NCBI RefSeq assembly: GCF_000023445.1
Contig: NC_012881.1
Span: 3,504,001 to 3,568,000 of the forward strand
From: Maridesulfovibrio salexigens DSM 2638
GTDB taxonomy: Bacteria; Desulfobacterota; Desulfovibrionia; Desulfovibrionales; Desulfovibrionaceae
Length of the DNA: 64,000 nucleotides
Reading direction: 5' to 3'
The translations under genes were made by a program, and so were the position numbers. Shown piece after piece: positions 1 through 64,000 of this stretch. Every line of letters starts with the position of its first letter. Within the stretch, counting starts at the first letter, position 1. The notes beneath the pieces are model-generated. The model was not told where the DNA came from, ran no database searches, and saw nothing but the letters and a program-made list of their open reading frames with translations.

Positions 1-1080
1 TTTTACATCACCGAACTCGTCAATTTCAAAAGGCCCGACCAAACTATCATCAAAGCTGATTCCGGTAATGGCACCACCGAGACCTTTGGTACGTCCTCCA
101 TTCCTTTTCACTGCCTCAGCAAAAACCTGCACAGCCTGATAGCCGAAAACAGCCGCAAAATTAGGAGGCCACCCAAAACGTTTAATAAATCTATCCTTAA
201 AATCCACGTAGAGTTTTTCAGGATCATCTTCAGCAAAATGGACCACAAAAATTATCCCTTCCACGCTTTTACCGCCGGTCTGAATCAATTCTTTGGTATA
301 TCCCCACATGCTGCTCAAAATAGTCCAATTTGTTTTGTTCAGGGTACAAAACTGGGCAAACCCGGCTAAATCTCGTGCCGAGGTAACCATGACCACGGTA
401 TCGGGGTTCATACCCTTTAATTCATCAACAACTTTCTGCCAGTCAATGGAACCCTCATGTTTACCTACGCTGACCGCACCAACAAAATCACCGCCTTTTG
501 CTGCAAATTTTTCAACAAATACATCCTTGTAAGGAGCGGTAAAGGCCGGATTTGAATTATCCCAGACGACAGCCAGCCTTCTTTTATCAAGCTCATCCAC
601 AGAATATTCTGCAAGACCTTTTGAAAGATCAGTAAGGGTAGGAATTACCCTGAAAAAATTATCTTTAATCCCTTGCAGCAAGGGAGTTGAGGTAGTGGGC
701 GAAATATAAACAACATTGCTGTCCGCCATGTCGCGCACCGCAGTCATTGATTGAGAACTTGTCATATGGCCGATAATTACTGAGACTCCCTCAGCTATGA
801 GCTCTTTGTCTGCCTTAACAGCACCTTCAGGTGTATTCTGGTCGTCCCGTACGATGAGTTCAATTTTACGACCGTCAATTCCTCCAGCTTCATTTATGTC
901 CTCGACAGCCAGCAAAGCCCCATTACGGCCCTGAACGCCTAAATCAGAATATTTACCTTTGAGGGTTCCTGAAAAGCCAAGACGGATAGGATCATCAGAG
1001 CATGCACTCAATGACAGACACAGAAACAACAGCCATAAAAAGATGCCCTTTTCAATTAACTTGAAATATTTTTTCAACAT
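1..1080 (-). CDS. ABC transporter substrate-binding lipoprotein, branched-chain amino-acid type (3' end outside window)
   Basis: About 360 codons are visible; the carboxyl end lies beyond the window edge. The ATG at 1080 is preceded by a strong GGAGGAG site. The N-terminus is a lipoprotein signal: two lysines, a hydrophobic stretch and the lipobox LSAC with Cys27, so it should be anchored outside the inner membrane. The mature part (DPIRLGFSGTLKGKYSDLG, then INEAGGIDGRKIEL and VIGHMTSSQSM) matches the LivJ/Leu-Ile-Val binding fold (Peripla_BP_6). Such proteins capture a small ligand, often an amino acid, and deliver it to an ABC permease, or act as sensor domains. The permease genes are not in the window, so the ligand is unknown. 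A second protein of the same fold lies at 54569-55699. Confidence 0.85.
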   Translation of the reverse strand, partial: MLKKYFKLIEKGIFLWLLFLCLSLSACSDDPIRLGFSGTLKGKYSDLGVQGRNGALLAVEDINEAGGIDGRKIELIVRDDQNTPEGAVKADKELIAEGVSVIIGHMTSSQSMTAVRDMADSNVVYISPTTSTPLLQGIKDNFFRVIPTLTDLSKGLAEYSVDELDKRRLAVVWDNSNPAFTAPYKDVFVEKFAAKGGDFVGAVSVGKHEGSIDWQKVVDELKGMNPDTVVMVTSARDLAGFAQFCTLNKTNWTILSSMWGYTKELIQTGGKSVEGIIFVVHFAEDDPEKLYVDFKDRFIKRFGWPPNFAAVFGYQAVQVFAEAVKRNGGRTKGLGGAITGISFDDSLVGPFEIDEFGDVK

Positions 1081-1315
1081 TCACTCCTCCTGCGTTAAGG
1101 CCACAAGAACTTAAACTAACTATAACCAAAAAGGACACTGAACGCCAAGAATGATAAATAAAAAAAGGCTGTCCCTGCATAAGCAGGAATATGTTCTATC
1201 AAGCTGTAAACAACCTTCCTGAATAGATTATCGTTAAACCCTGTTGACCCAACTTCAGCTTAATCGTATTTTTTATCTTAGTTCCAATTTACTAAAATGA
1301 GCAGCCGGAGAGTAT

Positions 1316-2986
1316 ATGGGCCTTAAATTCAGACGAAAAAATGCGACAAGACCACCGTTGCTCTTTGTCAGTGATGTTCGGCGTGAATTTCTTATCGCTG
1401 ATATTACCCGGAATTCAGTCCCGCGCGGTATGTATTACCTGCTTATGGGCGTAGCTGCATTCATTGCATCCATAGGGCTCACAGCCGACAGCCCGGCAGT
1501 AGTAATCGGGGCAATGCTTGTCTCACCTCTGATGACACCTATTTTCGGACTTTCACTTGGATTGGTGCGAGGTGAAATGGACCTCATCCGCGCTTCTATC
1601 TTTTCAGTAACAGCTGGAATTTTAATCGGAATATTAGGCGGCATACTTATCGGAAGCCTCCCGATCTTCTTTGAGCTGACCCATGAAGTAATCTCAAGAA
1701 CAAAGCCCAACCTGCTTGACCTTGGAGTCGCCGCTTTTGCCGGAATAGCTGGAACAGTCGCCCTCATTGACGAACGGGTGAGCCCGGTTATGCCCGGAAT
1801 CGCAATAGCCACATCCCTTGTTCCTCCACTATGTGCCAGCGGTCTTTGCATCGCGCTTCACCAATATTCTGATGGCTGGGGGGCTTTTCTGCTCTTCTTC
1901 GCCAACTTTCTGGTTATTCTTTCTGTTGCCAGCGTGCTTTTCATTATTACCGGGTTTATTCCTCATTCCGAGGATGAACCACTGCCTCGGCTGATAAAGC
2001 ATTTCTCCGTAACCACTATAGGGCTGATCATTGTTGCAGGATTTCTAACCAAATCCCTCGTGGAGGTCGCCCTTTCCCGGCAGATCGACAACAGTTTACG
2101 AACCGTAGCAACTCAGGCAATTACATCAATTCCTAATACAACCATTGAAAAGATAAGCCATGAAATAGATGAAGGTGCCGTAAACGGCTTCATCACTCTT
2201 AACGGGCCGACATCACTTAAAGCTAAGGCCATAAAAACTATGGAAGAACATGCTTCGCAAGTTCTTCATAAACCAGTAAAAATCATTGTCCGCACCAGCA
2301 TTACCCAAAGTATTTCTTCCTCTCCGCAATCAACCAGCGCCCTGCTAAACGCCCATGCCAAAAAACAACATATAAAGCTTGAGCAAAGCGCCATGATTCT
2401 GGAACAGGCAGAACTATTGCTCCGCAGTATTATATCCGAATATCCATGGTACACTCTTGCAGGAATTAATTACGCAAAACTTAAAAGCGGTCCGGGTCTG
2501 ATCATCGAGATCAGCGGACCTGAACGCCCTATGCCGGAATCAGTTGAGAGGTTGGAGAAAGTGCTGCGTAAGAATACCGGAGTAAACGACCTTTCGCTGA
2601 TCATCCGCTACTACAAAAGCTACGACATAACCCGCAACGGCAGGAATCTGTTCGGAGTTCACTATTCAGGAAAAGAATCCCCACAGGCCAAAACAATTGA
2701 ACAACAAGCCGCAAAGTTAATAGGTGAACTGCGGAACATATTCCCAATCCATGTTGAGGCCCAGCCTATGAAAAAAGGCTGGAAAATCATGGCGGATGTT
2801 ACCGGAGCGCGCCTTGTTCAAAGTAAGGAAATTAAAAAGATAGAAAAGAAGCTTACAGATATGCTTTCGGCTCCGGTCAAACTATACGTGTATTCGAAAA
2901 CAGAAGGTGTGATTGAGAATGACGGCATTAAACCCCTTGAATTTTTCAATACTACACACCAGATCAAACGCCTTGATTTGAAATAG
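1316..2986 (+). CDS. DUF389 (TIGR00341-like) integral membrane protein
   Basis: A 556-residue protein whose N-terminal half (about residues 38-265) contains six or seven hydrophobic segments rich in Gly/Pro motifs such as GAMLVSPLMTPIFG, characteristic of the DUF389 family. The C-terminal 290 residues are mostly soluble and contain two or three repeated alpha/beta stretches (for example around 270-330, 370-430 and 460-530). The function of DUF389 proteins is not established; a transport or channel role is only a guess. The ATG at 1316 follows CCGGAG. No operon partner is evident: the upstream gene is divergent and the kinase at 3106 is separated by about 120 bases. Confidence 0.8.
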   Translation: MGLKFRRKNATRPPLLFVSDVRREFLIADITRNSVPRGMYYLLMGVAAFIASIGLTADSPAVVIGAMLVSPLMTPIFGLSLGLVRGEMDLIRASIFSVTAGILIGILGGILIGSLPIFFELTHEVISRTKPNLLDLGVAAFAGIAGTVALIDERVSPVMPGIAIATSLVPPLCASGLCIALHQYSDGWGAFLLFFANFLVILSVASVLFIITGFIPHSEDEPLPRLIKHFSVTTIGLIIVAGFLTKSLVEVALSRQIDNSLRTVATQAITSIPNTTIEKISHEIDEGAVNGFITLNGPTSLKAKAIKTMEEHASQVLHKPVKIIVRTSITQSISSSPQSTSALLNAHAKKQHIKLEQSAMILEQAELLLRSIISEYPWYTLAGINYAKLKSGPGLIIEISGPERPMPESVERLEKVLRKNTGVNDLSLIIRYYKSYDITRNGRNLFGVHYSGKESPQAKTIEQQAAKLIGELRNIFPIHVEAQPMKKGWKIMADVTGARLVQSKEIKKIEKKLTDMLSAPVKLYVYSKTEGVIENDGIKPLEFFNTTHQIKRLDLK

Positions 2987-3105
2987 AGACTCTATGCTGT
3001 AAATTTCAAAGGCCAAAGGCACCAATTTATCCAAATCAGTCTGGATGCCTTCCCCTCCATTTGTTATGATCATTATGATTATTAACTTAGCAGCGGGAAG
3101 AACTA

Positions 3106-4998
3106 TTGAAATACTATCATAAGCTACTGCTTTTAGGCCTGATATTAGTTCTGGTTTGGACCGGGTCCATATTTTTCTTTTACAACAGAATTGTTCAGGC
3201 TGAAGAAGACAATATATACAGGTCTGCCCTGAAAGAAGCAGAGGTCGCCTTTGAAAAAGACCTGACCTACCGCCGTTGGGTGGCTGGGCTGGGAGGTCTT
3301 TACGCCGAAGTTTCTCCAAAGCTTCAACCGAATGACTACCTACATGTACCGCAGCGTGATGTTACTACGACTGACGGGGAAATAATGACCATGATAAACC
3401 CGGCATACATGATGCGCATGGTCTACGGGATGATGGATGAAGAAGCAGGATTGCACGGTCATATAACCAGCCTGAACCCCATACGCCCCGAAAACAAACC
3501 TTCTGCATGGGAAGCAAAGATTCTAGAATCATTTAATAATAACCCTGCTGATTTTCATGCACTAGCTACAGAAAACGAAAAGCCGGTTCTCCATTTCATG
3601 CGGCCTATGGTCACGGAAGAAAAATGTCTCAAATGCCATGCTCAGCAAGGCTATAAAGTTGGAGATATCCGAGGCGGAATAAGTGTAACAGTCCCGATGT
3701 CGGAATATCAACAAACCATGAAAGCGTTTATCGCTGAGACCAACAGCTCATTCATAACAATATGGATCGCCGGAATACTATCCATAATCATCGTATTCAA
3801 CACCCTGAGCCGATATGAACGGGCTCGCTGCAAAGCTGAAGATGAATTAGCCAAAACCAAAAACTATCTGGCCAATATAATCAACTCCATGCCATCTATT
3901 CTTGTGGGAGTGGACCCGGAAGGCAAAATCACCCATTGGAATATGGAAGCAGAAAAAATAAGCCGCATCAGCTCCAATGACGCAGTAGGTCTTCCTTTAT
4001 CCCAAGCTCTGCCCGACATGCAAAACGAGCTGGAGAGAATTCTTGAAGCAATGAAAAACCGAGTTATCGAAACCGACTCAGTACAGACCAAAACAGATGC
4101 AGGAACCACCCGCTACGATGACATTACTATTTATCCGTTGATAGCCAACGGAGTTGAAGGCGCAGTGATACGCATTGATGATGTGACTGAACGTATGAAT
4201 CTGGAACAAATAATGATTCAGTCTGAAAAAATGATGTCTGTAGGCGGTCTGGCTGCTGGAATGGCCCATGAAATCAATAATCCTTTAGCCGGAATTTTAG
4301 GGCATGCGCAAAACATAGAGAAACGTTTGCTAAGCGATATGGAAAAGAACAAAAGCGCTGCCACTGAATGCGACATTTCGCTCGTTAACTTACGAAAGTA
4401 CATGGACAAACGCCAGATTCCTAAAATGCTCACCGGTATTAAGGAATCTGGAAACCGCGCAGCTACAATCGTTTCCAATATGCTCAGCTTCAGCAGAAAA
4501 AGTGACAAGATAAACAGACGTTATCGATTGGATGAACTGCTTGAAAAAACAATTGAACTGGTCGCCAACGATTACAATTTAAAGAAACATTACGACTTTA
4601 GAAAAATTGAAATTATCCGCCAGTACGATGAAAACACACCTGCTGTTCACTGCGATGGCAACGAAATACAACAGGTATTCCTTAACCTGCTCAAAAACGG
4701 TGCGGAAGCTATGAGTGAAAAGGACTACGCTCAGGATCAACCTAGATTCATCTGCCGTATTAAAGACGAAAAGGATATGGCCATTATCGAGATCGAAGAC
4801 AATGGTCCGGGAATCACCATCCAACCGGTAAACAGAATATTCGATCCCTTTTTCACCACTAAGGAACTGGGCAAAGGAACCGGACTGGGACTCTCGGTTT
4901 CATACTTCATCATTTCCGATCAACATAACGGAATAATGGAAGTAAATTCCATTCCCGGTGAATGGACAAGGTTCACAATTAAGCTGCCATTAAAATGA
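3106..4998 (+). CDS. membrane sensor histidine kinase with a Tll0287-like (DUF3365) c-type heme domain and PAS
   Basis: The start is TTG at 3106, after GGGAAG, and leads straight into a membrane anchor (about residues 7-27). Residues 30-212 form a DUF3365/Tll0287-like periplasmic sensor carrying the heme-attachment motif CLKCH (C174, C177, H178). A second membrane segment (about 213-233) is followed by a PAS domain (about 245-365), a HisKA domain with H388 in AGMAHEINNPL, and a HATPase domain with DNGPG near 565 and GTGLGLS. The heme suggests sensing of redox potential or a gas ligand, relayed by autophosphorylation to an unidentified response regulator. The kinase core closely resembles that of the kinase at 49409-51340. 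Length 630 residues. Confidence 0.87.
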   Translation: MKYYHKLLLLGLILVLVWTGSIFFFYNRIVQAEEDNIYRSALKEAEVAFEKDLTYRRWVAGLGGLYAEVSPKLQPNDYLHVPQRDVTTTDGEIMTMINPAYMMRMVYGMMDEEAGLHGHITSLNPIRPENKPSAWEAKILESFNNNPADFHALATENEKPVLHFMRPMVTEEKCLKCHAQQGYKVGDIRGGISVTVPMSEYQQTMKAFIAETNSSFITIWIAGILSIIIVFNTLSRYERARCKAEDELAKTKNYLANIINSMPSILVGVDPEGKITHWNMEAEKISRISSNDAVGLPLSQALPDMQNELERILEAMKNRVIETDSVQTKTDAGTTRYDDITIYPLIANGVEGAVIRIDDVTERMNLEQIMIQSEKMMSVGGLAAGMAHEINNPLAGILGHAQNIEKRLLSDMEKNKSAATECDISLVNLRKYMDKRQIPKMLTGIKESGNRAATIVSNMLSFSRKSDKINRRYRLDELLEKTIELVANDYNLKKHYDFRKIEIIRQYDENTPAVHCDGNEIQQVFLNLLKNGAEAMSEKDYAQDQPRFICRIKDEKDMAIIEIEDNGPGITIQPVNRIFDPFFTTKELGKGTGLGLSVSYFIISDQHNGIMEVNSIPGEWTRFTIKLPLK

Positions 4999-5036
4999 GA
5001 GACTGCTCCGTTATGAGACTGCTTTCTCGAAAAGCA

Positions 5037-5065
5037 GAAAGGCCCCGAGAACGGGGCCTTTCTTA
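5037..5065. terminator. bidirectional terminator between sensor kinase and glpK
   Basis: Perfect hairpin AAAGGCCCCG-AGAA-CGGGGCCTTT between convergent genes, able to serve both strands. Confidence 0.85.
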
Positions 5066-5104
5066 TATACAGTGAGATACAGCGGTTAAGCTGCGTATGT
5101 TCTA

Positions 5105-6641
<1,537 letters not shown>

Positions 6642-6678
6642 GTATTATCATTTAAATTCTATCTATCAATCGTGAGAT

Positions 6679-7386
6679 TTAGCCGACAAGAGCTTTGTAA
6701 ACCAGAGCACCTGCAACACCACCGCAGATAGGTGCTACAACAGGAATCCAGGAGTATCCCCAGTCGCTGTCGCCTTTACCGGGAATGGGCAGGATGGCGT
6801 GAGCAATACGGGGACCGAGGTCACGAGCAGGGTTGATAGCGTAACCGGTGGGACCACCAAGGGAAAGACCGATTGCGAGAATGAAGAAACCTACAACCAG
6901 GGGGTTCAGGCCCTGAGAGAATTCGTTGGCGCCGATACCGAGGATGATGAATACCAGAAAGAAGGTACCGATAAATTCGCAGAGGAAGTTTTCACCGGTG
7001 CAGCGGATAGCAGGGCCGGTAGAGAATACAGCCAGTTTCAGGCCAGCATCCTGAGTGGGTTCCCAGTGGCATTTGTAGGTGAAGTAGCAGATTACTGCAC
7101 CGATGAATGCGCCGATCATCTGGCCGGCAACGTAGAGGGGAACACTTGCCCAGGGGAAATATCCGCCGGCAGCAAGACCGATGGTAACAGCAGGGTTGAT
7201 GTGTGCGCCGGAATATTTACCAGCTACGTAGATTGCAAATGTTACTGCCATACCCCAACCCATAGTGATGACAATCCAGCCACCGTTCTGGCCTTTGGAT
7301 TTTTCAAGAAGGCAGTTGGCAACTACGCCGCAACCGAAAAGGGTAAGAATCATTGTACCAATTAATTCGCCTAAGAAAGGACTCAT
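6679..7386 (-). CDS. glpF: glycerol uptake facilitator (aquaglyceroporin)
   Basis: A 235-residue MIP-family channel that lets glycerol cross the inner membrane. Both pore NPA motifs are present: N64-P65-A66 in AHINPAVTIG, and N185-P186-A187 followed by Arg-Asp (NPARDLGPR). The Asp after the second motif is typical of glycerol facilitators rather than pure water channels. I chose the ATG at 7386 because it follows GGGAG at good spacing; a longer frame upstream (to 7452) has no ribosome site and would add a charged tail. First gene of the glpF-glpK pair. An inverted repeat 38 bases upstream is a candidate GlpR operator. Confidence 0.95.
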   Translation of the reverse strand: MSPFLGELIGTMILTLFGCGVVANCLLEKSKGQNGGWIVITMGWGMAVTFAIYVAGKYSGAHINPAVTIGLAAGGYFPWASVPLYVAGQMIGAFIGAVICYFTYKCHWEPTQDAGLKLAVFSTGPAIRCTGENFLCEFIGTFFLVFIILGIGANEFSQGLNPLVVGFFILAIGLSLGGPTGYAINPARDLGPRIAHAILPIPGKGDSDWGYSWIPVVAPICGGVAGALVYKALVG

Positions 7387-7423
7387 AATCACTCCCACAT
7401 CTCTTAAAGCAGTTAAAACACAA

Positions 7424-7447
7424 ATTCGTTTCTTTTCGGAAACGAAT
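7424..7447. promoter_or_regulatory. inverted repeat upstream of glpF, candidate GlpR operator
   Basis: Perfect 9-base inverted repeat ATTCGTTTC/GAAACGAAT with a 6-base spacer, containing TTCG-N4-CGAA at 7435-7446, the core layout of the E. coli GlpR site. It lies 38 bases upstream of the glpF start. Assignment to GlpR is inferred. Confidence 0.55.
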
Positions 7448-7533
7448 ACCACCTCGCGCTCGAATGTATCTCACGCTTTTTCCATTTCCTATGAGCTAAC
7501 ACTATTTTGTAACAAACAAAAAATCAACCCCAT

Positions 7534-7553
7534 AATGTTCAAAATCGAAAAGA
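7534..7553. promoter_or_regulatory. second candidate GlpR site upstream of glpF
   Basis: AATGTTCAAAATCGAAAAGA resembles the E. coli GlpR consensus WATGTTCGWT-NWCGAACATW at most positions. The core GTTCAAAA-N-CGAAA is shared (in the other orientation) with a site at 9769 upstream of glpD. Confidence 0.4.
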
Positions 7554-7848
7554 AATTTTCACTTTAGACTTTCGGTTTAGCAAAAATAGTTTGATATTAA
7601 ACAGTTGCAACATCTATTTCCAAAATATATTTTCTCTTCTAATACCTCCTTACCCTCCAGCAGCACGGGTTTTGTGACACATAACAACATCTTCACCTCT
7701 TTTACCTGAAACGAAAAAGACGCAATACCGTTAACACAAACGATTCCATGTAAGCACTTCTGCATGCTAAATGAACACCTGTGTAAAGAAATTGAAATGG
7801 AATATACTCGATTTCCAACATGGGCACACTATTTTTTTGCACATTATT

Positions 7849-7886
7849 GAAAAAAAAGAAGCCGTCGGCCCAGGCGACCGACGGCA
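7849..7886 (-). terminator. glpD terminator
   Basis: Minus-strand hairpin GCCGTCGG/CCGACGGC followed by C and a run of eight T. It sits about 160 bases after the glpD stop. Confidence 0.85.
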
Positions 7887-8046
7887 AAGGGAAGTGGTGA
7901 CGGGGGTAGGGAAGCCCCCCATCGTTCTTTGGAGAATATAGTGCACTAAAAACAGTGCTAAATATGTTCATGCAATAGTCAGGACGGGTGTTGATGCAGT
8001 AGGGGTACATCAACACCCAACCCGGTAAATCGCAATATATTATATG

Positions 8047-9609
8047 TTAGTCTACAATGTAGTTCTTAGCCAGCTCCTGGAACTGTTCAACCTGTTCTTT
8101 GACCCAAGCTTCATCTTTACCAAGCTCTTTAGCCATAATTTCAGCAGCCTTAGGAGCAACTTCATTAGCAGCTTTTGCGTCAATGATCAGAGCTCTGGTC
8201 CTGCGGGACAAAGCATCGCCGACAGTCTGAGCCCATTCGTGACGGGCAGCCCAGACAACTTCAAGCCAAGAGTAAGGCAGTCTTTCATGCATGCGCGCAT
8301 CAAGCTCAGGAGATTCTTCAGCCAGAGCCATGATTTCAGCAGCTTCGCTACCGTAAACATGCATGTGATCGTTGTGATCAAACTCTTCAGTGTAACCGTG
8401 CAGCTTAACGTTCTTGGTCACGCAGGGACGGAAAGGCAGGCCGCCCATCTGGATTGCGTTATCAATGCAGTCTTCAGCCATGTGTCTGTAAGTGGTCCAT
8501 TTACCACCGGCAATAGTCAGCAGTTTGTTGGGAGACACAGTCAGGTAATGATCCCTTGAAAGTGCGGAGGTGGATTCAGAATCACCTGCTGCGATAAGGG
8601 GACGAATACCGGTGAAAACACTGCGAACATCAGCACGGGTAGGTGCCTTGGCAAGATAACGAGCGGAGTGCTCAACGAGGAAGTTGATCTCCTCTTCAAG
8701 GGGCTTGGGCTCCATGCAGACACCGTCAAGAGCGGTATCAGTGGTACCGACAACTACCTTACCGTGCCAGGGCACGAAGAAAATTACACGGCCGTCATCG
8801 GTCTTGGGAACCATGATACCGGTTTCACCACCGAGGAATTCACGATCGATAACGATATGAATACCCTGGCTGGGTGCGATCAGTTTCTTATGCTCGGGGT
8901 TATCCATGTTCATAACGTCATCGGTGAAAATACCGGTAGCGTTGATAACAGCTTTGGCTTTGAGCTCGTAGCTCTTACCGGACAGCTTATCTTCTGCCTG
9001 AACACCACAGACGTAGCCGGTGGAGTTCTTAACCAGACCGGTAACCTTAGTGTGGTTCATTGGAGAACCACCCATATCTGCCATGGTACGGGCAAGAGTC
9101 AGAGCAAGACGGGCATCGTCAAACTGGCCGTCATGGTAGGTTACGCCGCCCTTAAGACCTTTGGCGAGAACACCGGGGACTTCCTGCATAACTTTACCTT
9201 TAGTAAAGATCTGGGAAGGACCGAAGCTGTATTTTCTAGCCAGCATATCGTAGCATTTCAGGCCGATGCCGTAGTAGGGAAGACCCCACCATTTGTAGTC
9301 GGGAACGATGAATTTCTGGTTGTAGCACATGTGCGGAGCGTTCTGCTTGAGAATTCCGCGTTCGTACAGGGCTTCCATAACCAGGGAAATATTACCCTGA
9401 GCGAGGTATCTAACACCACCGTGAACCATTTTAGTACTACGGCTGGAAGTAGCTTCGGCAAAATCGCCCTGCTCAAGAAGAAGAACGGAATAACCACGTG
9501 CAGCAGCATCAAGACCGGAACCGAGACCGGTAGCACCACCACCTATAATAATGAAATCCCAGACTTTTGAGCTATCTTCCATCTGCTGAATATAATCTGA
9601 ACGTTTCAT
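8047..9609 (-). CDS. glpD: FAD-dependent glycerol-3-phosphate dehydrogenase
   Basis: Oxidises sn-glycerol 3-phosphate to dihydroxyacetone phosphate at the inner membrane and passes electrons to the quinone pool. The 520-residue protein starts its FAD-binding fold with IIGGGATGLGSGLDAAARG (about residues 21-39), has the family motif SSRSTKMVHGGVRYL, and a C-terminal domain with GGKWTTYRHMAEDC, all typical of GlpD/GlpA. It completes the GlpF-GlpK-GlpD route from external glycerol to triose phosphate. The divergent gene at 10195 is a DeoR-type regulator, the usual arrangement for GlpR control. An anaerobic organism using a GlpD-type enzyme is plausible because electrons can go to menaquinone. 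Confidence 0.95.
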   Translation of the reverse strand: MKRSDYIQQMEDSSKVWDFIIIGGGATGLGSGLDAAARGYSVLLLEQGDFAEATSSRSTKMVHGGVRYLAQGNISLVMEALYERGILKQNAPHMCYNQKFIVPDYKWWGLPYYGIGLKCYDMLARKYSFGPSQIFTKGKVMQEVPGVLAKGLKGGVTYHDGQFDDARLALTLARTMADMGGSPMNHTKVTGLVKNSTGYVCGVQAEDKLSGKSYELKAKAVINATGIFTDDVMNMDNPEHKKLIAPSQGIHIVIDREFLGGETGIMVPKTDDGRVIFFVPWHGKVVVGTTDTALDGVCMEPKPLEEEINFLVEHSARYLAKAPTRADVRSVFTGIRPLIAAGDSESTSALSRDHYLTVSPNKLLTIAGGKWTTYRHMAEDCIDNAIQMGGLPFRPCVTKNVKLHGYTEEFDHNDHMHVYGSEAAEIMALAEESPELDARMHERLPYSWLEVVWAARHEWAQTVGDALSRRTRALIIDAKAANEVAPKAAEIMAKELGKDEAWVKEQVEQFQELAKNYIVD

Positions 9610-9768
9610 GCAACACCCACTCTATAAACCGACCGCGAACGGTGGATAAAAATTGTAATGAATTTATGAACCCGAAATCGAAGCAAAAAACTCTCGAGAG
9701 TTCGGATTCCTCCCTCACATCATAATGTAAAAACGAAACGCCGAAAATTTCTAAACCACCTCTTTCCG

Positions 9769-9782
9769 TTTCGCTTTTGAAC
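9769..9782. promoter_or_regulatory. GlpR-like motif upstream of glpD
   Basis: TTTCGCTTTTGAAC is the reverse complement, with one change, of the GTTCAAAATCGAAA core found upstream of glpF at 7537-7550. Sharing between the two glp promoters supports a common repressor site. Confidence 0.4.
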
Positions 9783-9791
9783 AAAATGTGA

Positions 9792-9809
9792 CATATTGAA
9801 AACAATATG
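9792..9809. promoter_or_regulatory. perfect inverted repeat in the glpD upstream region
   Basis: CATATTG-AAAA-CAATATG, seven-base arms and a four-base spacer, about 180 bases upstream of glpD. Candidate operator for an unidentified regulator. Confidence 0.4.
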
Positions 9810-10194
9810 ACAAGAATTTATTTTCATTTTGCAAGACTTTTATATAAAAAGAAAATAAAACCCAGACCTTACGCCTAAAAATACATTTTCGATCAGTGAA
9901 TCAAAAAAGAACACTTATTACTTAGAATCAGCAATCAAAACCATTTAATATCTTTCAGATTACCATTTTTTCGTTTATAAAAAGCAAAATGATCACTGCT
10001 GCAATCTCAAGTTTAAGAAAAGGAAATGGTTTACCTTGCTTGTGGGCGCGAGTGCTGCTAAAGAAAACTTATTAACGATCAATTTTCATTTTACATGAAA
10101 TGAATACCTTTGGGTAGAAAAAGAACCAAAAAATACCGAAGTCTCTCATTATATAAATAAAATTGTTCGGTGGCGAAAGGAAGGAGCGGTCGGT

Positions 10195-11022
10195 TTGACT
10201 GAAAGACAAAAAAGAAAACAGAAAGGCATGAAGTTCAACCTCGAATCATTATCCAAAAGACAACGGGAAATCTTTAACATTGTAAACGAAAGAGGCTTCA
10301 CTCCCATTGAGTCCCTTGCACAACATTTTGAAGTAACTCCCCAGACAATCAGACGTGACATCAACAAACTCTGTAAAAACAACCTACTGCAACGCTTTCA
10401 TGGCGGAGCAGGCAGGGCTTCCAGTGTTGAAAATGTTGATTACAGTGCACGCAGAAATATCCTGCATCAAGAGAAACGGCTCATTGCAGAAATGGTTGCC
10501 AAACATATTCCTGAACATGCTTCCATGTTCATTAATATCGGAACAACCACCGAGGAAGTAGCCAAAGCCCTTTCCAATCACAAATCGCTACGCATCATCA
10601 CCAACAACCTCAACGTTGCCCAGACAATGAGCAATAATGACTGCGAAGTAATCGTAGCCGGAGGTATGGTCCGCCAGCGAGACAAGGGAATCACCGGGGA
10701 AGCCACCGTTGAATTCATCAAACAATTCAAAGTGGACTACGGTATTATCGGTGTTTCCGGCATAGATGAAGACGGCACACTGCTCGACTACGACTACCAC
10801 GAAGTTCGCGTAGCCCGAGAAATCATCAACAACGCCCGTAACATCTTTCTGGTCACAGACCACACCAAATTTAACCGCAACGCTATGGTCCGCATTGCCG
10901 ACCTCGGTGAAATCGACGCAATATTCACCGATAAGCGTCCACCGCAAGTTTTCTGCGACCTCATGAAAAGCAAAGAAGTGGAACTCTACGTAACTGAACG
11001 GGATTCCGAAAACGAAGAATAA
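10195..11022 (+). CDS. glpR: DeoR-family transcriptional regulator, probable glycerol regulon repressor
   Basis: A 275-residue DeoR protein. Residues about 18-75 form the DeoR winged helix-turn-helix (LSKRQREIFNIVNERG, then HFEVTPQTIRRDINKLC), and the rest is the sugar-phosphate-binding DeoRC domain (NIGTTTEEVAKAL, VIVAGGMVRQRDKGITG, GVSGIDEDGTLLDYD, FLVTDHTKF). The start is TTG at 10195, supported by AAGGAG eight bases upstream; the ATG at 10228 has only a poorly spaced site. Being divergent from glpD and close to glpFK, it most likely represses these genes and is released by glycerol 3-phosphate, as E. coli GlpR is. The effector is inferred from context. Confidence 0.88.
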   Translation: MTERQKRKQKGMKFNLESLSKRQREIFNIVNERGFTPIESLAQHFEVTPQTIRRDINKLCKNNLLQRFHGGAGRASSVENVDYSARRNILHQEKRLIAEMVAKHIPEHASMFINIGTTTEEVAKALSNHKSLRIITNNLNVAQTMSNNDCEVIVAGGMVRQRDKGITGEATVEFIKQFKVDYGIIGVSGIDEDGTLLDYDYHEVRVAREIINNARNIFLVTDHTKFNRNAMVRIADLGEIDAIFTDKRPPQVFCDLMKSKEVELYVTERDSENEE

Positions 11023-11055
11023 AAAAAGGCGGCTCACACGAGCCGCCTTTTTCAT
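11021..11055. terminator. bidirectional terminator after glpR
   Basis: AAGGCGGCT-CACACG-AGCCGCCTT hairpin flanked by A-run and T-run, between convergent genes. Confidence 0.85.
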
Positions 11056-11081
11056 TTAATGTTCATTTTCAAAAAAAGCGA

Positions 11082-12431
11082 TCACATTAAACACTTCAAC
11101 CCGCCCATAGCCCAAGGACAATGTCCGCACGGCACTTCCACGCCCAGACAATCAACCTCAAACTCATTGCTGCGCCCGATAATATCGTCACAGGGAACCA
11201 TGGGACAGTTTGAGCAATAGGGATATTCGTATTCAAGGACCTCGGCACGAAAGGCTTTATAAGGTAGAGAACTCCAGATTTCATCAATATCAACTTCAGC
11301 AATATTTCCAAATTTCTTCTGGCGGAGCAGTTTTTCACTGCCATCCAGAAAACAGGTGCAACTGTGCCAGAGAAACTGACAAGGCGAAACTTCACCCTTT
11401 GAGGTTATAAACGAAACGCCATCTTCAATAAATAAACATCGTAATTCGTTTTCGGCCATAAGGGGAGGCAAATGCAATTCTACTCCCAGTTCTTCGGCTA
11501 GCTTTTCCGAGCAGGCATATATTTCCCTTAACTTCTGATATTCCTCTGTCTGATTGCGCTGATCCCAATCAGCAAGGCTGCGCAGATTAATCCAGACATT
11601 GCGGCGCTCAGCTTCAGCACGCATTTCGCGAATCAAATCGAAAAGCTGTTCCCGTTTCATGCTTCGTCCGGGAGTCCAGACAAAATCAAAATAGTTCTGC
11701 AAATCCTGACCGCGTTCGCGGGCAATGGATTTCCATTTATCAAAAATCTCAACCGCTGCTGGAGTGTTGGGGTTGAACAGGGATTGTTCCTGCATGGATC
11801 TATGGTAGGCGAGAACATGAGAACAAAGAATGAATTCAACTCCCTGCCCGGCGGCCCAGCGGAGAACATCGGGCAACTGCCTGTATGTATCGGACATAAG
11901 GACAAATTCCGCGCCCAGCCTGATCTTTGTACCGCTCTCCTGCGCTGCCTGATTCAAAAGCGAAAATGTTCGCGCCAGACGGTCTGTACTGGACTGCCCG
12001 TGCAACTCCCCTTCAGTGGCTGATGAATCCAATGAATCAACAGAAACACAAAAGGTATCCACCCCTGCGTCTACCAGTTCCCGGGCTCGTTGATCCGTGA
12101 AGAGCAGCCCGTTGGTTTGGAAGCCGATAGAACCACGCTCAGGCATGCGTTCACGGGCAAAGGATGCCATCGCCGCCAGATCAGGATGCAACAAAGGCTC
12201 GCCGATCCCGTTCAGGACCAGCTTTTCGCAATGTTCCAAGGCCGGTCCTAGCTTCTTGAAATCTTCAAAGCTCAAATCCGTTTCGGAAATATCGCTTTCG
12301 GGTGCATATTTTACACACATGGAGCAGTTCATATTGCAACGAGTGGTAACTTCCACCTGAAGCTGTGCAGGATAATCACGAAAAGATGCAGGAAATAATT
12401 TTAGGGGACCGTCAGCAATTCTTTTCAACAT
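11082..12431 (-). CDS. radical SAM protein with C-terminal SPASM-like cysteine cluster
   Basis: A radical SAM enzyme of about 449 residues. The SAM cluster motif CNMNCSMC (C32, C36, C39 from the chosen start) sits after VEVTTR, followed by the GIGEPLLHP strand typical of the fold. The C-terminal third has many cysteines (SPCQFLWHSCTC, YCSNCPMVPC, VPCGHCPWAMGGLKC), indicating one or two auxiliary 4Fe-4S clusters of SPASM type. Substrate unknown; SPASM proteins modify peptides or other proteins or act as mobile maturases. Of two in-frame ATGs I prefer 12431, which has GAGG upstream; 12446 has none. No peptide-precursor gene is evident beside it. The next gene, encoding a TSCPD protein, is divergent. 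Confidence 0.8.
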   Translation of the reverse strand: MLKRIADGPLKLFPASFRDYPAQLQVEVTTRCNMNCSMCVKYAPESDISETDLSFEDFKKLGPALEHCEKLVLNGIGEPLLHPDLAAMASFARERMPERGSIGFQTNGLLFTDQRARELVDAGVDTFCVSVDSLDSSATEGELHGQSSTDRLARTFSLLNQAAQESGTKIRLGAEFVLMSDTYRQLPDVLRWAAGQGVEFILCSHVLAYHRSMQEQSLFNPNTPAAVEIFDKWKSIARERGQDLQNYFDFVWTPGRSMKREQLFDLIREMRAEAERRNVWINLRSLADWDQRNQTEEYQKLREIYACSEKLAEELGVELHLPPLMAENELRCLFIEDGVSFITSKGEVSPCQFLWHSCTCFLDGSEKLLRQKKFGNIAEVDIDEIWSSLPYKAFRAEVLEYEYPYCSNCPMVPCDDIIGRSNEFEVDCLGVEVPCGHCPWAMGGLKCLM

Positions 12432-12662
12432 GCCACCCACCCTCATATATTAGGTTCATTTTAATTTTCTTTTTTTGCCAAACAGCAAAGCTATGAAATT
12501 CCATAATAAGTCGCAAAAGTCAAAATTGAGGCTACAAAGCACGCTCAAAAGGCCCTTGACCTGACCCGTATTTTCATGATGAAAAACCTTCAGCACAATC
12601 AATTCAACTTTACCCGCAGCATCCTGCAGCGGATATGACTTTAATCAAATTCAGAGGACGAA

Positions 12663-12974
12663 ATGGAAAACATCTCACTTCAACCGACCATGTTCACTCC
12701 CCTCGGCGGAGTTGAAGCACCTGCGGACACCCATGTTTTCACCCCTAAAGGCGTCTGTGCTAAACTGATCCGCTATAAAGTGGAAGGTGACAAACTTACC
12801 TATGTAAATTTCACCGGCGGTTGCGATGGCAACCTCAAGGCAATCTCCGCCCTCGTGGAAGGCATGGAACTTCCCAAGATCATCGAGACCCTTGAAGGTA
12901 TCACCTGCGGCAAGAAAAACACCTCCTGTGCTGACCAGCTTTGCAAGGCTCTGCACGAATATATGGAAAGTTAA
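12663..12974 (+). CDS. TSCPD domain protein (TIGR03905 family)
   Basis: A 103-residue protein that looks like a free-standing TSCPD domain, otherwise known from the C-terminus of some vitamin B12-dependent ribonucleotide reductases. Diagnostic stretches are FTPKGVCAKLI, NFTGGCDGNLKAISALVEGM, ITCGKKNTSCADQL. Conserved Cys residues (about 32, 56, 80, 86, 91) suggest metal or thiol chemistry. The biochemical role of the stand-alone form is not established. ATG at 12663 follows AGAGGACG. Confidence 0.85.
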   Translation: MENISLQPTMFTPLGGVEAPADTHVFTPKGVCAKLIRYKVEGDKLTYVNFTGGCDGNLKAISALVEGMELPKIIETLEGITCGKKNTSCADQLCKALHEYMES

Positions 12975-12993
12975 GACGATTTTCATTGTCACG

Positions 12994-13035
12994 AAAAAAA
13001 AGGCGGTTGTCGATTATCGACAACCGCCTTTTTTT
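12994..13035. terminator. bidirectional terminator
   Basis: AAAGGCGGTTGTCGA-TTA-TCGACAACCGCCTTT hairpin (given in parts) with flanking A and T runs, between convergent genes. Confidence 0.9.
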
Positions 13036-13058
13036 ATTCAGCGTTTATAGCCGTAAAT

Positions 13059-14168
13059 CTAAGCTTTTACGATGGCATGAACCTGCTTACGCAGGGCTTC
13101 CTTTCCATCCTTCTGCATCAGGTGGTAAAGAGTCATGATTGTGGCCTGACTGAAAACAGTGTTACGGAAAGCATGGAACTTAGCAGACTTGAGATCAGCC
13201 TTCTTCATACCGTAATCCTGCATGGCGATTTCTTCCATAGCCGGGATAAGCCACTTTGCGGCAGGAACAGTCAGCACCCAGTCGTGGTCACCGAGGTGAG
13301 TGACAAATGCCTCCATACTACGCTGCAAAGGAAGAGTCTTGCCGTCAGCAGCAAGCAAGCCGTATTTTACCGGATCAACATCAGCAATGATCGCTGCGGC
13401 CTTCAACCAGCGGACCGGACCTTCTTCGTCCTTGGTAAAACCGGGATGATTATGGGCACAGGCCTGTGCAACACATACTTCGGCAGGCAATCCACGCACA
13501 ATGGATTCAGCAACACCGAGAACATGGTGCTCACCTGTTCCGGCCAGTTTGTTCTCATTACGGCTGGAGCCGTCTTTCTGCCACTGGAAAACCCATGGTT
13601 TATGCAGGTCATGCAGGATCTGGGCAGCAACAACCACATCGCGATCAAGATTGAAACCGTAAATTTTAGCGTAGTTGTCGTAGAGAGCCAAAGACATTTC
13701 AACGTTCAGTGCTGTATGAGTGGCCAGACCGCCGGGATAGCTGTGGTGGCTGGTGTATCCACTGCCGGGAGCAGTGTAGAATGGCTGGTTGGCTTTAGTG
13801 GAAGAACCGTTTTCAGGCAGGAAGGCATCATAAGAAACACCCCCAAGCCAACCGTTATTTTCAAGTTTCCGATAAACGTCTTTCTTACGACCGGAAACAG
13901 CACTCATAAGTTTGGGAGCAGGATTAGCTATGATTTCCTGCACTGCTTTACGAAGCTTGGGGTTCTTGATGCTCCCGGCCTGCCTCTGAATATACTTCCA
14001 TGACTCCATGACCGCACCAGAGTTCTCAGCCATCTGCTGCGGAGTAAGTTTCATACATTCATTTATTGTAAACTCAGTGTAGGAAGCTTCTGCCATCGCA
14101 GGCATTGCAGAAACAGCTACAGCAGCCCCGGTGACAATACCCATTTTCAAAAATTCGCGTCTTTCCAT
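13059..14168 (-). CDS. Tat-exported HD-domain metal-dependent phosphohydrolase-like protein
   Basis: 369 residues. The N-terminus MERREFLKMG plus a hydrophobic stretch ending AMPAMA is a twin-arginine export signal, so the protein probably acts in the periplasm after cytoplasmic folding and metal loading. Residues about 140-245 contain HH (141-142), THTALN (His151), the HD pair in ILHDLHKPW (H186-D187), GEHH and HNHPGF, the ligand set of an HD-type metal site. Substrate unknown. The ATG at 14168 has AAGGAG upstream. Monocistronic, ending in a shared terminator. An HD phosphohydrolase with a Tat signal is unusual because most of the superfamily is cytoplasmic. Confidence 0.78.
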   Translation of the reverse strand: MERREFLKMGIVTGAAVAVSAMPAMAEASYTEFTINECMKLTPQQMAENSGAVMESWKYIQRQAGSIKNPKLRKAVQEIIANPAPKLMSAVSGRKKDVYRKLENNGWLGGVSYDAFLPENGSSTKANQPFYTAPGSGYTSHHSYPGGLATHTALNVEMSLALYDNYAKIYGFNLDRDVVVAAQILHDLHKPWVFQWQKDGSSRNENKLAGTGEHHVLGVAESIVRGLPAEVCVAQACAHNHPGFTKDEEGPVRWLKAAAIIADVDPVKYGLLAADGKTLPLQRSMEAFVTHLGDHDWVLTVPAAKWLIPAMEEIAMQDYGMKKADLKSAKFHAFRNTVFSQATIMTLYHLMQKDGKEALRKQVHAIVKA

Positions 14169-14309
14169 AGTACAACTCCTTGTATACTTGATTAGTCCTC
14201 CCCTCGGACATGGAATATATGCGCGATATTCTTGACAGATAAATTACGACAAGACCCCGTTTTGATTACAACATTGTTTCAATATGAAAATACGGGACAA
14301 GATTGGAGG

Positions 14310-14495
14310 CTAGCAATGATCACTGGAAAGGAGATTGAGTCCCATCACTTCCGGAACGGAGGATTTGGGTAGGTCATCATAAGGATTCTCGGGCTCAAAA
14401 TCAGAATAGGCTATTACGGAACATCCGGTGCTTATGAAAAGCAATCCAACCATGCCGGCTATCATGAAAAGCAAACGTAAAGATCTGAAAAACAT
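14310..14495 (-). CDS. small predicted lipoprotein
   Basis: 61 residues starting at ATG 14495 with GGAG upstream. A basic N-terminus and hydrophobic stretch lead to the lipobox ISTGC (Cys25), leaving only about 36 mature residues (SVIAYSDFEPENPYDDL...). Acidic, proline-containing and without a recognisable domain. A frame extension to 14576 exists but lacks a ribosome site. Small lipoproteins of this sort are easily missed; function unknown. Confidence 0.6.
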   Translation of the reverse strand: MFFRSLRLLFMIAGMVGLLFISTGCSVIAYSDFEPENPYDDLPKSSVPEVMGLNLLSSDHC

Positions 14496-14624
14496 ATTTA
14501 ACTCCAAAACAAAGCACAAAATCTGGCTTGACCTTAAATCAGCCAAGGCAGCGACTCCATAAATAGAAGCTAGCAAAAGGTAAATGATGAATTAACAAAA
14601 TTTTCATTCTTAATATTATGCAAA

Positions 14625-14667
14625 CAAAAAAGGCAAAGTCCGCCCTGCACTGAAACAGACTTTGCCT
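14625..14667 (-). terminator. terminator of the DsbA-like selenoprotein gene
   Basis: Minus-strand hairpin AGGCAAAGTC/GACTTTGCCT followed by a T-run. Confidence 0.8.
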
Positions 14668-14704
14668 TGAGTGGTGTGAATTTTTCGTAAAACTGAATTC
14701 TCTA

Positions 14705-15325
14705 TTAATGCTTGTTGCTCAGCTTGGCAAAAATTTCCCGGAAACTGTCCATAGACGAGGCTCCGGTCACATTGCCATGCCCTTCTATTATGAAAGTCGG
14801 AGCAGCATTGACCCATTTATCACGGGCCAGCTGAGTGGTTTCCTCCAACTTGGCTAAGTACACGCCCTGCCCCAATGCTTCCTTGAAAGCTGATTCATCA
14901 AGACCAGACTCACGAGCAGCATCCAACAGAACGGCCATATCACCGATGTTTTGGCACTCAGTAAAGAAGGCTTTGAACACTGCCTCATGATATTGATGGT
15001 ACCGGCCATGTTCCTTGGCAAACTCCCCGCCCATAAGTGCAAGCCGGGAATTGCTCATCACTTCCTGCGGCCCGAAGAATAATTCATAACGTTTTGCACG
15101 CTGATTAATTTCCTCGAAAAACAGAGCTGTATTCATACCGGGGAAGTACTCATCAAGGCGCACGCCTCCCGCAGGAGTATCGGGATGGATTTCATAGGGC
15201 AGCCATTCATCATCAATAATCAGGTCTTTGGCAAATTCCTGCTGCAATTTTTCGACAATACCTTTGCCGATGTAGCAATAGGGTCAAATATAGTCTGAGA
15301 ATATGGTTACTTTGATAGTTTTCAT
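14705..15325 (-). CDS. DsbA/FrnE-like thiol oxidoreductase, probable selenoprotein (Sec14, U-P-Y-C active site)
   Basis: Starting at ATG 15325 (good GGAGG site), the frame reads MKTIKVTIFSDYI, then UGA at 15284-15286, then PYCYIGKG and on without a stop to 14705. Reading UGA as selenocysteine gives 206 residues and turns the usual CPxC active site of the DsbA/FrnE (2-hydroxychromene isomerase-like) thioredoxin fold into UPYC (Sec14, Cys17). The rest supports the family: NSRLALMGGEFAKEHG, YHEAVFKAFF, a cis-Pro loop NAAPTFIIEG. A SECIS-like hairpin begins 14 bases after the UGA. No secretion signal is seen, so it is probably cytoplasmic. A gene caller would start at an internal codon (15247 or later) and lose the active site. 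A nonsense mutation is the alternative, but position and hairpin argue against it. Confidence 0.85.
15253..15269 (-). promoter_or_regulatory. candidate bacterial SECIS element for the DsbA-like protein
   Basis: On the minus strand, CGGCAA-AGGUA-UUGUCG forms a six-base-pair stem (one G-U; a seventh U-A pair is possible) with a five-base loop whose second base is G. The loop starts 20 bases after the UGA, inside the window known for SelB-bound bacterial SECIS hairpins. Confidence 0.7.
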
Positions 15326-15399
15326 ATAAGCCTCCATAAATTGTATAATTAGAATTTACCAGAGTCAGAATGGAGAGCAATCAGCTTTTTGGATGAGTT

Positions 15400-15434
15400 A
15401 AAAATAAAAGGACGCCCCGAAGGACGTCCTTTCA
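15400..15434 (-). terminator. terminator of the glycerophosphodiesterase gene
   Basis: AAAGGACG/CGTCCTTT hairpin followed on the minus strand by a T-rich stretch. Confidence 0.75.
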
Positions 15435-15457
15435 GTTCAGGCTATATGTATCAAAAA

Positions 15458-16714
15458 CTACTTCAAGCCTTTCTTATTGGCGAAGTAGGTAACAGTACCG
15501 GGCCAATCGGAGAATACGCCGATTACGCCCACATCTTCCGCAAGAACGTTCAGCACAACCAGAGTATCTGCATCCTTTGTGACGATGTCCTTTACAGACT
15601 GATAGTACCAACCACCACCATTCTTCAGCAGACCGGAGCGTTCAAACGACCAGGCAATAAGATCCAATCCTGCGGCCTTGGCTTCCTTGGCATAGACAGA
15701 AGGAACTATCTTGCCGTTTTCAACTGTCACCAGCATCCACAACGGAGGAGCGATAATTCTTACGCCATCGGCAACCAAATCTTTCATGGACGGAGACCAT
15801 GTCGCAGGGTTCTGGTAATCAAAGCCCTTGTCATCGTAACGGTCATCAAGGAAGACTGCCTGCTTACCGAAATCCGGATCGTTCTTGAGCCAATACTTAA
15901 CATCCTCAAGATTAAAGGACTGGGCAAATACATTTTTCGGTTCAACACCAGCAGCTTTGTATTCATCGATCATCTGCTGCGCATACTGTTGCTGGGTGTA
16001 ATCACCCTGAAACGGCATGGCTACGCTGGGTTCTTTCAGCTCAGGAGTCATCTTCATGCCCAGTTTTTTGAAAAGTTCAATACTTTCGGCGTGGGTCATA
16101 AGAGTTCCGGTGCCGGAATAGCGGTCGGTTCTCCAGCTGGGAGTGGCATCAAGAAATTCTGCAACTGAACGGGCCTTAGGATTGGAAGCATCCATCTTAC
16201 CCTGAAGCTGCTTGAACTCGGCAAGGGTTATATCGCTGGTACAACATTTGGCGGAGGCAGGCTTAATCAACTTTCCGTCCGGATCGTACTCAGCAGGCTG
16301 AAAAGGCTGGCTACACTTGGCGGCCAGTTCGGGGATAAGCAGAATATTAGTAGTTGTTGCAAGGTCACACTGTGAATGGCGGCAAACCAGTTCACGGTCC
16401 TTTGTAAAGGTTACATCACACTCGCAAATTCCCGCTCCCATACGGGCCGCGGCTTCGTATGATTCTTTGGTGTGTTCGGGAAACTGCATGCATGCTCCGC
16501 GATGACCAATAGAGAAATCGGTGCGTTGCAAGGGGGCATCCTGATTCTTTTTCAACTCGGTTTTCAATTTACCATCATCCAGATCATTAACAAGATAGTA
16601 AGGACGCGGGCCGACCTGAATTCCGCTGTTTTTTGCAGCACAACCGGACCCGACAAGCATAAGTCCGGCCAGACCTGCCATAAGCGCATAATTAGCCAAT
16701 TTACGAAAAGACAT
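15458..16714 (-). CDS. glycerophosphodiester phosphodiesterase family lipoprotein
   Basis: Predicted to hydrolyse glycerophosphodiesters (deacylated phospholipids) to glycerol 3-phosphate and an alcohol. The 418-residue precursor has a lipoprotein signal with lipobox GSGC (Cys25). The GDPD catalytic signature is clear: [13 protein letters not shown] near residue 70, with His and Arg, and [17 protein letters not shown] with the metal-binding Glu and Asp and the second His. The insertion carrying TTTNIL and several cysteines is as in larger periplasmic GDPDs. The ATG at 16714 follows AGGAG. Its product could feed the glp genes at 5-11 kb, although the two loci are not adjacent. Confidence 0.88.
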
Positions 16715-16955
16715 TGTTCACTCCTGAATGTATTTCATATTACAAGGGCAAAATCTTCCTCAATCTTAAAAGCCTACATACTCATTAAAACGATATTAAT
16801 TCACGAAAGCTACAAACGCGTTAACACTGTTATAATCTCATTTCAACATTTTTCATTTACGAAAACAAAAACTAAACTCACCTATATTTGTCGATGCGAA
16901 ATTTTCACACATGAAAAGAAATTGCCGCCCATAATGAGTGGTGTTATTATGAGGT

Positions 16956-18110
16956 ATGAACTTTCAATTTTCCACCGCACCCAAAATCGTATTCGGACCG
17001 GACACTGCCCGTTCTATTCCGGAACATGCAGCAACCAAGGGCAATAATGCCTGCCTTGTAACCGGAAAATCACCACAAAGAATTCAATGGCTTATTGATG
17101 GATTGCAGGAGAAAGGCTTATCTCTGCACATTGTTTCCATTGCCGGAGAACCGGACACGGAACTGATTGCCGGACACGCAGCAGAAGCACGCGCAAAGAA
17201 TTGCGATATTGTGGTAGCTGTTGGCGGTGGAAGTGTGCTGGACGCAGGTAAAGCCATTGCAGCACTGATCCCCAACAAACGGGACGTATTCGATTATCTG
17301 GAAGTAGTCGGCAAGGGACTGCCTCTGACTGAAAAGCCCCTGCCGCTGATTGCCGCACCGACAACCTCCGGGACAGGTTCGGAAGTAACCACCAACGCAG
17401 TGCTGCTCTGCGCAAAGCAGAAGGTCAAAGTCAGCCTGCGTTCTGCGGATATGATCCCGGATATCGCCGTAGTCGACCCGCTGCTGACCATTTCCGCTCC
17501 ACCGTCAGTTACAGCCGCTACCGGTCTGGATGCCCTGACCCAGCTCATGGAATCCTTTGTCTCAAGGCACGCAGCGCCATTAACCAATGCACTCTGCCGC
17601 GAAGGATTGAAACACGGAGCACACTCAATGCTGCCCGCTTACAAAAACGGGCAGGATATAGAAGCCCGTACGGGCATGGCTCTGGCAAGCTTGTTTTCCG
17701 GCATCACCCTCGCCAATGCAAAGCTTGGAGCGGTGCATGGATTCGCTGCCCCGCTGGGAGGTGAATTCAAGGCCCCGCACGGAGCAGTATGCGCCGCACT
17801 TTTACCCTATGTTATGGAAATGAACATTCGCGCGCTCAAGGAGTGTGATCCGCAAAACCCAGCCCTGCCAGCTTATACTGAAATTGCGCAAATCCTGACT
17901 GGAAACAATGAGGCTCAAGCTGCTGACGGTATTGAATGGGTTAAAACTATCTGCGCTGAAATGAAGATCCCCGGACTTGGGGAAATCGGAGTTCAGGAAA
18001 AAGATTTCAAATCACTTGCAGCCAAGGCCGCACGAGCCAGCAGCATGAAAGGCAATCCCATTGAACTTACTGAAAATGAATTATTGGAAATTTTAGCTAA
18101 CGCACTATAA
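16956..18110 (+). CDS. iron-containing alcohol dehydrogenase
   Basis: A 384-residue group III (Fe-dependent) alcohol dehydrogenase, catalysing NAD(P)-linked interconversion of an alcohol and aldehyde. The nucleotide-binding signature GGGSVLDAGKA (about residues 89-99) and TTSGTGSEVT are present, with the iron-ligand region LGAVHGFAAPLGGEFKAPHGAVC containing two of the conserved histidines. The start follows TGAGGT. Substrate cannot be read from sequence; ethanol or 1,3-propanediol-type alcohols are typical for sulfate reducers. Single gene with its own terminator. Confidence 0.93.
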   Translation: MNFQFSTAPKIVFGPDTARSIPEHAATKGNNACLVTGKSPQRIQWLIDGLQEKGLSLHIVSIAGEPDTELIAGHAAEARAKNCDIVVAVGGGSVLDAGKAIAALIPNKRDVFDYLEVVGKGLPLTEKPLPLIAAPTTSGTGSEVTTNAVLLCAKQKVKVSLRSADMIPDIAVVDPLLTISAPPSVTAATGLDALTQLMESFVSRHAAPLTNALCREGLKHGAHSMLPAYKNGQDIEARTGMALASLFSGITLANAKLGAVHGFAAPLGGEFKAPHGAVCAALLPYVMEMNIRALKECDPQNPALPAYTEIAQILTGNNEAQAADGIEWVKTICAEMKIPGLGEIGVQEKDFKSLAAKAARASSMKGNPIELTENELLEILANAL

Positions 18111-18115
18111 TGGAA

Positions 18116-18147
18116 AAGGCTTACCTGACTTCAGGCAAGCCTTTTTC
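18116..18147 (+). terminator. terminator of the iron alcohol dehydrogenase
   Basis: AAGGCTT-N14-AAGCCTT with inner CCTG/CAGG pairing, followed by TTTTT. Confidence 0.8.
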
Positions 18148-18234
18148 TACATCCATGTTCACGACATATTCCTTACTTTGAATTGATACGTCGGGCCGCA
18201 AATCCTTTCACAGCCTTATGCATGATGCTGAAAC

Positions 18235-19035
18235 CTATGCGCTTACACCGAGCAATTCACTGGCGGAAGTTGTTGCACTCTGCTGCTGGTAGGCATTCAT
18301 AGCCATACGCTGCAGTATCGACTGACCGGACTGACCTTCTACTTCCGAATTTTGCTGATTCACTTGGGAATCTTGACCAACTACCCCTGCTAATGAAGTA
18401 TCACCATTAGCAAAAGCCTTCTGCAATTCATCCAAAGTTACCACGCCGTCCTGATTATAATCATATTCGTCGTATTCTTCTTCGGAATCTTCACTGGAAG
18501 AGCTTTCCGCAGTGCTTCCGGAAACAACATTACCCATGCCTTCAGGCGGCATCATCCCTTCGGACGGGCGCATGCTTTCGGCAATTTCTTCACCGGAAAG
18601 ATTACCATCACCATCGGTATCAAGAGAGTTAAATAACTCCTCGCTAAGGCCGGATTCTTCAGCACTGATCATGCTGTCACCATCGCTATCAAGCTCTTCC
18701 ATCAAAGAATCAATCAAATTCTGACCGGGATCACCGTCCATGGAAACAGACATCTTGCCCATCATGGCTTTCTGCTGCTGTCTGCTTTCAAGATCGGCAA
18801 CCATTTCTTCTTGTGAAAGATAACCGTCACCGTCTGAATCAATCTCAGTGAAAATTTCACCCAAGAACCCAGCTTCGGACGAACTTAATTGCCCATCACC
18901 GTCACTGTCCTGATCACCAATAATAGAACTGACAAAATCCTCGGACGAATCAAAATCCTCAGGACGTTTCATCTGATTCATCTGACCTGAAAACAGACCA
19001 CTTACTGATGAATTGCCTATACCGGAAATACTCAT
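18235..19035 (-). CDS. EF-hand calcium-binding protein with five loops
   Basis: 266 residues starting at MSISGIGNSS (ATG 19035 with AGGAGG). A longer frame to 19110 has no ribosome site. Five EF-hand-type loops can be read: DQDSDGDGQLSSSE, DSDGDGYLSQEE, DSDGDSMISAEE, DTDGDGNLSGEE and DYNQDGVVTLDE, the last less canonical. The region between loops four and five is Ser/Glu-rich. No classical signal peptide is visible; the N-terminus resembles that of proteins exported by non-Sec systems, but this is speculative. Likely a calcium buffer or sensor. Similar multi-EF-hand proteins recur in Desulfovibrio. Confidence 0.82.
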   Translation of the reverse strand: MSISGIGNSSVSGLFSGQMNQMKRPEDFDSSEDFVSSIIGDQDSDGDGQLSSSEAGFLGEIFTEIDSDGDGYLSQEEMVADLESRQQQKAMMGKMSVSMDGDPGQNLIDSLMEELDSDGDSMISAEESGLSEELFNSLDTDGDGNLSGEEIAESMRPSEGMMPPEGMGNVVSGSTAESSSSEDSEEEYDEYDYNQDGVVTLDELQKAFANGDTSLAGVVGQDSQVNQQNSEVEGQSGQSILQRMAMNAYQQQSATTSASELLGVSA

Positions 19036-19273
19036 GTTTATCCTCCTGATCATTAATTGAGAAAGGCAATATTTGCCTGTTCCTCTGCCTGACCGGAGAT
19101 TCAGCAACAACGGGACCGGATCATATTAAGAAATATTAACTTAAAATACTTTTTTATTTATAGGCTGACACAACTGCACCCATCTACTCTGCTCGCATAT
19201 TTGTTTTCAAAAATTCCTTCTCCATGCTATCATTTAAATAGGCCTAAATCCTTATTTCAGCCGGAGGGAAACC

Positions 19274-20461
19274 ATGCATATCCAAAAACGTTCATTAATT
19301 TTCATTCTGCTGGCAGCGTTATTTTTGCTTTGCTATGTCCAGCCCGCCAATGCTTACGATGACTACGATTTCTGGATACAAACACCCACCGGCTGGACAC
19401 ACAACACCCAAGGTCTTTCAGAAGACCTGAAAAAACAGGTAATATCCCCGGACCGCAACGCTTTCATTGAAGTATATGCCGCTGCGGGCAACAATCCGGG
19501 CCTGAATGCTATTGCCGATGGAATGGAACAGGGAATCCTCCAGCGCGGAGGAGCCTATTTCCAAAACAGAATTGCCAGCCGCAATGTGATGCAGGATAAC
19601 CACCCGGCAATTTTCCGGGAGTACAGTTCATATTACAATGGGAACAGACTGCACGCATACGCAATCTTCACCTATGCCAACGGCGGGGCTGTCGTGGCTA
19701 TAGGAGTCTTTGTAGAGTCTCTTGCCCATCAATATCAGAACCTTGTCTACCAGAGTATTAACAGCCTTCGTTTCTCCCCGCCCCACAGTGCAGGCGACAG
19801 TACTCCATATGGTGCATCACCCTATGGCGGATCAGGAAACGCATGTGATAGGTTTGCCGGAAAATGGAAGTGGTTTACCGGGTCTCAGGCAGAATTTTAT
19901 GCCGATGGAAGCATGCCCGGAAACGGAAACAGTTGGGAATGCATCGATCCTGCACGAGGCAGGGTTAGAGTTATCTGGGGCAACGGCAAGTGGGTTGATG
20001 ACCTGACTATTTCCGCTGACGGCAGCAGGGTCGATGGTAAGAACCAAATCGGAAACCGGGTCTGGGGAACAAGAATCTCCGGTCCTTCACATCCTGTATC
20101 TCCCCCGGCACAACAGGTTGAAACTCCCCAGCAACCGATTCCCAAGATGAATTTTGCTAGAAGGATACGGGGGAACCTCGCAGCAAGTTGGCGTCTGGCA
20201 CACGGCAGCCTCAAGGCAGGAACCTCCGATTCCAGAGGAGAATGGGAACTTAGCACCGTATCCGGCACTACCCTGCGTTTTACCGATCCTTACAAGCAGG
20301 GCAAACAAAGATATCGCGTAAAAATCTTGACCAAAGACGGACAAGTAGTGGAAGAAAGGGTTGTAGGCATGTCCGAACATATCACTGTCAGCCCCGGCTT
20401 TTATAAAATCCGAATGTTCGCAGAAGGTGGATACGCTGGCTGGAGATGTGAATGGCATTAA
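19274..20461 (+). CDS. secreted protein of unknown function
   Basis: 395 residues with a Sec signal (basic start, hydrophobic core, cleavage about NANA-YDD near residue 27); ATG follows CCGGAGGG. The N-terminal domain (about 28-178: WIQTPTGWTHNTQG, FIEVYAAAGNNPG, INSLRF) resembles PsbP/DcrB-like domains that bind to cell-envelope structures. After a Ser/Gly linker, residues 190-265 contain a lipocalin-like pattern (FAGKWKWFTGSQAEFYADGSM), then a Pro/Gln linker and a C-terminal domain 290-395. Function not recognised. Confidence 0.7.
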   Translation: MHIQKRSLIFILLAALFLLCYVQPANAYDDYDFWIQTPTGWTHNTQGLSEDLKKQVISPDRNAFIEVYAAAGNNPGLNAIADGMEQGILQRGGAYFQNRIASRNVMQDNHPAIFREYSSYYNGNRLHAYAIFTYANGGAVVAIGVFVESLAHQYQNLVYQSINSLRFSPPHSAGDSTPYGASPYGGSGNACDRFAGKWKWFTGSQAEFYADGSMPGNGNSWECIDPARGRVRVIWGNGKWVDDLTISADGSRVDGKNQIGNRVWGTRISGPSHPVSPPAQQVETPQQPIPKMNFARRIRGNLAASWRLAHGSLKAGTSDSRGEWELSTVSGTTLRFTDPYKQGKQRYRVKILTKDGQVVEERVVGMSEHITVSPGFYKIRMFAEGGYAGWRCEWH

Positions 20462-20500
20462 TCAGATAGACCCTTTAACCGGCAGAAATGCAGGACTAAC

Positions 20501-20659
20501 ATGTGGGGCATATATTCGAGTATTATGGCGGCCTTTAAACGCAAACGTAAATGCCCGCAATGTGGCAATATCAGTATCGTCAGCATTAAAGACAAAGATA
20601 AAACAATAAAATGTAGTAAATGTGGAAAAGCACTGCCCCCACAGGCGCCTACCGTTTAA
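20501..20659 (+). CDS. small zinc-ribbon protein
   Basis: A 52-residue frame beginning MWGIYSSIMAAFKRKRK, with CPQC (Cys18, Cys21) and CSKC (Cys38, Cys41), the four-cysteine pattern of a zinc ribbon with a 16-residue spacer. AGGA lies five bases before the ATG at 20501; an internal ATG at codon 9 is possible. It starts 39 bases after the secreted protein and is followed by a strong terminator, so it is probably the last gene of a two-gene unit. Too short for many gene callers. Confidence 0.62.
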   Translation: MWGIYSSIMAAFKRKRKCPQCGNISIVSIKDKDKTIKCSKCGKALPPQAPTV

Positions 20660-20680
20660 AGCTTAATCCCAGAAACCCCA

Positions 20681-20714
20681 AAAAGGGCGGAGCAGATGCT
20701 TCGCCCTTTTTTTA
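20681..20714 (+). terminator. terminator after the zinc-ribbon gene
   Basis: AAGGGCGGAGC-AGAT-GCTTCGCCCTT hairpin followed by a T-run. Confidence 0.88.
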
Positions 20715-20923
20715 TTTCGCCAAGACTTTCGTTTAACTGCTAAATTTAAATTTTCTATACCAAATACTGCACATTAATTCTGCCAAACCACATACTTTAA
20801 CCTTCAGCTCCAGCAATTATAACTCTTATATTCTATACTCATTTAAAATATAGTGACTTTTCCACCGCTCGTAGTATGCAGATTCTCTTTGAACTACCCC
20901 TAAAGAATACAAAGGTATCTGCA

Positions 20924-21847
20924 ATGAAATTAGAAGAATCAATTCACACCTTTCTCAATCACTGCATAATAGAACGCAATCTCTCTGAACTAACCATGAA
21001 AGCGTATCAAAAAGACCTTTTGCAATTTAAACATTTTATTCCTGATAGCACTGACAGCATACATGACATAAACAAGTTTATATTACGTGATTACATAAAA
21101 TTCATTTCAAATCAGTATAAACCAAGAAGCATAAAGAGAAAGATTGCAACATTGAAATCTTTTTTTAATTTTATGGAAAGAGATGATATCATCGAAACAT
21201 CTCCATTCCGTAAAATACACTTAAAGATTGATCGATCAAAAATATTACCTAAGACAATTTCCAAATCATCAATAAACAATCTTTTAAAATATACCTATAC
21301 AGAACGCGCAAAGTACCAGCTAAGCGGTAGAGGATACAGGGAAGCAACACGCGATATAGCTATCATTGAGACCCTGTTCATGACTGGAATACGCGTGTCC
21401 GAACTTTGCCAGATAACAACATCCTCTATGGACCTAATCAACGAACAGATTAAAATCACAGGTAAAGGAAAGAAAGAGCGCGTAATCCCTATCTGCGCAA
21501 ACAACGCACTACTGATTTTGCGAGAGTACGAGACTTTGTACCGTGACCATCTTTTACCCGACTCGCCATTCTTCTTGAATCGGGACAAACGCCCTATATC
21601 AGACCAATCAGTTCGGCGCATAATACGCAAATATTGTTCTATGTGTGGAATTCCTGAACACGTAACCCCACATATGTTCCGCCACACCATCGCCACCATG
21701 CTTCTGGAAAACGGCGTAGACATAAGGAACATTCAGACCCTGCTAGGGCACAGTTCTCTTTCGGTCACAGAAATATACACCCACGTAAGTCTTTCATCAC
21801 AAAGGGAAATTCTGAGCATGAAACATCCGCGAAAGGATATCGTTTAA
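20924..21847 (+). CDS. tyrosine recombinase / integrase (XerC/D-like)
   Basis: 307 residues from the ATG at 20924, which has AAAGG eight bases upstream; an earlier ATG at 20876 has no site. The N-terminal SAM-like core-binding domain (about 1-90) precedes the catalytic domain with the full set: Arg in TGIRVSEL, Lys in GKGKKERVIP, HMFRHT (His-x-x-Arg), LGHSS (His) and the nucleophile in TEIYTHV (Tyr). All catalytic residues are intact, so it should be active in site-specific strand exchange. Base composition is more AT-rich than surrounding core genes, and it heads a small AT-rich block ending next to tRNA genes, suggesting horizontal origin. The following FAD protein begins 16 bases later. 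Confidence 0.88.
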   Translation: MKLEESIHTFLNHCIIERNLSELTMKAYQKDLLQFKHFIPDSTDSIHDINKFILRDYIKFISNQYKPRSIKRKIATLKSFFNFMERDDIIETSPFRKIHLKIDRSKILPKTISKSSINNLLKYTYTERAKYQLSGRGYREATRDIAIIETLFMTGIRVSELCQITTSSMDLINEQIKITGKGKKERVIPICANNALLILREYETLYRDHLLPDSPFFLNRDKRPISDQSVRRIIRKYCSMCGIPEHVTPHMFRHTIATMLLENGVDIRNIQTLLGHSSLSVTEIYTHVSLSSQREILSMKHPRKDIV

Positions 21848-21863
21848 CGGAGGAATATTTTTT

Positions 21864-23093
21864 TTGGAGTGGGAGGTATCGATAACTAGGAATTATAGTG
21901 TGTCATTGAAGATTGATTATGACGTGATTATAGCTGGTTGCGGAATTTCCGGATTACTGCTTGCATGGAACTTGTCCCGTAAGTTTCGTGTTTTAATTAT
22001 TGAAGACCAAAAACAGCTTCCGAGAAATAAGTACTGGCTAACAGACGACCAGAGTTTAAAAGAGAATGAGTCGTTATCGAACTGTGTTGATTCAATATAT
22101 GAAACGATGGACTTCATTTCATATGATGATTTTACTGCCAGAGTTAATGGTCCATATATTCTGTGGAATACCAATAAACTACTAGGCCACCTAGTAAACA
22201 ACAACCTAGCCCAAGGTGTTGAAATTTTATATCGACATAGGTTTTACTCCTATCAAAACCATAAGAAATATATTTCAGTTAAATGTGAAAATAAAAATAT
22301 CACTTGTAAGCTGCTAGTTGACTGTATGGGGTACAAATCCCCATTGATGAAAGCTAAGTCTGTAATTGATATTTTAGGATATTATCTTATGGTTGGCGCT
22401 ACTTATAAGACAAAGAAAGAAGTTGCGCCTATTGCTCTGCATAATGTAACAATAAACGACAAGCCGTCTTATTTTGAACTGTTCCCAACATCTGAAGGGC
22501 GAGCCCATGCTGCTTTAATTTTGCCGGCACGATCATATGATAGCCGTAGGCAATTAGCGGAAGAATTTTCTTATTTAGCAACTCGTTCCAATTATGCAAC
22601 TATACTTGATGCCGAAAGCAGAGCAGAAAAAGAGCCTTTATATGGAATCATTCCTGTCGGACATTTAAGAAAAGTAGCTTTGGACAGAATCTTCTTTTTT
22701 GGAGAAGCAGGTCAATTTAATCCGGCAACAAGTGCTACTGGCTTAACAAGAATGCTTAGAACACATAGGGCTGTAGGGTCATTTTTAATGCAAAGGCTCG
22801 AAAATAACGAACTTTGCGAAAAGTCTCTTTCTCATAAATCAATTCTCGCTATGTCCAATGCGAACAGATATTTTCACCAAGCTTTATTTGAAAGAATACT
22901 CAATTTAAACAGTGACGGATTTAAAGAATTCGTTATGGAAATTGATAGTATGGATGGTGAAGATGTTAACAATTTTATTTTTGCAGATTATGATTTTTCA
23001 GACGTTAATGGAGTCTTAAAAACTATTTTCCACTCAAGTAAAAATGTTCGGATGTCTGCAATAAATTCAATTAAGTATATGTTTAAACTTTAA
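21864..23093 (+). CDS. FAD-dependent oxidoreductase, lycopene-cyclase-like
   Basis: About 409 residues. The Rossmann dinucleotide motif DYDVIIAGCGISGLLLAWNLS opens the protein (given here in part as VIIAGCGISG), with the acidic ribose-binding residue in LIIEDQ. The middle and end resemble the lycopene cyclase / geranylgeranyl-reductase class of the PHBH fold: LVDCMGYKS, and FFGEAGQFNPATSATGLTRML, comparable to the GxAxGxxxPATGYS region of lycopene beta-cyclases. No other carotenoid gene is present, so the substrate is unknown. The start is uncertain: TTG 21864 follows GGAGG by ten bases; GTG 21897 or TTG 21903 are alternatives. AT-rich like its neighbours. The stop overlaps the convergent gene by four bases. 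Confidence 0.72.
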   Translation: MEWEVSITRNYSVSLKIDYDVIIAGCGISGLLLAWNLSRKFRVLIIEDQKQLPRNKYWLTDDQSLKENESLSNCVDSIYETMDFISYDDFTARVNGPYILWNTNKLLGHLVNNNLAQGVEILYRHRFYSYQNHKKYISVKCENKNITCKLLVDCMGYKSPLMKAKSVIDILGYYLMVGATYKTKKEVAPIALHNVTINDKPSYFELFPTSEGRAHAALILPARSYDSRRQLAEEFSYLATRSNYATILDAESRAEKEPLYGIIPVGHLRKVALDRIFFFGEAGQFNPATSATGLTRMLRTHRAVGSFLMQRLENNELCEKSLSHKSILAMSNANRYFHQALFERILNLNSDGFKEFVMEIDSMDGEDVNNFIFADYDFSDVNGVLKTIFHSSKNVRMSAINSIKYMFKL

Positions 23094-24052
23094 TCTATCT
23101 GTAAAAATTTAGCTATAAACTCTTTTATTGCAGGATCATGAGCAAATACAACATTTAACAAAAACATTATACCTACTAAATATGAAGGTATATTTTTGTA
23201 ATCCGCAAAAGGAGCTATTTGAGAGTTAAGAAGACTAGCTTCTTTTATTTCTAATATGGAATTCTTTATATCTAAGTCATCTTTAGTGGTTATTGAAAGA
23301 AGTTTTGAAAATATTTTATATTGGAATATTTTTTTTAAAACATGTCTTGGGTAAAAGTTATAAAAAAAAGTACCTGGTAAAAACAAAATTAATGGCGTAA
23401 CAAGAAAATACTCCCATATTGGATTACTATACGAGAAGCCTGCAGTAACTGTCCCGCGAAATCCAAAATATATAGCCAGAAGTCCAACCGTAGAGGTTAA
23501 AGACAAATAAGACGAAACGTTTTCCAAGTTAAAACCGTTGACATCTTTTTCTATCTGCAGTCCTTCAGCATCTCTATAAACACTATTGAATGCTGCTATT
23601 ATCATGCAGAAATGGTAAAGAAGAAAAGAGGCAGTGTAGTATATAAACACAACTGCGGCATAGATAATAAATGCCGATGCACCATAATGAGGAGCGGTAT
23701 AATGAAAAGTTAAAAACACACCGACCAATGTAACTGGCCCAGTTATGAAAATTCCTTTCTTATGTAAAGTAGACTTTTCTATTTTAGATATCACATCAAA
23801 TATGGCTTTGGAAGGCGTAAAGACCATATTCAAATCTTGTGCAATTTCTTTTCCATGTTTCGTGACATAAAACATAAGCCCCACACCGCAACACCAGACA
23901 CCTAGACCGTTCATGTCCAGCACGGTTATTTCGAGAAATCTTAGAGCATACTCTTTACTATAAGAAATGCACAGCAGTACAGACATTACCCCTAAAAGAA
24001 TAATACCCACAACCAATTGCACCGCTAGGCATTTAAACAAGTTAAAAATCAT
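23090..24052 (-). CDS. multi-spanning membrane protein, unknown
   Basis: 320 residues with about six to eight hydrophobic segments: near residues 8-30, 45-65, 105-120, 127-155, 190-205, 217-235 and 293-308. The loop at about 70-100 (VTKHGKEIAQDLNMVF) and a C-terminal region at about 245-290 are polar. I recognise no family. AT-rich composition matches the recombinase and FAD genes, and it converges on the FAD gene with a four-base overlap, so the three genes probably arrived together. No obvious ribosome site is visible before ATG 24052 (AGGAATT-like only). Confidence 0.65.
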   Translation of the reverse strand: MIFNLFKCLAVQLVVGIILLGVMSVLLCISYSKEYALRFLEITVLDMNGLGVWCCGVGLMFYVTKHGKEIAQDLNMVFTPSKAIFDVISKIEKSTLHKKGIFITGPVTLVGVFLTFHYTAPHYGASAFIIYAAVVFIYYTASFLLYHFCMIIAAFNSVYRDAEGLQIEKDVNGFNLENVSSYLSLTSTVGLLAIYFGFRGTVTAGFSYSNPIWEYFLVTPLILFLPGTFFYNFYPRHVLKKIFQYKIFSKLLSITTKDDLDIKNSILEIKEASLLNSQIAPFADYKNIPSYLVGIMFLLNVVFAHDPAIKEFIAKFLQID

Positions 24053-24229
24053 AATTCCTAGTTATCGTTTATTATTAAAAAGAACATTCCAATTACCTTA
24101 TACCAAGTCCAATCTCAACCCCTATATCGCTAACCCCTACAACAAAACGCACCTTCTATTTTACTCTCTCACTAACCCCCCAATTTTACATGATTATCAC
24201 CTTTTTTCATTTTTTTTTAAAAAAAGCTG

Positions 24230-24258
24230 TTGACTTGTCCGACACATTTCCATAGAAC
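24230..24258 (+). promoter_or_regulatory. promoter of tRNA unit 1
   Basis: TTGACT, 17-base spacer, TAGAAC, ending 15 bases before tRNA-Pro. The second copy has the better TTGACA with the same spacing. Confidence 0.6.
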
Positions 24259-24273
24259 CTCTCCTCGTGACGT

Positions 24274-24350
24274 CGGGATGTAGCGCAGCCTGGGAGCGCA
24301 CTTGAATGGGGTTCAAGGGGTCGGAGGTTCAAATCCTCTCATCCCGACCA
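24274..24350 (+). tRNA. tRNA-Pro(GGG), copy 1
   Basis: 77 bases with encoded CCA. Acceptor CGGGATG pairs with CATCCCG; the anticodon stem CTTGA/TCAAG encloses the loop ATGGGGT, giving anticodon GGG (reads CCC and CCU) with G37. T arm GGAGGTTCAAATCCTC is standard. Confidence 0.95.
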
Positions 24351-24367
24351 CGTCAAAAAGAGACCCC

Positions 24368-24404
24368 AAGGGTCGTAGCCTTTACGACTGCGACCCTTTC
24401 TTTT
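24368..24404 (+). terminator. hairpin after tRNA-Pro copy 1
   Basis: AAGGGTCGTAG-N9-CTGCGACCCTT stem of 11 pairs followed by TCTTTT; probable terminator or processing hairpin. Confidence 0.7.
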
Positions 24405-24427
24405 GACAACACAGGAAATAAAATAGT

Positions 24428-24513
24428 CACCTAAGGCTTTCGACGAAGCTCCCGCATAGCGGTTGAGCGTGTCTACAAGACATTATCGCCAAAGAAAGCC
24501 ACCATATAAAGGT
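24428..24513 (+). ncRNA. structured spacer between tRNA-Pro and tRNA-Thr, copy 1
   Basis: Nested pairings are visible: CACCT with AGGTG at the ends, GGCTTTC (24435) with GAAAGCC (24494), and inside them GCTC-CCGC-ATA-GCGG-TT-GAGC and GTCT-ACA-AGAC. The result is a multi-branched fold of about 85 bases ending at the first base of tRNA-Thr. Both copies preserve it. It could be a small RNA, a processing leader or a remnant of a lost tRNA; no anticodon arm is recognisable. Confidence 0.4.
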
Positions 24514-24589
<76 letters not shown>

Positions 24590-24598
24590 CAGCAAATT

Positions 24599-24634
24599 AA
24601 AAGCCCAGCTTTAGAAATAAAGCTGGGCTTTTTG
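24599..24634 (+). terminator. terminator of tRNA unit 1
   Basis: AAAAGCCCAGCTTT-AGAAA-TAAAGCTGGGCTTTT hairpin (described in parts) followed by T residues. Confidence 0.88.
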
Positions 24635-24773
24635 CATTTATACGCACAGGAAAGAACTAACCGTTTTCCACTATTTCCCATTGAAAATTACCTCTCTCCT
24701 GCCTTCAACCTTTATATAAGTTCAAGTCACTTAACATAATACAAAAATAATCCCCTCTAGGCATTTCAACTTG

Positions 24774-24802
24774 TTGACATGTCCGATACATTTCTATAGA
24801 AC
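24774..24802 (+). promoter_or_regulatory. promoter of tRNA unit 2
   Basis: Consensus -35 TTGACA, 17-base spacer and TAGAAC, 15 bases before tRNA-Pro. Confidence 0.65.
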
Positions 24803-24817
24803 CTCTCTTCGTGACGT

Positions 24818-24894
24818 CGGGATGTAGCGCAGCCTGGGAGCGCACTTGAATGGGGTTCAAGGGGTCGGAGGTTCAAATCCTCTCATCCCGACCA
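24818..24894 (+). tRNA. tRNA-Pro(GGG), copy 2
   Basis: Identical in sequence to the copy at 24274, including CCA and anticodon GGG. Confidence 0.95.
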
Positions 24895-24911
24895 CGTCCA
24901 AAAGAGACCCC

Positions 24912-24947
24912 AAGGGTCGTAGCCTTTACGACTGCGACCCTTTCTTT
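24912..24947 (+). terminator. hairpin after tRNA-Pro copy 2
   Basis: Same 11-pair stem as at 24368. Confidence 0.7.
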
Positions 24948-24971
24948 TGACAACTCAGGAAATGAAATAGT

Positions 24972-25056
24972 CACCTAAGGCTTTCGACGAAGCTCCCGCA
25001 TAGCGGTTGAGCGTGTCTACAAGACATTATCGCTAAAGAAAGCCACCATATAAGGT
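24972..25056 (+). ncRNA. structured spacer between tRNA-Pro and tRNA-Thr, copy 2
   Basis: Repeats the fold seen at 24428, with GGCTTTC at 24979 and GAAAGCC at 25038. The few differences (C to T in ATCGCCAAA, one A lost near the end) lie outside the main stems. Confidence 0.4.
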
Positions 25057-25132
<76 letters not shown>

Positions 25133-25141
25133 CAGCAAATT

Positions 25142-25177
25142 AAAAGCCCAGCTTTAGAAATAAAGCTGGGCTTTCTT
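25142..25177 (+). terminator. terminator of tRNA unit 2
   Basis: Same strong hairpin as at 24599, followed by TCTT. Confidence 0.85.
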
Positions 25178-25268
25178 GCGTTTATGCTATCTGATAAAAT
25201 TTTGCCGTAGCGCTTGCATTTTAAATAAGATATAAAACAAAAACAGATCCAAAATCATGGAGCTTACA

Positions 25269-25637
25269 ATGAAAAGAATATCCGCCCTAGCTTTCGCGCT
25301 CATACTTCTACTGGCAACAACTGCCATTGCCAAAGAGAATCTCGTAGTTCACTGTTCCGACACTCCGGCCAAATGCCAGCAGCTGGCAAACGCACTCAGT
25401 ACGAAATACAATGTAAAACTCGTGAACACCGCTCCTCAGGCTAATTCCCCGGCTCCCAACATGGTTACCACTATTCAATGCCCGGTTTGTCGAAACCCTG
25501 TCCCCATTGACACAACTGAGCTTATTCAAGGAAAAGCCTTCTCATGTGCTATATGCAGAGCTGTCATTTCACTAGCTCCAGAGTCAACATCTTCTGCTCG
25601 TAAAGCTTATGAAAAATTCCAGAGTTTAAAGAAATAA
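25269..25637 (+). CDS. small exported cysteine-rich (zinc-ribbon-like) protein
   Basis: 122 residues. Start ATG 25269 has GGAG six bases upstream; ATG 25257 has none. A Sec signal (MKRISALAFALILLLATTAIA) is followed by a short N-terminal part with two cysteines (VVHCSDTPAKCQQLANAL) and a CPVC...CAIC pair 19 residues apart that looks like a zinc ribbon. A secreted protein with this motif is unusual; the cysteines might instead form disulfides. Function unknown. Convergent with the deaminase gene downstream. Confidence 0.65.
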   Translation: MKRISALAFALILLLATTAIAKENLVVHCSDTPAKCQQLANALSTKYNVKLVNTAPQANSPAPNMVTTIQCPVCRNPVPIDTTELIQGKAFSCAICRAVISLAPESTSSARKAYEKFQSLKK

Positions 25638-25660
25638 ATTTCACAATAAAGGAGATCCAC

Positions 25661-26098
25661 TCACTCCCCGATATCCTCTGCCCAAAGCGCGGGCTTCTCG
25701 GCTTTGAGTCTCTCCATCAACTCAATGCATTTGGGGTGATCCAGAATATCAACCTGCACACCTCTGGATTCAAGAAATTCTTCGTTACCGCCAAAATTAC
25801 GATTTTCCCCGATAACAACACGGGAAATACCGAACTGCACTATTGTGCCTGAACACATCATACAAGGGGATAGTGTTGTGTAGATAGTTGTATCCTTATA
25901 TGTCTTCTGACGTCCGGCATTACGAATACAATCCATCTCTCCATGAGCAATGGGATCACCTTTTTGAACCCGCTGGTTATGTCCGCTGCCGATAATTTTC
26001 CCGTCGCGGACCAACACCGATCCGATGGGCAATCCGCCTTGATCAAAGCTTTTCTTTGCCAGCTTATACGCCTCTTCCATGAATTCCATATCTGACAT
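25661..26098 (-). CDS. cytosine deaminase-like nucleoside/base deaminase (yeast FCY1 type)
   Basis: 145 residues from ATG 26098, which has GGGAGGA upstream; a start at 26119 is poorly supported. CMP/dCMP deaminase fold with zinc ligands His52 and catalytic Glu54 in AHGEMDC and Cys79/Cys82 in SPCMMC. The HGE motif (rather than HAE), GENRNFGGNEEFLESRG and the C-terminus WAEDIGE match, as I recall it, the fungal cytosine deaminase Fcy1, which ends WFEDIGE. Predicted to deaminate cytosine to uracil for pyrimidine salvage. The MFS transporter upstream on the same strand may be in the same unit. Confidence 0.85.
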   Translation of the reverse strand: MSDMEFMEEAYKLAKKSFDQGGLPIGSVLVRDGKIIGSGHNQRVQKGDPIAHGEMDCIRNAGRQKTYKDTTIYTTLSPCMMCSGTIVQFGISRVVIGENRNFGGNEEFLESRGVQVDILDHPKCIELMERLKAEKPALWAEDIGE

Positions 26099-26169
26099 GC
26101 ATTCCTCCCGAGTTAACACATTGTTATCTTTCAGAGTATCTATCTTTTTTAATTTCAGCCAGCCCTAAA

Positions 26170-27342
26170 TCATTTCACCCGTCCCAGAAGCAAAAACGCT
26201 AAAGCAGTTCCAGATGTCCCAGCTGCTGCAATCCAGAGGAACCCGCTGTAGCCTATTGAATCCACGGCAATACCGCCGATCAGCGGCCCCAGAAAGGAAC
26301 CCATATGCACTGTAAACATCATCATGTTCACGTTAAAACTCCGAAACCGAGGTTCACTGACCACAAACATCAGCGAATTAAGGGCCGGAGCACTTAATCC
26401 CATACCTATCCCAAAAACAACTGCTATGGGCAGAAGCATGGATTCATCATGCAGCCCGTTAAGCAGCACAAATCCACCGGCAGTGAATACGAAGGCGGTC
26501 ACAATCAATCCGCGCTTGGAGAAGCGATCAAACAAGTTGCCGCCAAAAAGACGGATGGCGATCATCACGCCCATCTGTAATGAAAAGAAATACCCGGCCT
26601 GATAAATTCCTCTTGAATGGGCAAAATCCTGAAACAGAAAGAACAGACCGTTAAAAATCATAAAATATACGCCATTAACCATCAGTACAGAAAATATCTT
26701 TAAACGCCGAAGATTGGCATAAGAGTCTTTGGCAGATAGTGCTTCTCCCCGACTCTGCCCCTGCTTTTCCATTCTTGAAGTACGAAAGCGGAGAAACAAA
26801 GTCAGCAAGAAAGCCACAGGTATCAGTCCTGCTGTTCCGGCATAAATCCAAGCCGGACTCTCCACCAGAGGACCAAACAGCTCCGATACATGGGGCATAA
26901 CCGCATATGGCAACAGCAAAGCTGTGGAATAAAGGCTGAATGCCGAACCGACATTGTCCTGACTGACCATGGAAACAAGAATAGCCACACACGGGGCAAG
27001 TACCATGAAAAGCCCCACGCCCTGTCCTATGCGTAGCATTAAAAGCGGCCAAAAGCCTTGAATAAACAGATAGCCGCAGCCGCACAGACAAACCATAACC
27101 ATGCCTTTAAACATGAATCTGTAAGCATTCTCAGCTGTAATACGGTTGCTGACTGTTGCATACATAAACATACCGGACAGGGAATAAACACTGATAAGCA
27201 GGCCGGACAAACTTTTGGTGAAGTCAAGTTGCTGCAAATAAACATTCAAGCTGTAATATACTGAGTTGTTGCAGACAGCCATGAAGACAAGACTGCATAA
27301 GGTGATAAATTCAAAAAGAGGAAGAGACTGCTTTTCAGACAT
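26170..27342 (-). CDS. major facilitator superfamily transporter
   Basis: 390 residues from MSEKQSLPLF (ATG 27342, CGGAA upstream). The frame could extend to 27408, but the added residues are polar and have no site. About 12 hydrophobic segments in two sets of six, with the MFS loop pattern between helices 2 and 3 (VSNRITAENAYRFMFKG) and the matching loop GGNLFDRFSKRGLI between helices 8 and 9. Substrate cannot be read; efflux of a small molecule is as likely as uptake. It lies 71 bases upstream of the cytosine deaminase on the same strand. Confidence 0.85.
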   Translation of the reverse strand: MSEKQSLPLFEFITLCSLVFMAVCNNSVYYSLNVYLQQLDFTKSLSGLLISVYSLSGMFMYATVSNRITAENAYRFMFKGMVMVCLCGCGYLFIQGFWPLLMLRIGQGVGLFMVLAPCVAILVSMVSQDNVGSAFSLYSTALLLPYAVMPHVSELFGPLVESPAWIYAGTAGLIPVAFLLTLFLRFRTSRMEKQGQSRGEALSAKDSYANLRRLKIFSVLMVNGVYFMIFNGLFFLFQDFAHSRGIYQAGYFFSLQMGVMIAIRLFGGNLFDRFSKRGLIVTAFVFTAGGFVLLNGLHDESMLLPIAVVFGIGMGLSAPALNSLMFVVSEPRFRSFNVNMMMFTVHMGSFLGPLIGGIAVDSIGYSGFLWIAAAGTSGTALAFLLLGRVK

Positions 27343-27469
27343 GCATTGATTCCGGTTAGGGGTTTGATTCTCCTGTAATAGACGACTATGTCCATGCTGC
27401 CAACGCATTAATTACTGGACCGCATGGGAAGTGAGGAGTAATCAAAAACGATGATTATGGAGTAAAGCA

Positions 27470-28084
27470 ATGACCATCACATCCACAATAGCGCTGATAT
27501 TTGCAGTTTTAATCTTTGCATTAATTCCCGGACCGGGGGTTATGTCCATCATCGCGCAGTCGGTTTCACGCGGCTTTAAATCAACCGCACTCTACTGTCT
27601 CGGAGTTGTCAGTGGAGACCTCTGTTATCTGCTAATGGCAATTTTCGGAATGGGATTTATCGCCCAGAAACTGGGTACCGGATTTCTGGTCCTGAAATGG
27701 ATAGGTGCCGCCTACCTGATATATCTGGGAATCAAAAGCTGGATGGCTGCCCCGCCTGTTGAAAACGGCTCAAGTCTGCCCACAGAAAAAGGGTTCGGTA
27801 AGACCTACCTTGCCGGGCTGTGTGTTTCGCTTGGCAACCCCAAGCTGATCGCCTTCTATTGTGGATTCCTGCCCGGATTCATGGATTTGCAGACCCTTAC
27901 AGCAAGCGATGTGATTATCGTGACTTGCGCGGTCATCCCCACAGTACTGGCAGTGCTGTTGAGCTACGCATGGCTGGGTGATCGCAGCCGTACAGCCATC
28001 CGCAGCCCTAAAATATGGAAAATCGCCAACCGTTGTGCCGGATCGGTTTTGATCGGTTCCGGGGTGGCTGTTGCTATGGAATAG
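27470..28084 (+). CDS. LysE/RhtB family amino-acid exporter
   Basis: 204 residues with about six hydrophobic segments. The N-terminal signature ALIPGPGVMSIIAQSVSRG and CLGVVSGDL are typical of LysE/RhtB exporters, as are GAAYLIYLGIKSW and LGNPKLIAFY. It should export an amino acid or derivative from the cytoplasm. ATG 27470 follows TGGAG. Divergent from the MFS gene; a repeated intergenic element begins at its stop codon. Confidence 0.88.
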   Translation: MTITSTIALIFAVLIFALIPGPGVMSIIAQSVSRGFKSTALYCLGVVSGDLCYLLMAIFGMGFIAQKLGTGFLVLKWIGAAYLIYLGIKSWMAAPPVENGSSLPTEKGFGKTYLAGLCVSLGNPKLIAFYCGFLPGFMDLQTLTASDVIIVTCAVIPTVLAVLLSYAWLGDRSRTAIRSPKIWKIANRCAGSVLIGSGVAVAME

Positions 28085-28175
28085 CCTCCGGCGGCCCTTC
28101 GGGGACCAAAGAACCTTTTTTGAGAAAAAGGTTCTCTGGACTCTCCCAAAAACTTTTATTTGGCTTCGCCGCTCG
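28084..28175. repeat. dispersed intergenic repeat, copy 1
   Basis: GCCTCCGGCGGCC, then a hairpin AGAACCTTTTT/AAAAAGGTTCT, then CTCTGGACTCT...AAAAACTTTTA and GGCTTCGCCGC. The same order of blocks occurs inverted at 38139-38219. The hairpin with its T-rich flank can act as a terminator between convergent genes. Confidence 0.75.
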
Positions 28176-28187
28176 GTAAGCTAGAAT

Positions 28188-28877
28188 TTACAACACATAG
28201 TTCAGTGCCAGATCAACATGCGCCTCAACCGTGTCAATTAACGGTACGGAAACATCTTCAGGCTTTACCAGCAAACCGATCTCGGTACAGCCGAGTACGA
28301 TTGCTTCGGCACCCTGAACGGCCATTTCTTCAATAATTTTCACGTAACCTTCTCTGGTATTATCCATAAGCTTTCCGCAGCAGAGTTCATCAAATATAGT
28401 ACGGTGAACCATGGAACGCCCATCACAATCCGGCACAATAACTTCCAGACCGTATTTTTCTTTAAGCGGGCGGGACAGAAAATCCTGCTCCATTGTAAAA
28501 GCCGTCCCCAACAGACCTAGCTTGGAAGCTCCGCACTTTTCCGCTCCTGCGGCGATGGCATCCGCCATGTGCAACAACGGAATATTGACTGCCGCCTGAA
28601 CTTCAGGAGCAGCCTTGTGCATGGTATTGGTAGCAATGATAAGGGCATCGGCTCCTCCTGCCTCTACGCTTTTGGCGCCATTCACCAAACCGGCGGTGAT
28701 ACTTTCCCAGTCACTGCTTCCCATCTGCTCGGCAAAAGGAGCAAAATCCACACTGTGCATGACCATTCTACATGAATGAAGACCGCCCAGTTTCCCGCGC
28801 ACTCCTTCATTGAGCAGCTTGTAATATGATATTGTTGATTCCCAGCTCATACCGCCGAGAATTCCGAGAGTTTTCAT
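28188..28877 (-). CDS. aspartate/glutamate racemase family protein (YgeA-like amino-acid racemase)
   Basis: 229 residues from ATG 28877 (AGGAGG upstream; frame upstream to 28940 rejected). N-terminus MKTLGILGGMSWESTISYY is typical of the Asp/Glu racemase superfamily. The first catalytic motif is ATNTMHK, with Thr where aspartate racemases have Cys, and the second is LGCTEIGLL with Cys. This Thr/Cys pair is, to my knowledge, the one described for E. coli YgeA, a broad-specificity amino-acid racemase. Substrate range therefore more likely Lys, Arg, homoserine or similar than Asp; this is inference. The neighbouring LysE-type exporter could handle a related amino acid. Confidence 0.85.
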   Translation of the reverse strand: MKTLGILGGMSWESTISYYKLLNEGVRGKLGGLHSCRMVMHSVDFAPFAEQMGSSDWESITAGLVNGAKSVEAGGADALIIATNTMHKAAPEVQAAVNIPLLHMADAIAAGAEKCGASKLGLLGTAFTMEQDFLSRPLKEKYGLEVIVPDCDGRSMVHRTIFDELCCGKLMDNTREGYVKIIEEMAVQGAEAIVLGCTEIGLLVKPEDVSVPLIDTVEAHVDLALNYVL

Positions 28878-29055
28878 AAGTTCCTCCTTGGATTCAAACT
28901 TCCAGCACCGTATAGCAAAATAATCTGTACCGGAAAACACACAACAAACTTAAATATCATCAGCACAGATCTCCAAAAAATGGACTTTATCCCGGAAACT
29001 GATAACATTGGCGAACTAAACATAACTCAATCAACCACTTTATTGCAGGAACCAC

Positions 29056-29676
29056 ATGGAAATCATCAACTTCATTGTTAATTTCATCACTACCATGAGC
29101 CTCGGAGAACAACTCTCCATCGCCACCGGGCTTATCTATATATTGTTGAGTGTGCGCCAGAATCCGCTCTGCTGGCCTTTCGGAATTATCAGCGTCGGTA
29201 TCTGGATGTTTATTGTTTTCCAAGGCAAACTTTATTCCGATGCCTTCCTGCAATTCGTCTATGTGGTTCTTGGCTTCTACGGCTGGTACCAATGGCTGCG
29301 CGGCGGTACCGACAACACTCCGCTCAAGGTCCAGCGGGTTGACCGCAAACTAGCCATCCGCCTGACTCTTATCGGACTGGTCACATTCATGCCTACCGGA
29401 TATCTCATGGAAAACTATCTTGAGGCATCCTTTCCGTGGTGGGACGCATTAACCACCGTGCTTTCACTCATCGCTCAGTATCTTCTTGCCAAAAAATACA
29501 TGGAAAACTGGCTGCTCTGGATCACCGCCGATGTTATGTATATCGGCATTTACTATGCCAAGGGCTGGGTCGGATACAGCGGACTCATGGCAGTCTATAC
29601 CGCTATGGCTGTACTCGGTTTCGCCAGTTGGCTTAAATCCTACCGTGCCGACCGGGAGTGTGAATGCTCCGCGTAG
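29056..29676 (+). CDS. pnuC: nicotinamide riboside transporter PnuC
   Basis: 206 residues with about seven hydrophobic segments and the PnuC core pattern: WPFGIISVGIWMFIVF, YSDAFLQFVYVVLGFYGWYQW and the later AVYTAMAVLGFASWL. PnuC carries nicotinamide riboside across the inner membrane by facilitated diffusion, kept one-way by phosphorylation inside. The following gene, encoding the kinase, overlaps by 13 bases, which fits that coupling. AGGA precedes the ATG at 29056. Confidence 0.93.
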   Translation: MEIINFIVNFITTMSLGEQLSIATGLIYILLSVRQNPLCWPFGIISVGIWMFIVFQGKLYSDAFLQFVYVVLGFYGWYQWLRGGTDNTPLKVQRVDRKLAIRLTLIGLVTFMPTGYLMENYLEASFPWWDALTTVLSLIAQYLLAKKYMENWLLWITADVMYIGIYYAKGWVGYSGLMAVYTAMAVLGFASWLKSYRADRECECSA

Positions 29677-30188
29677 TGCTCACGGGTTCCGAATGCACTG
29701 GGAAATCTACTCTAGCCTCCAAATTGGCTGAGCATTACAAAGTTGAATTCGTGCCCGAATACCTGCGGGAATACTTCGTAATGAAAAACGGCATCCTGAC
29801 TGTGGATGACGTTATTCCTATTGCTCAGGGGCAATTATTGTATGAAAAAGAAGCAGCGGGCAAAGGATTTAATCCACTCATCTGCGACACGGACATCATT
29901 TCTTCCATCGTCTACGCCAAGCACTATTTCGGGGTATGCCCCGATTGGCTTGAAGACAGACTCAAGGAGCTGCAGCGGAGTATCTACCTGCTCTGCGACA
30001 TTGATGTTCAGTGGCAGGCTGACGGACAAAGAGATATGCCTGAAGAGCGGGATTACATGCAGAATCTGTTCATCAGTGAATTGGAATCCCGCAACATTCC
30101 TTTTCAGCTAATAAGCGGGTCGCTGACGCAAAGAACAGTTAAATCTATAAAACTCATTGATAGAACCCTTGCTGCATCAGCAAAATAA
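29664..30188 (+). CDS. nicotinamide riboside kinase (NadR C-terminal-like ATPase)
   Basis: 174 residues corresponding to the kinase domain of NadR without its helix-turn-helix and adenylyltransferase domains. P-loop GSECTGKST (residues 8-16), then VPEYLREYF and CDTDIISSIVYAKHYFG, all characteristic. It would phosphorylate nicotinamide riboside imported by PnuC to NMN for NAD salvage. Start overlaps the end of pnuC by 13 bases, so the two are translationally coupled. The adenylyltransferase step must be encoded elsewhere. Confidence 0.9.
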   Translation: MLRVVLTGSECTGKSTLASKLAEHYKVEFVPEYLREYFVMKNGILTVDDVIPIAQGQLLYEKEAAGKGFNPLICDTDIISSIVYAKHYFGVCPDWLEDRLKELQRSIYLLCDIDVQWQADGQRDMPEERDYMQNLFISELESRNIPFQLISGSLTQRTVKSIKLIDRTLAASAK

Positions 30189-30492
30189 TGTTGTTCACAC
30201 CACTTTACAGTATTTAGAATACCAATATTGAATGCATCTTTCAGATGATAAACAGATTCATAAGAAGCAAACACCCAACCGCCACACCAATCACAACCAA
30301 CCTATTATGCTAGACAAAACACCCAGTATTGATTGAATGATCAAAAGTAATCCCGGCACATAACAAAAACATCAATTTCCCGCACTCATATTTACGCATT
30401 CATCAATCCTACAATGAGCAAAACCTTGATCTTGAGCGAGAATTATGTAAGGTAAGTCAGGTTTTATAAGAATGAGAAACAAGGAGTATTGA
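30189..30492. other. intergenic region upstream of peptide ABC operon
   Basis: 304 AT-rich bases containing the promoter of the peptide transporter operon. I see no clear hairpin after the kinase gene and no definite -35/-10 pair; TTGATC-N16-TAAGGT near 30430-30457 is a weak candidate. No coding frame of note. Confidence 0.4.
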
Positions 30493-32064
30493 ATGCGCCA
30501 GAAACTATTGATTGTTCTAGCTATCGTGGCTTGCTTTGCCTTTGGAGCAACCATGGCCCATGCAGAAAAAATGACCCTCGGCCTGAAAGGTGAACCCACC
30601 TCTCTCGATCCCCATTTTCACAACGTTAACGCCAACAACGAGCAGGCTCTGTATGTTTTTGACAAACTGATCCGTCAGGACAACAAACAGAAACTTGAGC
30701 CGGGTCTGGCTACATCCTGGACCCCCGTTTCCGACAACGTATGGGAATTCAAACTCCGCAAAGGCGTCAAATTTCACGACGGGTCCCCGTTCACTGCTGA
30801 AGATGTAAAATTCACCATTGAACGCATCCCCAACGTACCCAACAGTCCTTCTTCCTTCACCGGATTTGTTTCCAACATCCAGAAGATGGACATAGTTGAT
30901 CCCTACACCATCCGTTTCATCACCGAAGCACCTGCTCCGCTTCTTCCCCGTCAGATGGCGGCTTTCCCCATCATCTCCAAGAAGAATGCTGAAGGCGCTA
31001 CCACCGAAGATTTCAACTCAGGTAAAGCCTGCATCGGTACCGGCCCCTACTCTCTGGTTAAGTGGGAACGCGGTGACAAAATCATCTACAAGCGCAACGA
31101 TAACTACTGGGGCAAAAAAATGCCTTGGGAAGAAATCATTGTTCGCCCCATCACCAACGACGGTACCCGTGTTGCAGCTCTGAAATCCGGCGATGTTGAC
31201 CTGATCAACTTCGTACCCCCGGCAGATGTTGACGGTCTGGCTGAGAACAAAAAGGTCACTCTTTCCGAATCTCCCTCCACCCGTCTGATCTACCTGCACC
31301 TTGATACCGACCGTGATGATTCCCCCACTGTTACCGGTAACAACGGCGAAAAGATCAAGAACCCCCTGAAAGATTTCCGTGTACGTAAGGCTATCTCCAA
31401 AGCCATCAACCGCCGTGCTATCGCCGGTCGCATCATGGACGGCCTTGCAGTACCCGCAAGCCAGATGGTTCCCGATGGATACGAAGGCACCAGCAAACGC
31501 CTCAAGCCTGAAGAATACGATCCGAAAGGCGCTAAGGCTCTGCTCGCAGATGCCGGCTACCCCGAAGGTTTCAAACTGGTTATCCACGGTCCCAACGACC
31601 GTTACGTAAACGATGCTGACATCGCTCAGGCCATCGCTCAGATGCTGACCAAAATCGGCATCAAAACCGAAGTTAACACCATGCCTAAGAGTGTTTACTT
31701 TGGCCGCGCTTCCGCCCTTGAGTTCAGCTTCATGCTCGTAGGCTGGGCAACTGATACCGGCGAACAGTCCAACTGCGTTGGTGCTCTGCTGCACACCTAT
31801 GACAAAGAGAAAGGCTTCGGTTCTTCCAACCGCGGTCGCTACTCCAACCCTGAACTCGATGCCACCATCGAAAAAGCTTTGGTCACCGTTGATCCTGAAA
31901 AGCACAACGAGCTGATCATCAAGGCTACCGAAATGGGTATCGGCGATCTGGGTATTATCCCCATCCACTATCAGGTTAACGTTTGGGGTTCCAGAAAAGG
32001 TATTGAATACAACGGGCGTACTGACGGTTACACCCTCCCCCGCGAGATCAAAGTCGTTAAATAA
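30493..32064 (+). CDS. peptide ABC transporter substrate-binding protein (DppA/OppA family)
   Basis: 523 residues with a Sec signal (cleavage about AHA-EKM, residue 24). SBP_bac_5 fold: LKGEPTSLDPHFHNVNANN at the start, the family signature WEFKLRKGVKFHDGSPFTAEDV, and VRKAISKAINR further on. Captures di- or oligopeptides, or possibly another solute such as nickel chelates, in the periplasm. AAGGAG precedes ATG 30493. It heads a five-gene operon with all transporter parts, and a hairpin follows it. Confidence 0.93.
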   Translation: MRQKLLIVLAIVACFAFGATMAHAEKMTLGLKGEPTSLDPHFHNVNANNEQALYVFDKLIRQDNKQKLEPGLATSWTPVSDNVWEFKLRKGVKFHDGSPFTAEDVKFTIERIPNVPNSPSSFTGFVSNIQKMDIVDPYTIRFITEAPAPLLPRQMAAFPIISKKNAEGATTEDFNSGKACIGTGPYSLVKWERGDKIIYKRNDNYWGKKMPWEEIIVRPITNDGTRVAALKSGDVDLINFVPPADVDGLAENKKVTLSESPSTRLIYLHLDTDRDDSPTVTGNNGEKIKNPLKDFRVRKAISKAINRRAIAGRIMDGLAVPASQMVPDGYEGTSKRLKPEEYDPKGAKALLADAGYPEGFKLVIHGPNDRYVNDADIAQAIAQMLTKIGIKTEVNTMPKSVYFGRASALEFSFMLVGWATDTGEQSNCVGALLHTYDKEKGFGSSNRGRYSNPELDATIEKALVTVDPEKHNELIIKATEMGIGDLGIIPIHYQVNVWGSRKGIEYNGRTDGYTLPREIKVVK

Positions 32065-32087
32065 ATCGCCTGCATAACTGATTAATC

Positions 32088-32118
32088 AAAAGGGGCGTAC
32101 TTTGTGCGCCCCTTTTTC
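32088..32118 (+). terminator. attenuating hairpin after the binding-protein gene
   Basis: AAAAGGGGCG-N9-CGCCCCTTTTT. It lies inside the operon, so it probably terminates part of the transcripts or protects the 3' end, giving more binding protein than permease. Confidence 0.8.
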
Positions 32119-32135
32119 AACTGGAGCAAAATTTC

Positions 32136-33110
32136 ATGCTCGCATTTTTGATTCGAAGAATTTCACAATCCATCGCCGTACTGCTGGTCATGTCTGTTCT
32201 GGTCTTCAGCGGCGTATACTGTATCGGTAACCCGATCGATATTCTTATCGCCCCTGATGCGACCCCCGCTGAAAGGGATCGCGCTATCAAGGAACTCGGC
32301 TTGGATAAGCCCCTGCCCGAACAATACATGCGCTTTCTCACAGATGCTGTGCAAGGCGATCTCGGGAACTCTTTTGTATACAACGAACCCGCGCTTAAAC
32401 TGATCATGCAACGCATGCCCGCAACCATGGAGCTGGCCGTAACCGCCATGCTCATGGCCGTATTTTTAGGCATCCCATTGGGTATGATCGCCGGTATTAA
32501 ATCGGATACGCTACTCGGACGAAGTATCATGCGTTTCTCCATATTGGGCTTCAGTCTACCAACTTTCTGGGTCGGGCTGATGTTCATCATTATCTTCTCG
32601 GTTTATCTGGGCTGGCTGCCCTCGGGAGGACGCGGAGAAACGGTTGAATTACTCGGTGTTCCGGTCAGTTTTCTCACTTGGGACGGCATCCGCCACCTGA
32701 TCCTTCCGGCCATGAACCTCGCACTATTCAAAACCTCGCTGGCCATCAGGCTCAGCCGCGCCGGAGTTCAGGAAAACATCCAAATGGATTACGTTAAGTT
32801 CGCCCGCGCCAAAGGACTTACCAATACCCGTATTATCGGGCTGCACGTCATGAAAAACATCATGATCCCGGTTGTAACCGTTCTGGGTATGGAGTTCGGC
32901 GGACTTATCGCTTTTGCGGTTGTTACCGAGACTATTTTCTCTTGGCCCGGTATGGGTAAGCTGGTCATCGACTCCATCGGAGTTCTCGACCGTCCGGTTA
33001 TTGTTGCTTACCTGCTCATCACCGTGACCATGTTTATTATCATCAACCTCATCGTTGATATCATCTACTCCATTCTGGACCCCCGAGTCCGCTTGGGCGA
33101 CCAGAATTAG
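32136..33110 (+). CDS. peptide ABC transporter permease (DppB type)
   Basis: 324 residues, with an N-terminal anchor (FLIRRISQSIAVLLVMSVLVF) and about six membrane segments. The permease EAA loop is seen as YVKFARAKGLTNTRIIGLHVMKN, the contact site for the ATPases. First of the two membrane subunits. It begins shortly after the hairpin that follows the binding-protein gene; ACTGGAG is upstream of the ATG. Confidence 0.93.
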   Translation: MLAFLIRRISQSIAVLLVMSVLVFSGVYCIGNPIDILIAPDATPAERDRAIKELGLDKPLPEQYMRFLTDAVQGDLGNSFVYNEPALKLIMQRMPATMELAVTAMLMAVFLGIPLGMIAGIKSDTLLGRSIMRFSILGFSLPTFWVGLMFIIIFSVYLGWLPSGGRGETVELLGVPVSFLTWDGIRHLILPAMNLALFKTSLAIRLSRAGVQENIQMDYVKFARAKGLTNTRIIGLHVMKNIMIPVVTVLGMEFGGLIAFAVVTETIFSWPGMGKLVIDSIGVLDRPVIVAYLLITVTMFIIINLIVDIIYSILDPRVRLGDQN

Positions 33111-33121
33111 GAGATTTCACT

Positions 33122-34060
33122 ATGGCAGAAACACAACAGACGCAGCAGCCGGAAATGTCCGCAGCCGAGAATACCCCGGAAAAAGACGAATCCCTGCTCC
33201 TGCAATCACTGAAAGAATACTTTGAGAGCAAGACTGCAACCATCGGACTGATCATCCTGACCCTGATGGTGGTTGTCGCACTCATGGCTCCGTACTTTTC
33301 TCCGCAGAATCCGTACGACCTGATGACCATCGACATCATGGATTCCAAGCTCGAACCGGGCGAAAAATCCATGGATGAATCCGTGACCTACTATCTGGGA
33401 ACAGACAGTCAGGGCCGCGACATGCTCAGTGCCATCCTCTATGGTCTGCGCATCAGCCTCGGCGTAGGTGTGGTAAGTACCATAATCGCGCTGGTGATCG
33501 GTTCCATTATCGGCCTCTGGGCATCATTTATCGGCGGGCGCACGGACTCGTTCATCATGCGTGTGGTTGACCTGCAACTAAGCTTCCCGGCAATTCTGGT
33601 AGCCCTTATACTATTGGCAATACTAGGCAAAGGGGTTGATAAGATCATCCTCTCGCTGGTCGTCTGCCAGTGGGCCTATTACGCCCGCGCCATCCGCAGT
33701 AACGTACTGGTGGAACGCAGAAAGGAATACGTGGAAGCGGCCAAGTGCCTCGCACTGCCACAGAACAGGATCATGTTCGGGCACGTGCTGCCCAACTGTA
33801 CCCCGGAGCTGATCGTTATCTCCACCGTTAAGGTAGCAGGCGCAATCGCCCTCGAAGCGACCCTTTCCTTCCTCGGACTGGGTATGCCCATCACCCAGCC
33901 CTCGCTGGGCCTGCTCATTGCCAACGGTTTCAAGTACCTGCAATCAGGTTACTACTGGATCAGCTTCTACCCCGGTGTGGCCCTGCTTATCCTCATCGTA
34001 TCCATCAACCTTGTTGGTGACCGCTTGCGTGACGTTCTGAACCCGAGGTTGAAAAAATGA
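33122..34060 (+). CDS. peptide ABC transporter permease (DppC type)
   Basis: 312 residues, preceded by TAGGAG. A polar Gln/Glu-rich N-terminus (about 30 residues) precedes six membrane segments. The sequence LGTDSQGRDMLSAILYGLRISL is a hallmark of DppC/OppC proteins, and the EAA loop is YVEAAKCLALPQNRIMFGHVLPN. Pairs with the DppB-type subunit. The stop overlaps the next gene in ATGA. Confidence 0.93.
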   Translation: MAETQQTQQPEMSAAENTPEKDESLLLQSLKEYFESKTATIGLIILTLMVVVALMAPYFSPQNPYDLMTIDIMDSKLEPGEKSMDESVTYYLGTDSQGRDMLSAILYGLRISLGVGVVSTIIALVIGSIIGLWASFIGGRTDSFIMRVVDLQLSFPAILVALILLAILGKGVDKIILSLVVCQWAYYARAIRSNVLVERRKEYVEAAKCLALPQNRIMFGHVLPNCTPELIVISTVKVAGAIALEATLSFLGLGMPITQPSLGLLIANGFKYLQSGYYWISFYPGVALLILIVSINLVGDRLRDVLNPRLKK

Positions 34061-35019
34061 GTGAAAACATTCTCAGCATACAAAATCTTAAGACCTACTT
34101 TTACACCCGTGCCGGAGTCGCCAAGGCCGTCGATGACATCAGTCTGGACATCGGCAAGGGCGAGATTGTCGGTATTGTCGGTGAATCCGGTTCCGGTAAG
34201 TCCGTAACAGGCTTTTCGGTTATGGGACTTGTGGACCCTCCGGGCGAAATTGCCGGCGGTTCCATCAAATACAAAGGACAGGAAATCATCGGTCAATCCG
34301 AAGAAGAGTGGCGTAAATTCAGGGGCGCAAAGGTCTCCATGATCTTTCAGGACCCCATGATGACCCTCAATCCGGTTCTGCGCATCGACACCCAGATGAT
34401 GGAAGCCATTACCGCCCACGAAAAGGTATCCAAAGATGAAGCACGCCGCCGTTCCATCGAGGCTCTTGCCATGGTCGGTATCCCTTCCCCTGAGGAAAGG
34501 ATAAAGGCATACCCGCACCAGTTCTCCGGCGGTATGCGCCAGCGCGTTGCCATCGCCATCGGGCTGCTCAACAAACCGGACCTTATCATTGCAGACGAAC
34601 CGACCACTGCACTGGACGTAACCATCCAGAGTCAGATTCTTTCCGAAATGCAGACGCTCTGCCGCAAGACCGGAATGGCCCTGATCTGGATCACCCACGA
34701 CCTCACAGTTGTAGCAGGTCTGGCTCACAAGGTAGCGGTAATGTATGCCGGACGGATCATTGAACAGGGTAATGTTGAGGAAATCCTCGACCATCCCATG
34801 CATCCGTACACCCACGGTCTGATCGGATCAGTGCCCAGCCGCAACAAACGCGGTGAGCCGCTGTTCCAGATTCCAGGCATGACTCCTTCTCTGATCAACA
34901 TCCCCGAAGGCTGCTCCTTCAGGATGCGCTGCCCCTACGCTGACGACCAGTGCATGGTCGCCCCGGAGCGGACCGAACAGGAAAACGGACGCGTAGTACG
35001 CTGCCATCATCCTTTGTAG
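34057..35019 (+). CDS. peptide ABC transporter ATP-binding protein (DppD type)
   Basis: 320 residues. Walker A GESGSGKS, Q-loop FQDPMMTLNP, ABC signature FSGGMRQR, Walker B LIIADEPTTALD and H-loop THD are all intact. The C-terminal oligopeptide/dipeptide transporter extension with the cysteine-containing stretch CSFRMRCPYADDQC is typical of DppD/OppD; in this family such cysteines can bind an Fe-S cluster. It overlaps dppC by four bases, indicating coupled translation. Confidence 0.94.
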   Translation: MSENILSIQNLKTYFYTRAGVAKAVDDISLDIGKGEIVGIVGESGSGKSVTGFSVMGLVDPPGEIAGGSIKYKGQEIIGQSEEEWRKFRGAKVSMIFQDPMMTLNPVLRIDTQMMEAITAHEKVSKDEARRRSIEALAMVGIPSPEERIKAYPHQFSGGMRQRVAIAIGLLNKPDLIIADEPTTALDVTIQSQILSEMQTLCRKTGMALIWITHDLTVVAGLAHKVAVMYAGRIIEQGNVEEILDHPMHPYTHGLIGSVPSRNKRGEPLFQIPGMTPSLINIPEGCSFRMRCPYADDQCMVAPERTEQENGRVVRCHHPL

Positions 35020-35031
35020 AGGATCAAATAT

Positions 35032-36075
35032 ATGTCAGATAAAAATACACCTTTCATGAGCTGCAAGGACCTGAGCAAAGTCTTTGTTAAAAAGCTCGAC
35101 TTCGCAGGCAAGATTGCCCAGAAGCTGGGCTCAAAACTGCGCGAAGAGCGCGTTCAGGCAGTAGACAGCGTCAACCTCGACATCATGCCCGGTGAAGTTC
35201 TGGGTTTGGTGGGCGAATCCGGTTGCGGTAAATCCACACTGGGCCGCATGCTTTGCGAAATTCTGGATCAATCCAATGGAGATATTTTCTACAAGGGCCA
35301 GAATGTAAAGGACATGAGCTCCAAGGAACACATGGACTACGCACGCAACGTGCAGATGATCTTTCAGGACCCCTTTGCATCTCTCAACCCGCGCAAAAGG
35401 GTTAAGCAGATCATCGGCGAAGCACCGCTCTACCACGGACTGACCGACAAGGCCGGATTCGACAAGTATCTCTCCGATGTCATGCTCCGCTGCGGTCTGG
35501 ACCCCAGCTACAAGAACCGCTACCCGCACCAGTTCTCCGGCGGTCAGCGCCAGAGAATCGGTATTGCAAGGGCCATGGCCATGCAACCGGAATGTCTGAT
35601 CTGCGATGAGTCCGTAGCCGCACTGGACGTATCCATTCAGGCCCAGATCCTGAACCTGTTCATGAAGCTGCGCAAAGAACTGAACCTGACCTGCTTGTTT
35701 ATCAGCCACGACTTAGGCGTGGTCGAGCATATCTCAGACAGGATCGCGGTTATGTACCTCGGTCGCGTTGTTGAAGTCGGAACAGTTGAAAAACTCTTCA
35801 GCGATCCGTTCCATCCCTACACTCAGGCCCTTCTGAACGAGGTCCCCAGACTGGACAAACGCGATGTGGACTTCGCCCCGCTTAAAGGCGAAATCCCCTC
35901 CCCCCTCGATCCGCCCAATGGCTGCCACTTCCACCCCCGCTGTGCCCATGCCATGGACATCTGCCGTGAAAAGGCCCCGCAGGATAAGGAAATCGAACCA
36001 GGACACCGCACATGCTGCCATCTTGCAGATCTGAAGCAGGATGATCAGACGCAGGACGAGTGGATTAGTATGTAG
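35032..36075 (+). CDS. peptide ABC transporter ATP-binding protein (DppF type)
   Basis: 347 residues. Walker [11 protein letters not shown]-loop [10 protein letters not shown], signature FSGGQRQR, Walker [12 protein letters not shown] and switch His are present, as is the C-terminal cysteine motif [14 protein letters not shown]. Partner ATPase of the preceding subunit. It begins 12 bases after the upstream stop and ends the operon before a strong terminator. Confidence 0.94.
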
Positions 36076-36103
36076 GGTTTGATTTGATAGATATAAAATA
36101 AAG

Positions 36104-36138
36104 AACTCCCCCATAATCTAAGGTTACGGGGGAGTTTT
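36104..36138. terminator. terminator between peptide transporter operon and LysR gene
   Basis: AACTCCCCC and GGGGGAGTT arms followed by TTT, between convergent genes. Confidence 0.88.
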
Positions 36139-36143
36139 CTATT

Positions 36144-37031
36144 CTAACCCTGAAGAATCACGGCTTTCGCAAGCTCTAAAAATCGCTTAAGCGGAGGCGA
36201 ACTCCACTTATCGACATGAGTGATCACCATGATCATCGTTTCCGTAGGGGCTGGGCTCCACTCAAGCCGGACAAGAGTGCCTTTCTCAAAGTCTCGGGCC
36301 AGCACCCGTTCAGGACACAGGGCAATCCCCATTCCTCTCCGCAAACAATTCAGCTGTGCCCTGCCGCTGGAAAAAATTATTGATTTTGTTTGTACGTTAT
36401 TGGTTTCAAGCGACCGCTTGAAGTCTCGTCTGTAGCTTCAATCAACCCGCAATTGCAATAACGTCTGCCCCTGCATATCTGCATCAGACAGAACCCCTTT
36501 CCCCGCCATCGGGTGCCCGCAAGAAGCTGCAAGAGTCAAGGCTTCGGGTCGAAGAGCCTCCACCGTTACGCTGTTGAAGCTCAATGAGCTGCTCATCAAG
36601 AAAGCCGCATCAATGCGACCGGAATTCAATTCTTCCTTCAAGTGTTCATCATCACAGTTGTTAAAAACAATCTGCGTATTGGGATATTCCGAGGAAAAAG
36701 CCTCTATAACTTCCGGCATGTATTCTGAACCGATTGTCTCAGGCATTCGGATTGTGATCGTACCTGAATAATTACGCCCACCCGAAAGACCGTCACGAAC
36801 CTCTTCACTCATCTGAAGCATACGCCGGGCATAATCCCGCAACATTTCTCCTGCTTCAGTAAGCACAATCCCTCGACCGATCCGATCAAAAAGCCGGACT
36901 CCAAGATCTTCTTCCAACAATTTTATCTGGGCGGAGACAGAAGACTGAGCCAGATACAGATCTTTTGCCGCCCGGGTAAAGTTCAGACGCTCGGCTACTG
37001 TCAGAAAAGTTTTCAATTGTCGTATTTCCAT
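36144..37031 (-). CDS. LysR-family transcriptional regulator, probable selenoprotein (Sec198)
   Basis: From ATG 37031 (GGAG upstream) the LysR helix-turn-helix (about 1-60: AAKDLYLAQSSVSAQIKLLEEDLG) and effector domain run to an in-frame UGA at 36438-36440. The same frame continues with SYRRDFKRSLE, RRGMGIALCPERV and ends at 36144, giving 295 residues, the normal LysR length. UGA occupies the position where many LysR proteins have Cys in G-C-S/T-Y-R; OxyR has its peroxide-sensing Cys199 (GHCLRD) at the corresponding place. A perfect seven-pair hairpin with GGUC loop starts 15 bases after UGA, as expected for a SECIS. The divergent neighbour is a redox Cys-rich protein, its likely target. Read as two frames, it would be mis-annotated as a broken gene. 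Confidence 0.85.
36405..36422 (-). promoter_or_regulatory. bacterial SECIS element in the LysR gene
   Basis: On the minus strand UUCAAGC-GGUC-GCUUGAA: seven perfect pairs and a GGUC loop. Loop bases fall at positions 23-26 after UGA, matching the spacing of the loop G and U contacted by SelB in E. coli fdhF, whose loop also contains GGUC. Confidence 0.85.
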
Positions 37032-37041
37032 TCAACACTCC

Positions 37042-37119
37042 ATCGTTTCACACGATTACTGCGATCGCAAACAATCGTTGGACGCGATCACTTAATGTGA
37101 ACAATAGTTAATAGCGATC
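37042..37119. promoter_or_regulatory. candidate LysR operator cluster in divergent intergenic region
   Basis: ATCG-N7-CGAT at 37042-37056 fits the T-N11-A LysR box. The palindrome TGCGATCGCA lies at 37060-37069, and GCGATC recurs at 37061, 37084 and 37114, spaced 23 and 30 bases. The cluster lies between the LysR gene and the divergent Cys-rich gene. Confidence 0.5.
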
Positions 37120-37141
37120 AAAATAACAACAGGAGGAACAA

Positions 37142-37576
37142 ATGAATTGCTGTAACAGAAACATATGCGGAGCGGCTGATAAATCAGGAAATTACTTTCT
37201 AAATGGGTACCATTGCGCCGAGGCTGTTGTCAGAGGCTCTATTGAGCATGCGGGAATGAAACCGGATGAAATTGTCCGCTACGCCACCCCCTTTGGCGGA
37301 GGCTATGGCAAAACATTTCAGGAAGCATGCGGAGCACTAAGCGGAGCCTTAATTGTAATCGGGCATCTCTACGGTCGCAATGAAGCAGGACAGAGTTGGG
37401 ACTATCCGGCTGCCCTTGCCGAAATAATCAGAGATAAATTTTTAGAAAAATACGGCACAACAAAATGCATTAATCTGAGAGAAAAATTCGGACCTGAAGC
37501 ACAACAACAAAAATGTTCTGAAATCGTCCGCTGGATAAGTTGCGAAGTAATGGATGAGCTGGAACTGGAGAATTAG
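37142..37576 (+). CDS. C_GCAxxG_C_C family redox protein
   Basis: 144 residues belonging to the Cys-rich family named for its C-GCAxxG-C-C pattern: Cys25 in NGYHCAEAV, Cys63 in EACGALSGAL, Cys109, Cys125 and Cys134, plus extra N-terminal cysteines (CC, C9). The function is not settled; the conserved cysteines suggest electron transfer or thiol redox work. AGGAGG precedes the ATG at 37142. It is divergent from the Sec-containing LysR regulator with 110 bases between, the classic LysR-target layout, so it is the most probable regulated gene. Confidence 0.85.
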   Translation: MNCCNRNICGAADKSGNYFLNGYHCAEAVVRGSIEHAGMKPDEIVRYATPFGGGYGKTFQEACGALSGALIVIGHLYGRNEAGQSWDYPAALAEIIRDKFLEKYGTTKCINLREKFGPEAQQQKCSEIVRWISCEVMDELELEN

Positions 37577-37620
37577 GTTTGTGTTATTTCCAGCCATGTA
37601 ACCAGACCGGATTTTCAATC

Positions 37621-37662
37621 AAAAAAACGTCCTCCAACAAAAATACGATGGAGGACGTTTTA
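37621..37662. terminator. bidirectional terminator
   Basis: AAACGTCCTCCA-N12-TGGAGGACGTTT with A and T runs on both sides, between convergent genes. Confidence 0.9.
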
Positions 37663-37682
37663 ATTAAACTCATCAATATAAA

Positions 37683-38078
37683 CTAATTAAACTCAACCTT
37701 GACGGGACTGACAATCTTCAAGACGGATTCCTGCTTGAATATATCCTTGTAGGCCTTCGCTATCTCGTCCACGCGCAATTCGGCATCCTTGTCCGTAGAG
37801 ACTATCATGAGCACCTTACTCCCTTCGGAATAGGTGAGGCCTTTATTGCCTCCCCAGAAGCCTTGGGCATCAAAAACAGTGTAGCCGTCACTGAACTTAG
37901 GAGTGACCTGCTTACGCAAAAAATCCTGAAAACATTCTGAACTTATTTGCTTTTTACCATCCTGATAAGTCTGCCCCATGTATAGCTCATAACGGTTCCA
38001 TTTGCTCGTTGCACAACCGGACAAGCCAAAAGCCAACAACAGGACCACAACAGCCAGTATTCGCACAGAACTACGCAT
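37683..38078 (-). CDS. DUF3574 lipoprotein
   Basis: 131 residues from ATG 38078, with GGAGGA upstream; a start at 38114 is less likely. Lipoprotein signal with lipobox LSGC. The mature part follows the DUF3574 pattern: YELYMGQTYQDGKKQIS, FLRKQVTPKFSDGYTVFDAQGFW and EGSKVLMIVS. DUF3574 proteins have no established function. Envelope-located. Confidence 0.82.
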   Translation of the reverse strand: MRSSVRILAVVVLLLAFGLSGCATSKWNRYELYMGQTYQDGKKQISSECFQDFLRKQVTPKFSDGYTVFDAQGFWGGNKGLTYSEGSKVLMIVSTDKDAELRVDEIAKAYKDIFKQESVLKIVSPVKVEFN

Positions 38079-38138
38079 AAGAAATACTCCTCCAAGTCTA
38101 CGACAAGACTCCAACGCGAACCCCCAAAACTATCCAAG

Positions 38139-38219
38139 CAAGCGGCGAAGCCATATTAAAAGTTTTTGAAGAGTCCAGAGAAACTTTTTACAAAAAGTTT
38201 CTCTGGCCGCCGGAGGCAA
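38139..38219. repeat. dispersed intergenic repeat, copy 2 (inverted)
   Basis: Reverse complement of the 28084 element: GCGGCGAAGCC, AAAAGTTTTTGAAGAGTCCAGAG, then AAACTTTTT/AAAAAGTTT hairpin and GGCCGCCGGAGGC (blocks separated). It lies after the EFR1 gene and may serve as its terminator. Confidence 0.75.
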
Positions 38220-38249
38220 AATCAATTCATCCCAAGACGCGTAGCGCAC

Positions 38250-39041
38250 CTAAATAAATACTTCAGGCTCACGGCGATCACTGAAATTATCAGCCAGCCA
38301 CTGAGAAACTTCGAGCAGACGGGGTACTTCAAGCTTGCGCGCCTCAAAAGCACAGACCTTAACGCAGGCGCAGCAGAAAATACACTTGTCCGGGTCAGTT
38401 TCCACTAAGGAACCTACAGAGATTGCTGCTGTGGGACAGACCCTTTCGCAAGAACCGCAAAGCTGGCAGGCATCGTTGGAGACGGGCGAAGCTGAAGCCT
38501 TGGGCGAACGTTCCTTGTAAGGACGATCACCGGGAATCTCTACATCTCCAGCGAAGAGAGAACCATCAGCAAGCTTTGCAGCGAGAGATTTACCGAACTC
38601 GCGTGCCTTACCCAGATCATCTTCATCAGGACGGCTGACCGCGATGGGAGTCCTCTCACTGGAAAAAGAATGCTCGCCAATGAACGCAGCTCCTGCAAGA
38701 GTCTTAAACCCTGCTTCTACGGCAATATCAGCAAGCTCAATAAGCGCATCCTCATAAGCACGGTTACCGTAAACAACCACTGGAACTACAGGACTGCCAC
38801 AGGACTTCAATGCCTTAAAACGTTCCACGGCAATGAGCGGAATGCGGCCGCCGTAGACAGGAGCACCGATTATCACCAGATCATTATCAGCACAGTCGCA
38901 AGTTTCGGGCACTCGGTCCGCCCGGGTAACATCAACGACCTCTGAACATTCCGCACCGACACCTTCAGCAATGGCATCCAAAATACGGCGGGTGGTCCGG
39001 GTGGGGGAAAAACAAATCATCTTCAATTTCTTGCAGGACAT
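38250..39041 (-). CDS. EFR1-type fusion of flavodoxin-like domain and 2[4Fe-4S] ferredoxin
   Basis: 263 residues. The N-terminal flavodoxin-like half starts SPTRTTRRILDAIAEG and contains GAPVYGGRIP; the C-terminal half has two ferredoxin clusters, CQLCGSCERVCP and CIFCCACVKVC. This domain order is that of EFR1-family ferredoxins. Likely a cytoplasmic electron carrier linking flavin and Fe-S chemistry; partner unknown. Good GGAG site before ATG 39041. Transcribed singly. Confidence 0.88.
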   Translation of the reverse strand: MSCKKLKMICFSPTRTTRRILDAIAEGVGAECSEVVDVTRADRVPETCDCADNDLVIIGAPVYGGRIPLIAVERFKALKSCGSPVVPVVVYGNRAYEDALIELADIAVEAGFKTLAGAAFIGEHSFSSERTPIAVSRPDEDDLGKAREFGKSLAAKLADGSLFAGDVEIPGDRPYKERSPKASASPVSNDACQLCGSCERVCPTAAISVGSLVETDPDKCIFCCACVKVCAFEARKLEVPRLLEVSQWLADNFSDRREPEVFI

Positions 39042-39191
39042 AAAAACTCCATATCAAATTACTAAGTAAGACATCCGCCAAGTGACTTTACTTTTAGAAA
39101 ATTTAAGTACAGGGGCAAAGGTGATTTTGTAAACAGTTTTAATATAGCGTGTATCAACTCATCTGGCTTTTTTCAGCATAATAAAAAGGTT

Positions 39192-41081
39192 ATGGCATAC
39201 TGGAACCTTTTGTGCGATATAAAAACAATGAGCGGAAATACAGACAAATTGAACTTGAGTGCAGCCATCTTAGCCGGTGGCGAAGGGCGACGCATGGGCA
39301 GGACCGATAAATCCTGCCTTGAAATTTCCGGTGAAAAACTGGTCAGCAGGATCATCCGCAGTCTTGAAGGTATTTTTTCGGAAACCTTTATCATTACCCG
39401 CACCCCGGAAAACCACCCGGACCTTGATGTACGGCTGGTTGGAGACCTGTTTGAATCACGTAGTTCACTGACCGGAATACATTCCGCGCTCTACCATTCC
39501 CGCACTGATCATGTGTTCATCACCGCCTGTGATTCACCATTCCTTAACCGGGAACTAATCAGCGAATTGCTGAGCAGGGTTGAACCGGATGACGATGTGG
39601 TGATTCCCATACACCCGGACGGCTTCTACGAACCACTCTGCGCTGTTTATTCAAAACGCTGCCTGCCGTTTATCGAAGAAAATCTGAAAAAGAATATATT
39701 TCAGATCATCCGCTTTTTCCCGCAGGTAAAGGTAAAAACCGTGAACACGGACTTGCTGGCAAAGAAAGATCATGGCCTGACAACTTTCATAAACATAAAT
39801 ACTCCTGATGAATTAAGCCGGGTCCGCGAAGATCTGGATAATCCTACAGACAGATCCGGCAGCGGACAGAACTCTTTCCCACACTCCATCCCGCGCAGTG
39901 CAGCTCTCAAACTTATCCGTAAAAGCATTGCCCTGCCAAAAAGCGAATACGTTCCTGTAACGGACTGTTCAGGACTAGTTGCCGCAGAAACCCTGCAATC
40001 GGGTATCTCCCTGCCTGAACATGACCGCTCGGCCATGGATGGATTTGCAGTACCCAGTGCATTCACTGCTGCTGCGTCCGCAGATATACCGATTGAGATG
40101 GGCTTTTCCGGGGAAGTTCGCCCCTCCTGTCCGGTACCGGAAAAATGCGAAGAACAGGCTGTCCGTGTCCTGACTGGCGGAATTATTCCCGAAGGCACCG
40201 ATGCGGTCATACCCTTTGAGAACGTTCAGGTGGGGGAATGCTCCATCTGCATTAGCTCTCCGGTGCGCGAGGGGGATTTCATCCGCAAAACCGGATCGGA
40301 TATTATGAAGGGTGAGACCATCGTCAATTCGGGCACTGTTATTTCGCCCTGTGACGCCGCTCTGCTGGCTTATGCCGGAATCCGCTCCATTCCAACTTAC
40401 CCATTACCCAAAGTGGCTGTAATGGCCGTTGGCAATGAGCTGTGCGATCCGGCCCAGAAAACCCAGTGCGGCCTGATTCCGGCTGACAACCTCATCCTCA
40501 TGAAATCCTTATGCTATCGTTACGGAATCCGTGATGTGCGCATTGCGCCCTGCACGAATTCTCCGGAAGCTATATCCGAAGCAGTGCAGGCCAATAAAGA
40601 TTGCAGGCTGATCGTCACTACCGGTGGAACAGGTCCCGGCAACCGCGATTTTGTATTCAATTCCATCCAACAGGCCGGAGGAATACCTATTTTCAAAGGG
40701 CTGGCCATGCATCCGGCAAAATCAGTATTTGCATTCAGCATGGACAACTCAATTGTCATCGGACTGCCCGGCCCGCCCAATGCAGTGAATCTTGCCTTCC
40801 ACACCATAGTCAATCCGGTAATCAATATGTTGCAGGCAAAAACGGTAACTTCCACCACGAGCCCGGCAATTCTTACCGATGCGCTGAAAGGTGGACGCGA
40901 CCGGGAAAAACTACGTCCCTGCCGCATTTTTGAAGACAACGGGAAAATTTTAGCTGACCCTTTGCTCGATAAAACCTTTTCACCACGTAAGGTTATGAGC
41001 CTGTGTAACGGAATAATCATTCTTCCTGCGGACTGCGGAGAACTTCCTCCTCAGAGCGTTGTTCAAGTAATCCGTCTCTAA
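39192..41081 (+). CDS. MobA-MoeA fusion: molybdenum cofactor guanylyltransferase plus molybdopterin molybdotransferase
   Basis: 629 residues in two enzymes. Residues about 22-215 are MobA-like: LAGGEGRRMGRTDK nucleotide-binding loop, GDLFESRSSLTGIHSAL and ITACDSPFL. Residues about 225-629 are MoeA-like: LPEHDRSAMDGFAV, LTGGIIPEGTDAVIPFENV, and TTGGTGPGNRDF near 475. Together they insert molybdenum (or tungsten) into molybdopterin and attach GMP to make bis-MGD, used by formate dehydrogenases and related enzymes. The start is uncertain: ATG 39192 has AAGG only two bases away, and ATG 39228 has none. A fusion of consecutive steps could channel the cofactor. Confidence 0.9.
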   Translation: MAYWNLLCDIKTMSGNTDKLNLSAAILAGGEGRRMGRTDKSCLEISGEKLVSRIIRSLEGIFSETFIITRTPENHPDLDVRLVGDLFESRSSLTGIHSALYHSRTDHVFITACDSPFLNRELISELLSRVEPDDDVVIPIHPDGFYEPLCAVYSKRCLPFIEENLKKNIFQIIRFFPQVKVKTVNTDLLAKKDHGLTTFININTPDELSRVREDLDNPTDRSGSGQNSFPHSIPRSAALKLIRKSIALPKSEYVPVTDCSGLVAAETLQSGISLPEHDRSAMDGFAVPSAFTAAASADIPIEMGFSGEVRPSCPVPEKCEEQAVRVLTGGIIPEGTDAVIPFENVQVGECSICISSPVREGDFIRKTGSDIMKGETIVNSGTVISPCDAALLAYAGIRSIPTYPLPKVAVMAVGNELCDPAQKTQCGLIPADNLILMKSLCYRYGIRDVRIAPCTNSPEAISEAVQANKDCRLIVTTGGTGPGNRDFVFNSIQQAGGIPIFKGLAMHPAKSVFAFSMDNSIVIGLPGPPNAVNLAFHTIVNPVINMLQAKTVTSTTSPAILTDALKGGRDREKLRPCRIFEDNGKILADPLLDKTFSPRKVMSLCNGIIILPADCGELPPQSVVQVIRL

Positions 41082-41155
41082 GTCACTATTTCAGGCATAA
41101 TTACTGCATTTATTCGGCTCAAGAAAAAAATGCCCTGAAATCCATGGAGCCGAAC

Positions 41156-41740
41156 ATGATCAATTCCGTCCAATCAGCATACGCAACACAATCAGTCGAC
41201 GAAGTTCTGCAATCCCGCGCCAGAACACAACCGACCTCTCAGGAACGACAATCCGGGGACAAGGTCACTATCTCCGATTCCGCCAAGATGCTTGCTTCCA
41301 TCGACAGCTTTTTCTCCGATATGAATATCCCGTACACACCGGGACAATCCATATCCCTTGATGATCTTAAAACAGGTCTGGAAACCAGCACAAAAAAATT
41401 TCAGGATGACGTGAATGTGCTTTTCCTGCAAAACGATATCAGCACTGATCCCCCAGTAGAATTGACTACTGACGGATACGGAAATGTCCGGGTGATGGGA
41501 GACCATCCCCAAAAAGACAAGATCGAACAGCTTTTTGAAGACAACCCTGATCTCGCCAATGATTTCCGTGGAATCAGTGGGCTGAACAGTCTGGTTGAAG
41601 CCGGGGAAGAATACCTCGAATTTGCCAAGGCTTATGAGAAGAACCCTTATGAAGCCGTGGCTAAGTACAGCCACATCTTCAGCGGGATGGATATTGAAGA
41701 ATTCAGCATGACCGTTGGCGGGGATAATTCTGTCGCATAA
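41156..41740 (+). CDS. hypothetical protein with GDKVTIS-type N-terminal motif
   Basis: 194 residues from ATG 41156, which has GGAG six bases upstream (ATG 41144 overlaps that site). Mostly polar and predicted alpha-helical. The N-terminal SGDKVTISDSAKML resembles a motif found near the N-termini of FlgM and some flagellum-related proteins, but the remainder matches nothing I know, so a flagellar link is tentative. No signal peptide. Followed by about 125 non-coding bases and a terminator. Confidence 0.6.
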   Translation: MINSVQSAYATQSVDEVLQSRARTQPTSQERQSGDKVTISDSAKMLASIDSFFSDMNIPYTPGQSISLDDLKTGLETSTKKFQDDVNVLFLQNDISTDPPVELTTDGYGNVRVMGDHPQKDKIEQLFEDNPDLANDFRGISGLNSLVEAGEEYLEFAKAYEKNPYEAVAKYSHIFSGMDIEEFSMTVGGDNSVA

Positions 41741-41866
41741 ACTTAACCTAAGCGAAATATATTTGGCTTCCCCTAGCCTCCATGATGTTGTATATTGAAA
41801 TCATGAGGAAAACCAAGCAGGGCAGCCTGCAGACTCATAAGAGCATACGAATGCATCGTTCATAAT

Positions 41867-41895
41867 AAGGCGGCCCTAATCGGGTCGCCTTTTCT
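41867..41895 (+). terminator. terminator just upstream of phoH
   Basis: AAGGCGGCCC-TAAT-CGGGTCGCCTT with minor bulges followed by TTCTCTTTT. It ends about 30 bases before the PhoH start, which is unusual and suggests either a short upstream transcript or attenuation. Confidence 0.75.
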
Positions 41896-41925
41896 CTTTT
41901 GGACCACTTTAAAAGAGGAGGCTTT

Positions 41926-43116
41926 ATGGGACAGAAGAACTTCGTTCTGGACACCAACGTACTCATTGAAAACCCCAAATGCATCACCGCTCTGCGCAAC
42001 GGAGTGGAAAACAACGTTCACCTCCCCTATACCGTCATTACCGAGCTGGATAAGCTCAAGCGTGACCCACGCATCGGACACATTGTTTCCCAAGCAGTAA
42101 GGTCCATTTTAAAAGACGACAAAATCTCTATCCTCTCCCCTGATTTTGCGGAAAAACTTGGCAGCCTGAGCCCGGATGACCGCATTCTCAAGGAAACACT
42201 CAACGCGCCCATTGATGATCCTATTTTGGTCACTAATGACCGCATCCTGCAAATCAAGGCAGGAATTCACAATCTAACATGGGAAGAATACAAGGATTCC
42301 GATCCGTTCCGCTCTGACTCCCAGATGTATACCGGATTTGTGGATGAAGACGAAACGCCCTATGTAAACAGCTTCCGCTGGGAAAACGGAACCCCGGTAT
42401 TTTACGGTAACAAGGAGAACAAGACCATCTCCTACACCCATGAAGTCTGGGGAGTAAAACCGCGCAACATCTATCAGAACCTTGCACTTGAGCTGATGCT
42501 CAACAATGAAATCAACCTTGTCTCCATTCAATCAGAAGCCGGATACGGGAAGACATTTCTTGCTCTGGCATCCGCGCTATATCTGGCCCTTGAGAAAAAG
42601 GACAATCCCTTTGAAAAAGTCTATCTGGTGAAACCAATCTGGGAAATTGGAGCCAAAATGGGCTTCCTGCCCGGATCAGTGGAAGAAAAAATGCAGCCTT
42701 ATGTTCGGTACGTACGTGACCTGACAGTAAAGCTGCACGAACAGCGTCCGGCCAACCGTATTTTCATGGATACGGACTCCGAAAAATTCCGCTTCAACCA
42801 GAAGAAATTTGAAATTCTGCCCATAGCATATATCCGGGGCATGAACCTTGAGAACTGCGTTGTCATCATTGATGAGATGCAGAACATGTCTCGTTCAGAA
42901 GTGCGCTCGCTGCTGACCCGTATGGGTGAAGGTGTTAAGTGCATTTGTCTCGGCGACACGCGACAGGTGGATAACCCCTATCTCAACGAAAGCAACAACG
43001 GTCTCAACTGGGTAGTTAAGAAGCTGCGCGACAATAAGGAATACGCGCACATGGTCCTTAAGGGCGAACGTTCGCGTGGACCTATTACCGACATGGTTTT
43101 GAAGACAGGTTTGTAA
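41926..43116 (+). CDS. PhoH-family protein: PIN nuclease domain plus PhoH ATPase
   Basis: 396 residues from ATG 41926 with GAGGAGG upstream. The N-terminal PIN domain (about 1-135) starts NFVLDTNVLIENP, with further acidic residues in TELDKL and ILVTNDR, as in PIN RNases. The C-terminal PhoH domain has the P-loop SEAGYGKT (about 205) and Walker B VVIIDEMQNMSRSE. Homologues of this architecture (PhoH2) couple RNA unwinding with cleavage, so a role in RNA turnover is likely. Regulation may involve the terminator immediately upstream. Separate from the downstream dnaA-like gene, which is convergent. Confidence 0.9.
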   Translation: MGQKNFVLDTNVLIENPKCITALRNGVENNVHLPYTVITELDKLKRDPRIGHIVSQAVRSILKDDKISILSPDFAEKLGSLSPDDRILKETLNAPIDDPILVTNDRILQIKAGIHNLTWEEYKDSDPFRSDSQMYTGFVDEDETPYVNSFRWENGTPVFYGNKENKTISYTHEVWGVKPRNIYQNLALELMLNNEINLVSIQSEAGYGKTFLALASALYLALEKKDNPFEKVYLVKPIWEIGAKMGFLPGSVEEKMQPYVRYVRDLTVKLHEQRPANRIFMDTDSEKFRFNQKKFEILPIAYIRGMNLENCVVIIDEMQNMSRSEVRSLLTRMGEGVKCICLGDTRQVDNPYLNESNNGLNWVVKKLRDNKEYAHMVLKGERSRGPITDMVLKTGL

Positions 43117-43120
43117 ACAC

Positions 43121-43156
43121 AAAAGCCCGGCTGTTCCGAGAACAGCCGGGCCTTTT
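43121..43156. terminator. bidirectional terminator after phoH
   Basis: AAAAGCCCGGCTGTTC-CGA-GAACAGCCGGGCCTTTT arms (read in two halves) between convergent genes. Confidence 0.9.
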
Positions 43157-43182
43157 ATCCTATTAATTCAGAAATTTTTTTA

Positions 43183-43875
43183 CTACTTTTGGAAGATCCT
43201 CAGGAGGAGTTCGTCGAGGTCTTCGCCGTTATCAATGGCTTCGGAAATTTCGCTTTCCAGAACCTGCGCACCCTTGCGCACTTCGGAAACCGTGCAATCC
43301 ATGTTCAAGGCCACTTCCTCGGCAGGGATACCGTAACGGAAGCAGAGATAATACAGAGCGCGACGGGCAAGCACAGCATGATCATTGGCCTGCATCATCA
43401 GGTCACGAAATGAAACCGCAAAAGCTTCAAGCACAGCATCAAGGATGGAATCAAATGTCTGTGCTTCCAGTTCGGGCATAACTTCAGTGGCTTCGACTTC
43501 AAAATCAGCCTCATCAAAATCCACCGGCCTCAAACTTCGTACAATCCCGGTCAGCCTGTTGATGCTGGCCAGAATTTCTTCTGCTGCGTAATAAGCAGTA
43601 ACATCGGAAATGAATTCCCGTGGGTTGCCCGCTTTTCCGCTTTCCAAATCAATGGTTACCCCGACCTTGGTCTCAAGTACTTCCTGCGCGGCATCCTTAA
43701 TGCGATCCAGCAAATGTTCCTGCACCCAGTTCATTACAAACTCATTAGGTGCGGTCAGCTGAACTACGCCATCTTCATAGCGTGCAGTCAAAGGTTCCAC
43801 CCAAACCCTGACCAACACAGGATTAATGCGTACAAGAAGCTTTTTCTTTATGGAGCTCCATACATTGGAATTCAT
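43183..43875 (-). CDS. DnaA paralogue lacking the AAA+ domain (domain I plus domain IV-like end)
   Basis: 230 residues from ATG 43875 (GAGGTGGG upstream). Residues 1-75 (VWSSIKKKLLVRINPVLVRVW, read in parts; WVEPLTA; TAPNEFVMNWVQEHLLDRIKD) match DnaA domain I and closely parallel the true DnaA encoded just upstream. Residues about 76-140 are an acidic linker. Residues 141-215 (DAVLEAFAVSFRDLM, HAVLARRALYYLCFRYG, MDCTVSEVRKGAQVLESEIS) follow the helix order of DnaA domain IV, but the signature GRDHTTV is not preserved. No Walker motifs exist. It could dimerise with DnaA or compete for its partners, regulating initiation. It lies about 207 bases after dnaA on the same strand. Confidence 0.75.
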   Translation of the reverse strand: MNSNVWSSIKKKLLVRINPVLVRVWVEPLTARYEDGVVQLTAPNEFVMNWVQEHLLDRIKDAAQEVLETKVGVTIDLESGKAGNPREFISDVTAYYAAEEILASINRLTGIVRSLRPVDFDEADFEVEATEVMPELEAQTFDSILDAVLEAFAVSFRDLMMQANDHAVLARRALYYLCFRYGIPAEEVALNMDCTVSEVRKGAQVLESEISEAIDNGEDLDELLLRIFQK

Positions 43876-44082
43876 TTCCCACCTCTGCAATTTGGGCCCT
43901 CAAAAAAGGACCGTCGAAAGACATATACAAACCGGTTGCAATGAATATCCCCAAACCCGAAAAAGAGCAAACAGCTTTATACTGTCACTCTTTTTCGGAA
44001 ATCAAAAACGCTAAAAAACAAAAACAACAGAAAAAACACCCCAAAGGGAATCATAAAAAATCTGTTGTCCAAAAAACCAATC

Positions 44083-45444
44083 TTACGGAGTAAGTCGGTC
44101 TATAGTATCCTGCAACTGCCTTCCAAGGGGGGTCTGCAGGGAAATTTCACGTTCAATATTGGTAATACCTTTGATTACGGTAGAATGTCTGCGGCCCAGT
44201 CTGGTTCCGATATCCTTAAGGGACAGTTCGGTATGCTTGCGGGCGAGGAAGAAAGCGGTGTTTCTTGCCAGTACGATCTGGCGTTTACGGCTTTTAGAGC
44301 GCAACTGATCAGCAGTAAGTTCGTAAGAACGGCAGATATGATCCACAATGGAATCATAGCTGGGCGCGGCTTTGGCAATGGAATAGTTTTCCAATACCTG
44401 CCAGGCCAGTTCCTGCGAAACATCACGGTTGAGCAGTCTTGCCTTCAGCACTAGGTTCTGCAAGCAGCTTTCCAGCTGTCTTACGTCTGTGGTAATACGG
44501 TCCGCCAGAAGTTCGGAAATGGAATCCGGAACCTGGGTACCCAGTCGTATGGCTTTGCTTTCAACGATTCTCTTTCTGGTCTCAAAATCAGGAGTGGAAA
44601 TAAGTGCCAGCAGACCTGAACTGAAACGGGAAACCAACTGAGGGTCTACCTTATCAAGTTCACGAGGCAGAAAGGAGCTGGTCATAACCACTTTGGAGCC
44701 GCGCAATTGCAGACTCTTCAGGGTTTCCAGAATTTCATCCTGCATTTTCTGCTTGCCCTGAAAGAAATGAATATCTTCCAGAAGCAGACAATCCACATTA
44801 TCCCTGAATTCGGATTTGAAACGGGAAATTTCACCGGCTTTAAGAGCCAGAACCATTCTGTTTGCGAACTCTTCTGCTGTAAGACAGGCAATGGATATGT
44901 TCTTCTTGTTACTGGAAGCACACAGATTTTTGCCTATTGAATGCAGCAGATGAGTTTTTCCAAGACCGGGAGCGGAGCTCATGAAGAGCTGGTCACCGGG
45001 CAGGGAGTTATCACAGAGACTTCTGGACGCGGCGCAGGCAAGTCTGTTGGACTCGCCGATTACGAAATCGTCAAAAGAAAAACGCCAACGGGGAATACGA
45101 GTATTGACCACCGCGGAAGACATCATGGGAAGGCCCATGCTTGCCTGTACTGGACGGGCTGCCGCAGGTCTGGGTCTATCGACCTTGACCGCGGGCCTTT
45201 CTACGGACTTCCTAACCCCAATCTCCACCTTGGGGCTGGTGCCGAGAACCTGCTCGCCAGCTTCTTTGATGTTGTCCATGAGACGGTCCCTAACCCAGGC
45301 TGCCACAAAGTCGTTAGGAGCATACAATTTAATTGTATTGCTGCTGACTTCCGCCTTCAGGGGCTTGATCCATACTTTGTACAGACCGGGGTTCAGTCCC
45401 TTCTCAAGAAATTTTAGAATTTTATTCCAGCTGTCTCTCATCAT
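44083..45444 (-). CDS. dnaA: chromosomal replication initiator DnaA
   Basis: 453 residues. Domain I 1-80 (WNKILKFLEKGLNPGLYKVW in short form, WIKPL); linker 80-118; AAA+ domain about 120-350 with Walker A APGLGKTH (K163), Walker B LLLEDIHF (D224), and box VII-like SRFSSGLLALI; domain IV about 365-453 with ILARNTAFFLARKHTELSL-type helix (given in part) and the signature LGRRHSTVIKG. The recognition motif has Arg419 where E. coli has Asp433 in GRDHTT, and Ser for the first Thr. Binds DnaA boxes, opens oriC and loads the helicase. No clear Shine-Dalgarno precedes ATG 45444. The AT-rich region upstream is the oriC candidate. Confidence 0.95.
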   Translation of the reverse strand: MMRDSWNKILKFLEKGLNPGLYKVWIKPLKAEVSSNTIKLYAPNDFVAAWVRDRLMDNIKEAGEQVLGTSPKVEIGVRKSVERPAVKVDRPRPAAARPVQASMGLPMMSSAVVNTRIPRWRFSFDDFVIGESNRLACAASRSLCDNSLPGDQLFMSSAPGLGKTHLLHSIGKNLCASSNKKNISIACLTAEEFANRMVLALKAGEISRFKSEFRDNVDCLLLEDIHFFQGKQKMQDEILETLKSLQLRGSKVVMTSSFLPRELDKVDPQLVSRFSSGLLALISTPDFETRKRIVESKAIRLGTQVPDSISELLADRITTDVRQLESCLQNLVLKARLLNRDVSQELAWQVLENYSIAKAAPSYDSIVDHICRSYELTADQLRSKSRKRQIVLARNTAFFLARKHTELSLKDIGTRLGRRHSTVIKGITNIEREISLQTPLGRQLQDTIDRLTP

Positions 45445-45521
45445 GAGGGGTTTACTAATTCAAAGTGAGTATAACCATCAACTCTTGATAAGGCGGCAGA
45501 CGTCCAATGACGCCGCAATGG

Positions 45522-45530
45522 TTATCTACA
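45522..45530 (+). promoter_or_regulatory. DnaA-box-like site
   Basis: TTATCTACA, one mismatch to TTATCCACA, 78 bases upstream of the dnaA start. Confidence 0.45.
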
Positions 45531-45650
45531 ACTTAAACTACTGTTTTTATGGATTTTTCCTTTAATGCAAGCAATTCGGTCAGCAAGACCCGAAAGCTCT
45601 TAAAGGCCGTAACTGCAAGCTTGAGCAACTTTTCAATATTATTTTTCAAC

Positions 45651-45676
45651 ACCTGTGGAAAACTTTTTCCACAGGT
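45651..45676. promoter_or_regulatory. inverted pair of DnaA boxes
   Basis: Perfect 12-base inverted repeat ACCTGTGGAAAA/TTTTCCACAGGT with two-base spacer. Each arm contains TTTTCCACA, one mismatch from the DnaA box. It lies about 207 bases upstream of dnaA and may serve autoregulation as well as origin function. Confidence 0.6.
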
Positions 45677-46307
45677 AGAAACTATATTTACTCAAGATAA
45701 CGCAAAATTACGTCTTTTCTCTCATTGTTACATTTCTTCTTACTCATTATTTTAGATTTGAACTCCGTCACAAATACGTAACATAATCCACGTAAGCAAT
45801 TAATTTTATATTACTTATTAAAAATAACACAAAAAACATCAAGCATTTATAAATATCAATTGAAAGACTACACACCGCTAAACCCAGTAAACTAAAGGGC
45901 TCTTGGGCATGTCACTTTAGAACAATTTCTAAGTAGTTGATATAACGCCTTTTTAATTTCCTTGACACTACGTAGTGCTTGCAAACAAAGGGTTTTCTAA
46001 CATACAAGTTACTGACAGATATGCATGGAAAGATGCAACAATTGATCAAATAATCAATTTCAGCCGTCCCGCCTTCTCTGACATTATAAAGTTACTGAGA
46101 ATATAAGTATCTATGCGGTGTCTTCCGGTGTATGTCGTGAAATTTAGAACTTGTCTTTCACGTGAGAAATAGATCCGACAGGCTTATTCTCAGCTGCTTA
46201 AAATCTACTTGAATCCATTTAACCTGCTTTCAAAATAAATTTCGGCAAATTTTCATGCCTAATTTCCAGTTTTAGCCAATTTCGACCGATTTCAGACAAA
46301 TTCAGGA

Positions 46308-46341
46308 CAAAAAAAAGCCTGCCCAAAAAAATTGGACAGGC
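46308..46341 (-). terminator. thyX terminator
   Basis: Minus-strand hairpin GCCTGTCCAA/TTGGGCAGGC (one mismatch) followed by eight T. Confidence 0.8.
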
Positions 46342-46424
46342 ATATAAAAAAAATCACTTAACCTAAATATAGAAAACTACCGAGAAGTGATGCTCTGCGC
46401 GGACATATTATATAATGTAGGGGA

Positions 46425-47168
46425 TCACTCGCCCTTGGTCAGTTGTTTCAGGGTCGGATAGCGACCACAGGCAAACCTGTCGGCTTCAGGGCAGTATCCC
46501 AATTGCTCACAGCTGGCTCCACCATGCTCGAAAATTGCCGGAAACTCTTCCTTGCATATTTTGAGCATCTTATCGGCCATCTTCCGAACTTCCCACTGAG
46601 CACGCTGACAACAACGCAAATTGAAAAAATGCATCAATGAACGACAGTTCATAGTGATGACAATCTTGGTTTCTGCTGCCTGCGGCAATACAAATCGGGC
46701 ATCTTCATTAGCTTTGTCTTCACGCCCGGCATCAACGAGAATTTCACGCAAATCTTTGTAGGCACTGCCTACTTCTTCCATGAACTTTTCAAACCGCTCA
46801 CGCGCTTCGGGAATCTTAGCGATGGCCGGAGGAATGATATAATCCATATCATTTTCGGTCACATACCGCTGGCTCTGCTGCGAATATGAAGCAATGCGAT
46901 GGCGGACTATCTGATGGGAACAGGCCCGGGAAATACCTTCGATGGCAAAAGTAAAGCTGACATGCTCAATGGGGCTGTCATGGCCGGACTCAAGGACCTT
47001 GGAAACAAACGTGGCCTGCTTTTCCTTTTCAATTTCACCATTCAGGAGCCGGGGCCACATGTCGGCCACAAACCCGGCGTGATAACATTGCCGAAAAGAA
47101 GCATAAAGCAACTCCAGGGCATTGGGGGTCATGGACAACAGTTCCACTCGTAAATCTTTCTCAGGCAT
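46425..47168 (-). CDS. thyX: FAD-dependent thymidylate synthase
   Basis: 247 residues. Makes dTMP from dUMP using methylenetetrahydrofolate, FAD and NADPH. The ThyX signature RHRIASYSQQS is complete (RHR-x7-S), preceded by SFAIEGISRACSHQIVRHR-like sequence and followed by SQRYV; FNLRCCQRAQWEVR holds conserved substrate-binding residues. AAGGAG precedes ATG 47168. C-terminal cysteines (CEQLGYCPEADRFACGRYP) are an extra tail seen in some anaerobes. Transcribed toward the dnaA upstream region and ends in its own terminator. Confidence 0.94.
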   Translation of the reverse strand: MPEKDLRVELLSMTPNALELLYASFRQCYHAGFVADMWPRLLNGEIEKEKQATFVSKVLESGHDSPIEHVSFTFAIEGISRACSHQIVRHRIASYSQQSQRYVTENDMDYIIPPAIAKIPEARERFEKFMEEVGSAYKDLREILVDAGREDKANEDARFVLPQAAETKIVITMNCRSLMHFFNLRCCQRAQWEVRKMADKMLKICKEEFPAIFEHGGASCEQLGYCPEADRFACGRYPTLKQLTKGE

Positions 47169-47454
47169 ATGCGCTCCTTAAATTTATGCCCCCTACATAA
47201 AGTAATTCATACAGGGGCGCAACTTGATATAGGGAGTCGGCTCTAAAAGCAAGCTTTAGGGCTGCAACAGACAATTATTCGCCTGAATGTCACCTAAAAG
47301 CCCATTTTTTCTCTTGCCAGCCGTCTTAATATACCCTAACTAACGTCTCCTTATCTCTACTTTAACCAGCCGCTGAGAATTTTGCCCCTATTTTTATACT
47401 GTACACTCCGTGCAGGGGATTTTTTTTGGCAAATCTCCGGCGCCGGAGGAATCC

Positions 47455-49302
47455 GTGACTAAACTTATCCAAAACGAAAAAATTAGAAATATAGCTATCA
47501 TAGCCCACGTTGACCATGGTAAAACAACCTTGGTTGACGGTATGTTCAAGCAGAGCGGCCTGTTCCGCGAAGGTCAGGAAGTTGATGACCGCCTCATGGA
47601 CAGCATGGACCTTGAACGCGAACGCGGCATCACCATTGCTGCAAAAAACTGCGCAGTTGATTGGAAAGGCGTAAAAATCAACATCATCGACACCCCCGGT
47701 CACGCCGACTTCGGTGGTGAGGTTGAACGTTCCCTGTCCATGGCTGATGGCGCTATCCTCCTGGTTGACGCTTCCGAAGGCCCCCTGCCCCAGACCCGTT
47801 TCGTACTCAAAAAAGCACTTGAAGCCGGTCTCAAAATCATCGTTGTCATCAACAAGATTGACCGTGGCGATGCCCGTCCTGACGAAGTTCTCGACGAAGT
47901 ATACGACCTCTTCATCGATCTTGACGCCAACGAAGAACAGCTCGAATTTCCCCTGCTTTACGCAATCGGCCGTGACGGTATCGCACAGGAAACCCTTGAA
48001 GAAAAAGGTGAGAACCTGCACCCGCTCATGGACCTCGTTCTGGAACAGGTTCCCGGTCCCTCTTATGACGAATCCGAACCTTTCCAGATGCTCGTATCCG
48101 ACCTCGGTTACTCCGATTACCTCGGACGCCTTGCCATCGGTAAGGTAATCCACGGCAGCGCAAAACAGAACGAACCTCTGCTCTGCATCAATGAAAAGGA
48201 AGAGCACGTTTCCCTGCGTCTGACCAAAATCCAGACCTATGACGGCGTTTCCTTTGCTGAAACAAAATCAGCCGAGCCCGGTGATATCGTAGTTGTTTCC
48301 GGTATTGAAGACATCACTATCGGTGACACCATCTGCACCAAGGAAGCACCCAAGGCACTGCCGCGCATCACTGTTGACGAGCCTACCGTTTCCATGCGCT
48401 TCACCATCAACACCTCGCCCATGGCAGGTCTTGAAGGCAAGCTGGTTCAGTCTTCCAAAATCCGCGAAAGACTGCACAAGGAAACCCTGCTCAACGTGGC
48501 TGTAAAAGTAGAGGAAAGCGATGAGAAAGACAGCTTCATCGTAAAAGGCCGTGGAGAATTCCAGCTGGCTATCCTTATTGAAACCATGCGCCGCGAAGGT
48601 TTTGAACTTTCCGTGGGCCGTCCTGAAGTTATTTACAAAAACGAAGGCGGACGCAAGCTGGAGCCGATGGAACAGGTTTTCATCGACTGTGAAGAAGCTT
48701 TCCTCGGCGTAGTTACTGAAAAGCTTTCCACCCGCAAGGGCAAAATGACCAACCTGGTCAACAACGGTAAGGGCAGAGTCCGCATGGAATTCTCCGCTCC
48801 TTCCCGCGCCCTTATCGGCTACCGCGATGAGTTCCTGACCGACACCAAGGGTACCGGTATCATGAACTCACTCTTCGCAGGTTATGAAGATTACCGTGGA
48901 GATTTCCCCTCCCGCTACACCGGTTCCCTCGTGTCCGACCGTGCGGGTAAAGGCGTTCCCTACGCTATCTTCAACCTTGAGCCTCGCGGCGAAATGTTCA
49001 TCGAACCCGGTGATCCCGTTTACGAAGGCATGATTGTAGGTGAGCACAACAGGGACAATGATATCAACATCAACCCCACCAAAGAGAAAAAGCTTACCAA
49101 CATGCGTGCTTCCGGTAAGGATGAGGCTGTAATCCTGACCCCCATCCGTCCCATGACCCTTGAGCGGGCCATGCACTTCATCCGCGACGATGAGCTGATC
49201 GAAGTAACCCCGGAATCCATCCGCCTGCGTAAAATTGAACTTTCCGCATCCAAACGCCACATGGCACGTGGCAAGCAGCTCAAGGCCAAAGGCCAGAAAT
49301 AA
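47455..49302 (+). CDS. typA: translational GTPase TypA/BipA
   Basis: 615 residues from GTG 47455, which has GGAGGA five bases upstream; the frame extends to 47410 but with no site. G motifs: AHVDHGKTTL (G1), RERGITI (G2), DTPGHADF (G3), NKIDR (G4). The order G domain, domain II, EF-G-like domains III and V, and a C-terminal BipA domain (VLTPIRPMTLERAMHFI) is complete. TypA binds ribosomes and aids 50S assembly and stress adaptation. Codon use and strong ribosome site suggest high expression. Ends at a bidirectional terminator. Confidence 0.95.
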   Translation: MTKLIQNEKIRNIAIIAHVDHGKTTLVDGMFKQSGLFREGQEVDDRLMDSMDLERERGITIAAKNCAVDWKGVKINIIDTPGHADFGGEVERSLSMADGAILLVDASEGPLPQTRFVLKKALEAGLKIIVVINKIDRGDARPDEVLDEVYDLFIDLDANEEQLEFPLLYAIGRDGIAQETLEEKGENLHPLMDLVLEQVPGPSYDESEPFQMLVSDLGYSDYLGRLAIGKVIHGSAKQNEPLLCINEKEEHVSLRLTKIQTYDGVSFAETKSAEPGDIVVVSGIEDITIGDTICTKEAPKALPRITVDEPTVSMRFTINTSPMAGLEGKLVQSSKIRERLHKETLLNVAVKVEESDEKDSFIVKGRGEFQLAILIETMRREGFELSVGRPEVIYKNEGGRKLEPMEQVFIDCEEAFLGVVTEKLSTRKGKMTNLVNNGKGRVRMEFSAPSRALIGYRDEFLTDTKGTGIMNSLFAGYEDYRGDFPSRYTGSLVSDRAGKGVPYAIFNLEPRGEMFIEPGDPVYEGMIVGEHNRDNDININPTKEKKLTNMRASGKDEAVILTPIRPMTLERAMHFIRDDELIEVTPESIRLRKIELSASKRHMARGKQLKAKGQK

Positions 49303-49326
49303 GCACAAGCCTCAATACTGAAAATA

Positions 49327-49366
49327 TAAGCCGGGGGAGTCTTTTAAAGACTCCCCCGGCTTTCCC
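49327..49366. terminator. bidirectional terminator after typA
   Basis: AAGCCGGGGGAGTC-TTTTAAA-GACTCCCCCGGCTTT arms (read in halves), between convergent genes. Confidence 0.92.
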
Positions 49367-49408
49367 TTATTTGCCAACTTCCCTTTGGCGTCATCTTTCC
49401 CGAAGGAC

Positions 49409-51340
49409 TTAAACCAGTCCTTGGGAAAATATATCCGATACCGGACCTCGCGGCAGCTGGATCGTAAATTTAGTACCCTTTCCCGGTTCAGAATCAATCC
49501 TGATTGTCCCACCGTGGTTACGGGTAATTATGAAATAAGCCACGGACAATCCAAGCCCGCTGCCGCCGTCAGTGCGAGAACTGAAAAACGGTTCAAAGGC
49601 CTTCTTGCTGGTAAATTTATCCATACCCGGGCCATTATCCTCAACCTCTATAGTCAGATAAGCGTTATTGCAATATCCACGTACAACTATTTCGGGGCTA
49701 ATTCCAGAACAGCCTTCATCAATGATTGATTGAGCTGAATTTCGCATCAAATTAAACAGAACCTGCTCCAGCTCGGATGAATAGCAGAGCACATGCGGCA
49801 ACTCTTTCTGAAAGTCCTGCACAAAATTAATCTTGCGAAAATCGCAACCTTCCTCATTGCATAAATCAGCGTCAGCGCTTGCAATAGCCCGCTCCACTAT
49901 CTCTGGAATAGAGCAAAAATCTTTCTTGTCCCCGGATTTACGGCTGAAATTGAGCATATTTACAATTACTTTTGCCGCCCGGGTCCCCGCCTCCTTGATT
50001 TCCTCAACCATAGTCAGAATCTTGCGCTCCTTAAGATAACTGCGCACTGAATCAAGAGAAACACCAACTTTCTTCGCAGTTTCAATATTTCCGGGCAAAT
50101 CAGGGGAAAGCCTGCGTTCTATGTTCTGAGCCGACTGGGTAATGACTCCCAACGGATTATTAATCTCGTGGGCCATACCTGCGGAAAGGCTGGCTACTGT
50201 GGTCATCTTTTCGGTCTGGATCATCAGTTCCTGAACTTTCATCTTATGGGAATAGTCACGTAAAACACCGACCATACGCACAGGAGTTCCGTTGGCATCA
50301 AGCAGGAAACTGCCTTCATCCTCTACATAAAGATAACTGCCGTTCTTGCGCCTGAATCTATAAACTGAAACAAAAGGAGTTCCTGCACGGATGCATGCTT
50401 CCAGTTCGTCCATGACCTCTTTACGATCGTCCGGGTGGATTCTTTCTTCCCAGCCTTTAAGGTTCACAGACTGAAATTCACGCTCCTCTACCCCGGTAAT
50501 TTCAAGCACAGCACCGGACCAGACGATTTCATCAGTCTCAAGGTTCAAATCATAGACCATCTGTCCGGTCTTTTCAGCCATGAGCCGATAACGCTCTTCA
50601 CTCTGATGCAATGCCTGTTCAGCCAACATGAGCGGCGTAACGTCAGTTATAAACCCTTCAAGAAAACCTTCGTCATATTCATTCTTGACATCAACGCCCT
50701 TTTCCCAGACCCATTTCTCCTCGCCGGAAGCTGTCCTGATCTTATAGATCATTTCAAAAGGCTCCCGATCCTGCACAGCTTCCTGCACACATTCCCAGAC
50801 ATGGGCCTGATACTGGGGAAGGATTATATCTGCATAAGAAATATCACGGTTTCTAAGCATGGCTTCAGGCTTATAACCGGTCAGCTCAAAACAACCTTCA
50901 CTGATAAACTCCATTGTCCAGTTTACATCATTTTTACAGCGGTAAGCCATGCCCGGAAGATTCGCCAGTAGAGTGGCAAGAATATGCTCCTGACCATATG
51001 AACTTTGATCAGCTTCAATGCTGCGCCCATGCACACGCCCCTTAAGTACTATGATACCGGAATCATCATGAAACAGACCTTTCCAAAGAATCCTCCCCGA
51101 CTCAGTTACCGATTCAAAACTACCGGCAGGTAATGGATCGGCATCAACAATACGATCAGCAAATCTACCCAGCCCCTTTACCAATAAAATTGATGCGGCC
51201 GGGTCCAGATATTGCCCCGCAGTCAACTGACCTGAAATAACCGCAGCTTCTTCACCACCGATAAATACTATACGTTTATTCTCATCAAGGCCGACAACAA
51301 CACCGGGATAGTCCTGAGACAGGAACTCGATCCCCTGCAT
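49409..51340 (-). CDS. soluble PAS-PAS sensor histidine kinase
   Basis: 643 residues from ATG 51340 (AGAAGGA upstream; a TTG-started extension to 51382 is less likely). No membrane segment. N-terminal regulatory part about 1-125, PAS/PAC domains about 126-245 and 246-370 (WERIHPDDRKEVM, RFRRKNGSYLYVEDEG), HisKA with AGMAHEINNPLGVI, HATPase with DNGPGM and GSGLGLSVAY. Cytoplasmic sensor of an unknown signal. The HisKA region with its RSYLKERKILTMVEEIKEAG helix (in short, KEAGTRAAKVIVNMLNFSRKS) closely parallels the c-heme kinase at 3106, indicating paralogy. No response regulator is adjacent. Confidence 0.88.
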   Translation of the reverse strand: MQGIEFLSQDYPGVVVGLDENKRIVFIGGEEAAVISGQLTAGQYLDPAASILLVKGLGRFADRIVDADPLPAGSFESVTESGRILWKGLFHDDSGIIVLKGRVHGRSIEADQSSYGQEHILATLLANLPGMAYRCKNDVNWTMEFISEGCFELTGYKPEAMLRNRDISYADIILPQYQAHVWECVQEAVQDREPFEMIYKIRTASGEEKWVWEKGVDVKNEYDEGFLEGFITDVTPLMLAEQALHQSEERYRLMAEKTGQMVYDLNLETDEIVWSGAVLEITGVEEREFQSVNLKGWEERIHPDDRKEVMDELEACIRAGTPFVSVYRFRRKNGSYLYVEDEGSFLLDANGTPVRMVGVLRDYSHKMKVQELMIQTEKMTTVASLSAGMAHEINNPLGVITQSAQNIERRLSPDLPGNIETAKKVGVSLDSVRSYLKERKILTMVEEIKEAGTRAAKVIVNMLNFSRKSGDKKDFCSIPEIVERAIASADADLCNEEGCDFRKINFVQDFQKELPHVLCYSSELEQVLFNLMRNSAQSIIDEGCSGISPEIVVRGYCNNAYLTIEVEDNGPGMDKFTSKKAFEPFFSSRTDGGSGLGLSVAYFIITRNHGGTIRIDSEPGKGTKFTIQLPRGPVSDIFSQGLV

Positions 51341-51544
51341 AATATATCCTTCTAAAGCCACCACGTTTGAAGCACCCTCCAAAGCAGTAAAAATGGAATT
51401 CTGGCTTCATTATAGCACACACGGCATATAAGGACAGCGAAAACTTAAATATTATAAAACACCACTCCCGCCCGGAACTGTTGCCATTCAAGGCTTCGTG
51501 CTGTACCAGAATCCAATAAGACTAGATTGTTTACGGAGATTAAA

Positions 51545-52555
51545 ATGGGTTCAAACAATATCTCAGGAGAGGTTATCCTCATCTTCACCGGGGGCACCAT
51601 CGGCATGAGCGAAAAGCCGGATGCCGGAGGGGTCGTCCCTGACGACAATTTCACCAAACTGCTTAATGAAGTCACCCCGGACGGACACGACATCAAGATC
51701 CGGCCTGTACTCTGGTCAGACATTCCCAGCCCGCATATGTCCCCTGACAAAATGCTGCAACTGGCCCACGATGTAGAAGATTTTCTTACAGAGGAGCAGG
51801 TGCTTGGAGCGGTAATCCTGCACGGAACCGACCTGATGGCCGAGACCGCCTATGTTTTGGACCTTACTGTGCGTTCACCAAAGCCGGTAATTCTCACCGG
51901 AGCCATGCGCTACTTCAATGAATCAGGCTATGACGGAATCCGCAACCTTGTAGACGCTGTGCGGACCTGTCTGCTGCCCCCGCCGGAAGGAACAGACGTC
52001 ATCATCCAGATGGCTGACAAACTTTTTGCCGCCAAGAACGCCATCAAATCTAGTTCCCTGAACGTTGACCCGTTTATCGGCCAAAACACCGGGAGAATAG
52101 GCTTTATTGCCGGAGAATCAGTAATCCTGACCCGAGCCAAACCGGGACGCAGACCACGCCTGCCCTTCCCGGTTACAGGAATGGCCGACAAGGTCCATCT
52201 GGTAGGCTGTCATCCGGGCATGGATTCAACTATACTGGAAAAACTGCTCGAAAGTGGAGCCAAAGGTATAGTTCTGGAAGGATTCGGAGCAGGGAACACC
52301 CCGCCCGGGGCAGTTCCCGGAATCGAGAAATGCATCGCAGCCGGAATCCCGGTAGTTCTCTGCACCCGCTGTGTAGAAGGCGGAGTATGGCCCATCTACG
52401 CCTACCCCGGAGGAGCCGCCAACCTGAAACAGAAAGGGGTCATCATCGCCGGGGGTCTTTCCGCCCTCAAAGCGACCCTGCTCCTGCAAATGCTGCTGGG
52501 ATCAGGTTGCCCCTGCAACAGGATTGAAGAGATATTTGCTGAAGAGAGTGTGTAA
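51545..52555 (+). CDS. asparaginase
   Basis: 336 residues from ATG 51545, with GGAG six bases upstream; an earlier TTG-started reading at 51527 is not supported. Hydrolyses asparagine to aspartate and ammonia. Both catalytic-site motifs are present: FTGGTIGM (first Thr) and LHGTDLMAETAY (second Thr, Asp and the later Lys region). No signal peptide, so cytoplasmic, like type I enzymes. Monocistronic with a strong terminator. Confidence 0.9.
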   Translation: MGSNNISGEVILIFTGGTIGMSEKPDAGGVVPDDNFTKLLNEVTPDGHDIKIRPVLWSDIPSPHMSPDKMLQLAHDVEDFLTEEQVLGAVILHGTDLMAETAYVLDLTVRSPKPVILTGAMRYFNESGYDGIRNLVDAVRTCLLPPPEGTDVIIQMADKLFAAKNAIKSSSLNVDPFIGQNTGRIGFIAGESVILTRAKPGRRPRLPFPVTGMADKVHLVGCHPGMDSTILEKLLESGAKGIVLEGFGAGNTPPGAVPGIEKCIAAGIPVVLCTRCVEGGVWPIYAYPGGAANLKQKGVIIAGGLSALKATLLLQMLLGSGCPCNRIEEIFAEESV

Positions 52556-52562
52556 TAAAAAA

Positions 52563-52593
52563 GAAAAGCCCCGACGAAGTCGGGGCTTTTTTA
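52563..52593. terminator. bidirectional terminator after asparaginase gene
   Basis: AAAAGCCCCGAC-GAA-GTCGGGGCTTTT with T-run. Confidence 0.92.
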
Positions 52594-52613
52594 TTATCAC
52601 GGTGAAGAGTTGT

Positions 52614-52895
52614 TTAGTCTTCGCGGCTATCGATGATCAGCAGGTGGTAACCGAACTGAGTTTTTACCGGGCCGTGAACTTCGCCAACTGCTTCATTGAA
52701 CACAACGGTATCAAATTCCGGAACCATCTGGCCGGGGCGGAATTCACCGAGATCACCGCCGCGCTGTCCGGAGGGGCAGCTGGAGTGTTTTTTTGCTACT
52801 TCACCAAAATCTGCGCCGTCCTGAATCTGTTTTTTCAGGTCCAGACAGGTCTGTTCATCGCTAACCAAAAGATGACGGGCTGATGCTTTTGCCAT
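52614..52895 (-). CDS. parvulin-type peptidyl-prolyl isomerase
   Basis: 93 residues, a single rotamase domain without signal peptide, the size of E. coli PpiC. Signature stretches [48 protein letters not shown] include the conserved histidines, Cys and Phe of the active site. Assists folding in the cytoplasm. AGGAG precedes ATG 52895. Convergent with the asparaginase gene. Confidence 0.93.
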
Positions 52896-53027
52896 GCTCG
52901 TGCTCCTATAAGCTTAAATATTTTTTAATAAACCATGTAATCTTGCCATTGCGATTTTATTCATCGCAAAAAATGACCTTGCATGAATATGCGAGGACTG
53001 CAAGTTGAAATACTACACCAGAATTAT

Positions 53028-54533
53028 CTACATGTCTTCCAGATCAATGCGCTCCGCCAGCTCAACCAGCGTACGCACGCCGAATCCGGTTCCCCCGGCT
53101 GCTCCGGCAGGCGACTTTTTCTTGCGCCATGCGGGTCCGGCAATATCGAGGTGTGCCCACGGGGTATCTTCAGGAACGAATTCCTTAAGGAACATTCCGG
53201 CATGGATGGTCATTCCTTCACGGGAACCTACGTTCTTGAGATCGGCTACCTCACTCTTGAGTTCTTCCTTGTAGATATCCCAGAGCGGCATAGGCCAGAA
53301 TCTTTCCCCTACCCGCTTGCCGGATTCCATGACCAAGTCCTGCATCAAGGGGGAGTTGTCCATCACTGCCGCCACATTCCAGCCGAAAGCTACGATGCAG
53401 CCCCCGGTCAGTGTAGCAATATCGATGATCGCCGCAGGTTCATACTGAGCGGAAAAAGCAAGAGCATCGCAAAGCAGCAGACGGCCCTCGGCATCGGTAT
53501 TTAGAATTTCAATAGTCTTGCCGGAAAATGAAGTGACAACCTCACCCGGACGGGTGGAATTGGCATCCGGCATGTTGTCGGCGCAAGGCAGGATACCGAC
53601 TATGGGCAGATCCGGCTTGATTTCACCGATAGCCTGAAAAAAGCCCAGTATTGCCGCAGCACCGGCCATATCGCATTTCATATCTTCGATAAATCCGGTA
53701 GGCTTAAGGGAAATCCCCCCGGTATCAAAGGTTACACCTTTACCTACCAGTACCAGCGGCTTCTCGCCTTCGCGGTCCTTGGGACAATATTCAAGGATAA
53801 TCATACGCGGTTCATCATTGGAACCCCGGAACACGGAAGCATATGCCCCCATACCTTTGTCGATAATTTCCTTGCGCTTCATGACCTTGAACTTGAAGCC
53901 GAACTTCTTGGCCATCTTCTTGGCCTCGTCAGCAAGATAGACCGGAGTAGCCACATTGGGCGGCAGATTGACCAGATCACGGGCATAGCCCATGCCCAGC
54001 CCTACAGCCTGTCCTTTTGCGAGCATTTCAGCCAAATGTGCCGGAGGCTCATCTTCGCTCAGGAACCGAACAGCTTCCGGCAATTCTTTCTTTTCATCCT
54101 TCTTACTCTTGAATTCATCAAAGGAATACAGCCCTTCAATGGCAGCAACCACAAAATGTTCCAGCTTATCTTCAAGAGCGATTCCTTCAAAGGCGGCAAG
54201 AGGTACACCGACGGTACGGAATTTCAATTCCCGGCATCTCTGAAAAGCTCCACTTACAGCCTGTAAGAATTTATCAACACCGAACTCTTTTTCCTCACCA
54301 AGCCCGACCAGCAGCACTCTCTGCACAGAAGAACCGGAACCGTAGATTACAGTGGAACTGCCAAGTTCCCCGGAAAAATCACTCAGAGCGGGAGACACCG
54401 CAACCCAATCGGCATCAGATGCCATCCATGAAGAAAAACCGCTGAGATGCTCTTCAGAATCTTTAAAAGCAAAAAAGATAACCGCGTCCGCGGACCATGC
54501 GGAAGCCGATTCGGTAACAATATTGAATTCCAT
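53028..54533 (-). CDS. pepA: leucyl aminopeptidase (M17)
   Basis: 501 residues from ATG 54533, whose GGAG site lies in the codons after a less likely ATG at 54545. The two-metal active-site motifs are intact: VGKGVTFDTGG, DMAGAAAI and the family signature NTDAEGRLLLCDAL. Removes N-terminal residues from peptides in the cytoplasm, fitting with peptide import by the transporter at 30-36 kb. It starts 36 bases after the ABC binding-protein gene stop on the same strand, so the two may share a transcript. Confidence 0.95.
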   Translation of the reverse strand: MEFNIVTESASAWSADAVIFFAFKDSEEHLSGFSSWMASDADWVAVSPALSDFSGELGSSTVIYGSGSSVQRVLLVGLGEEKEFGVDKFLQAVSGAFQRCRELKFRTVGVPLAAFEGIALEDKLEHFVVAAIEGLYSFDEFKSKKDEKKELPEAVRFLSEDEPPAHLAEMLAKGQAVGLGMGYARDLVNLPPNVATPVYLADEAKKMAKKFGFKFKVMKRKEIIDKGMGAYASVFRGSNDEPRMIILEYCPKDREGEKPLVLVGKGVTFDTGGISLKPTGFIEDMKCDMAGAAAILGFFQAIGEIKPDLPIVGILPCADNMPDANSTRPGEVVTSFSGKTIEILNTDAEGRLLLCDALAFSAQYEPAAIIDIATLTGGCIVAFGWNVAAVMDNSPLMQDLVMESGKRVGERFWPMPLWDIYKEELKSEVADLKNVGSREGMTIHAGMFLKEFVPEDTPWAHLDIAGPAWRKKKSPAGAAGGTGFGVRTLVELAERIDLEDM

Positions 54534-54568
54534 AAACTGCTCCATATTGCTGCGCAGAAAATGCGGCG

Positions 54569-55699
54569 TTATTTAGGGGGAACCTGTTCCACAAAAGAAA
54601 AAGTTCCATTCTGATATTTCACTATATCTACACTCTTCATGGGAACCCTAATCCCTTCGGGGTAATAGAATTCACCGGTAACACCTTTAAACCCAGCTGT
54701 CTTGGATAAAGCCTCACGAACCTCATCCGGAGTACTTACACCGGCTTTTTCAATGGCCTGAGCCAGAAGCATTACCGTATCATAGCCGAGAGCGGCAAAG
54801 CCTGATTCAGGGCGAATGCCGAACATTCTCTCGTAACTATCCACAAATTCCTGAACCTGCGGATCAGGATTATCCAGAGCCACATGGGTGGCAAAATAAA
54901 TAGAATGGGCAAATTCCTGAGGGACATCAAGCAATCCCGGAGTATCAAATCCATCACCGGAGACAATGGGCTGATTAAAACCGGCCTTACGAAGTTCGGT
55001 AATGTACTTGGGCGCATCCGGAGGAATGGAGGAAATGAAAATCAGATCAGGATTCTTTTCATCTCCCTTAGGCATGGGATATTTACCATCACCGGAACTG
55101 TACCAGACCTCATCAACCACGGTACCGCCATACTTGCGGTAACGACGCTTGAAATATTTGGAAAGAGTCTTGGTGAACTCATTGGAAATATCAGTACCCA
55201 CAAAGCAGCTGGAAGTATCCAGTCTACGCTTGGCAAACTTAGCAACAGCACGGGACTGCATATTATCCCCGAAAGCTGTCATGAAGAAATTCTTACCGTA
55301 CATATAGGGCAGGTTCTGCATGGTCGCCCCGGCAGTGATGAAAATAATATCCTTTGCAGTTACGGCAGGGGCCGCAGCCATGACATAATCTGTGTCATTC
55401 AATCCGATAACAGCAACCATATCATCCTGACCGGCCAAGGCTTCTGATGCCATTGCCGCTGAATCAAGATTTGAACGGCAATCCGAAACCACAAGACTCA
55501 GCTTGCGGCCCATAATTCCGCCCCCGGAATTGATGATTTCCTTGGCCAGCTCCATGCCGTGCAATCCGGGACGGTCGATAGCGGCCATTCCCCCGGTAAG
55601 GTTATAGAGCACCCCGACCTTGATTATTTTTTCTCCGGCAAAAGCGGGTGTGCATAAAAGTATCACGGCAAGCAAACTGCCCAACAAACGAAACCACAT
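54569..55699 (-). CDS. ABC transporter substrate-binding protein, branched-chain amino-acid type
   Basis: 376 residues with a Sec signal (cleavage about AFA-GEK, residue 22) and AAGGAGG before the ATG. LivJ-like fold (Peripla_BP_6): VGVLYNLTGGMAAIDRPGLHG, EIINSGGGIMGRKLSLVV, VIGLNDTDYVMAAAP. Periplasmic capture of an amino acid or similar ligand. No permease or ATPase genes adjoin; instead a STAS protein lies upstream and a peptidase downstream, so it may serve a distant transporter or a sensory system. Confidence 0.9.
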   Translation of the reverse strand: MWFRLLGSLLAVILLCTPAFAGEKIIKVGVLYNLTGGMAAIDRPGLHGMELAKEIINSGGGIMGRKLSLVVSDCRSNLDSAAMASEALAGQDDMVAVIGLNDTDYVMAAAPAVTAKDIIFITAGATMQNLPYMYGKNFFMTAFGDNMQSRAVAKFAKRRLDTSSCFVGTDISNEFTKTLSKYFKRRYRKYGGTVVDEVWYSSGDGKYPMPKGDEKNPDLIFISSIPPDAPKYITELRKAGFNQPIVSGDGFDTPGLLDVPQEFAHSIYFATHVALDNPDPQVQEFVDSYERMFGIRPESGFAALGYDTVMLLAQAIEKAGVSTPDEVREALSKTAGFKGVTGEFYYPEGIRVPMKSVDIVKYQNGTFSFVEQVPPK

Positions 55700-55804
55700 A
55701 TATCCTCCTTAAAATACATAACAATTAACACTTGATCTTTTTTGATATTTACCCGCAACCGGAAGGCACAGGCAACCTGAATTTTGCCTGTAGAGACGAA
55801 ATTA

Positions 55805-57280
55805 TTAATCCTTATTACCGAGCTTGGCCTGTTGTGTCTCCAGAAAACGCTGAAATTTGTTTAATTCCGCCTCACGCTTCTGAGGGACCAGAGGAAATTC
55901 CGCTTCCTCGCGGTAACGCTTTTCTGCAATAGACCTGCTGATCGGAATCTCAGCGGTTCCCTGCCAACCGACATCATCACGGACCAGTTTACGGATATAG
56001 CTGACACCCAGAAAAGCTCTGGTAACGCGACTGTTATCACGGAGTTTACGCATATCCTTGAACTCAGCCTTGGCAGACACATCACGTACAACCTTATCGA
56101 GACAGACCATTTTTTCCGGCATATGCATCTGCTCAAAGACCGCAGCATGATTGTTAAGTATATGGCCGCGCTCCCCGGCTGTAACCGGATCAATGTAAAA
56201 TGCATTGTAAAGGCCGGACTGATCATAAACCGAAAGATCACATGAAAGATCAATACCCACACCGCAGGTCAGGCAGGAAACATTTCTGTGCCGGGGCAAC
56301 ACATCGCGCTTGAACCATTCATCACTATTGACCGGATCGGTGATGGCTTTCTTATTCTCAGGAGCAAATTCACGCACCGGGGAACGCATCATGGTTCCGG
56401 CCATCAATTCGCTGACCTGCATCCATGAGGCTACGCCGAGCACCCCCTTGAAGTCCCTGCGTCTGCGCCGGGCAAGCAGAAAAAGACCGCGATAAAGGCG
56501 GTCCAGAGTTGTTCCGCCTTCTTCTGTGGATTCAAACATTATGTATTCATTGAATCCGCCGGAAAGGGTCAGGTTGAAAGGGGTGCGGATCATCACAGAT
56601 CCGGTATCGTTACGGGGGACAAGAAAATCTGCAAGATCATGACCGTCCGTTGGAAGCCATGCCATGGTCCCGCCGATTGTGATCATGGAGCCGAGCACCT
56701 TCATATAATCATCAGGAACGTCCCCAAGACCGCCCACACCTATGGAATACTCAGTCTGGGAAAAGCCACGGGAAAATATTCTTGTCTCATCTACACGGGA
56801 ATGAAAAACATCTGCGATTGAACCGATTACTTTCAGCTCGGAAGGCGAATTCTCACCGGGGACAAACCGGAATTTCCCAATTGGGGAGTCCGCTGTTTCC
56901 ATACTCTCCCAATTATCAAGGGCCTGTCTCTCCCACTGAACTGATTGCAAAAAGGTCATTGCTTCGCTGCGGGTAGCGAAAATATTCAGGGAACTTATCA
57001 TTCCGGCTGTATCGAGCACGTTACGACAGTAAGAACAAAGAGCACAAATAGCCAACGCACCGTTACGGCGATGCAGTATTTTCATGGTCCGTACTATGGA
57101 CCGGATACCGGCACTACTCAGATAACGCACATCGGTCATATCAAAAGCCATGCAGGCCAACTCCTCATCAGCGAGGATATCTTTAAGGGTCCTTTCCAGT
57201 TCACCGGCTCCAAAAGCGTCTATCCTTCCGCTCATACCGACTACAACTGTATCCCCGTGTCTCTGCACTGTAATTTCCAT
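55805..57280 (-). CDS. STAS-domain protein with a long uncharacterised C-terminal region
   Basis: 491 residues. Residues 1-110 are a STAS (anti-sigma-factor antagonist) domain: VVVGMSGRIDAFGAGELERTL and MAFDMTDVRYLSSAGIRSIVR, with the phosphorylatable Ser in LSSAG. Residues about 125-440 form a region I do not recognise, with GFSQTEYSIGVGGLGD, a run of basic residues ARRRRRDFKG, and a cysteine pair CLTCGVGIDLSC. The STAS part suggests partner switching with a kinase of SpoIIAB/RsbW type, not present here. ATG 57280 has CAGGAG upstream. Confidence 0.75.
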   Translation of the reverse strand: MEITVQRHGDTVVVGMSGRIDAFGAGELERTLKDILADEELACMAFDMTDVRYLSSAGIRSIVRTMKILHRRNGALAICALCSYCRNVLDTAGMISSLNIFATRSEAMTFLQSVQWERQALDNWESMETADSPIGKFRFVPGENSPSELKVIGSIADVFHSRVDETRIFSRGFSQTEYSIGVGGLGDVPDDYMKVLGSMITIGGTMAWLPTDGHDLADFLVPRNDTGSVMIRTPFNLTLSGGFNEYIMFESTEEGGTTLDRLYRGLFLLARRRRRDFKGVLGVASWMQVSELMAGTMMRSPVREFAPENKKAITDPVNSDEWFKRDVLPRHRNVSCLTCGVGIDLSCDLSVYDQSGLYNAFYIDPVTAGERGHILNNHAAVFEQMHMPEKMVCLDKVVRDVSAKAEFKDMRKLRDNSRVTRAFLGVSYIRKLVRDDVGWQGTAEIPISRSIAEKRYREEAEFPLVPQKREAELNKFQRFLETQQAKLGNKD

Positions 57281-57426
57281 TCACAACTCCTGTTCAACTC
57301 CATCAGGAATATGGTATCAGATTCAGAATCAACATAGACATAAGCATAGTGGATTGTGAAGTTGCTTCTGGAAAAACTGTACTATTTTTTCCGGCTCTGA
57401 TAATTATGTCTATAAGAGGGAGAACC

Positions 57427-58341
57427 ATGAAACGAATCCTGAACAAGTTCATACCTGACACTGAAACCGGTGAGTTCCTGAAACAGGCACTTGAAGACCG
57501 GAACCTGACCATGAAGGATGTTCTTCACGGATATATGTACATTCGCTGGCCCAAAGCCTATATCGGAGCCGCACTGGGCGAGAACAATCTGGCTCCTATC
57601 GCGGAATTTTTTACCAGTCTTGTCGCATCTCCCAAAGACAAAAAAAAGCGTCAAAAACTCAAGGACGACTTTGCGAAAAGCTATCACGGAAAAGTCATCC
57701 CCACTGAGGAAGCTATAAAGCTTGTCAAAATAAAAAAAGAAGTACGCACTACCCTGCCGGAACGGGTTTTGCCGTATGAAAAAGCCCGCGACATTATATT
57801 ACAGCATCCTGATCATATAGTACTTTTCGAATGCCCCTGCCGGGCCTCGCGGGAAAACCCATGTTACCCGCTTGATGTATGTATGATTGTGGGTGAGCCT
57901 TTTGCTTCCTTTGTCGCTAAAAACCACCCGGAAAAGTCACGGCGAATCACCGAAGACGAAGCTGAACGCATTCTGGAAGCTGAAAATGCACGGGGACATG
58001 TGCACCATGTTTTTTTCAAGGATGTTATGCTGGGCAGGTTTTACGCTATCTGCAACTGCTGCAGTTGCTGCTGCGGTGCTATGGAAGCAATGCGCAACGG
58101 AATACCTATGCTGGCTCCATCCGGTTATATTGCCGTGGTGGATCCGCAAAAGTGCATCGGCTGCGGTCAATGTATGGAGTACTGCCCTTTTGGAGCCATG
58201 CACCTGCGAGACAAGCGCATGCGCATAGATCCCAAGAAATGCATGGGTTGCGGAGTGTGTACCAACAAATGTCGTAAGGATGCCCTGCGTCTGGCACGCA
58301 ACAAGAAGCACCCCGAACCTTTGCTGGTTGATAAACTTTAA
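57427..58341 (+). CDS. ferredoxin-domain protein with 2[4Fe-4S] and extra cysteine clusters
   Basis: 304 residues from ATG 57427 (GGGAG upstream); an upstream extension to 57349 is unlikely. The C-terminus carries two ferredoxin motifs, CIGCGQCMEYCP and CMGCGVCTNKC. The middle holds further cysteines, FECPCRASRENPCYPLDVC and the run CNCCSCCCGAM, which may bind another cluster or metal. No signal peptide. This arrangement is common in anaerobes but the reaction is unknown. Single gene convergent with the HD-GYP regulator. Confidence 0.82.
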   Translation: MKRILNKFIPDTETGEFLKQALEDRNLTMKDVLHGYMYIRWPKAYIGAALGENNLAPIAEFFTSLVASPKDKKKRQKLKDDFAKSYHGKVIPTEEAIKLVKIKKEVRTTLPERVLPYEKARDIILQHPDHIVLFECPCRASRENPCYPLDVCMIVGEPFASFVAKNHPEKSRRITEDEAERILEAENARGHVHHVFFKDVMLGRFYAICNCCSCCCGAMEAMRNGIPMLAPSGYIAVVDPQKCIGCGQCMEYCPFGAMHLRDKRMRIDPKKCMGCGVCTNKCRKDALRLARNKKHPEPLLVDKL

Positions 58342-58356
58342 TAAATTCAGCTGGGA

Positions 58357-59463
58357 CTAACCGTCCGGGAAAGAACGCCTAAGCTCGAGAATGTCATCCA
58401 GATTTTCAAAGAAAAGATCTGTCAGGTGCGGATCAAACTGCTTGCCTTTGCCCTCTTCAAAATAATCTTTGATCTTATCAATAGGCCAGGCTTTTTTGTA
58501 GACACGTTCACTGCCCAAGGCATCAAAAACATCCACAATCCCGGTAATTCTTCCGTAAACATGAATATCTTCACCAGCAAGCTGACGGGGATAGCCTTCG
58601 CCATTCCACCACTCATGATGCTCAAAGGCCACAATCGCAGCAGCTTTGAAGATGGGACGTTCGGAATGCTTTAAAATTTCATGGCCGATGGTGGTATGAG
58701 TCTTAATCAGTTCAAATTCTTCGGGAGTAAGCCGTCCGGGTTTATTAAGCACGGTATCGGGAATACCGATCTTGCCCACATCATGCATAGGTGAGGCGAG
58801 ACGCAGTAAATCAGCTTCTTCCTTGCTCAATCCATAGCGGCGGGCAAGAATATAAGAAAGCTCGGCAACCCTGCGTACATGGTTGGCGGTCTCGTTGGAA
58901 CGGTTCTCCACAACTTCACCAAGGGTCAGGATAACTTCTTTCTGGGTTTCAATAACCTCATCCTGAATTGCCATCAGCGCATCCTGAGCCTCGCGGCGGA
59001 CTTTAATCTCATTGCGCAGATCTTCAGTCCGTTTTTCAACCTCAGCTTCAAGATGTTCTTTGTAGCGACGGTTTTCCTTGATCAGGGTAGCTCGTTCAAG
59101 TCCCTGTCCCAAAGCATGCTCCAGAATATTCAGGTCAACTATTGGTTTAGTGACGAAATCCCAGGCTCCCAATCGAACCGCTTTGATGGCATCCTGAATC
59201 AATCCTGCCCCGGAAACGACTATAATCGGAGTATCCGGACTTTCCGCTGAAACCTGTGTAAGGACTTCAAAACCGTCAACCTTAGGCATATTCAGGTCAA
59301 CCAGAACAGCATCAGGATTTTCACGCCTGAAAATTTCCAATCCTTCCTCACCGTCTCCGGCATCGATAATATTGAATCCGGAATCAGTCAGATAATCACT
59401 GATTGTTTCCCTTACAAAATCTTCATCATCAATTACGAGGATAGTTAATTCTGAATTATCCAA
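58357..59463 (-). CDS. response regulator with HD-GYP output (cyclic-di-GMP phosphodiesterase type)
   Basis: 368 residues starting at TTG 59463, with AGGGG upstream. Receiver domain 1-120 with acidic pair in VIDDED, phosphorylatable Asp56 (VDLNMPK) and conserved Thr/Lys (VTKPI). A coiled-coil linker about 130-180 (EHLEAEVEKRTEDLRNEIKV) leads to an HD-GYP domain: MHDVGKIGIPD, THTTIGHEIL, FEHHEWWNGEGYPRQL. The motif reads GEGYP, within the normal range. It should degrade cyclic di-GMP when phosphorylated; its kinase may be one of the orphan kinases here. Confidence 0.9.
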   Translation of the reverse strand: MDNSELTILVIDDEDFVRETISDYLTDSGFNIIDAGDGEEGLEIFRRENPDAVLVDLNMPKVDGFEVLTQVSAESPDTPIIVVSGAGLIQDAIKAVRLGAWDFVTKPIVDLNILEHALGQGLERATLIKENRRYKEHLEAEVEKRTEDLRNEIKVRREAQDALMAIQDEVIETQKEVILTLGEVVENRSNETANHVRRVAELSYILARRYGLSKEEADLLRLASPMHDVGKIGIPDTVLNKPGRLTPEEFELIKTHTTIGHEILKHSERPIFKAAAIVAFEHHEWWNGEGYPRQLAGEDIHVYGRITGIVDVFDALGSERVYKKAWPIDKIKDYFEEGKGKQFDPHLTDLFFENLDDILELRRSFPDG

Positions 59464-59583
59464 TGCTTACCCCTGCTCATTTTTACTATGCAATTACAAG
59501 TTCCACCATTAGATTAAGACATAGCAAAAAAACAATATATTTAAAACCGTTATTCTATGAACATCATACACTAGGTCAAACAC

Positions 59584-59620
59584 AAAAAAACACCGAAAAG
59601 AAAATACTTTCCGGTGTTTT
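59584..59620. terminator. terminator of the cyclophilin gene
   Basis: AAACACCG-AAAAG/CTTTC-CGGTGTTT with one mismatch; T-run on the minus strand. Confidence 0.8.
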
Positions 59621-59647
59621 ACATTCATTTATCTACATTTTGAGCAA

Positions 59648-60157
59648 TTAATCTTCAAAACGTTTCATGGAGATGATGCTGATGGGATCAACCGGAACAT
59701 CGTCCATGGGACCGTAAGAACCGGTCTTTACTTTTTTGATTTTCTCAACAGCTTCCATGCCATCGATAACTTTACCGAATACGCAGTAGCCCCAGCCCTG
59801 AGGATTCTTTGCAGTGTGGTCGAGGAAACCATTATCCTTCACGTTGATGAAGAACTGGGAGGTTGCGGAATGGGGATCCATGGTGCGAGCCATTGCGAGA
59901 GTGCCGAGTTCATTCTTGAGGCCGTTGTCAGCTTCGTTCTCTACAGGCTCGTGAGTGTCTTTCTGCTTCATGGAGAAGTCGAAACCGCCGCCCTGAATCA
60001 TAAAGTTATTGATAACTCTGTGAAAGAGAGTTCCTTCGTAAAAGTCTTCATCTACGTAACGCAGAAAGTTCTCTACGGTTTTGGGGGCTTCTTTTTCAAA
60101 AAGCTCAATCAGGACTTCACCTTCAGGTGTTTCCATCAGTACCATGGGATTGGACAT
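59648..60157 (-). CDS. cyclophilin-type peptidyl-prolyl isomerase
   Basis: 169 residues without signal peptide. Cyclophilin signature VENFLRYVDEDFYEGTLFHRV and NFMIQGG with the catalytic Arg, then LAMARTMDPHSATSQFFINV. Cytoplasmic protein-folding helper. GGAGGA precedes ATG 60157. About 58 bases after the DUF401 gene on the same strand. Confidence 0.94.
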   Translation of the reverse strand: MSNPMVLMETPEGEVLIELFEKEAPKTVENFLRYVDEDFYEGTLFHRVINNFMIQGGGFDFSMKQKDTHEPVENEADNGLKNELGTLAMARTMDPHSATSQFFINVKDNGFLDHTAKNPQGWGYCVFGKVIDGMEAVEKIKKVKTGSYGPMDDVPVDPISIISMKRFED

Positions 60158-60214
60158 ATTAAATTCCTCCGATTTTTTATCTTACTTTATTCCCCCTCGT
60201 AGGGGATTTATCAT

Positions 60215-61501
60215 CTACAATAAAACGTAAAAGTACGCTACTCCGAGCAACATAAGCATCAAACTTGGAATGACAACCTTTTTCCATGCATCGACCATAT
60301 CCACCTTGAAATATTCGCAGGTCAAAAGGAAACAAATATGCAGCGGAGAAGCCATAATCCCGGAAAAACCGGAAAACATGCACAGAACTGCCCAAGCCGG
60401 GAGCTGATCCTGCAAGCCGGAGGCATGTACCAGTCCAACTACCAACGGCATGGCTGCGCCAACAAAAGCCAGAGTAATACCGGCGATAAAACCGACCAGA
60501 AACGGAACAAACACCGCCGCGGCAATCAGTGCGGCCTCCCCTCCTGCAAGACGGGCCAATTCATCTACAACCCCGCATGCCCCAAGAATATCCTTAAACA
60601 CAAACACGCAGACAATCATGAAAATCATGTTCAGGAATCGCTTCTCAAACAGCAGGGCCCGGATAATGGACATTGAACCGGGGTTGGCAAATAAGGAACA
60701 GAGAACAGCCGCCAACAAAGCCAGAATGATTCCGATTTCAAACGGAATACCCGGTAAAATTAGACTCAACAATGTCTCAAAGAGAAATGCACCGCCAATG
60801 GCAACAATAAGCGGCAACCCTTCTTTAAGTACAATTCTGAAATCACGACCGTTAGCGGAAACATCAGCTTCATTTCCGTTGTTTTTCATAGGCAGCACAG
60901 ATGGCCGCAGATAGAAAAAACAGCCCAAACCTATACAGGCAAAAGCTCCGGGAAATGTATAACCGATATATTCAAAAATACCCATGCCGCACAATGAAGC
61001 GGCCAGAATCATGCCCGGATAAAGAGGCCATGTAAGTTCCCATACATGCCGAAACCAATAGTTGATGACCACCTTATCCCGGCCGGAAACATCAAGGCCG
61101 TTAGCCGCTTCCTGAATCATGGGAGCGGAAAAGATAGCTCCCCCGGGCATAGGCAGAAGACCGATAAGTGCCGGAAAAAAGACCAGCCTCAAACGGGGGC
61201 TCTTCAGATATCCGGTGAGGGAATTCATAATCCGTCCCGCCTGCCCTGTTTTTTCCAGCAAACCGGACAAAATCATAATCAAGGCCACGATAAAAGCGAG
61301 AAATATTGTCTTATCGTCCGCCAGAGCTTCGGCACTGACCTTAATTACCTCGCCCAATTTCATGGAAGTAAGCAAAGCCAGCACTCCACCCCCCGCCAGA
61401 ATGGACGGGCCGACACCAAGCCTGAGCCTGATTCCGGCCAGCATGCATATAAAAACAAATATGATTTTAAACAACGGAAGGAGATTTTGCAGAAAGTCCA
61501 T
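60215..61501 (-). CDS. DUF401 family membrane transporter
   Basis: 428 residues with about ten to twelve hydrophobic segments. MPGGAIFSAPMIQEAA and the related late stretch FSGFSGIMASPLHICFLLTCEYF fit the DUF401 family, part of the ion-transporter superfamily that includes gluconate and citrate carriers. Substrate unknown; an organic acid is a reasonable guess. ATG 61501 has GGTGAT upstream. Confidence 0.8.
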   Translation of the reverse strand: MDFLQNLLPLFKIIFVFICMLAGIRLRLGVGPSILAGGGVLALLTSMKLGEVIKVSAEALADDKTIFLAFIVALIMILSGLLEKTGQAGRIMNSLTGYLKSPRLRLVFFPALIGLLPMPGGAIFSAPMIQEAANGLDVSGRDKVVINYWFRHVWELTWPLYPGMILAASLCGMGIFEYIGYTFPGAFACIGLGCFFYLRPSVLPMKNNGNEADVSANGRDFRIVLKEGLPLIVAIGGAFLFETLLSLILPGIPFEIGIILALLAAVLCSLFANPGSMSIIRALLFEKRFLNMIFMIVCVFVFKDILGACGVVDELARLAGGEAALIAAAVFVPFLVGFIAGITLAFVGAAMPLVVGLVHASGLQDQLPAWAVLCMFSGFSGIMASPLHICFLLTCEYFKVDMVDAWKKVVIPSLMLMLLGVAYFYVLL

Positions 61502-61630
61502 AGATCACCCCGGAACCAAAGAGGGTTAACGGCCCGCAACACGCAAGAAAAGACATCAGCACAGGACACAGGAGGGGGAAGACATTATTCTTCCTAAAAT
61601 GGCAATACTTCAAAAAGCTTGATTACTCAA

Positions 61631-63346
61631 TCAGGGAATCAAAGCCAGATTCTTACGTGCAAGTTTGTTATTCGGGTCAACCTGCAAAGCCCTGCGCAAC
61701 CATTCTTTAGCCGCTGAATTATCCCCGCGCATGTAGTAAAGAAGTCCCATATTGATCATATGATTGGGCTGCTGCGGTTCCAACTGCTGAGCCTTGCGAA
61801 TATCGGCTATAGCGGATTCGAACTTGCCCTGTTGCATATATACAATTCCACGGTTGCCGAGAGCAGGGGCATAATCCGGATTAATCTGCAAAGCACGCTG
61901 GTAAAGATCCAGCGCGGTATAAGGATCACCTTTTCTGCTCAAAATGGAGGCAAGGCTGGTCATAGCCTTGTAATGGGAAGGATCTGCCTTGAACGCAGCT
62001 TTAAAATGTTTTGCCGCCTCGGTGTAATTTTTTTCCCGCTCCAGAAGATTTCCGTAATTGTAATGCATGTGGTGGTTATTCTCGGTAACTGCCAAAGCAC
62101 GGGTGTAGAGAGCTTTACTGTCCTTCCAGTGTCCGGCCTGAGTGTAAGCCCCTGCCAGCAACACCACAAGCACGGCAGTCCCCGCCGCGAGAGCAGGTTT
62201 TCCGGGAATACGACCTTCCCGCGCCAGTCTCGCCACTCCGAAAGCGATGAACATGTAAATTCCCATAAAAGGAATGTATGCATAGCGGTCTGCCATGGAC
62301 TGATCGCCTACCTGCACCAGCCCGATAACCGGGACAAGTGTGCCCAGATACCAGAACCAGCCCACCGCACCGAGTGGAAATTTCTTGATGAAACGGATCG
62401 CAACTGCGGATACTGCGAGAATGAACAGTGCTGCCAGTGCAGGCTTCCAGACTGGGATCTCATGAGGGTAAGGATAAAAAACGGCCAGATTAACCGGGGC
62501 TACAAGTTCACCGAGATAGGCCACATAGGAAACAAGGGCGTTTGATACACGCAGACCAAGAGGAAAAGATTCCACGGTCTGCATGGCGCCGCCACCCTGC
62601 TGAGCCATAACAGTCAAAACAGACGACAGTATCGAAAGCCCGAAGAGAGGTAGTTTCTCAACAATCAGCTTGGCAAGCTGCGCAAGCTGATTTTTTGTAA
62701 AATCCACCCTGTTCAGGGGCCATATATCCAGCAGGACCAAAGCCGCAGGCAGGGTCACCACCATAGGTTTGGCCAGAATACCCAATCCGGTAAAGAAAAA
62801 GGCCAGCCCGTAGGCCCCCATATTTCTATCTTTGACCCAAACCAGCCAGCTGTGCATTGCGCTGAGCCAGAAAAATGTGGAAAGCACATCCTTACGCTCT
62901 GCGACCCAAGCCACGGATTCCACATGGACCGGATGTACGGCAAAAAGAGCAGCCACAAAAAATGAAGGAATCAGCCCGTCTTCATCAAACCCGCGCGTTG
63001 CCTTGATCAAAAAGAAAAAAAGAAGCAAAACGTTGCAAAGGTGGAAGAAAACGTTGACCAGATGACGCGCCCCTGCGGAATCCCCAAACAGAGATGTATC
63101 TAGCATGTGCGAAACCACGGTCAGCGGATGGTAGTTGGCGAGTTGAAAGGTGCTGAAAGCCCAGCCGATATTCTCGGTGGAAATTCCCTGCATAACCCGC
63201 TGATTGTTGGTTACATAGCTGGTGTCGTCATAGGTAACCAGCTCAAAACCGCCGCATTGCCCATAAACAATGAGGACCAGCGAGGAAAGAATCACCGCAG
63301 CAATCAAGGCTTTCTTCATTTCATTTCCAACTTTCGCACCGCTCAT
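61631..63346 (-). CDS. multi-spanning TPR protein, TMTC-like putative glycosyltransferase
   Basis: 571 residues. The N-terminal 420 residues have about ten membrane segments and lumen-facing motifs such as TYDDTSYVTNN, NYHPLTVVSHMLD and HPVHVESVAWVAERKDVLS, which resemble eukaryotic TMTC O-mannosyltransferases and bacterial relatives. The C-terminal 140 residues are four tandem TPR units (YNYGNLLEREKNYTEAAKHF, DPYTALDLYQRALQINPDYAPAL in part, GNRGIVYMQQGKFESAI, MGLLYYMRGDNSAAKEW). Probably transfers sugars from a polyprenyl carrier outside the cytoplasm. It begins two bases after the stop of the GT2 gene, which could make the carrier-linked sugar. Confidence 0.8.
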   Translation of the reverse strand: MSGAKVGNEMKKALIAAVILSSLVLIVYGQCGGFELVTYDDTSYVTNNQRVMQGISTENIGWAFSTFQLANYHPLTVVSHMLDTSLFGDSAGARHLVNVFFHLCNVLLLFFFLIKATRGFDEDGLIPSFFVAALFAVHPVHVESVAWVAERKDVLSTFFWLSAMHSWLVWVKDRNMGAYGLAFFFTGLGILAKPMVVTLPAALVLLDIWPLNRVDFTKNQLAQLAKLIVEKLPLFGLSILSSVLTVMAQQGGGAMQTVESFPLGLRVSNALVSYVAYLGELVAPVNLAVFYPYPHEIPVWKPALAALFILAVSAVAIRFIKKFPLGAVGWFWYLGTLVPVIGLVQVGDQSMADRYAYIPFMGIYMFIAFGVARLAREGRIPGKPALAAGTAVLVVLLAGAYTQAGHWKDSKALYTRALAVTENNHHMHYNYGNLLEREKNYTEAAKHFKAAFKADPSHYKAMTSLASILSRKGDPYTALDLYQRALQINPDYAPALGNRGIVYMQQGKFESAIADIRKAQQLEPQQPNHMINMGLLYYMRGDNSAAKEWLRRALQVDPNNKLARKNLALIP

Positions 63347-63348
63347 GA

Positions 63349-64000
63349 TTATTCCGCCTGTCCTTTTCTGGGAACATTTTTCAAAAAGTCACTTTTCAAC
63401 CAGCCCAGCCTGTAACCTAAGGTTTCACAGGAGCAGCGCAGTACGCCCAGACCGTATTTAACTGAACGGGCAAAGCTGATCGAAGAAGAGTCGTCCATGT
63501 ATCTGGTCGGACAGGTAACCTCTCCGATGTCATAACCGGAATAAATAATCTGGCAGAGCATCTGGTTATCAAAAACAAAGTCATCGCTGTTATCGTCAAA
63601 AGGAATGTTTTCCAGCAATTCGCGAGAAAAAGCCCGGTAACCGGTGTGGTATTCAGAAAGATGATAACCGACCAGCAGGTTCTGGAACCATGTCAAAGCG
63701 CGGTTGGAAATATACTTATAGAGAGGCATGCCGCCTTTGCGCGCCCCGGTGCCCAGAATTCTTGATCCGAGCATGCAATCAAAAACTCCGTTGGCAATGG
63801 GCGAAACCATGGCTGAAATAATCAGCGGGGTGTACTGGTAATCCGGGTGAACCATAACCACCACATCGGCCCCCATTTCAAGGGCTGTGCGGTAACAGGT
63901 CTTCTGGTTCCCGCCGTAACCGGTATTGCATGAATGGACTACAGTCTTTATGCCGAGGCTTTCTGCCTGTGAAACAGTATCGTCGCGACTGCAATCATCA
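63349..64000 (-). CDS. family 2 glycosyltransferase (5' end outside window)
   Basis: About 216 C-terminal codons. The visible part has the GT2 nucleotide-sugar region: CNTGYGGNQKTCYRTALEMGADVVV followed by MVHPDYQYTP (Asp of the metal site), then GSRILG and EYHTGYRAFSREL. This resembles dolichyl/polyprenyl-phosphate mannose or glucose synthases that load a sugar on a lipid carrier. It ends two bases before the TMTC-like gene, so the pair is an operon: one enzyme charges the carrier and the next may use it. Confidence 0.85.
   Translation of the reverse strand, partial: DDCSRDDTVSQAESLGIKTVVHSCNTGYGGNQKTCYRTALEMGADVVVMVHPDYQYTPLIISAMVSPIANGVFDCMLGSRILGTGARKGGMPLYKYISNRALTWFQNLLVGYHLSEYHTGYRAFSRELLENIPFDDNSDDFVFDNQMLCQIIYSGYDIGEVTCPTRYMDDSSSISFARSVKYGLGVLRCSCETLGYRLGWLKSDFLKNVPRKGQAE

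Follow-up and report, generated by a model that had tools for sequence, protein, structure and literature searches.

Can a bacterial transcription factor carry selenocysteine (Sec) in its sensing domain, and what would the residue do there? The question is raised by a locus of Maridesulfovibrio salexigens DSM 2638 (genome of 4,289,847 bases, one contig), which we analysed within a 64,000-nucleotide stretch of DNA (hereafter referred to as the window). An earlier note on this DNA had described a LysR gene reading through a UGA at codon 198 to a length of 295 residues, and had proposed that its product is a Sec-containing redox sensor. With the TGA read as a residue, translation of the minus strand from 37031 to 36144 yields a 295-residue product that ends at a normal stop and has its only TGA at codon 198; this confirms the gene and supplies the strand that the note had left unstated. 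The ordinary open reading frame, in which UGA is a stop, has only 197 residues (36438–37031); automatic annotation probably cuts such genes short at residue 197, and they would be overlooked. Read on the plus strand, 36144–37031 is noise, containing four TGA and two other stops. The gene and its unusual codon are as follows.

36144–37031, minus strand: LysR-type regulator of 295 residues with predicted Sec198 (ORF translation and Pfam)
36438–36440, minus strand: in-frame UGA at codon 198, predicted to encode Sec (the 38 non-UGA homologues compared from the same large clade have Cys)

The translated protein is a LysR-type regulator. Pfam assigns an N-terminal HTH_1 domain to residues 3–62 (PF00126, 6.7e-24) and a C-terminal LysR_substrate domain, which spans the TGA, to residues 88–290 (PF03466, 1.3e-36), and the nearest PDB folds listed are LysR regulators.

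A search profile made from six relatives was run on 348 genomes of the same class and on 389 genomes of the class to which locus L012 belongs, with a threshold of E 1e-68 and at most six candidates scored per genome. It gave 115 matches (69 and 46, respectively), of which 25 (9 and 16) contain exactly one TGA, 90 contain no stop and none contains TAA or TAG. The Sec form is patchy, being present in 9 of the 348 and 16 of the 389 genomes of these two Desulfobacterota classes, and a single alignment column holds all 25 TGAs. The alignment consists of 71 rows: 55 of 60 fetched loci (the five omitted being duplicates of retained rows), the M. salexigens gene and 15 of 49 earlier loci. At column 198, 25 rows have UGA and 38 rows from the same large clade have Cys (the Cys group, which includes L014, from a record titled Proteobacteria, and the identical L015 and L122), and the 8 outer rows, mostly Bacillota, have six Cys and two Ser. 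An in-frame UGA sharing a single column with Cys in homologues is the pattern of a bacterial selenoprotein gene. The Paenibacillus and Lysinibacillus homologues read C-S-Y-R at the UGA position, as the earlier note had stated for LysR proteins (G-C-S/T-Y-R), and more distant Sporomusaceae homologues have Ser at position 198. Homologues with neither Cys nor Sec, which that note had named as evidence against a selenoprotein, did not occur among the clade rows, all 63 of which have one or the other.

Conservation at the protein level continues beyond the UGA. Between M. salexigens and L011, protein identity is 69% before and 68% after the codon, with third codon positions varying most, and mean identity over 276 Sec-gene pairs is 59% before and 49% after it; 24 of the 25 UGA genes have no further in-frame stop. 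A survey of the genus at E 1e-50 located the gene in 2 of 17 genomes, both with the TGA, and did not find it in the other 15. The frame is intact in G011, the sole other genus genome having the gene among the 17 searched, and the loss of frame in close relatives envisaged as a counter-argument was not seen. A phylum-wide sample of 395 genomes gave 16 matches, with TGA in the M. salexigens gene only. One Sec-form copy, from G414 (L123, L151 and L181), has a frameshift near the N terminus and one hairpin mismatch, and lies beside a CMD gene with an in-frame TGA; it represents either decay or an assembly error.

A second feature of the UGA genes is an RNA hairpin shortly 3′ of the codon, with GG/GU in its loop, as expected of a bacterial SECIS element.

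36405–36422, minus strand: bacterial SECIS-like hairpin of 7 pairs, loop GGUC at 36412–36415, 22 nt after the UGA (folding and covariation)

The 45-nt piece starting at the UGA folds into this 7-pair hairpin at −8.2 kcal/mol. By contrast, the minimum-energy fold of a 71-nt piece is another structure, no better than shuffles (z −0.25), so that the single sequence alone is weak evidence and the support came from comparison. The 25 UGA genes share a seven-pair stem that starts 15 nt past the UGA and a four-base loop. The loop reads GGTC in 23 of 25 Sec forms versus 0 of 38 Cys forms, and the inner six pairs are complete in 24 of 25 Sec forms but in none of the 38 Cys forms or the 8 outer genes. 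In the 25-row alignment, 96% of stem cells pair, as against 30–45% in slid versions, and an unguided consensus fold recovers 6 of the 7 pairs. Both sides have changed at 3 of 7 pairs, which 8 of 500 shuffles reach, and the covariation score was reached by 0 of 500, in shuffles that do not keep relatedness. When the M. salexigens protein was randomly recoded with synonymous codons, 166 of 200,000 recodings gave a 7-pair stem with a GGUC loop at the same place. Residue 206 is Arg in 24 of 25 Sec forms versus 5 of 38 Cys forms, and residue 207 is Ser in 23 of 25 versus 0 of 38; since the hairpin bases encode this Arg-Ser, part of the protein appears to be shaped by the RNA. The perfect 7-pair hairpin, its GGUC loop and the 22-nt distance given in the earlier note were thus reproduced, but the spacing does not match Escherichia coli fdhF as claimed, because the fdhF loop starts 18 nt after its UGA.

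The machinery for Sec insertion is present in the host. In the M. salexigens genome, selB and tRNA-Sec score above their family cut-offs and selA is present, which answers the requirement for selA, selB and selC raised in the earlier note. Across the Sec-form genomes, selA was found in 24 of 25, with no match in G342 (84% complete), and tRNA-Sec was found in all six genomes tried, four of them Sec-form. The selA gene is also present in 19 of 22 Cys-form genomes tried, so a Cys form does not imply a genome without Sec. Collectively, the conserved UGA, the covarying hairpin, the Cys homologues and the Sec machinery strongly support Sec in this LysR regulator, and codon 198 of the M. salexigens gene almost certainly encodes it.

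In a midpoint-rooted tree of 70 rows, from which the frameshifted copy L123 was dropped, the 24 Sec forms lie on one side of a branch with support 97/93. With this root, the Sec forms are nested inside the Cys forms, with L078 and L079 as the nearest Cys proteins and some long branches flagged. The simplest reading would be that Cys was replaced by Sec a single time, ahead of the spread over the two classes, or that transfer accounts for the spread. Genus g12 has a Cys-form LysR with a long C-terminal extension (L090, L092–L095, L097–L099; L163:5914–8091), giving 445–704 residues in total, and Pfam shows nothing beyond the LysR domains in the one protein tested.

The position of residue 198 bears on what Sec might do. 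In an AlphaFold model based on 48 sequences (pLDDT 88.7, pTM 0.72), residue 198 immediately precedes the helix of residues 199–210 in the second subdomain, a position that we take to be the usual LysR effector cleft; Sec198 thus very probably sits at the mouth of the effector or sensor cleft. The structural matches listed are solved LysR regulators, including OxyR and the sulfite sensor YeiE. Three cysteines accompany Sec198.

36654–36656, minus strand: Cys126 codon, with Cys in all 25 Sec and all 38 Cys forms compared; a candidate partner of Sec198
36345–36347, minus strand: Cys229 codon (22 of 25 Sec and 37 of 38 Cys forms have Cys)
36315–36317, minus strand: Cys239 codon (Cys in 22 of 25 Sec forms but in none of the 38 Cys forms)

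Three of the 25 Sec forms lack Cys229, and three lack Cys239. The place of residue 198, the conservation of Cys126 in 63 of 63 rows and the way in which Cys239 tracks Sec led us to propose a selenolate switch.

A comparison with known regulators sets the protein apart from the families nearest to it. E. coli OxyR (b3961), which senses peroxide and sulfane sulfur, has the same LysR architecture (hhalign, 27% identity, E 2.8e-36) and a reactive chalcogen at nearly the same place in the effector domain. However, the equation of the UGA with OxyR Cys199 in the earlier note is one residue off in the profile alignment, in which residue 198 lies opposite His198, one before Cys199, with a one-place shift possible. 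Leu208 lies opposite OxyR Cys208, and a one-place shift would bring no Cys there; OxyR also has other divergent partners. We therefore rejected membership in the OxyR family (NF008361), for which the score is 105.1 bits against a cut-off of 329 and the equivalent of the Cys199/Cys208 pair is absent. LysR_Se/HrsM (NF040786) is likewise a LysR family of Sec-decoding organisms, and the earlier note had raised the possibility of a link to this selenium-metabolism family. It is the best NCBIfam match of the M. salexigens protein, but the score of 136.2 bits lies well under the cut-off of 250, four further Sec forms score 129–160 bits, and a separate LysR_Se member above the cut-off, without a stop, is present in 8 of 8 Sec-form genomes tested, including M. 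salexigens; the link was therefore dropped. HrsM/LysR_Se is described as a regulator of selenium genes in the available text of PMC5322559, in which no Sec within the protein itself is mentioned. The M. salexigens protein is thus a LysR regulator by fold and a selenoprotein by the sequence tests, and falls under the cut-off of the NCBIfam LysR families (best 25 of 55).

As in the predicted bacterial selenoprotein families (PMC9312934, PMC12013277), Sec replaces a conserved Cys and is followed by a SECIS-like hairpin. LysR is absent from the families tabulated in the accessible text of these two sources (87 in the former and nine more in the latter), as is a LysR protein from that of PMC8318568, and the available text of the 2026 review PMC13188914 mentions neither a LysR protein nor a transcriptional regulator or transcription factor. 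The literature searched contained no Sec-containing LysR, in the text at hand; supplementary tables, most subscription papers and preprints, which lay outside its scope, could record one. A family of Sec-containing LysR regulators in sulfate-reducing bacteria thus appears to be undescribed so far. The only regulator-like entry in the family tables seen in PMC9312934 and PMC12013277 is FmdB. FmdB is a small zinc-ribbon protein. Two families discussed below, C_GCAxxG_C_C and CMD, are among the known families listed there with Sec-containing forms (PMC9312934, tables as available), and differ from the present case in that here they are presumed targets and not the regulator.

The intergenic region upstream of the LysR gene contains a palindromic element, beyond which a divergent gene begins.

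37074–37088, plus strand: operator core ATCGTTGGACGCGAT with palindromic ends ATCG-N7-CGAT, in the divergent intergenic region (from sequence)
37042–37067, plus strand: further half-sites, ATCG at 37042–37045, CGAT at 37053–37056 and ATCG at 37064–37067, each about one helical turn apart (conserved)
37142–37576, plus strand: C_GCAxxG_C_C family protein (PF09719, TIGR01909) without in-frame TGA, presumed target (Pfam and NCBIfam)

In most loci, the LysR start is preceded at 40 to 80 bp by a ATCGTTGGACACGAT-type element. The ATCG/CGAT half-sites are spaced 10–11 bp apart, in phase with the helix; half-sites one helical turn apart are the layout expected of a site for a LysR tetramer. An operator match in at least 12 of 15 positions occurs within 200 bp upstream in 23 of 25 Sec loci and 16 of 22 Cys loci. 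Lower values were obtained for L139, L150, L152, L153, L156, L160 and L015 (11 of 15) and L016 (9), and the outer loci L017 and L018 match at 11 and 10 of 15. The exact core pattern has 23 matches, in 18 of the 25 Sec-form genomes. Fifteen of these matches belong to the LysR locus, and a reversed control has none in the same 25 genomes. By eye, seven of the eight off-locus matches (L184, L186, L189, L191, L196, L198 and L200) appear to be inside unrelated coding sequences, and that of L199 is intergenic, beside an unrelated-looking gene; as they fall mostly in unrelated coding sequence, the 25 Sec-form genomes gave no indication of a wider regulon. Scanning the intergenic region for sigma-70 promoters gave one match versus 0.5 in shuffles, to which we attach no weight. 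At the level of sequence, the locus thus has the arrangement of a LysR regulator, with a divergent target and a palindromic operator in the shared intergenic region.

The divergent genes form a restricted set. A divergent C_GCAxxG_C_C gene or remnant begins no more than 200 bp away in 14 of 25 Sec loci and 13 of 20 Cys loci examined, and in L139 and L162 such a gene is 1.9 and 0.8 kb away. Except for the broken L155 copy, these partners have no in-frame TGA within the matched domain. In L155 (about 5100–5300) and L159 (about 2600–3070), C_GCAxxG_C_C frames are interrupted beside an intact Cys-form LysR, and in L155 a CMD gene comes next. We know of no established function for C_GCAxxG_C_C proteins. 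In the Sec loci L012, L013, L148 and L151, the divergent gene encodes a CMD protein with a CYPU motif read over a TGA, beside the same operator, so that a predicted Sec regulator would be paired with a predicted Sec effector. Other Sec loci have a CMD protein with CYPC (L136), a DGC protein (L150) or, adjoining an exact operator, a MerB-like protein (L143; PF03243, 1.9e-12); the CMD assignments are by Pfam for L012, L136 and L148 and by likeness for L013 and L151. The L143 MerB-like gene, about 200–940 bp upstream of the LysR start on the opposite strand, has two in-frame TGA, and its product possibly contains two Sec. Among the Cys loci, the partner is CMD in L039 and L155 (Pfam) and L154 (likeness), OsmC in L168 and a rhodanese in L170. 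The divergent proteins of L140, L145 and L146 (118–248 residues) form one family without a clear name: Pfam has no match for those of L140 and L146, or for the L167 partner, and NCBIfam has none for L145 and L146 and one weak dam match for L140 (0.0051, far under the cut-off). Further along the M. salexigens window, at 39192–41081, MobA-like and MoeA-like domains are fused in one 629-residue protein.

The named divergent partners are mostly of thiol-chemistry families (C_GCAxxG_C_C, CMD, DGC and MerB), and the gene neighbours suggest that the family senses reactive thiol, sulfur or peroxide chemistry. Given the shared operator and gene pairing, the Sec-containing regulator in all likelihood controls its divergent gene. 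The operator and the partner family occur with the Cys forms as well, so the circuit does not require Sec.

What the sequences offer is thus a conserved UGA, a hairpin, an operator, a Cys counterpart, the Sec machinery and a gene pairing. The best explanation overall, to which we assign a probability of roughly 0.78, is a sensor-regulator in which a selenolate at residue 198 acts as a switch on operator binding and control of the divergent gene. The UGA would be read as Sec by means of the hairpin just downstream, and the regulator would bind the conserved operator between its own gene and that of the divergent cysteine-rich redox protein, controlling the latter and probably itself too. Sec198, which immediately precedes a helix of the effector domain's second half, would lie at the mouth of the cleft where LysR proteins bind effectors and OxyR is oxidised. 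There, the selenolate may react reversibly with sulfane sulfur or polysulfide, peroxide or another soft electrophile, and a bond with Cys126, Cys229 or Cys239 might form in the process; the reaction would change operator occupancy, in whichever direction regulation runs. That the selenolate senses a reactive thiol, sulfur, peroxide or electrophile signal is probable, and a local selenolate-based sensor-regulator of the divergent gene is the most likely role. The redox-sensor proposal of the earlier note stands firmly as regards Sec in a LysR protein; redox or thiol sensing is plausible from the position and the neighbours. According to the accessible text of PMC6831875, OxyR detects sulfane sulfur through persulfidation of Cys199, and sulfane sulfur is toxic whether or not oxygen is present, which would make it an attractive signal for sulfate reducers.

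Several other readings of the locus were weighed against the selenolate sensor-regulator. If the UGA were a real stop, the gene would be a pseudogene or would encode a deliberately short 197-residue protein, as standard ORF calling gives it, and the N-terminal frameshift in the G414 relative could be placed in the same light. We rejected the pseudogene stop in view of the column conservation, the covariation and the post-UGA conservation: the codon occupies one column in 25 genes, 24 of them without another stop in frame, and it has a Cys counterpart, making a real stop extremely improbable. More room must be given to an ordinary small-molecule LysR, in which the side chain of residue 198 only binds an effector and Sec has no special chemistry. 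Residue 198 presumably occupies the effector cleft typical of the fold, the more distant homologues from Sporomusaceae carry Ser at this position, and the nearest folds include small-molecule binders such as YeiE; against this, every clade row compared has Cys or Sec, and the partners belong to thiol-chemistry families, and we consider it unlikely. A sensor of metals, metalloids or organomercury, with Sec198 and the conserved cysteines binding Hg(II), As(III) or alkylmercury and controlling detoxification, would fit the three conserved thiols and the MerB-like gene beside the exact operator of L143. That partner, however, occurs in 1 of 25 Sec loci, most others being C_GCAxxG_C_C or CMD, and neither mer nor ars genes were present among the three neighbours scanned at the M. 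salexigens locus, so that such a sensor is improbable.

The UGA could also make the gene a selenium-status switch, yielding a 197-residue fragment (the DNA-binding domain and half the sensor) without selenium and the full regulator with it, so that the ratio would report selenium supply. The codon is placed such that the HTH, the linker and the first subdomain remain intact, and the four CYPU partners carry an in-frame UGA themselves. Nevertheless, the C_GCAxxG_C_C partners, including that of M. salexigens, lack an in-frame TGA in the matched domain (the broken L155 copy excepted), the Cys forms keep the circuit without a UGA in genomes that mostly have selA, and all Sec-form genomes tested have a separate LysR_Se regulator; a switch of this kind alone is quite improbable. 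A combined reading, in which the selenolate sensor is additionally gated at the UGA by selenium supply and one gene integrates selenium status with the level of reactive sulfur or peroxide, is unlikely: without selenium, the 197-residue DNA-binding fragment would occupy the same operator, and in four relatives the regulator would control a partner itself carrying an in-frame UGA.

The selenolate sensor-regulator, if true, would matter beyond this locus. Almost all of the bacterial selenoprotein families tabulated in the accessible parts of PMC9312934 and PMC12013277 are enzymes, redox carriers or transport proteins, and a sequence-specific transcription factor whose sensing cleft contains Sec would add the perception of signals in gene control to the uses of the 21st amino acid. 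The regulator would also offer a way into the regulation of the C_GCAxxG_C_C proteins. With an operator and partner families in common, the Sec and Cys forms constitute a natural pair for asking what selenium adds to a thiol switch, be it speed, reversibility or choice of signal.
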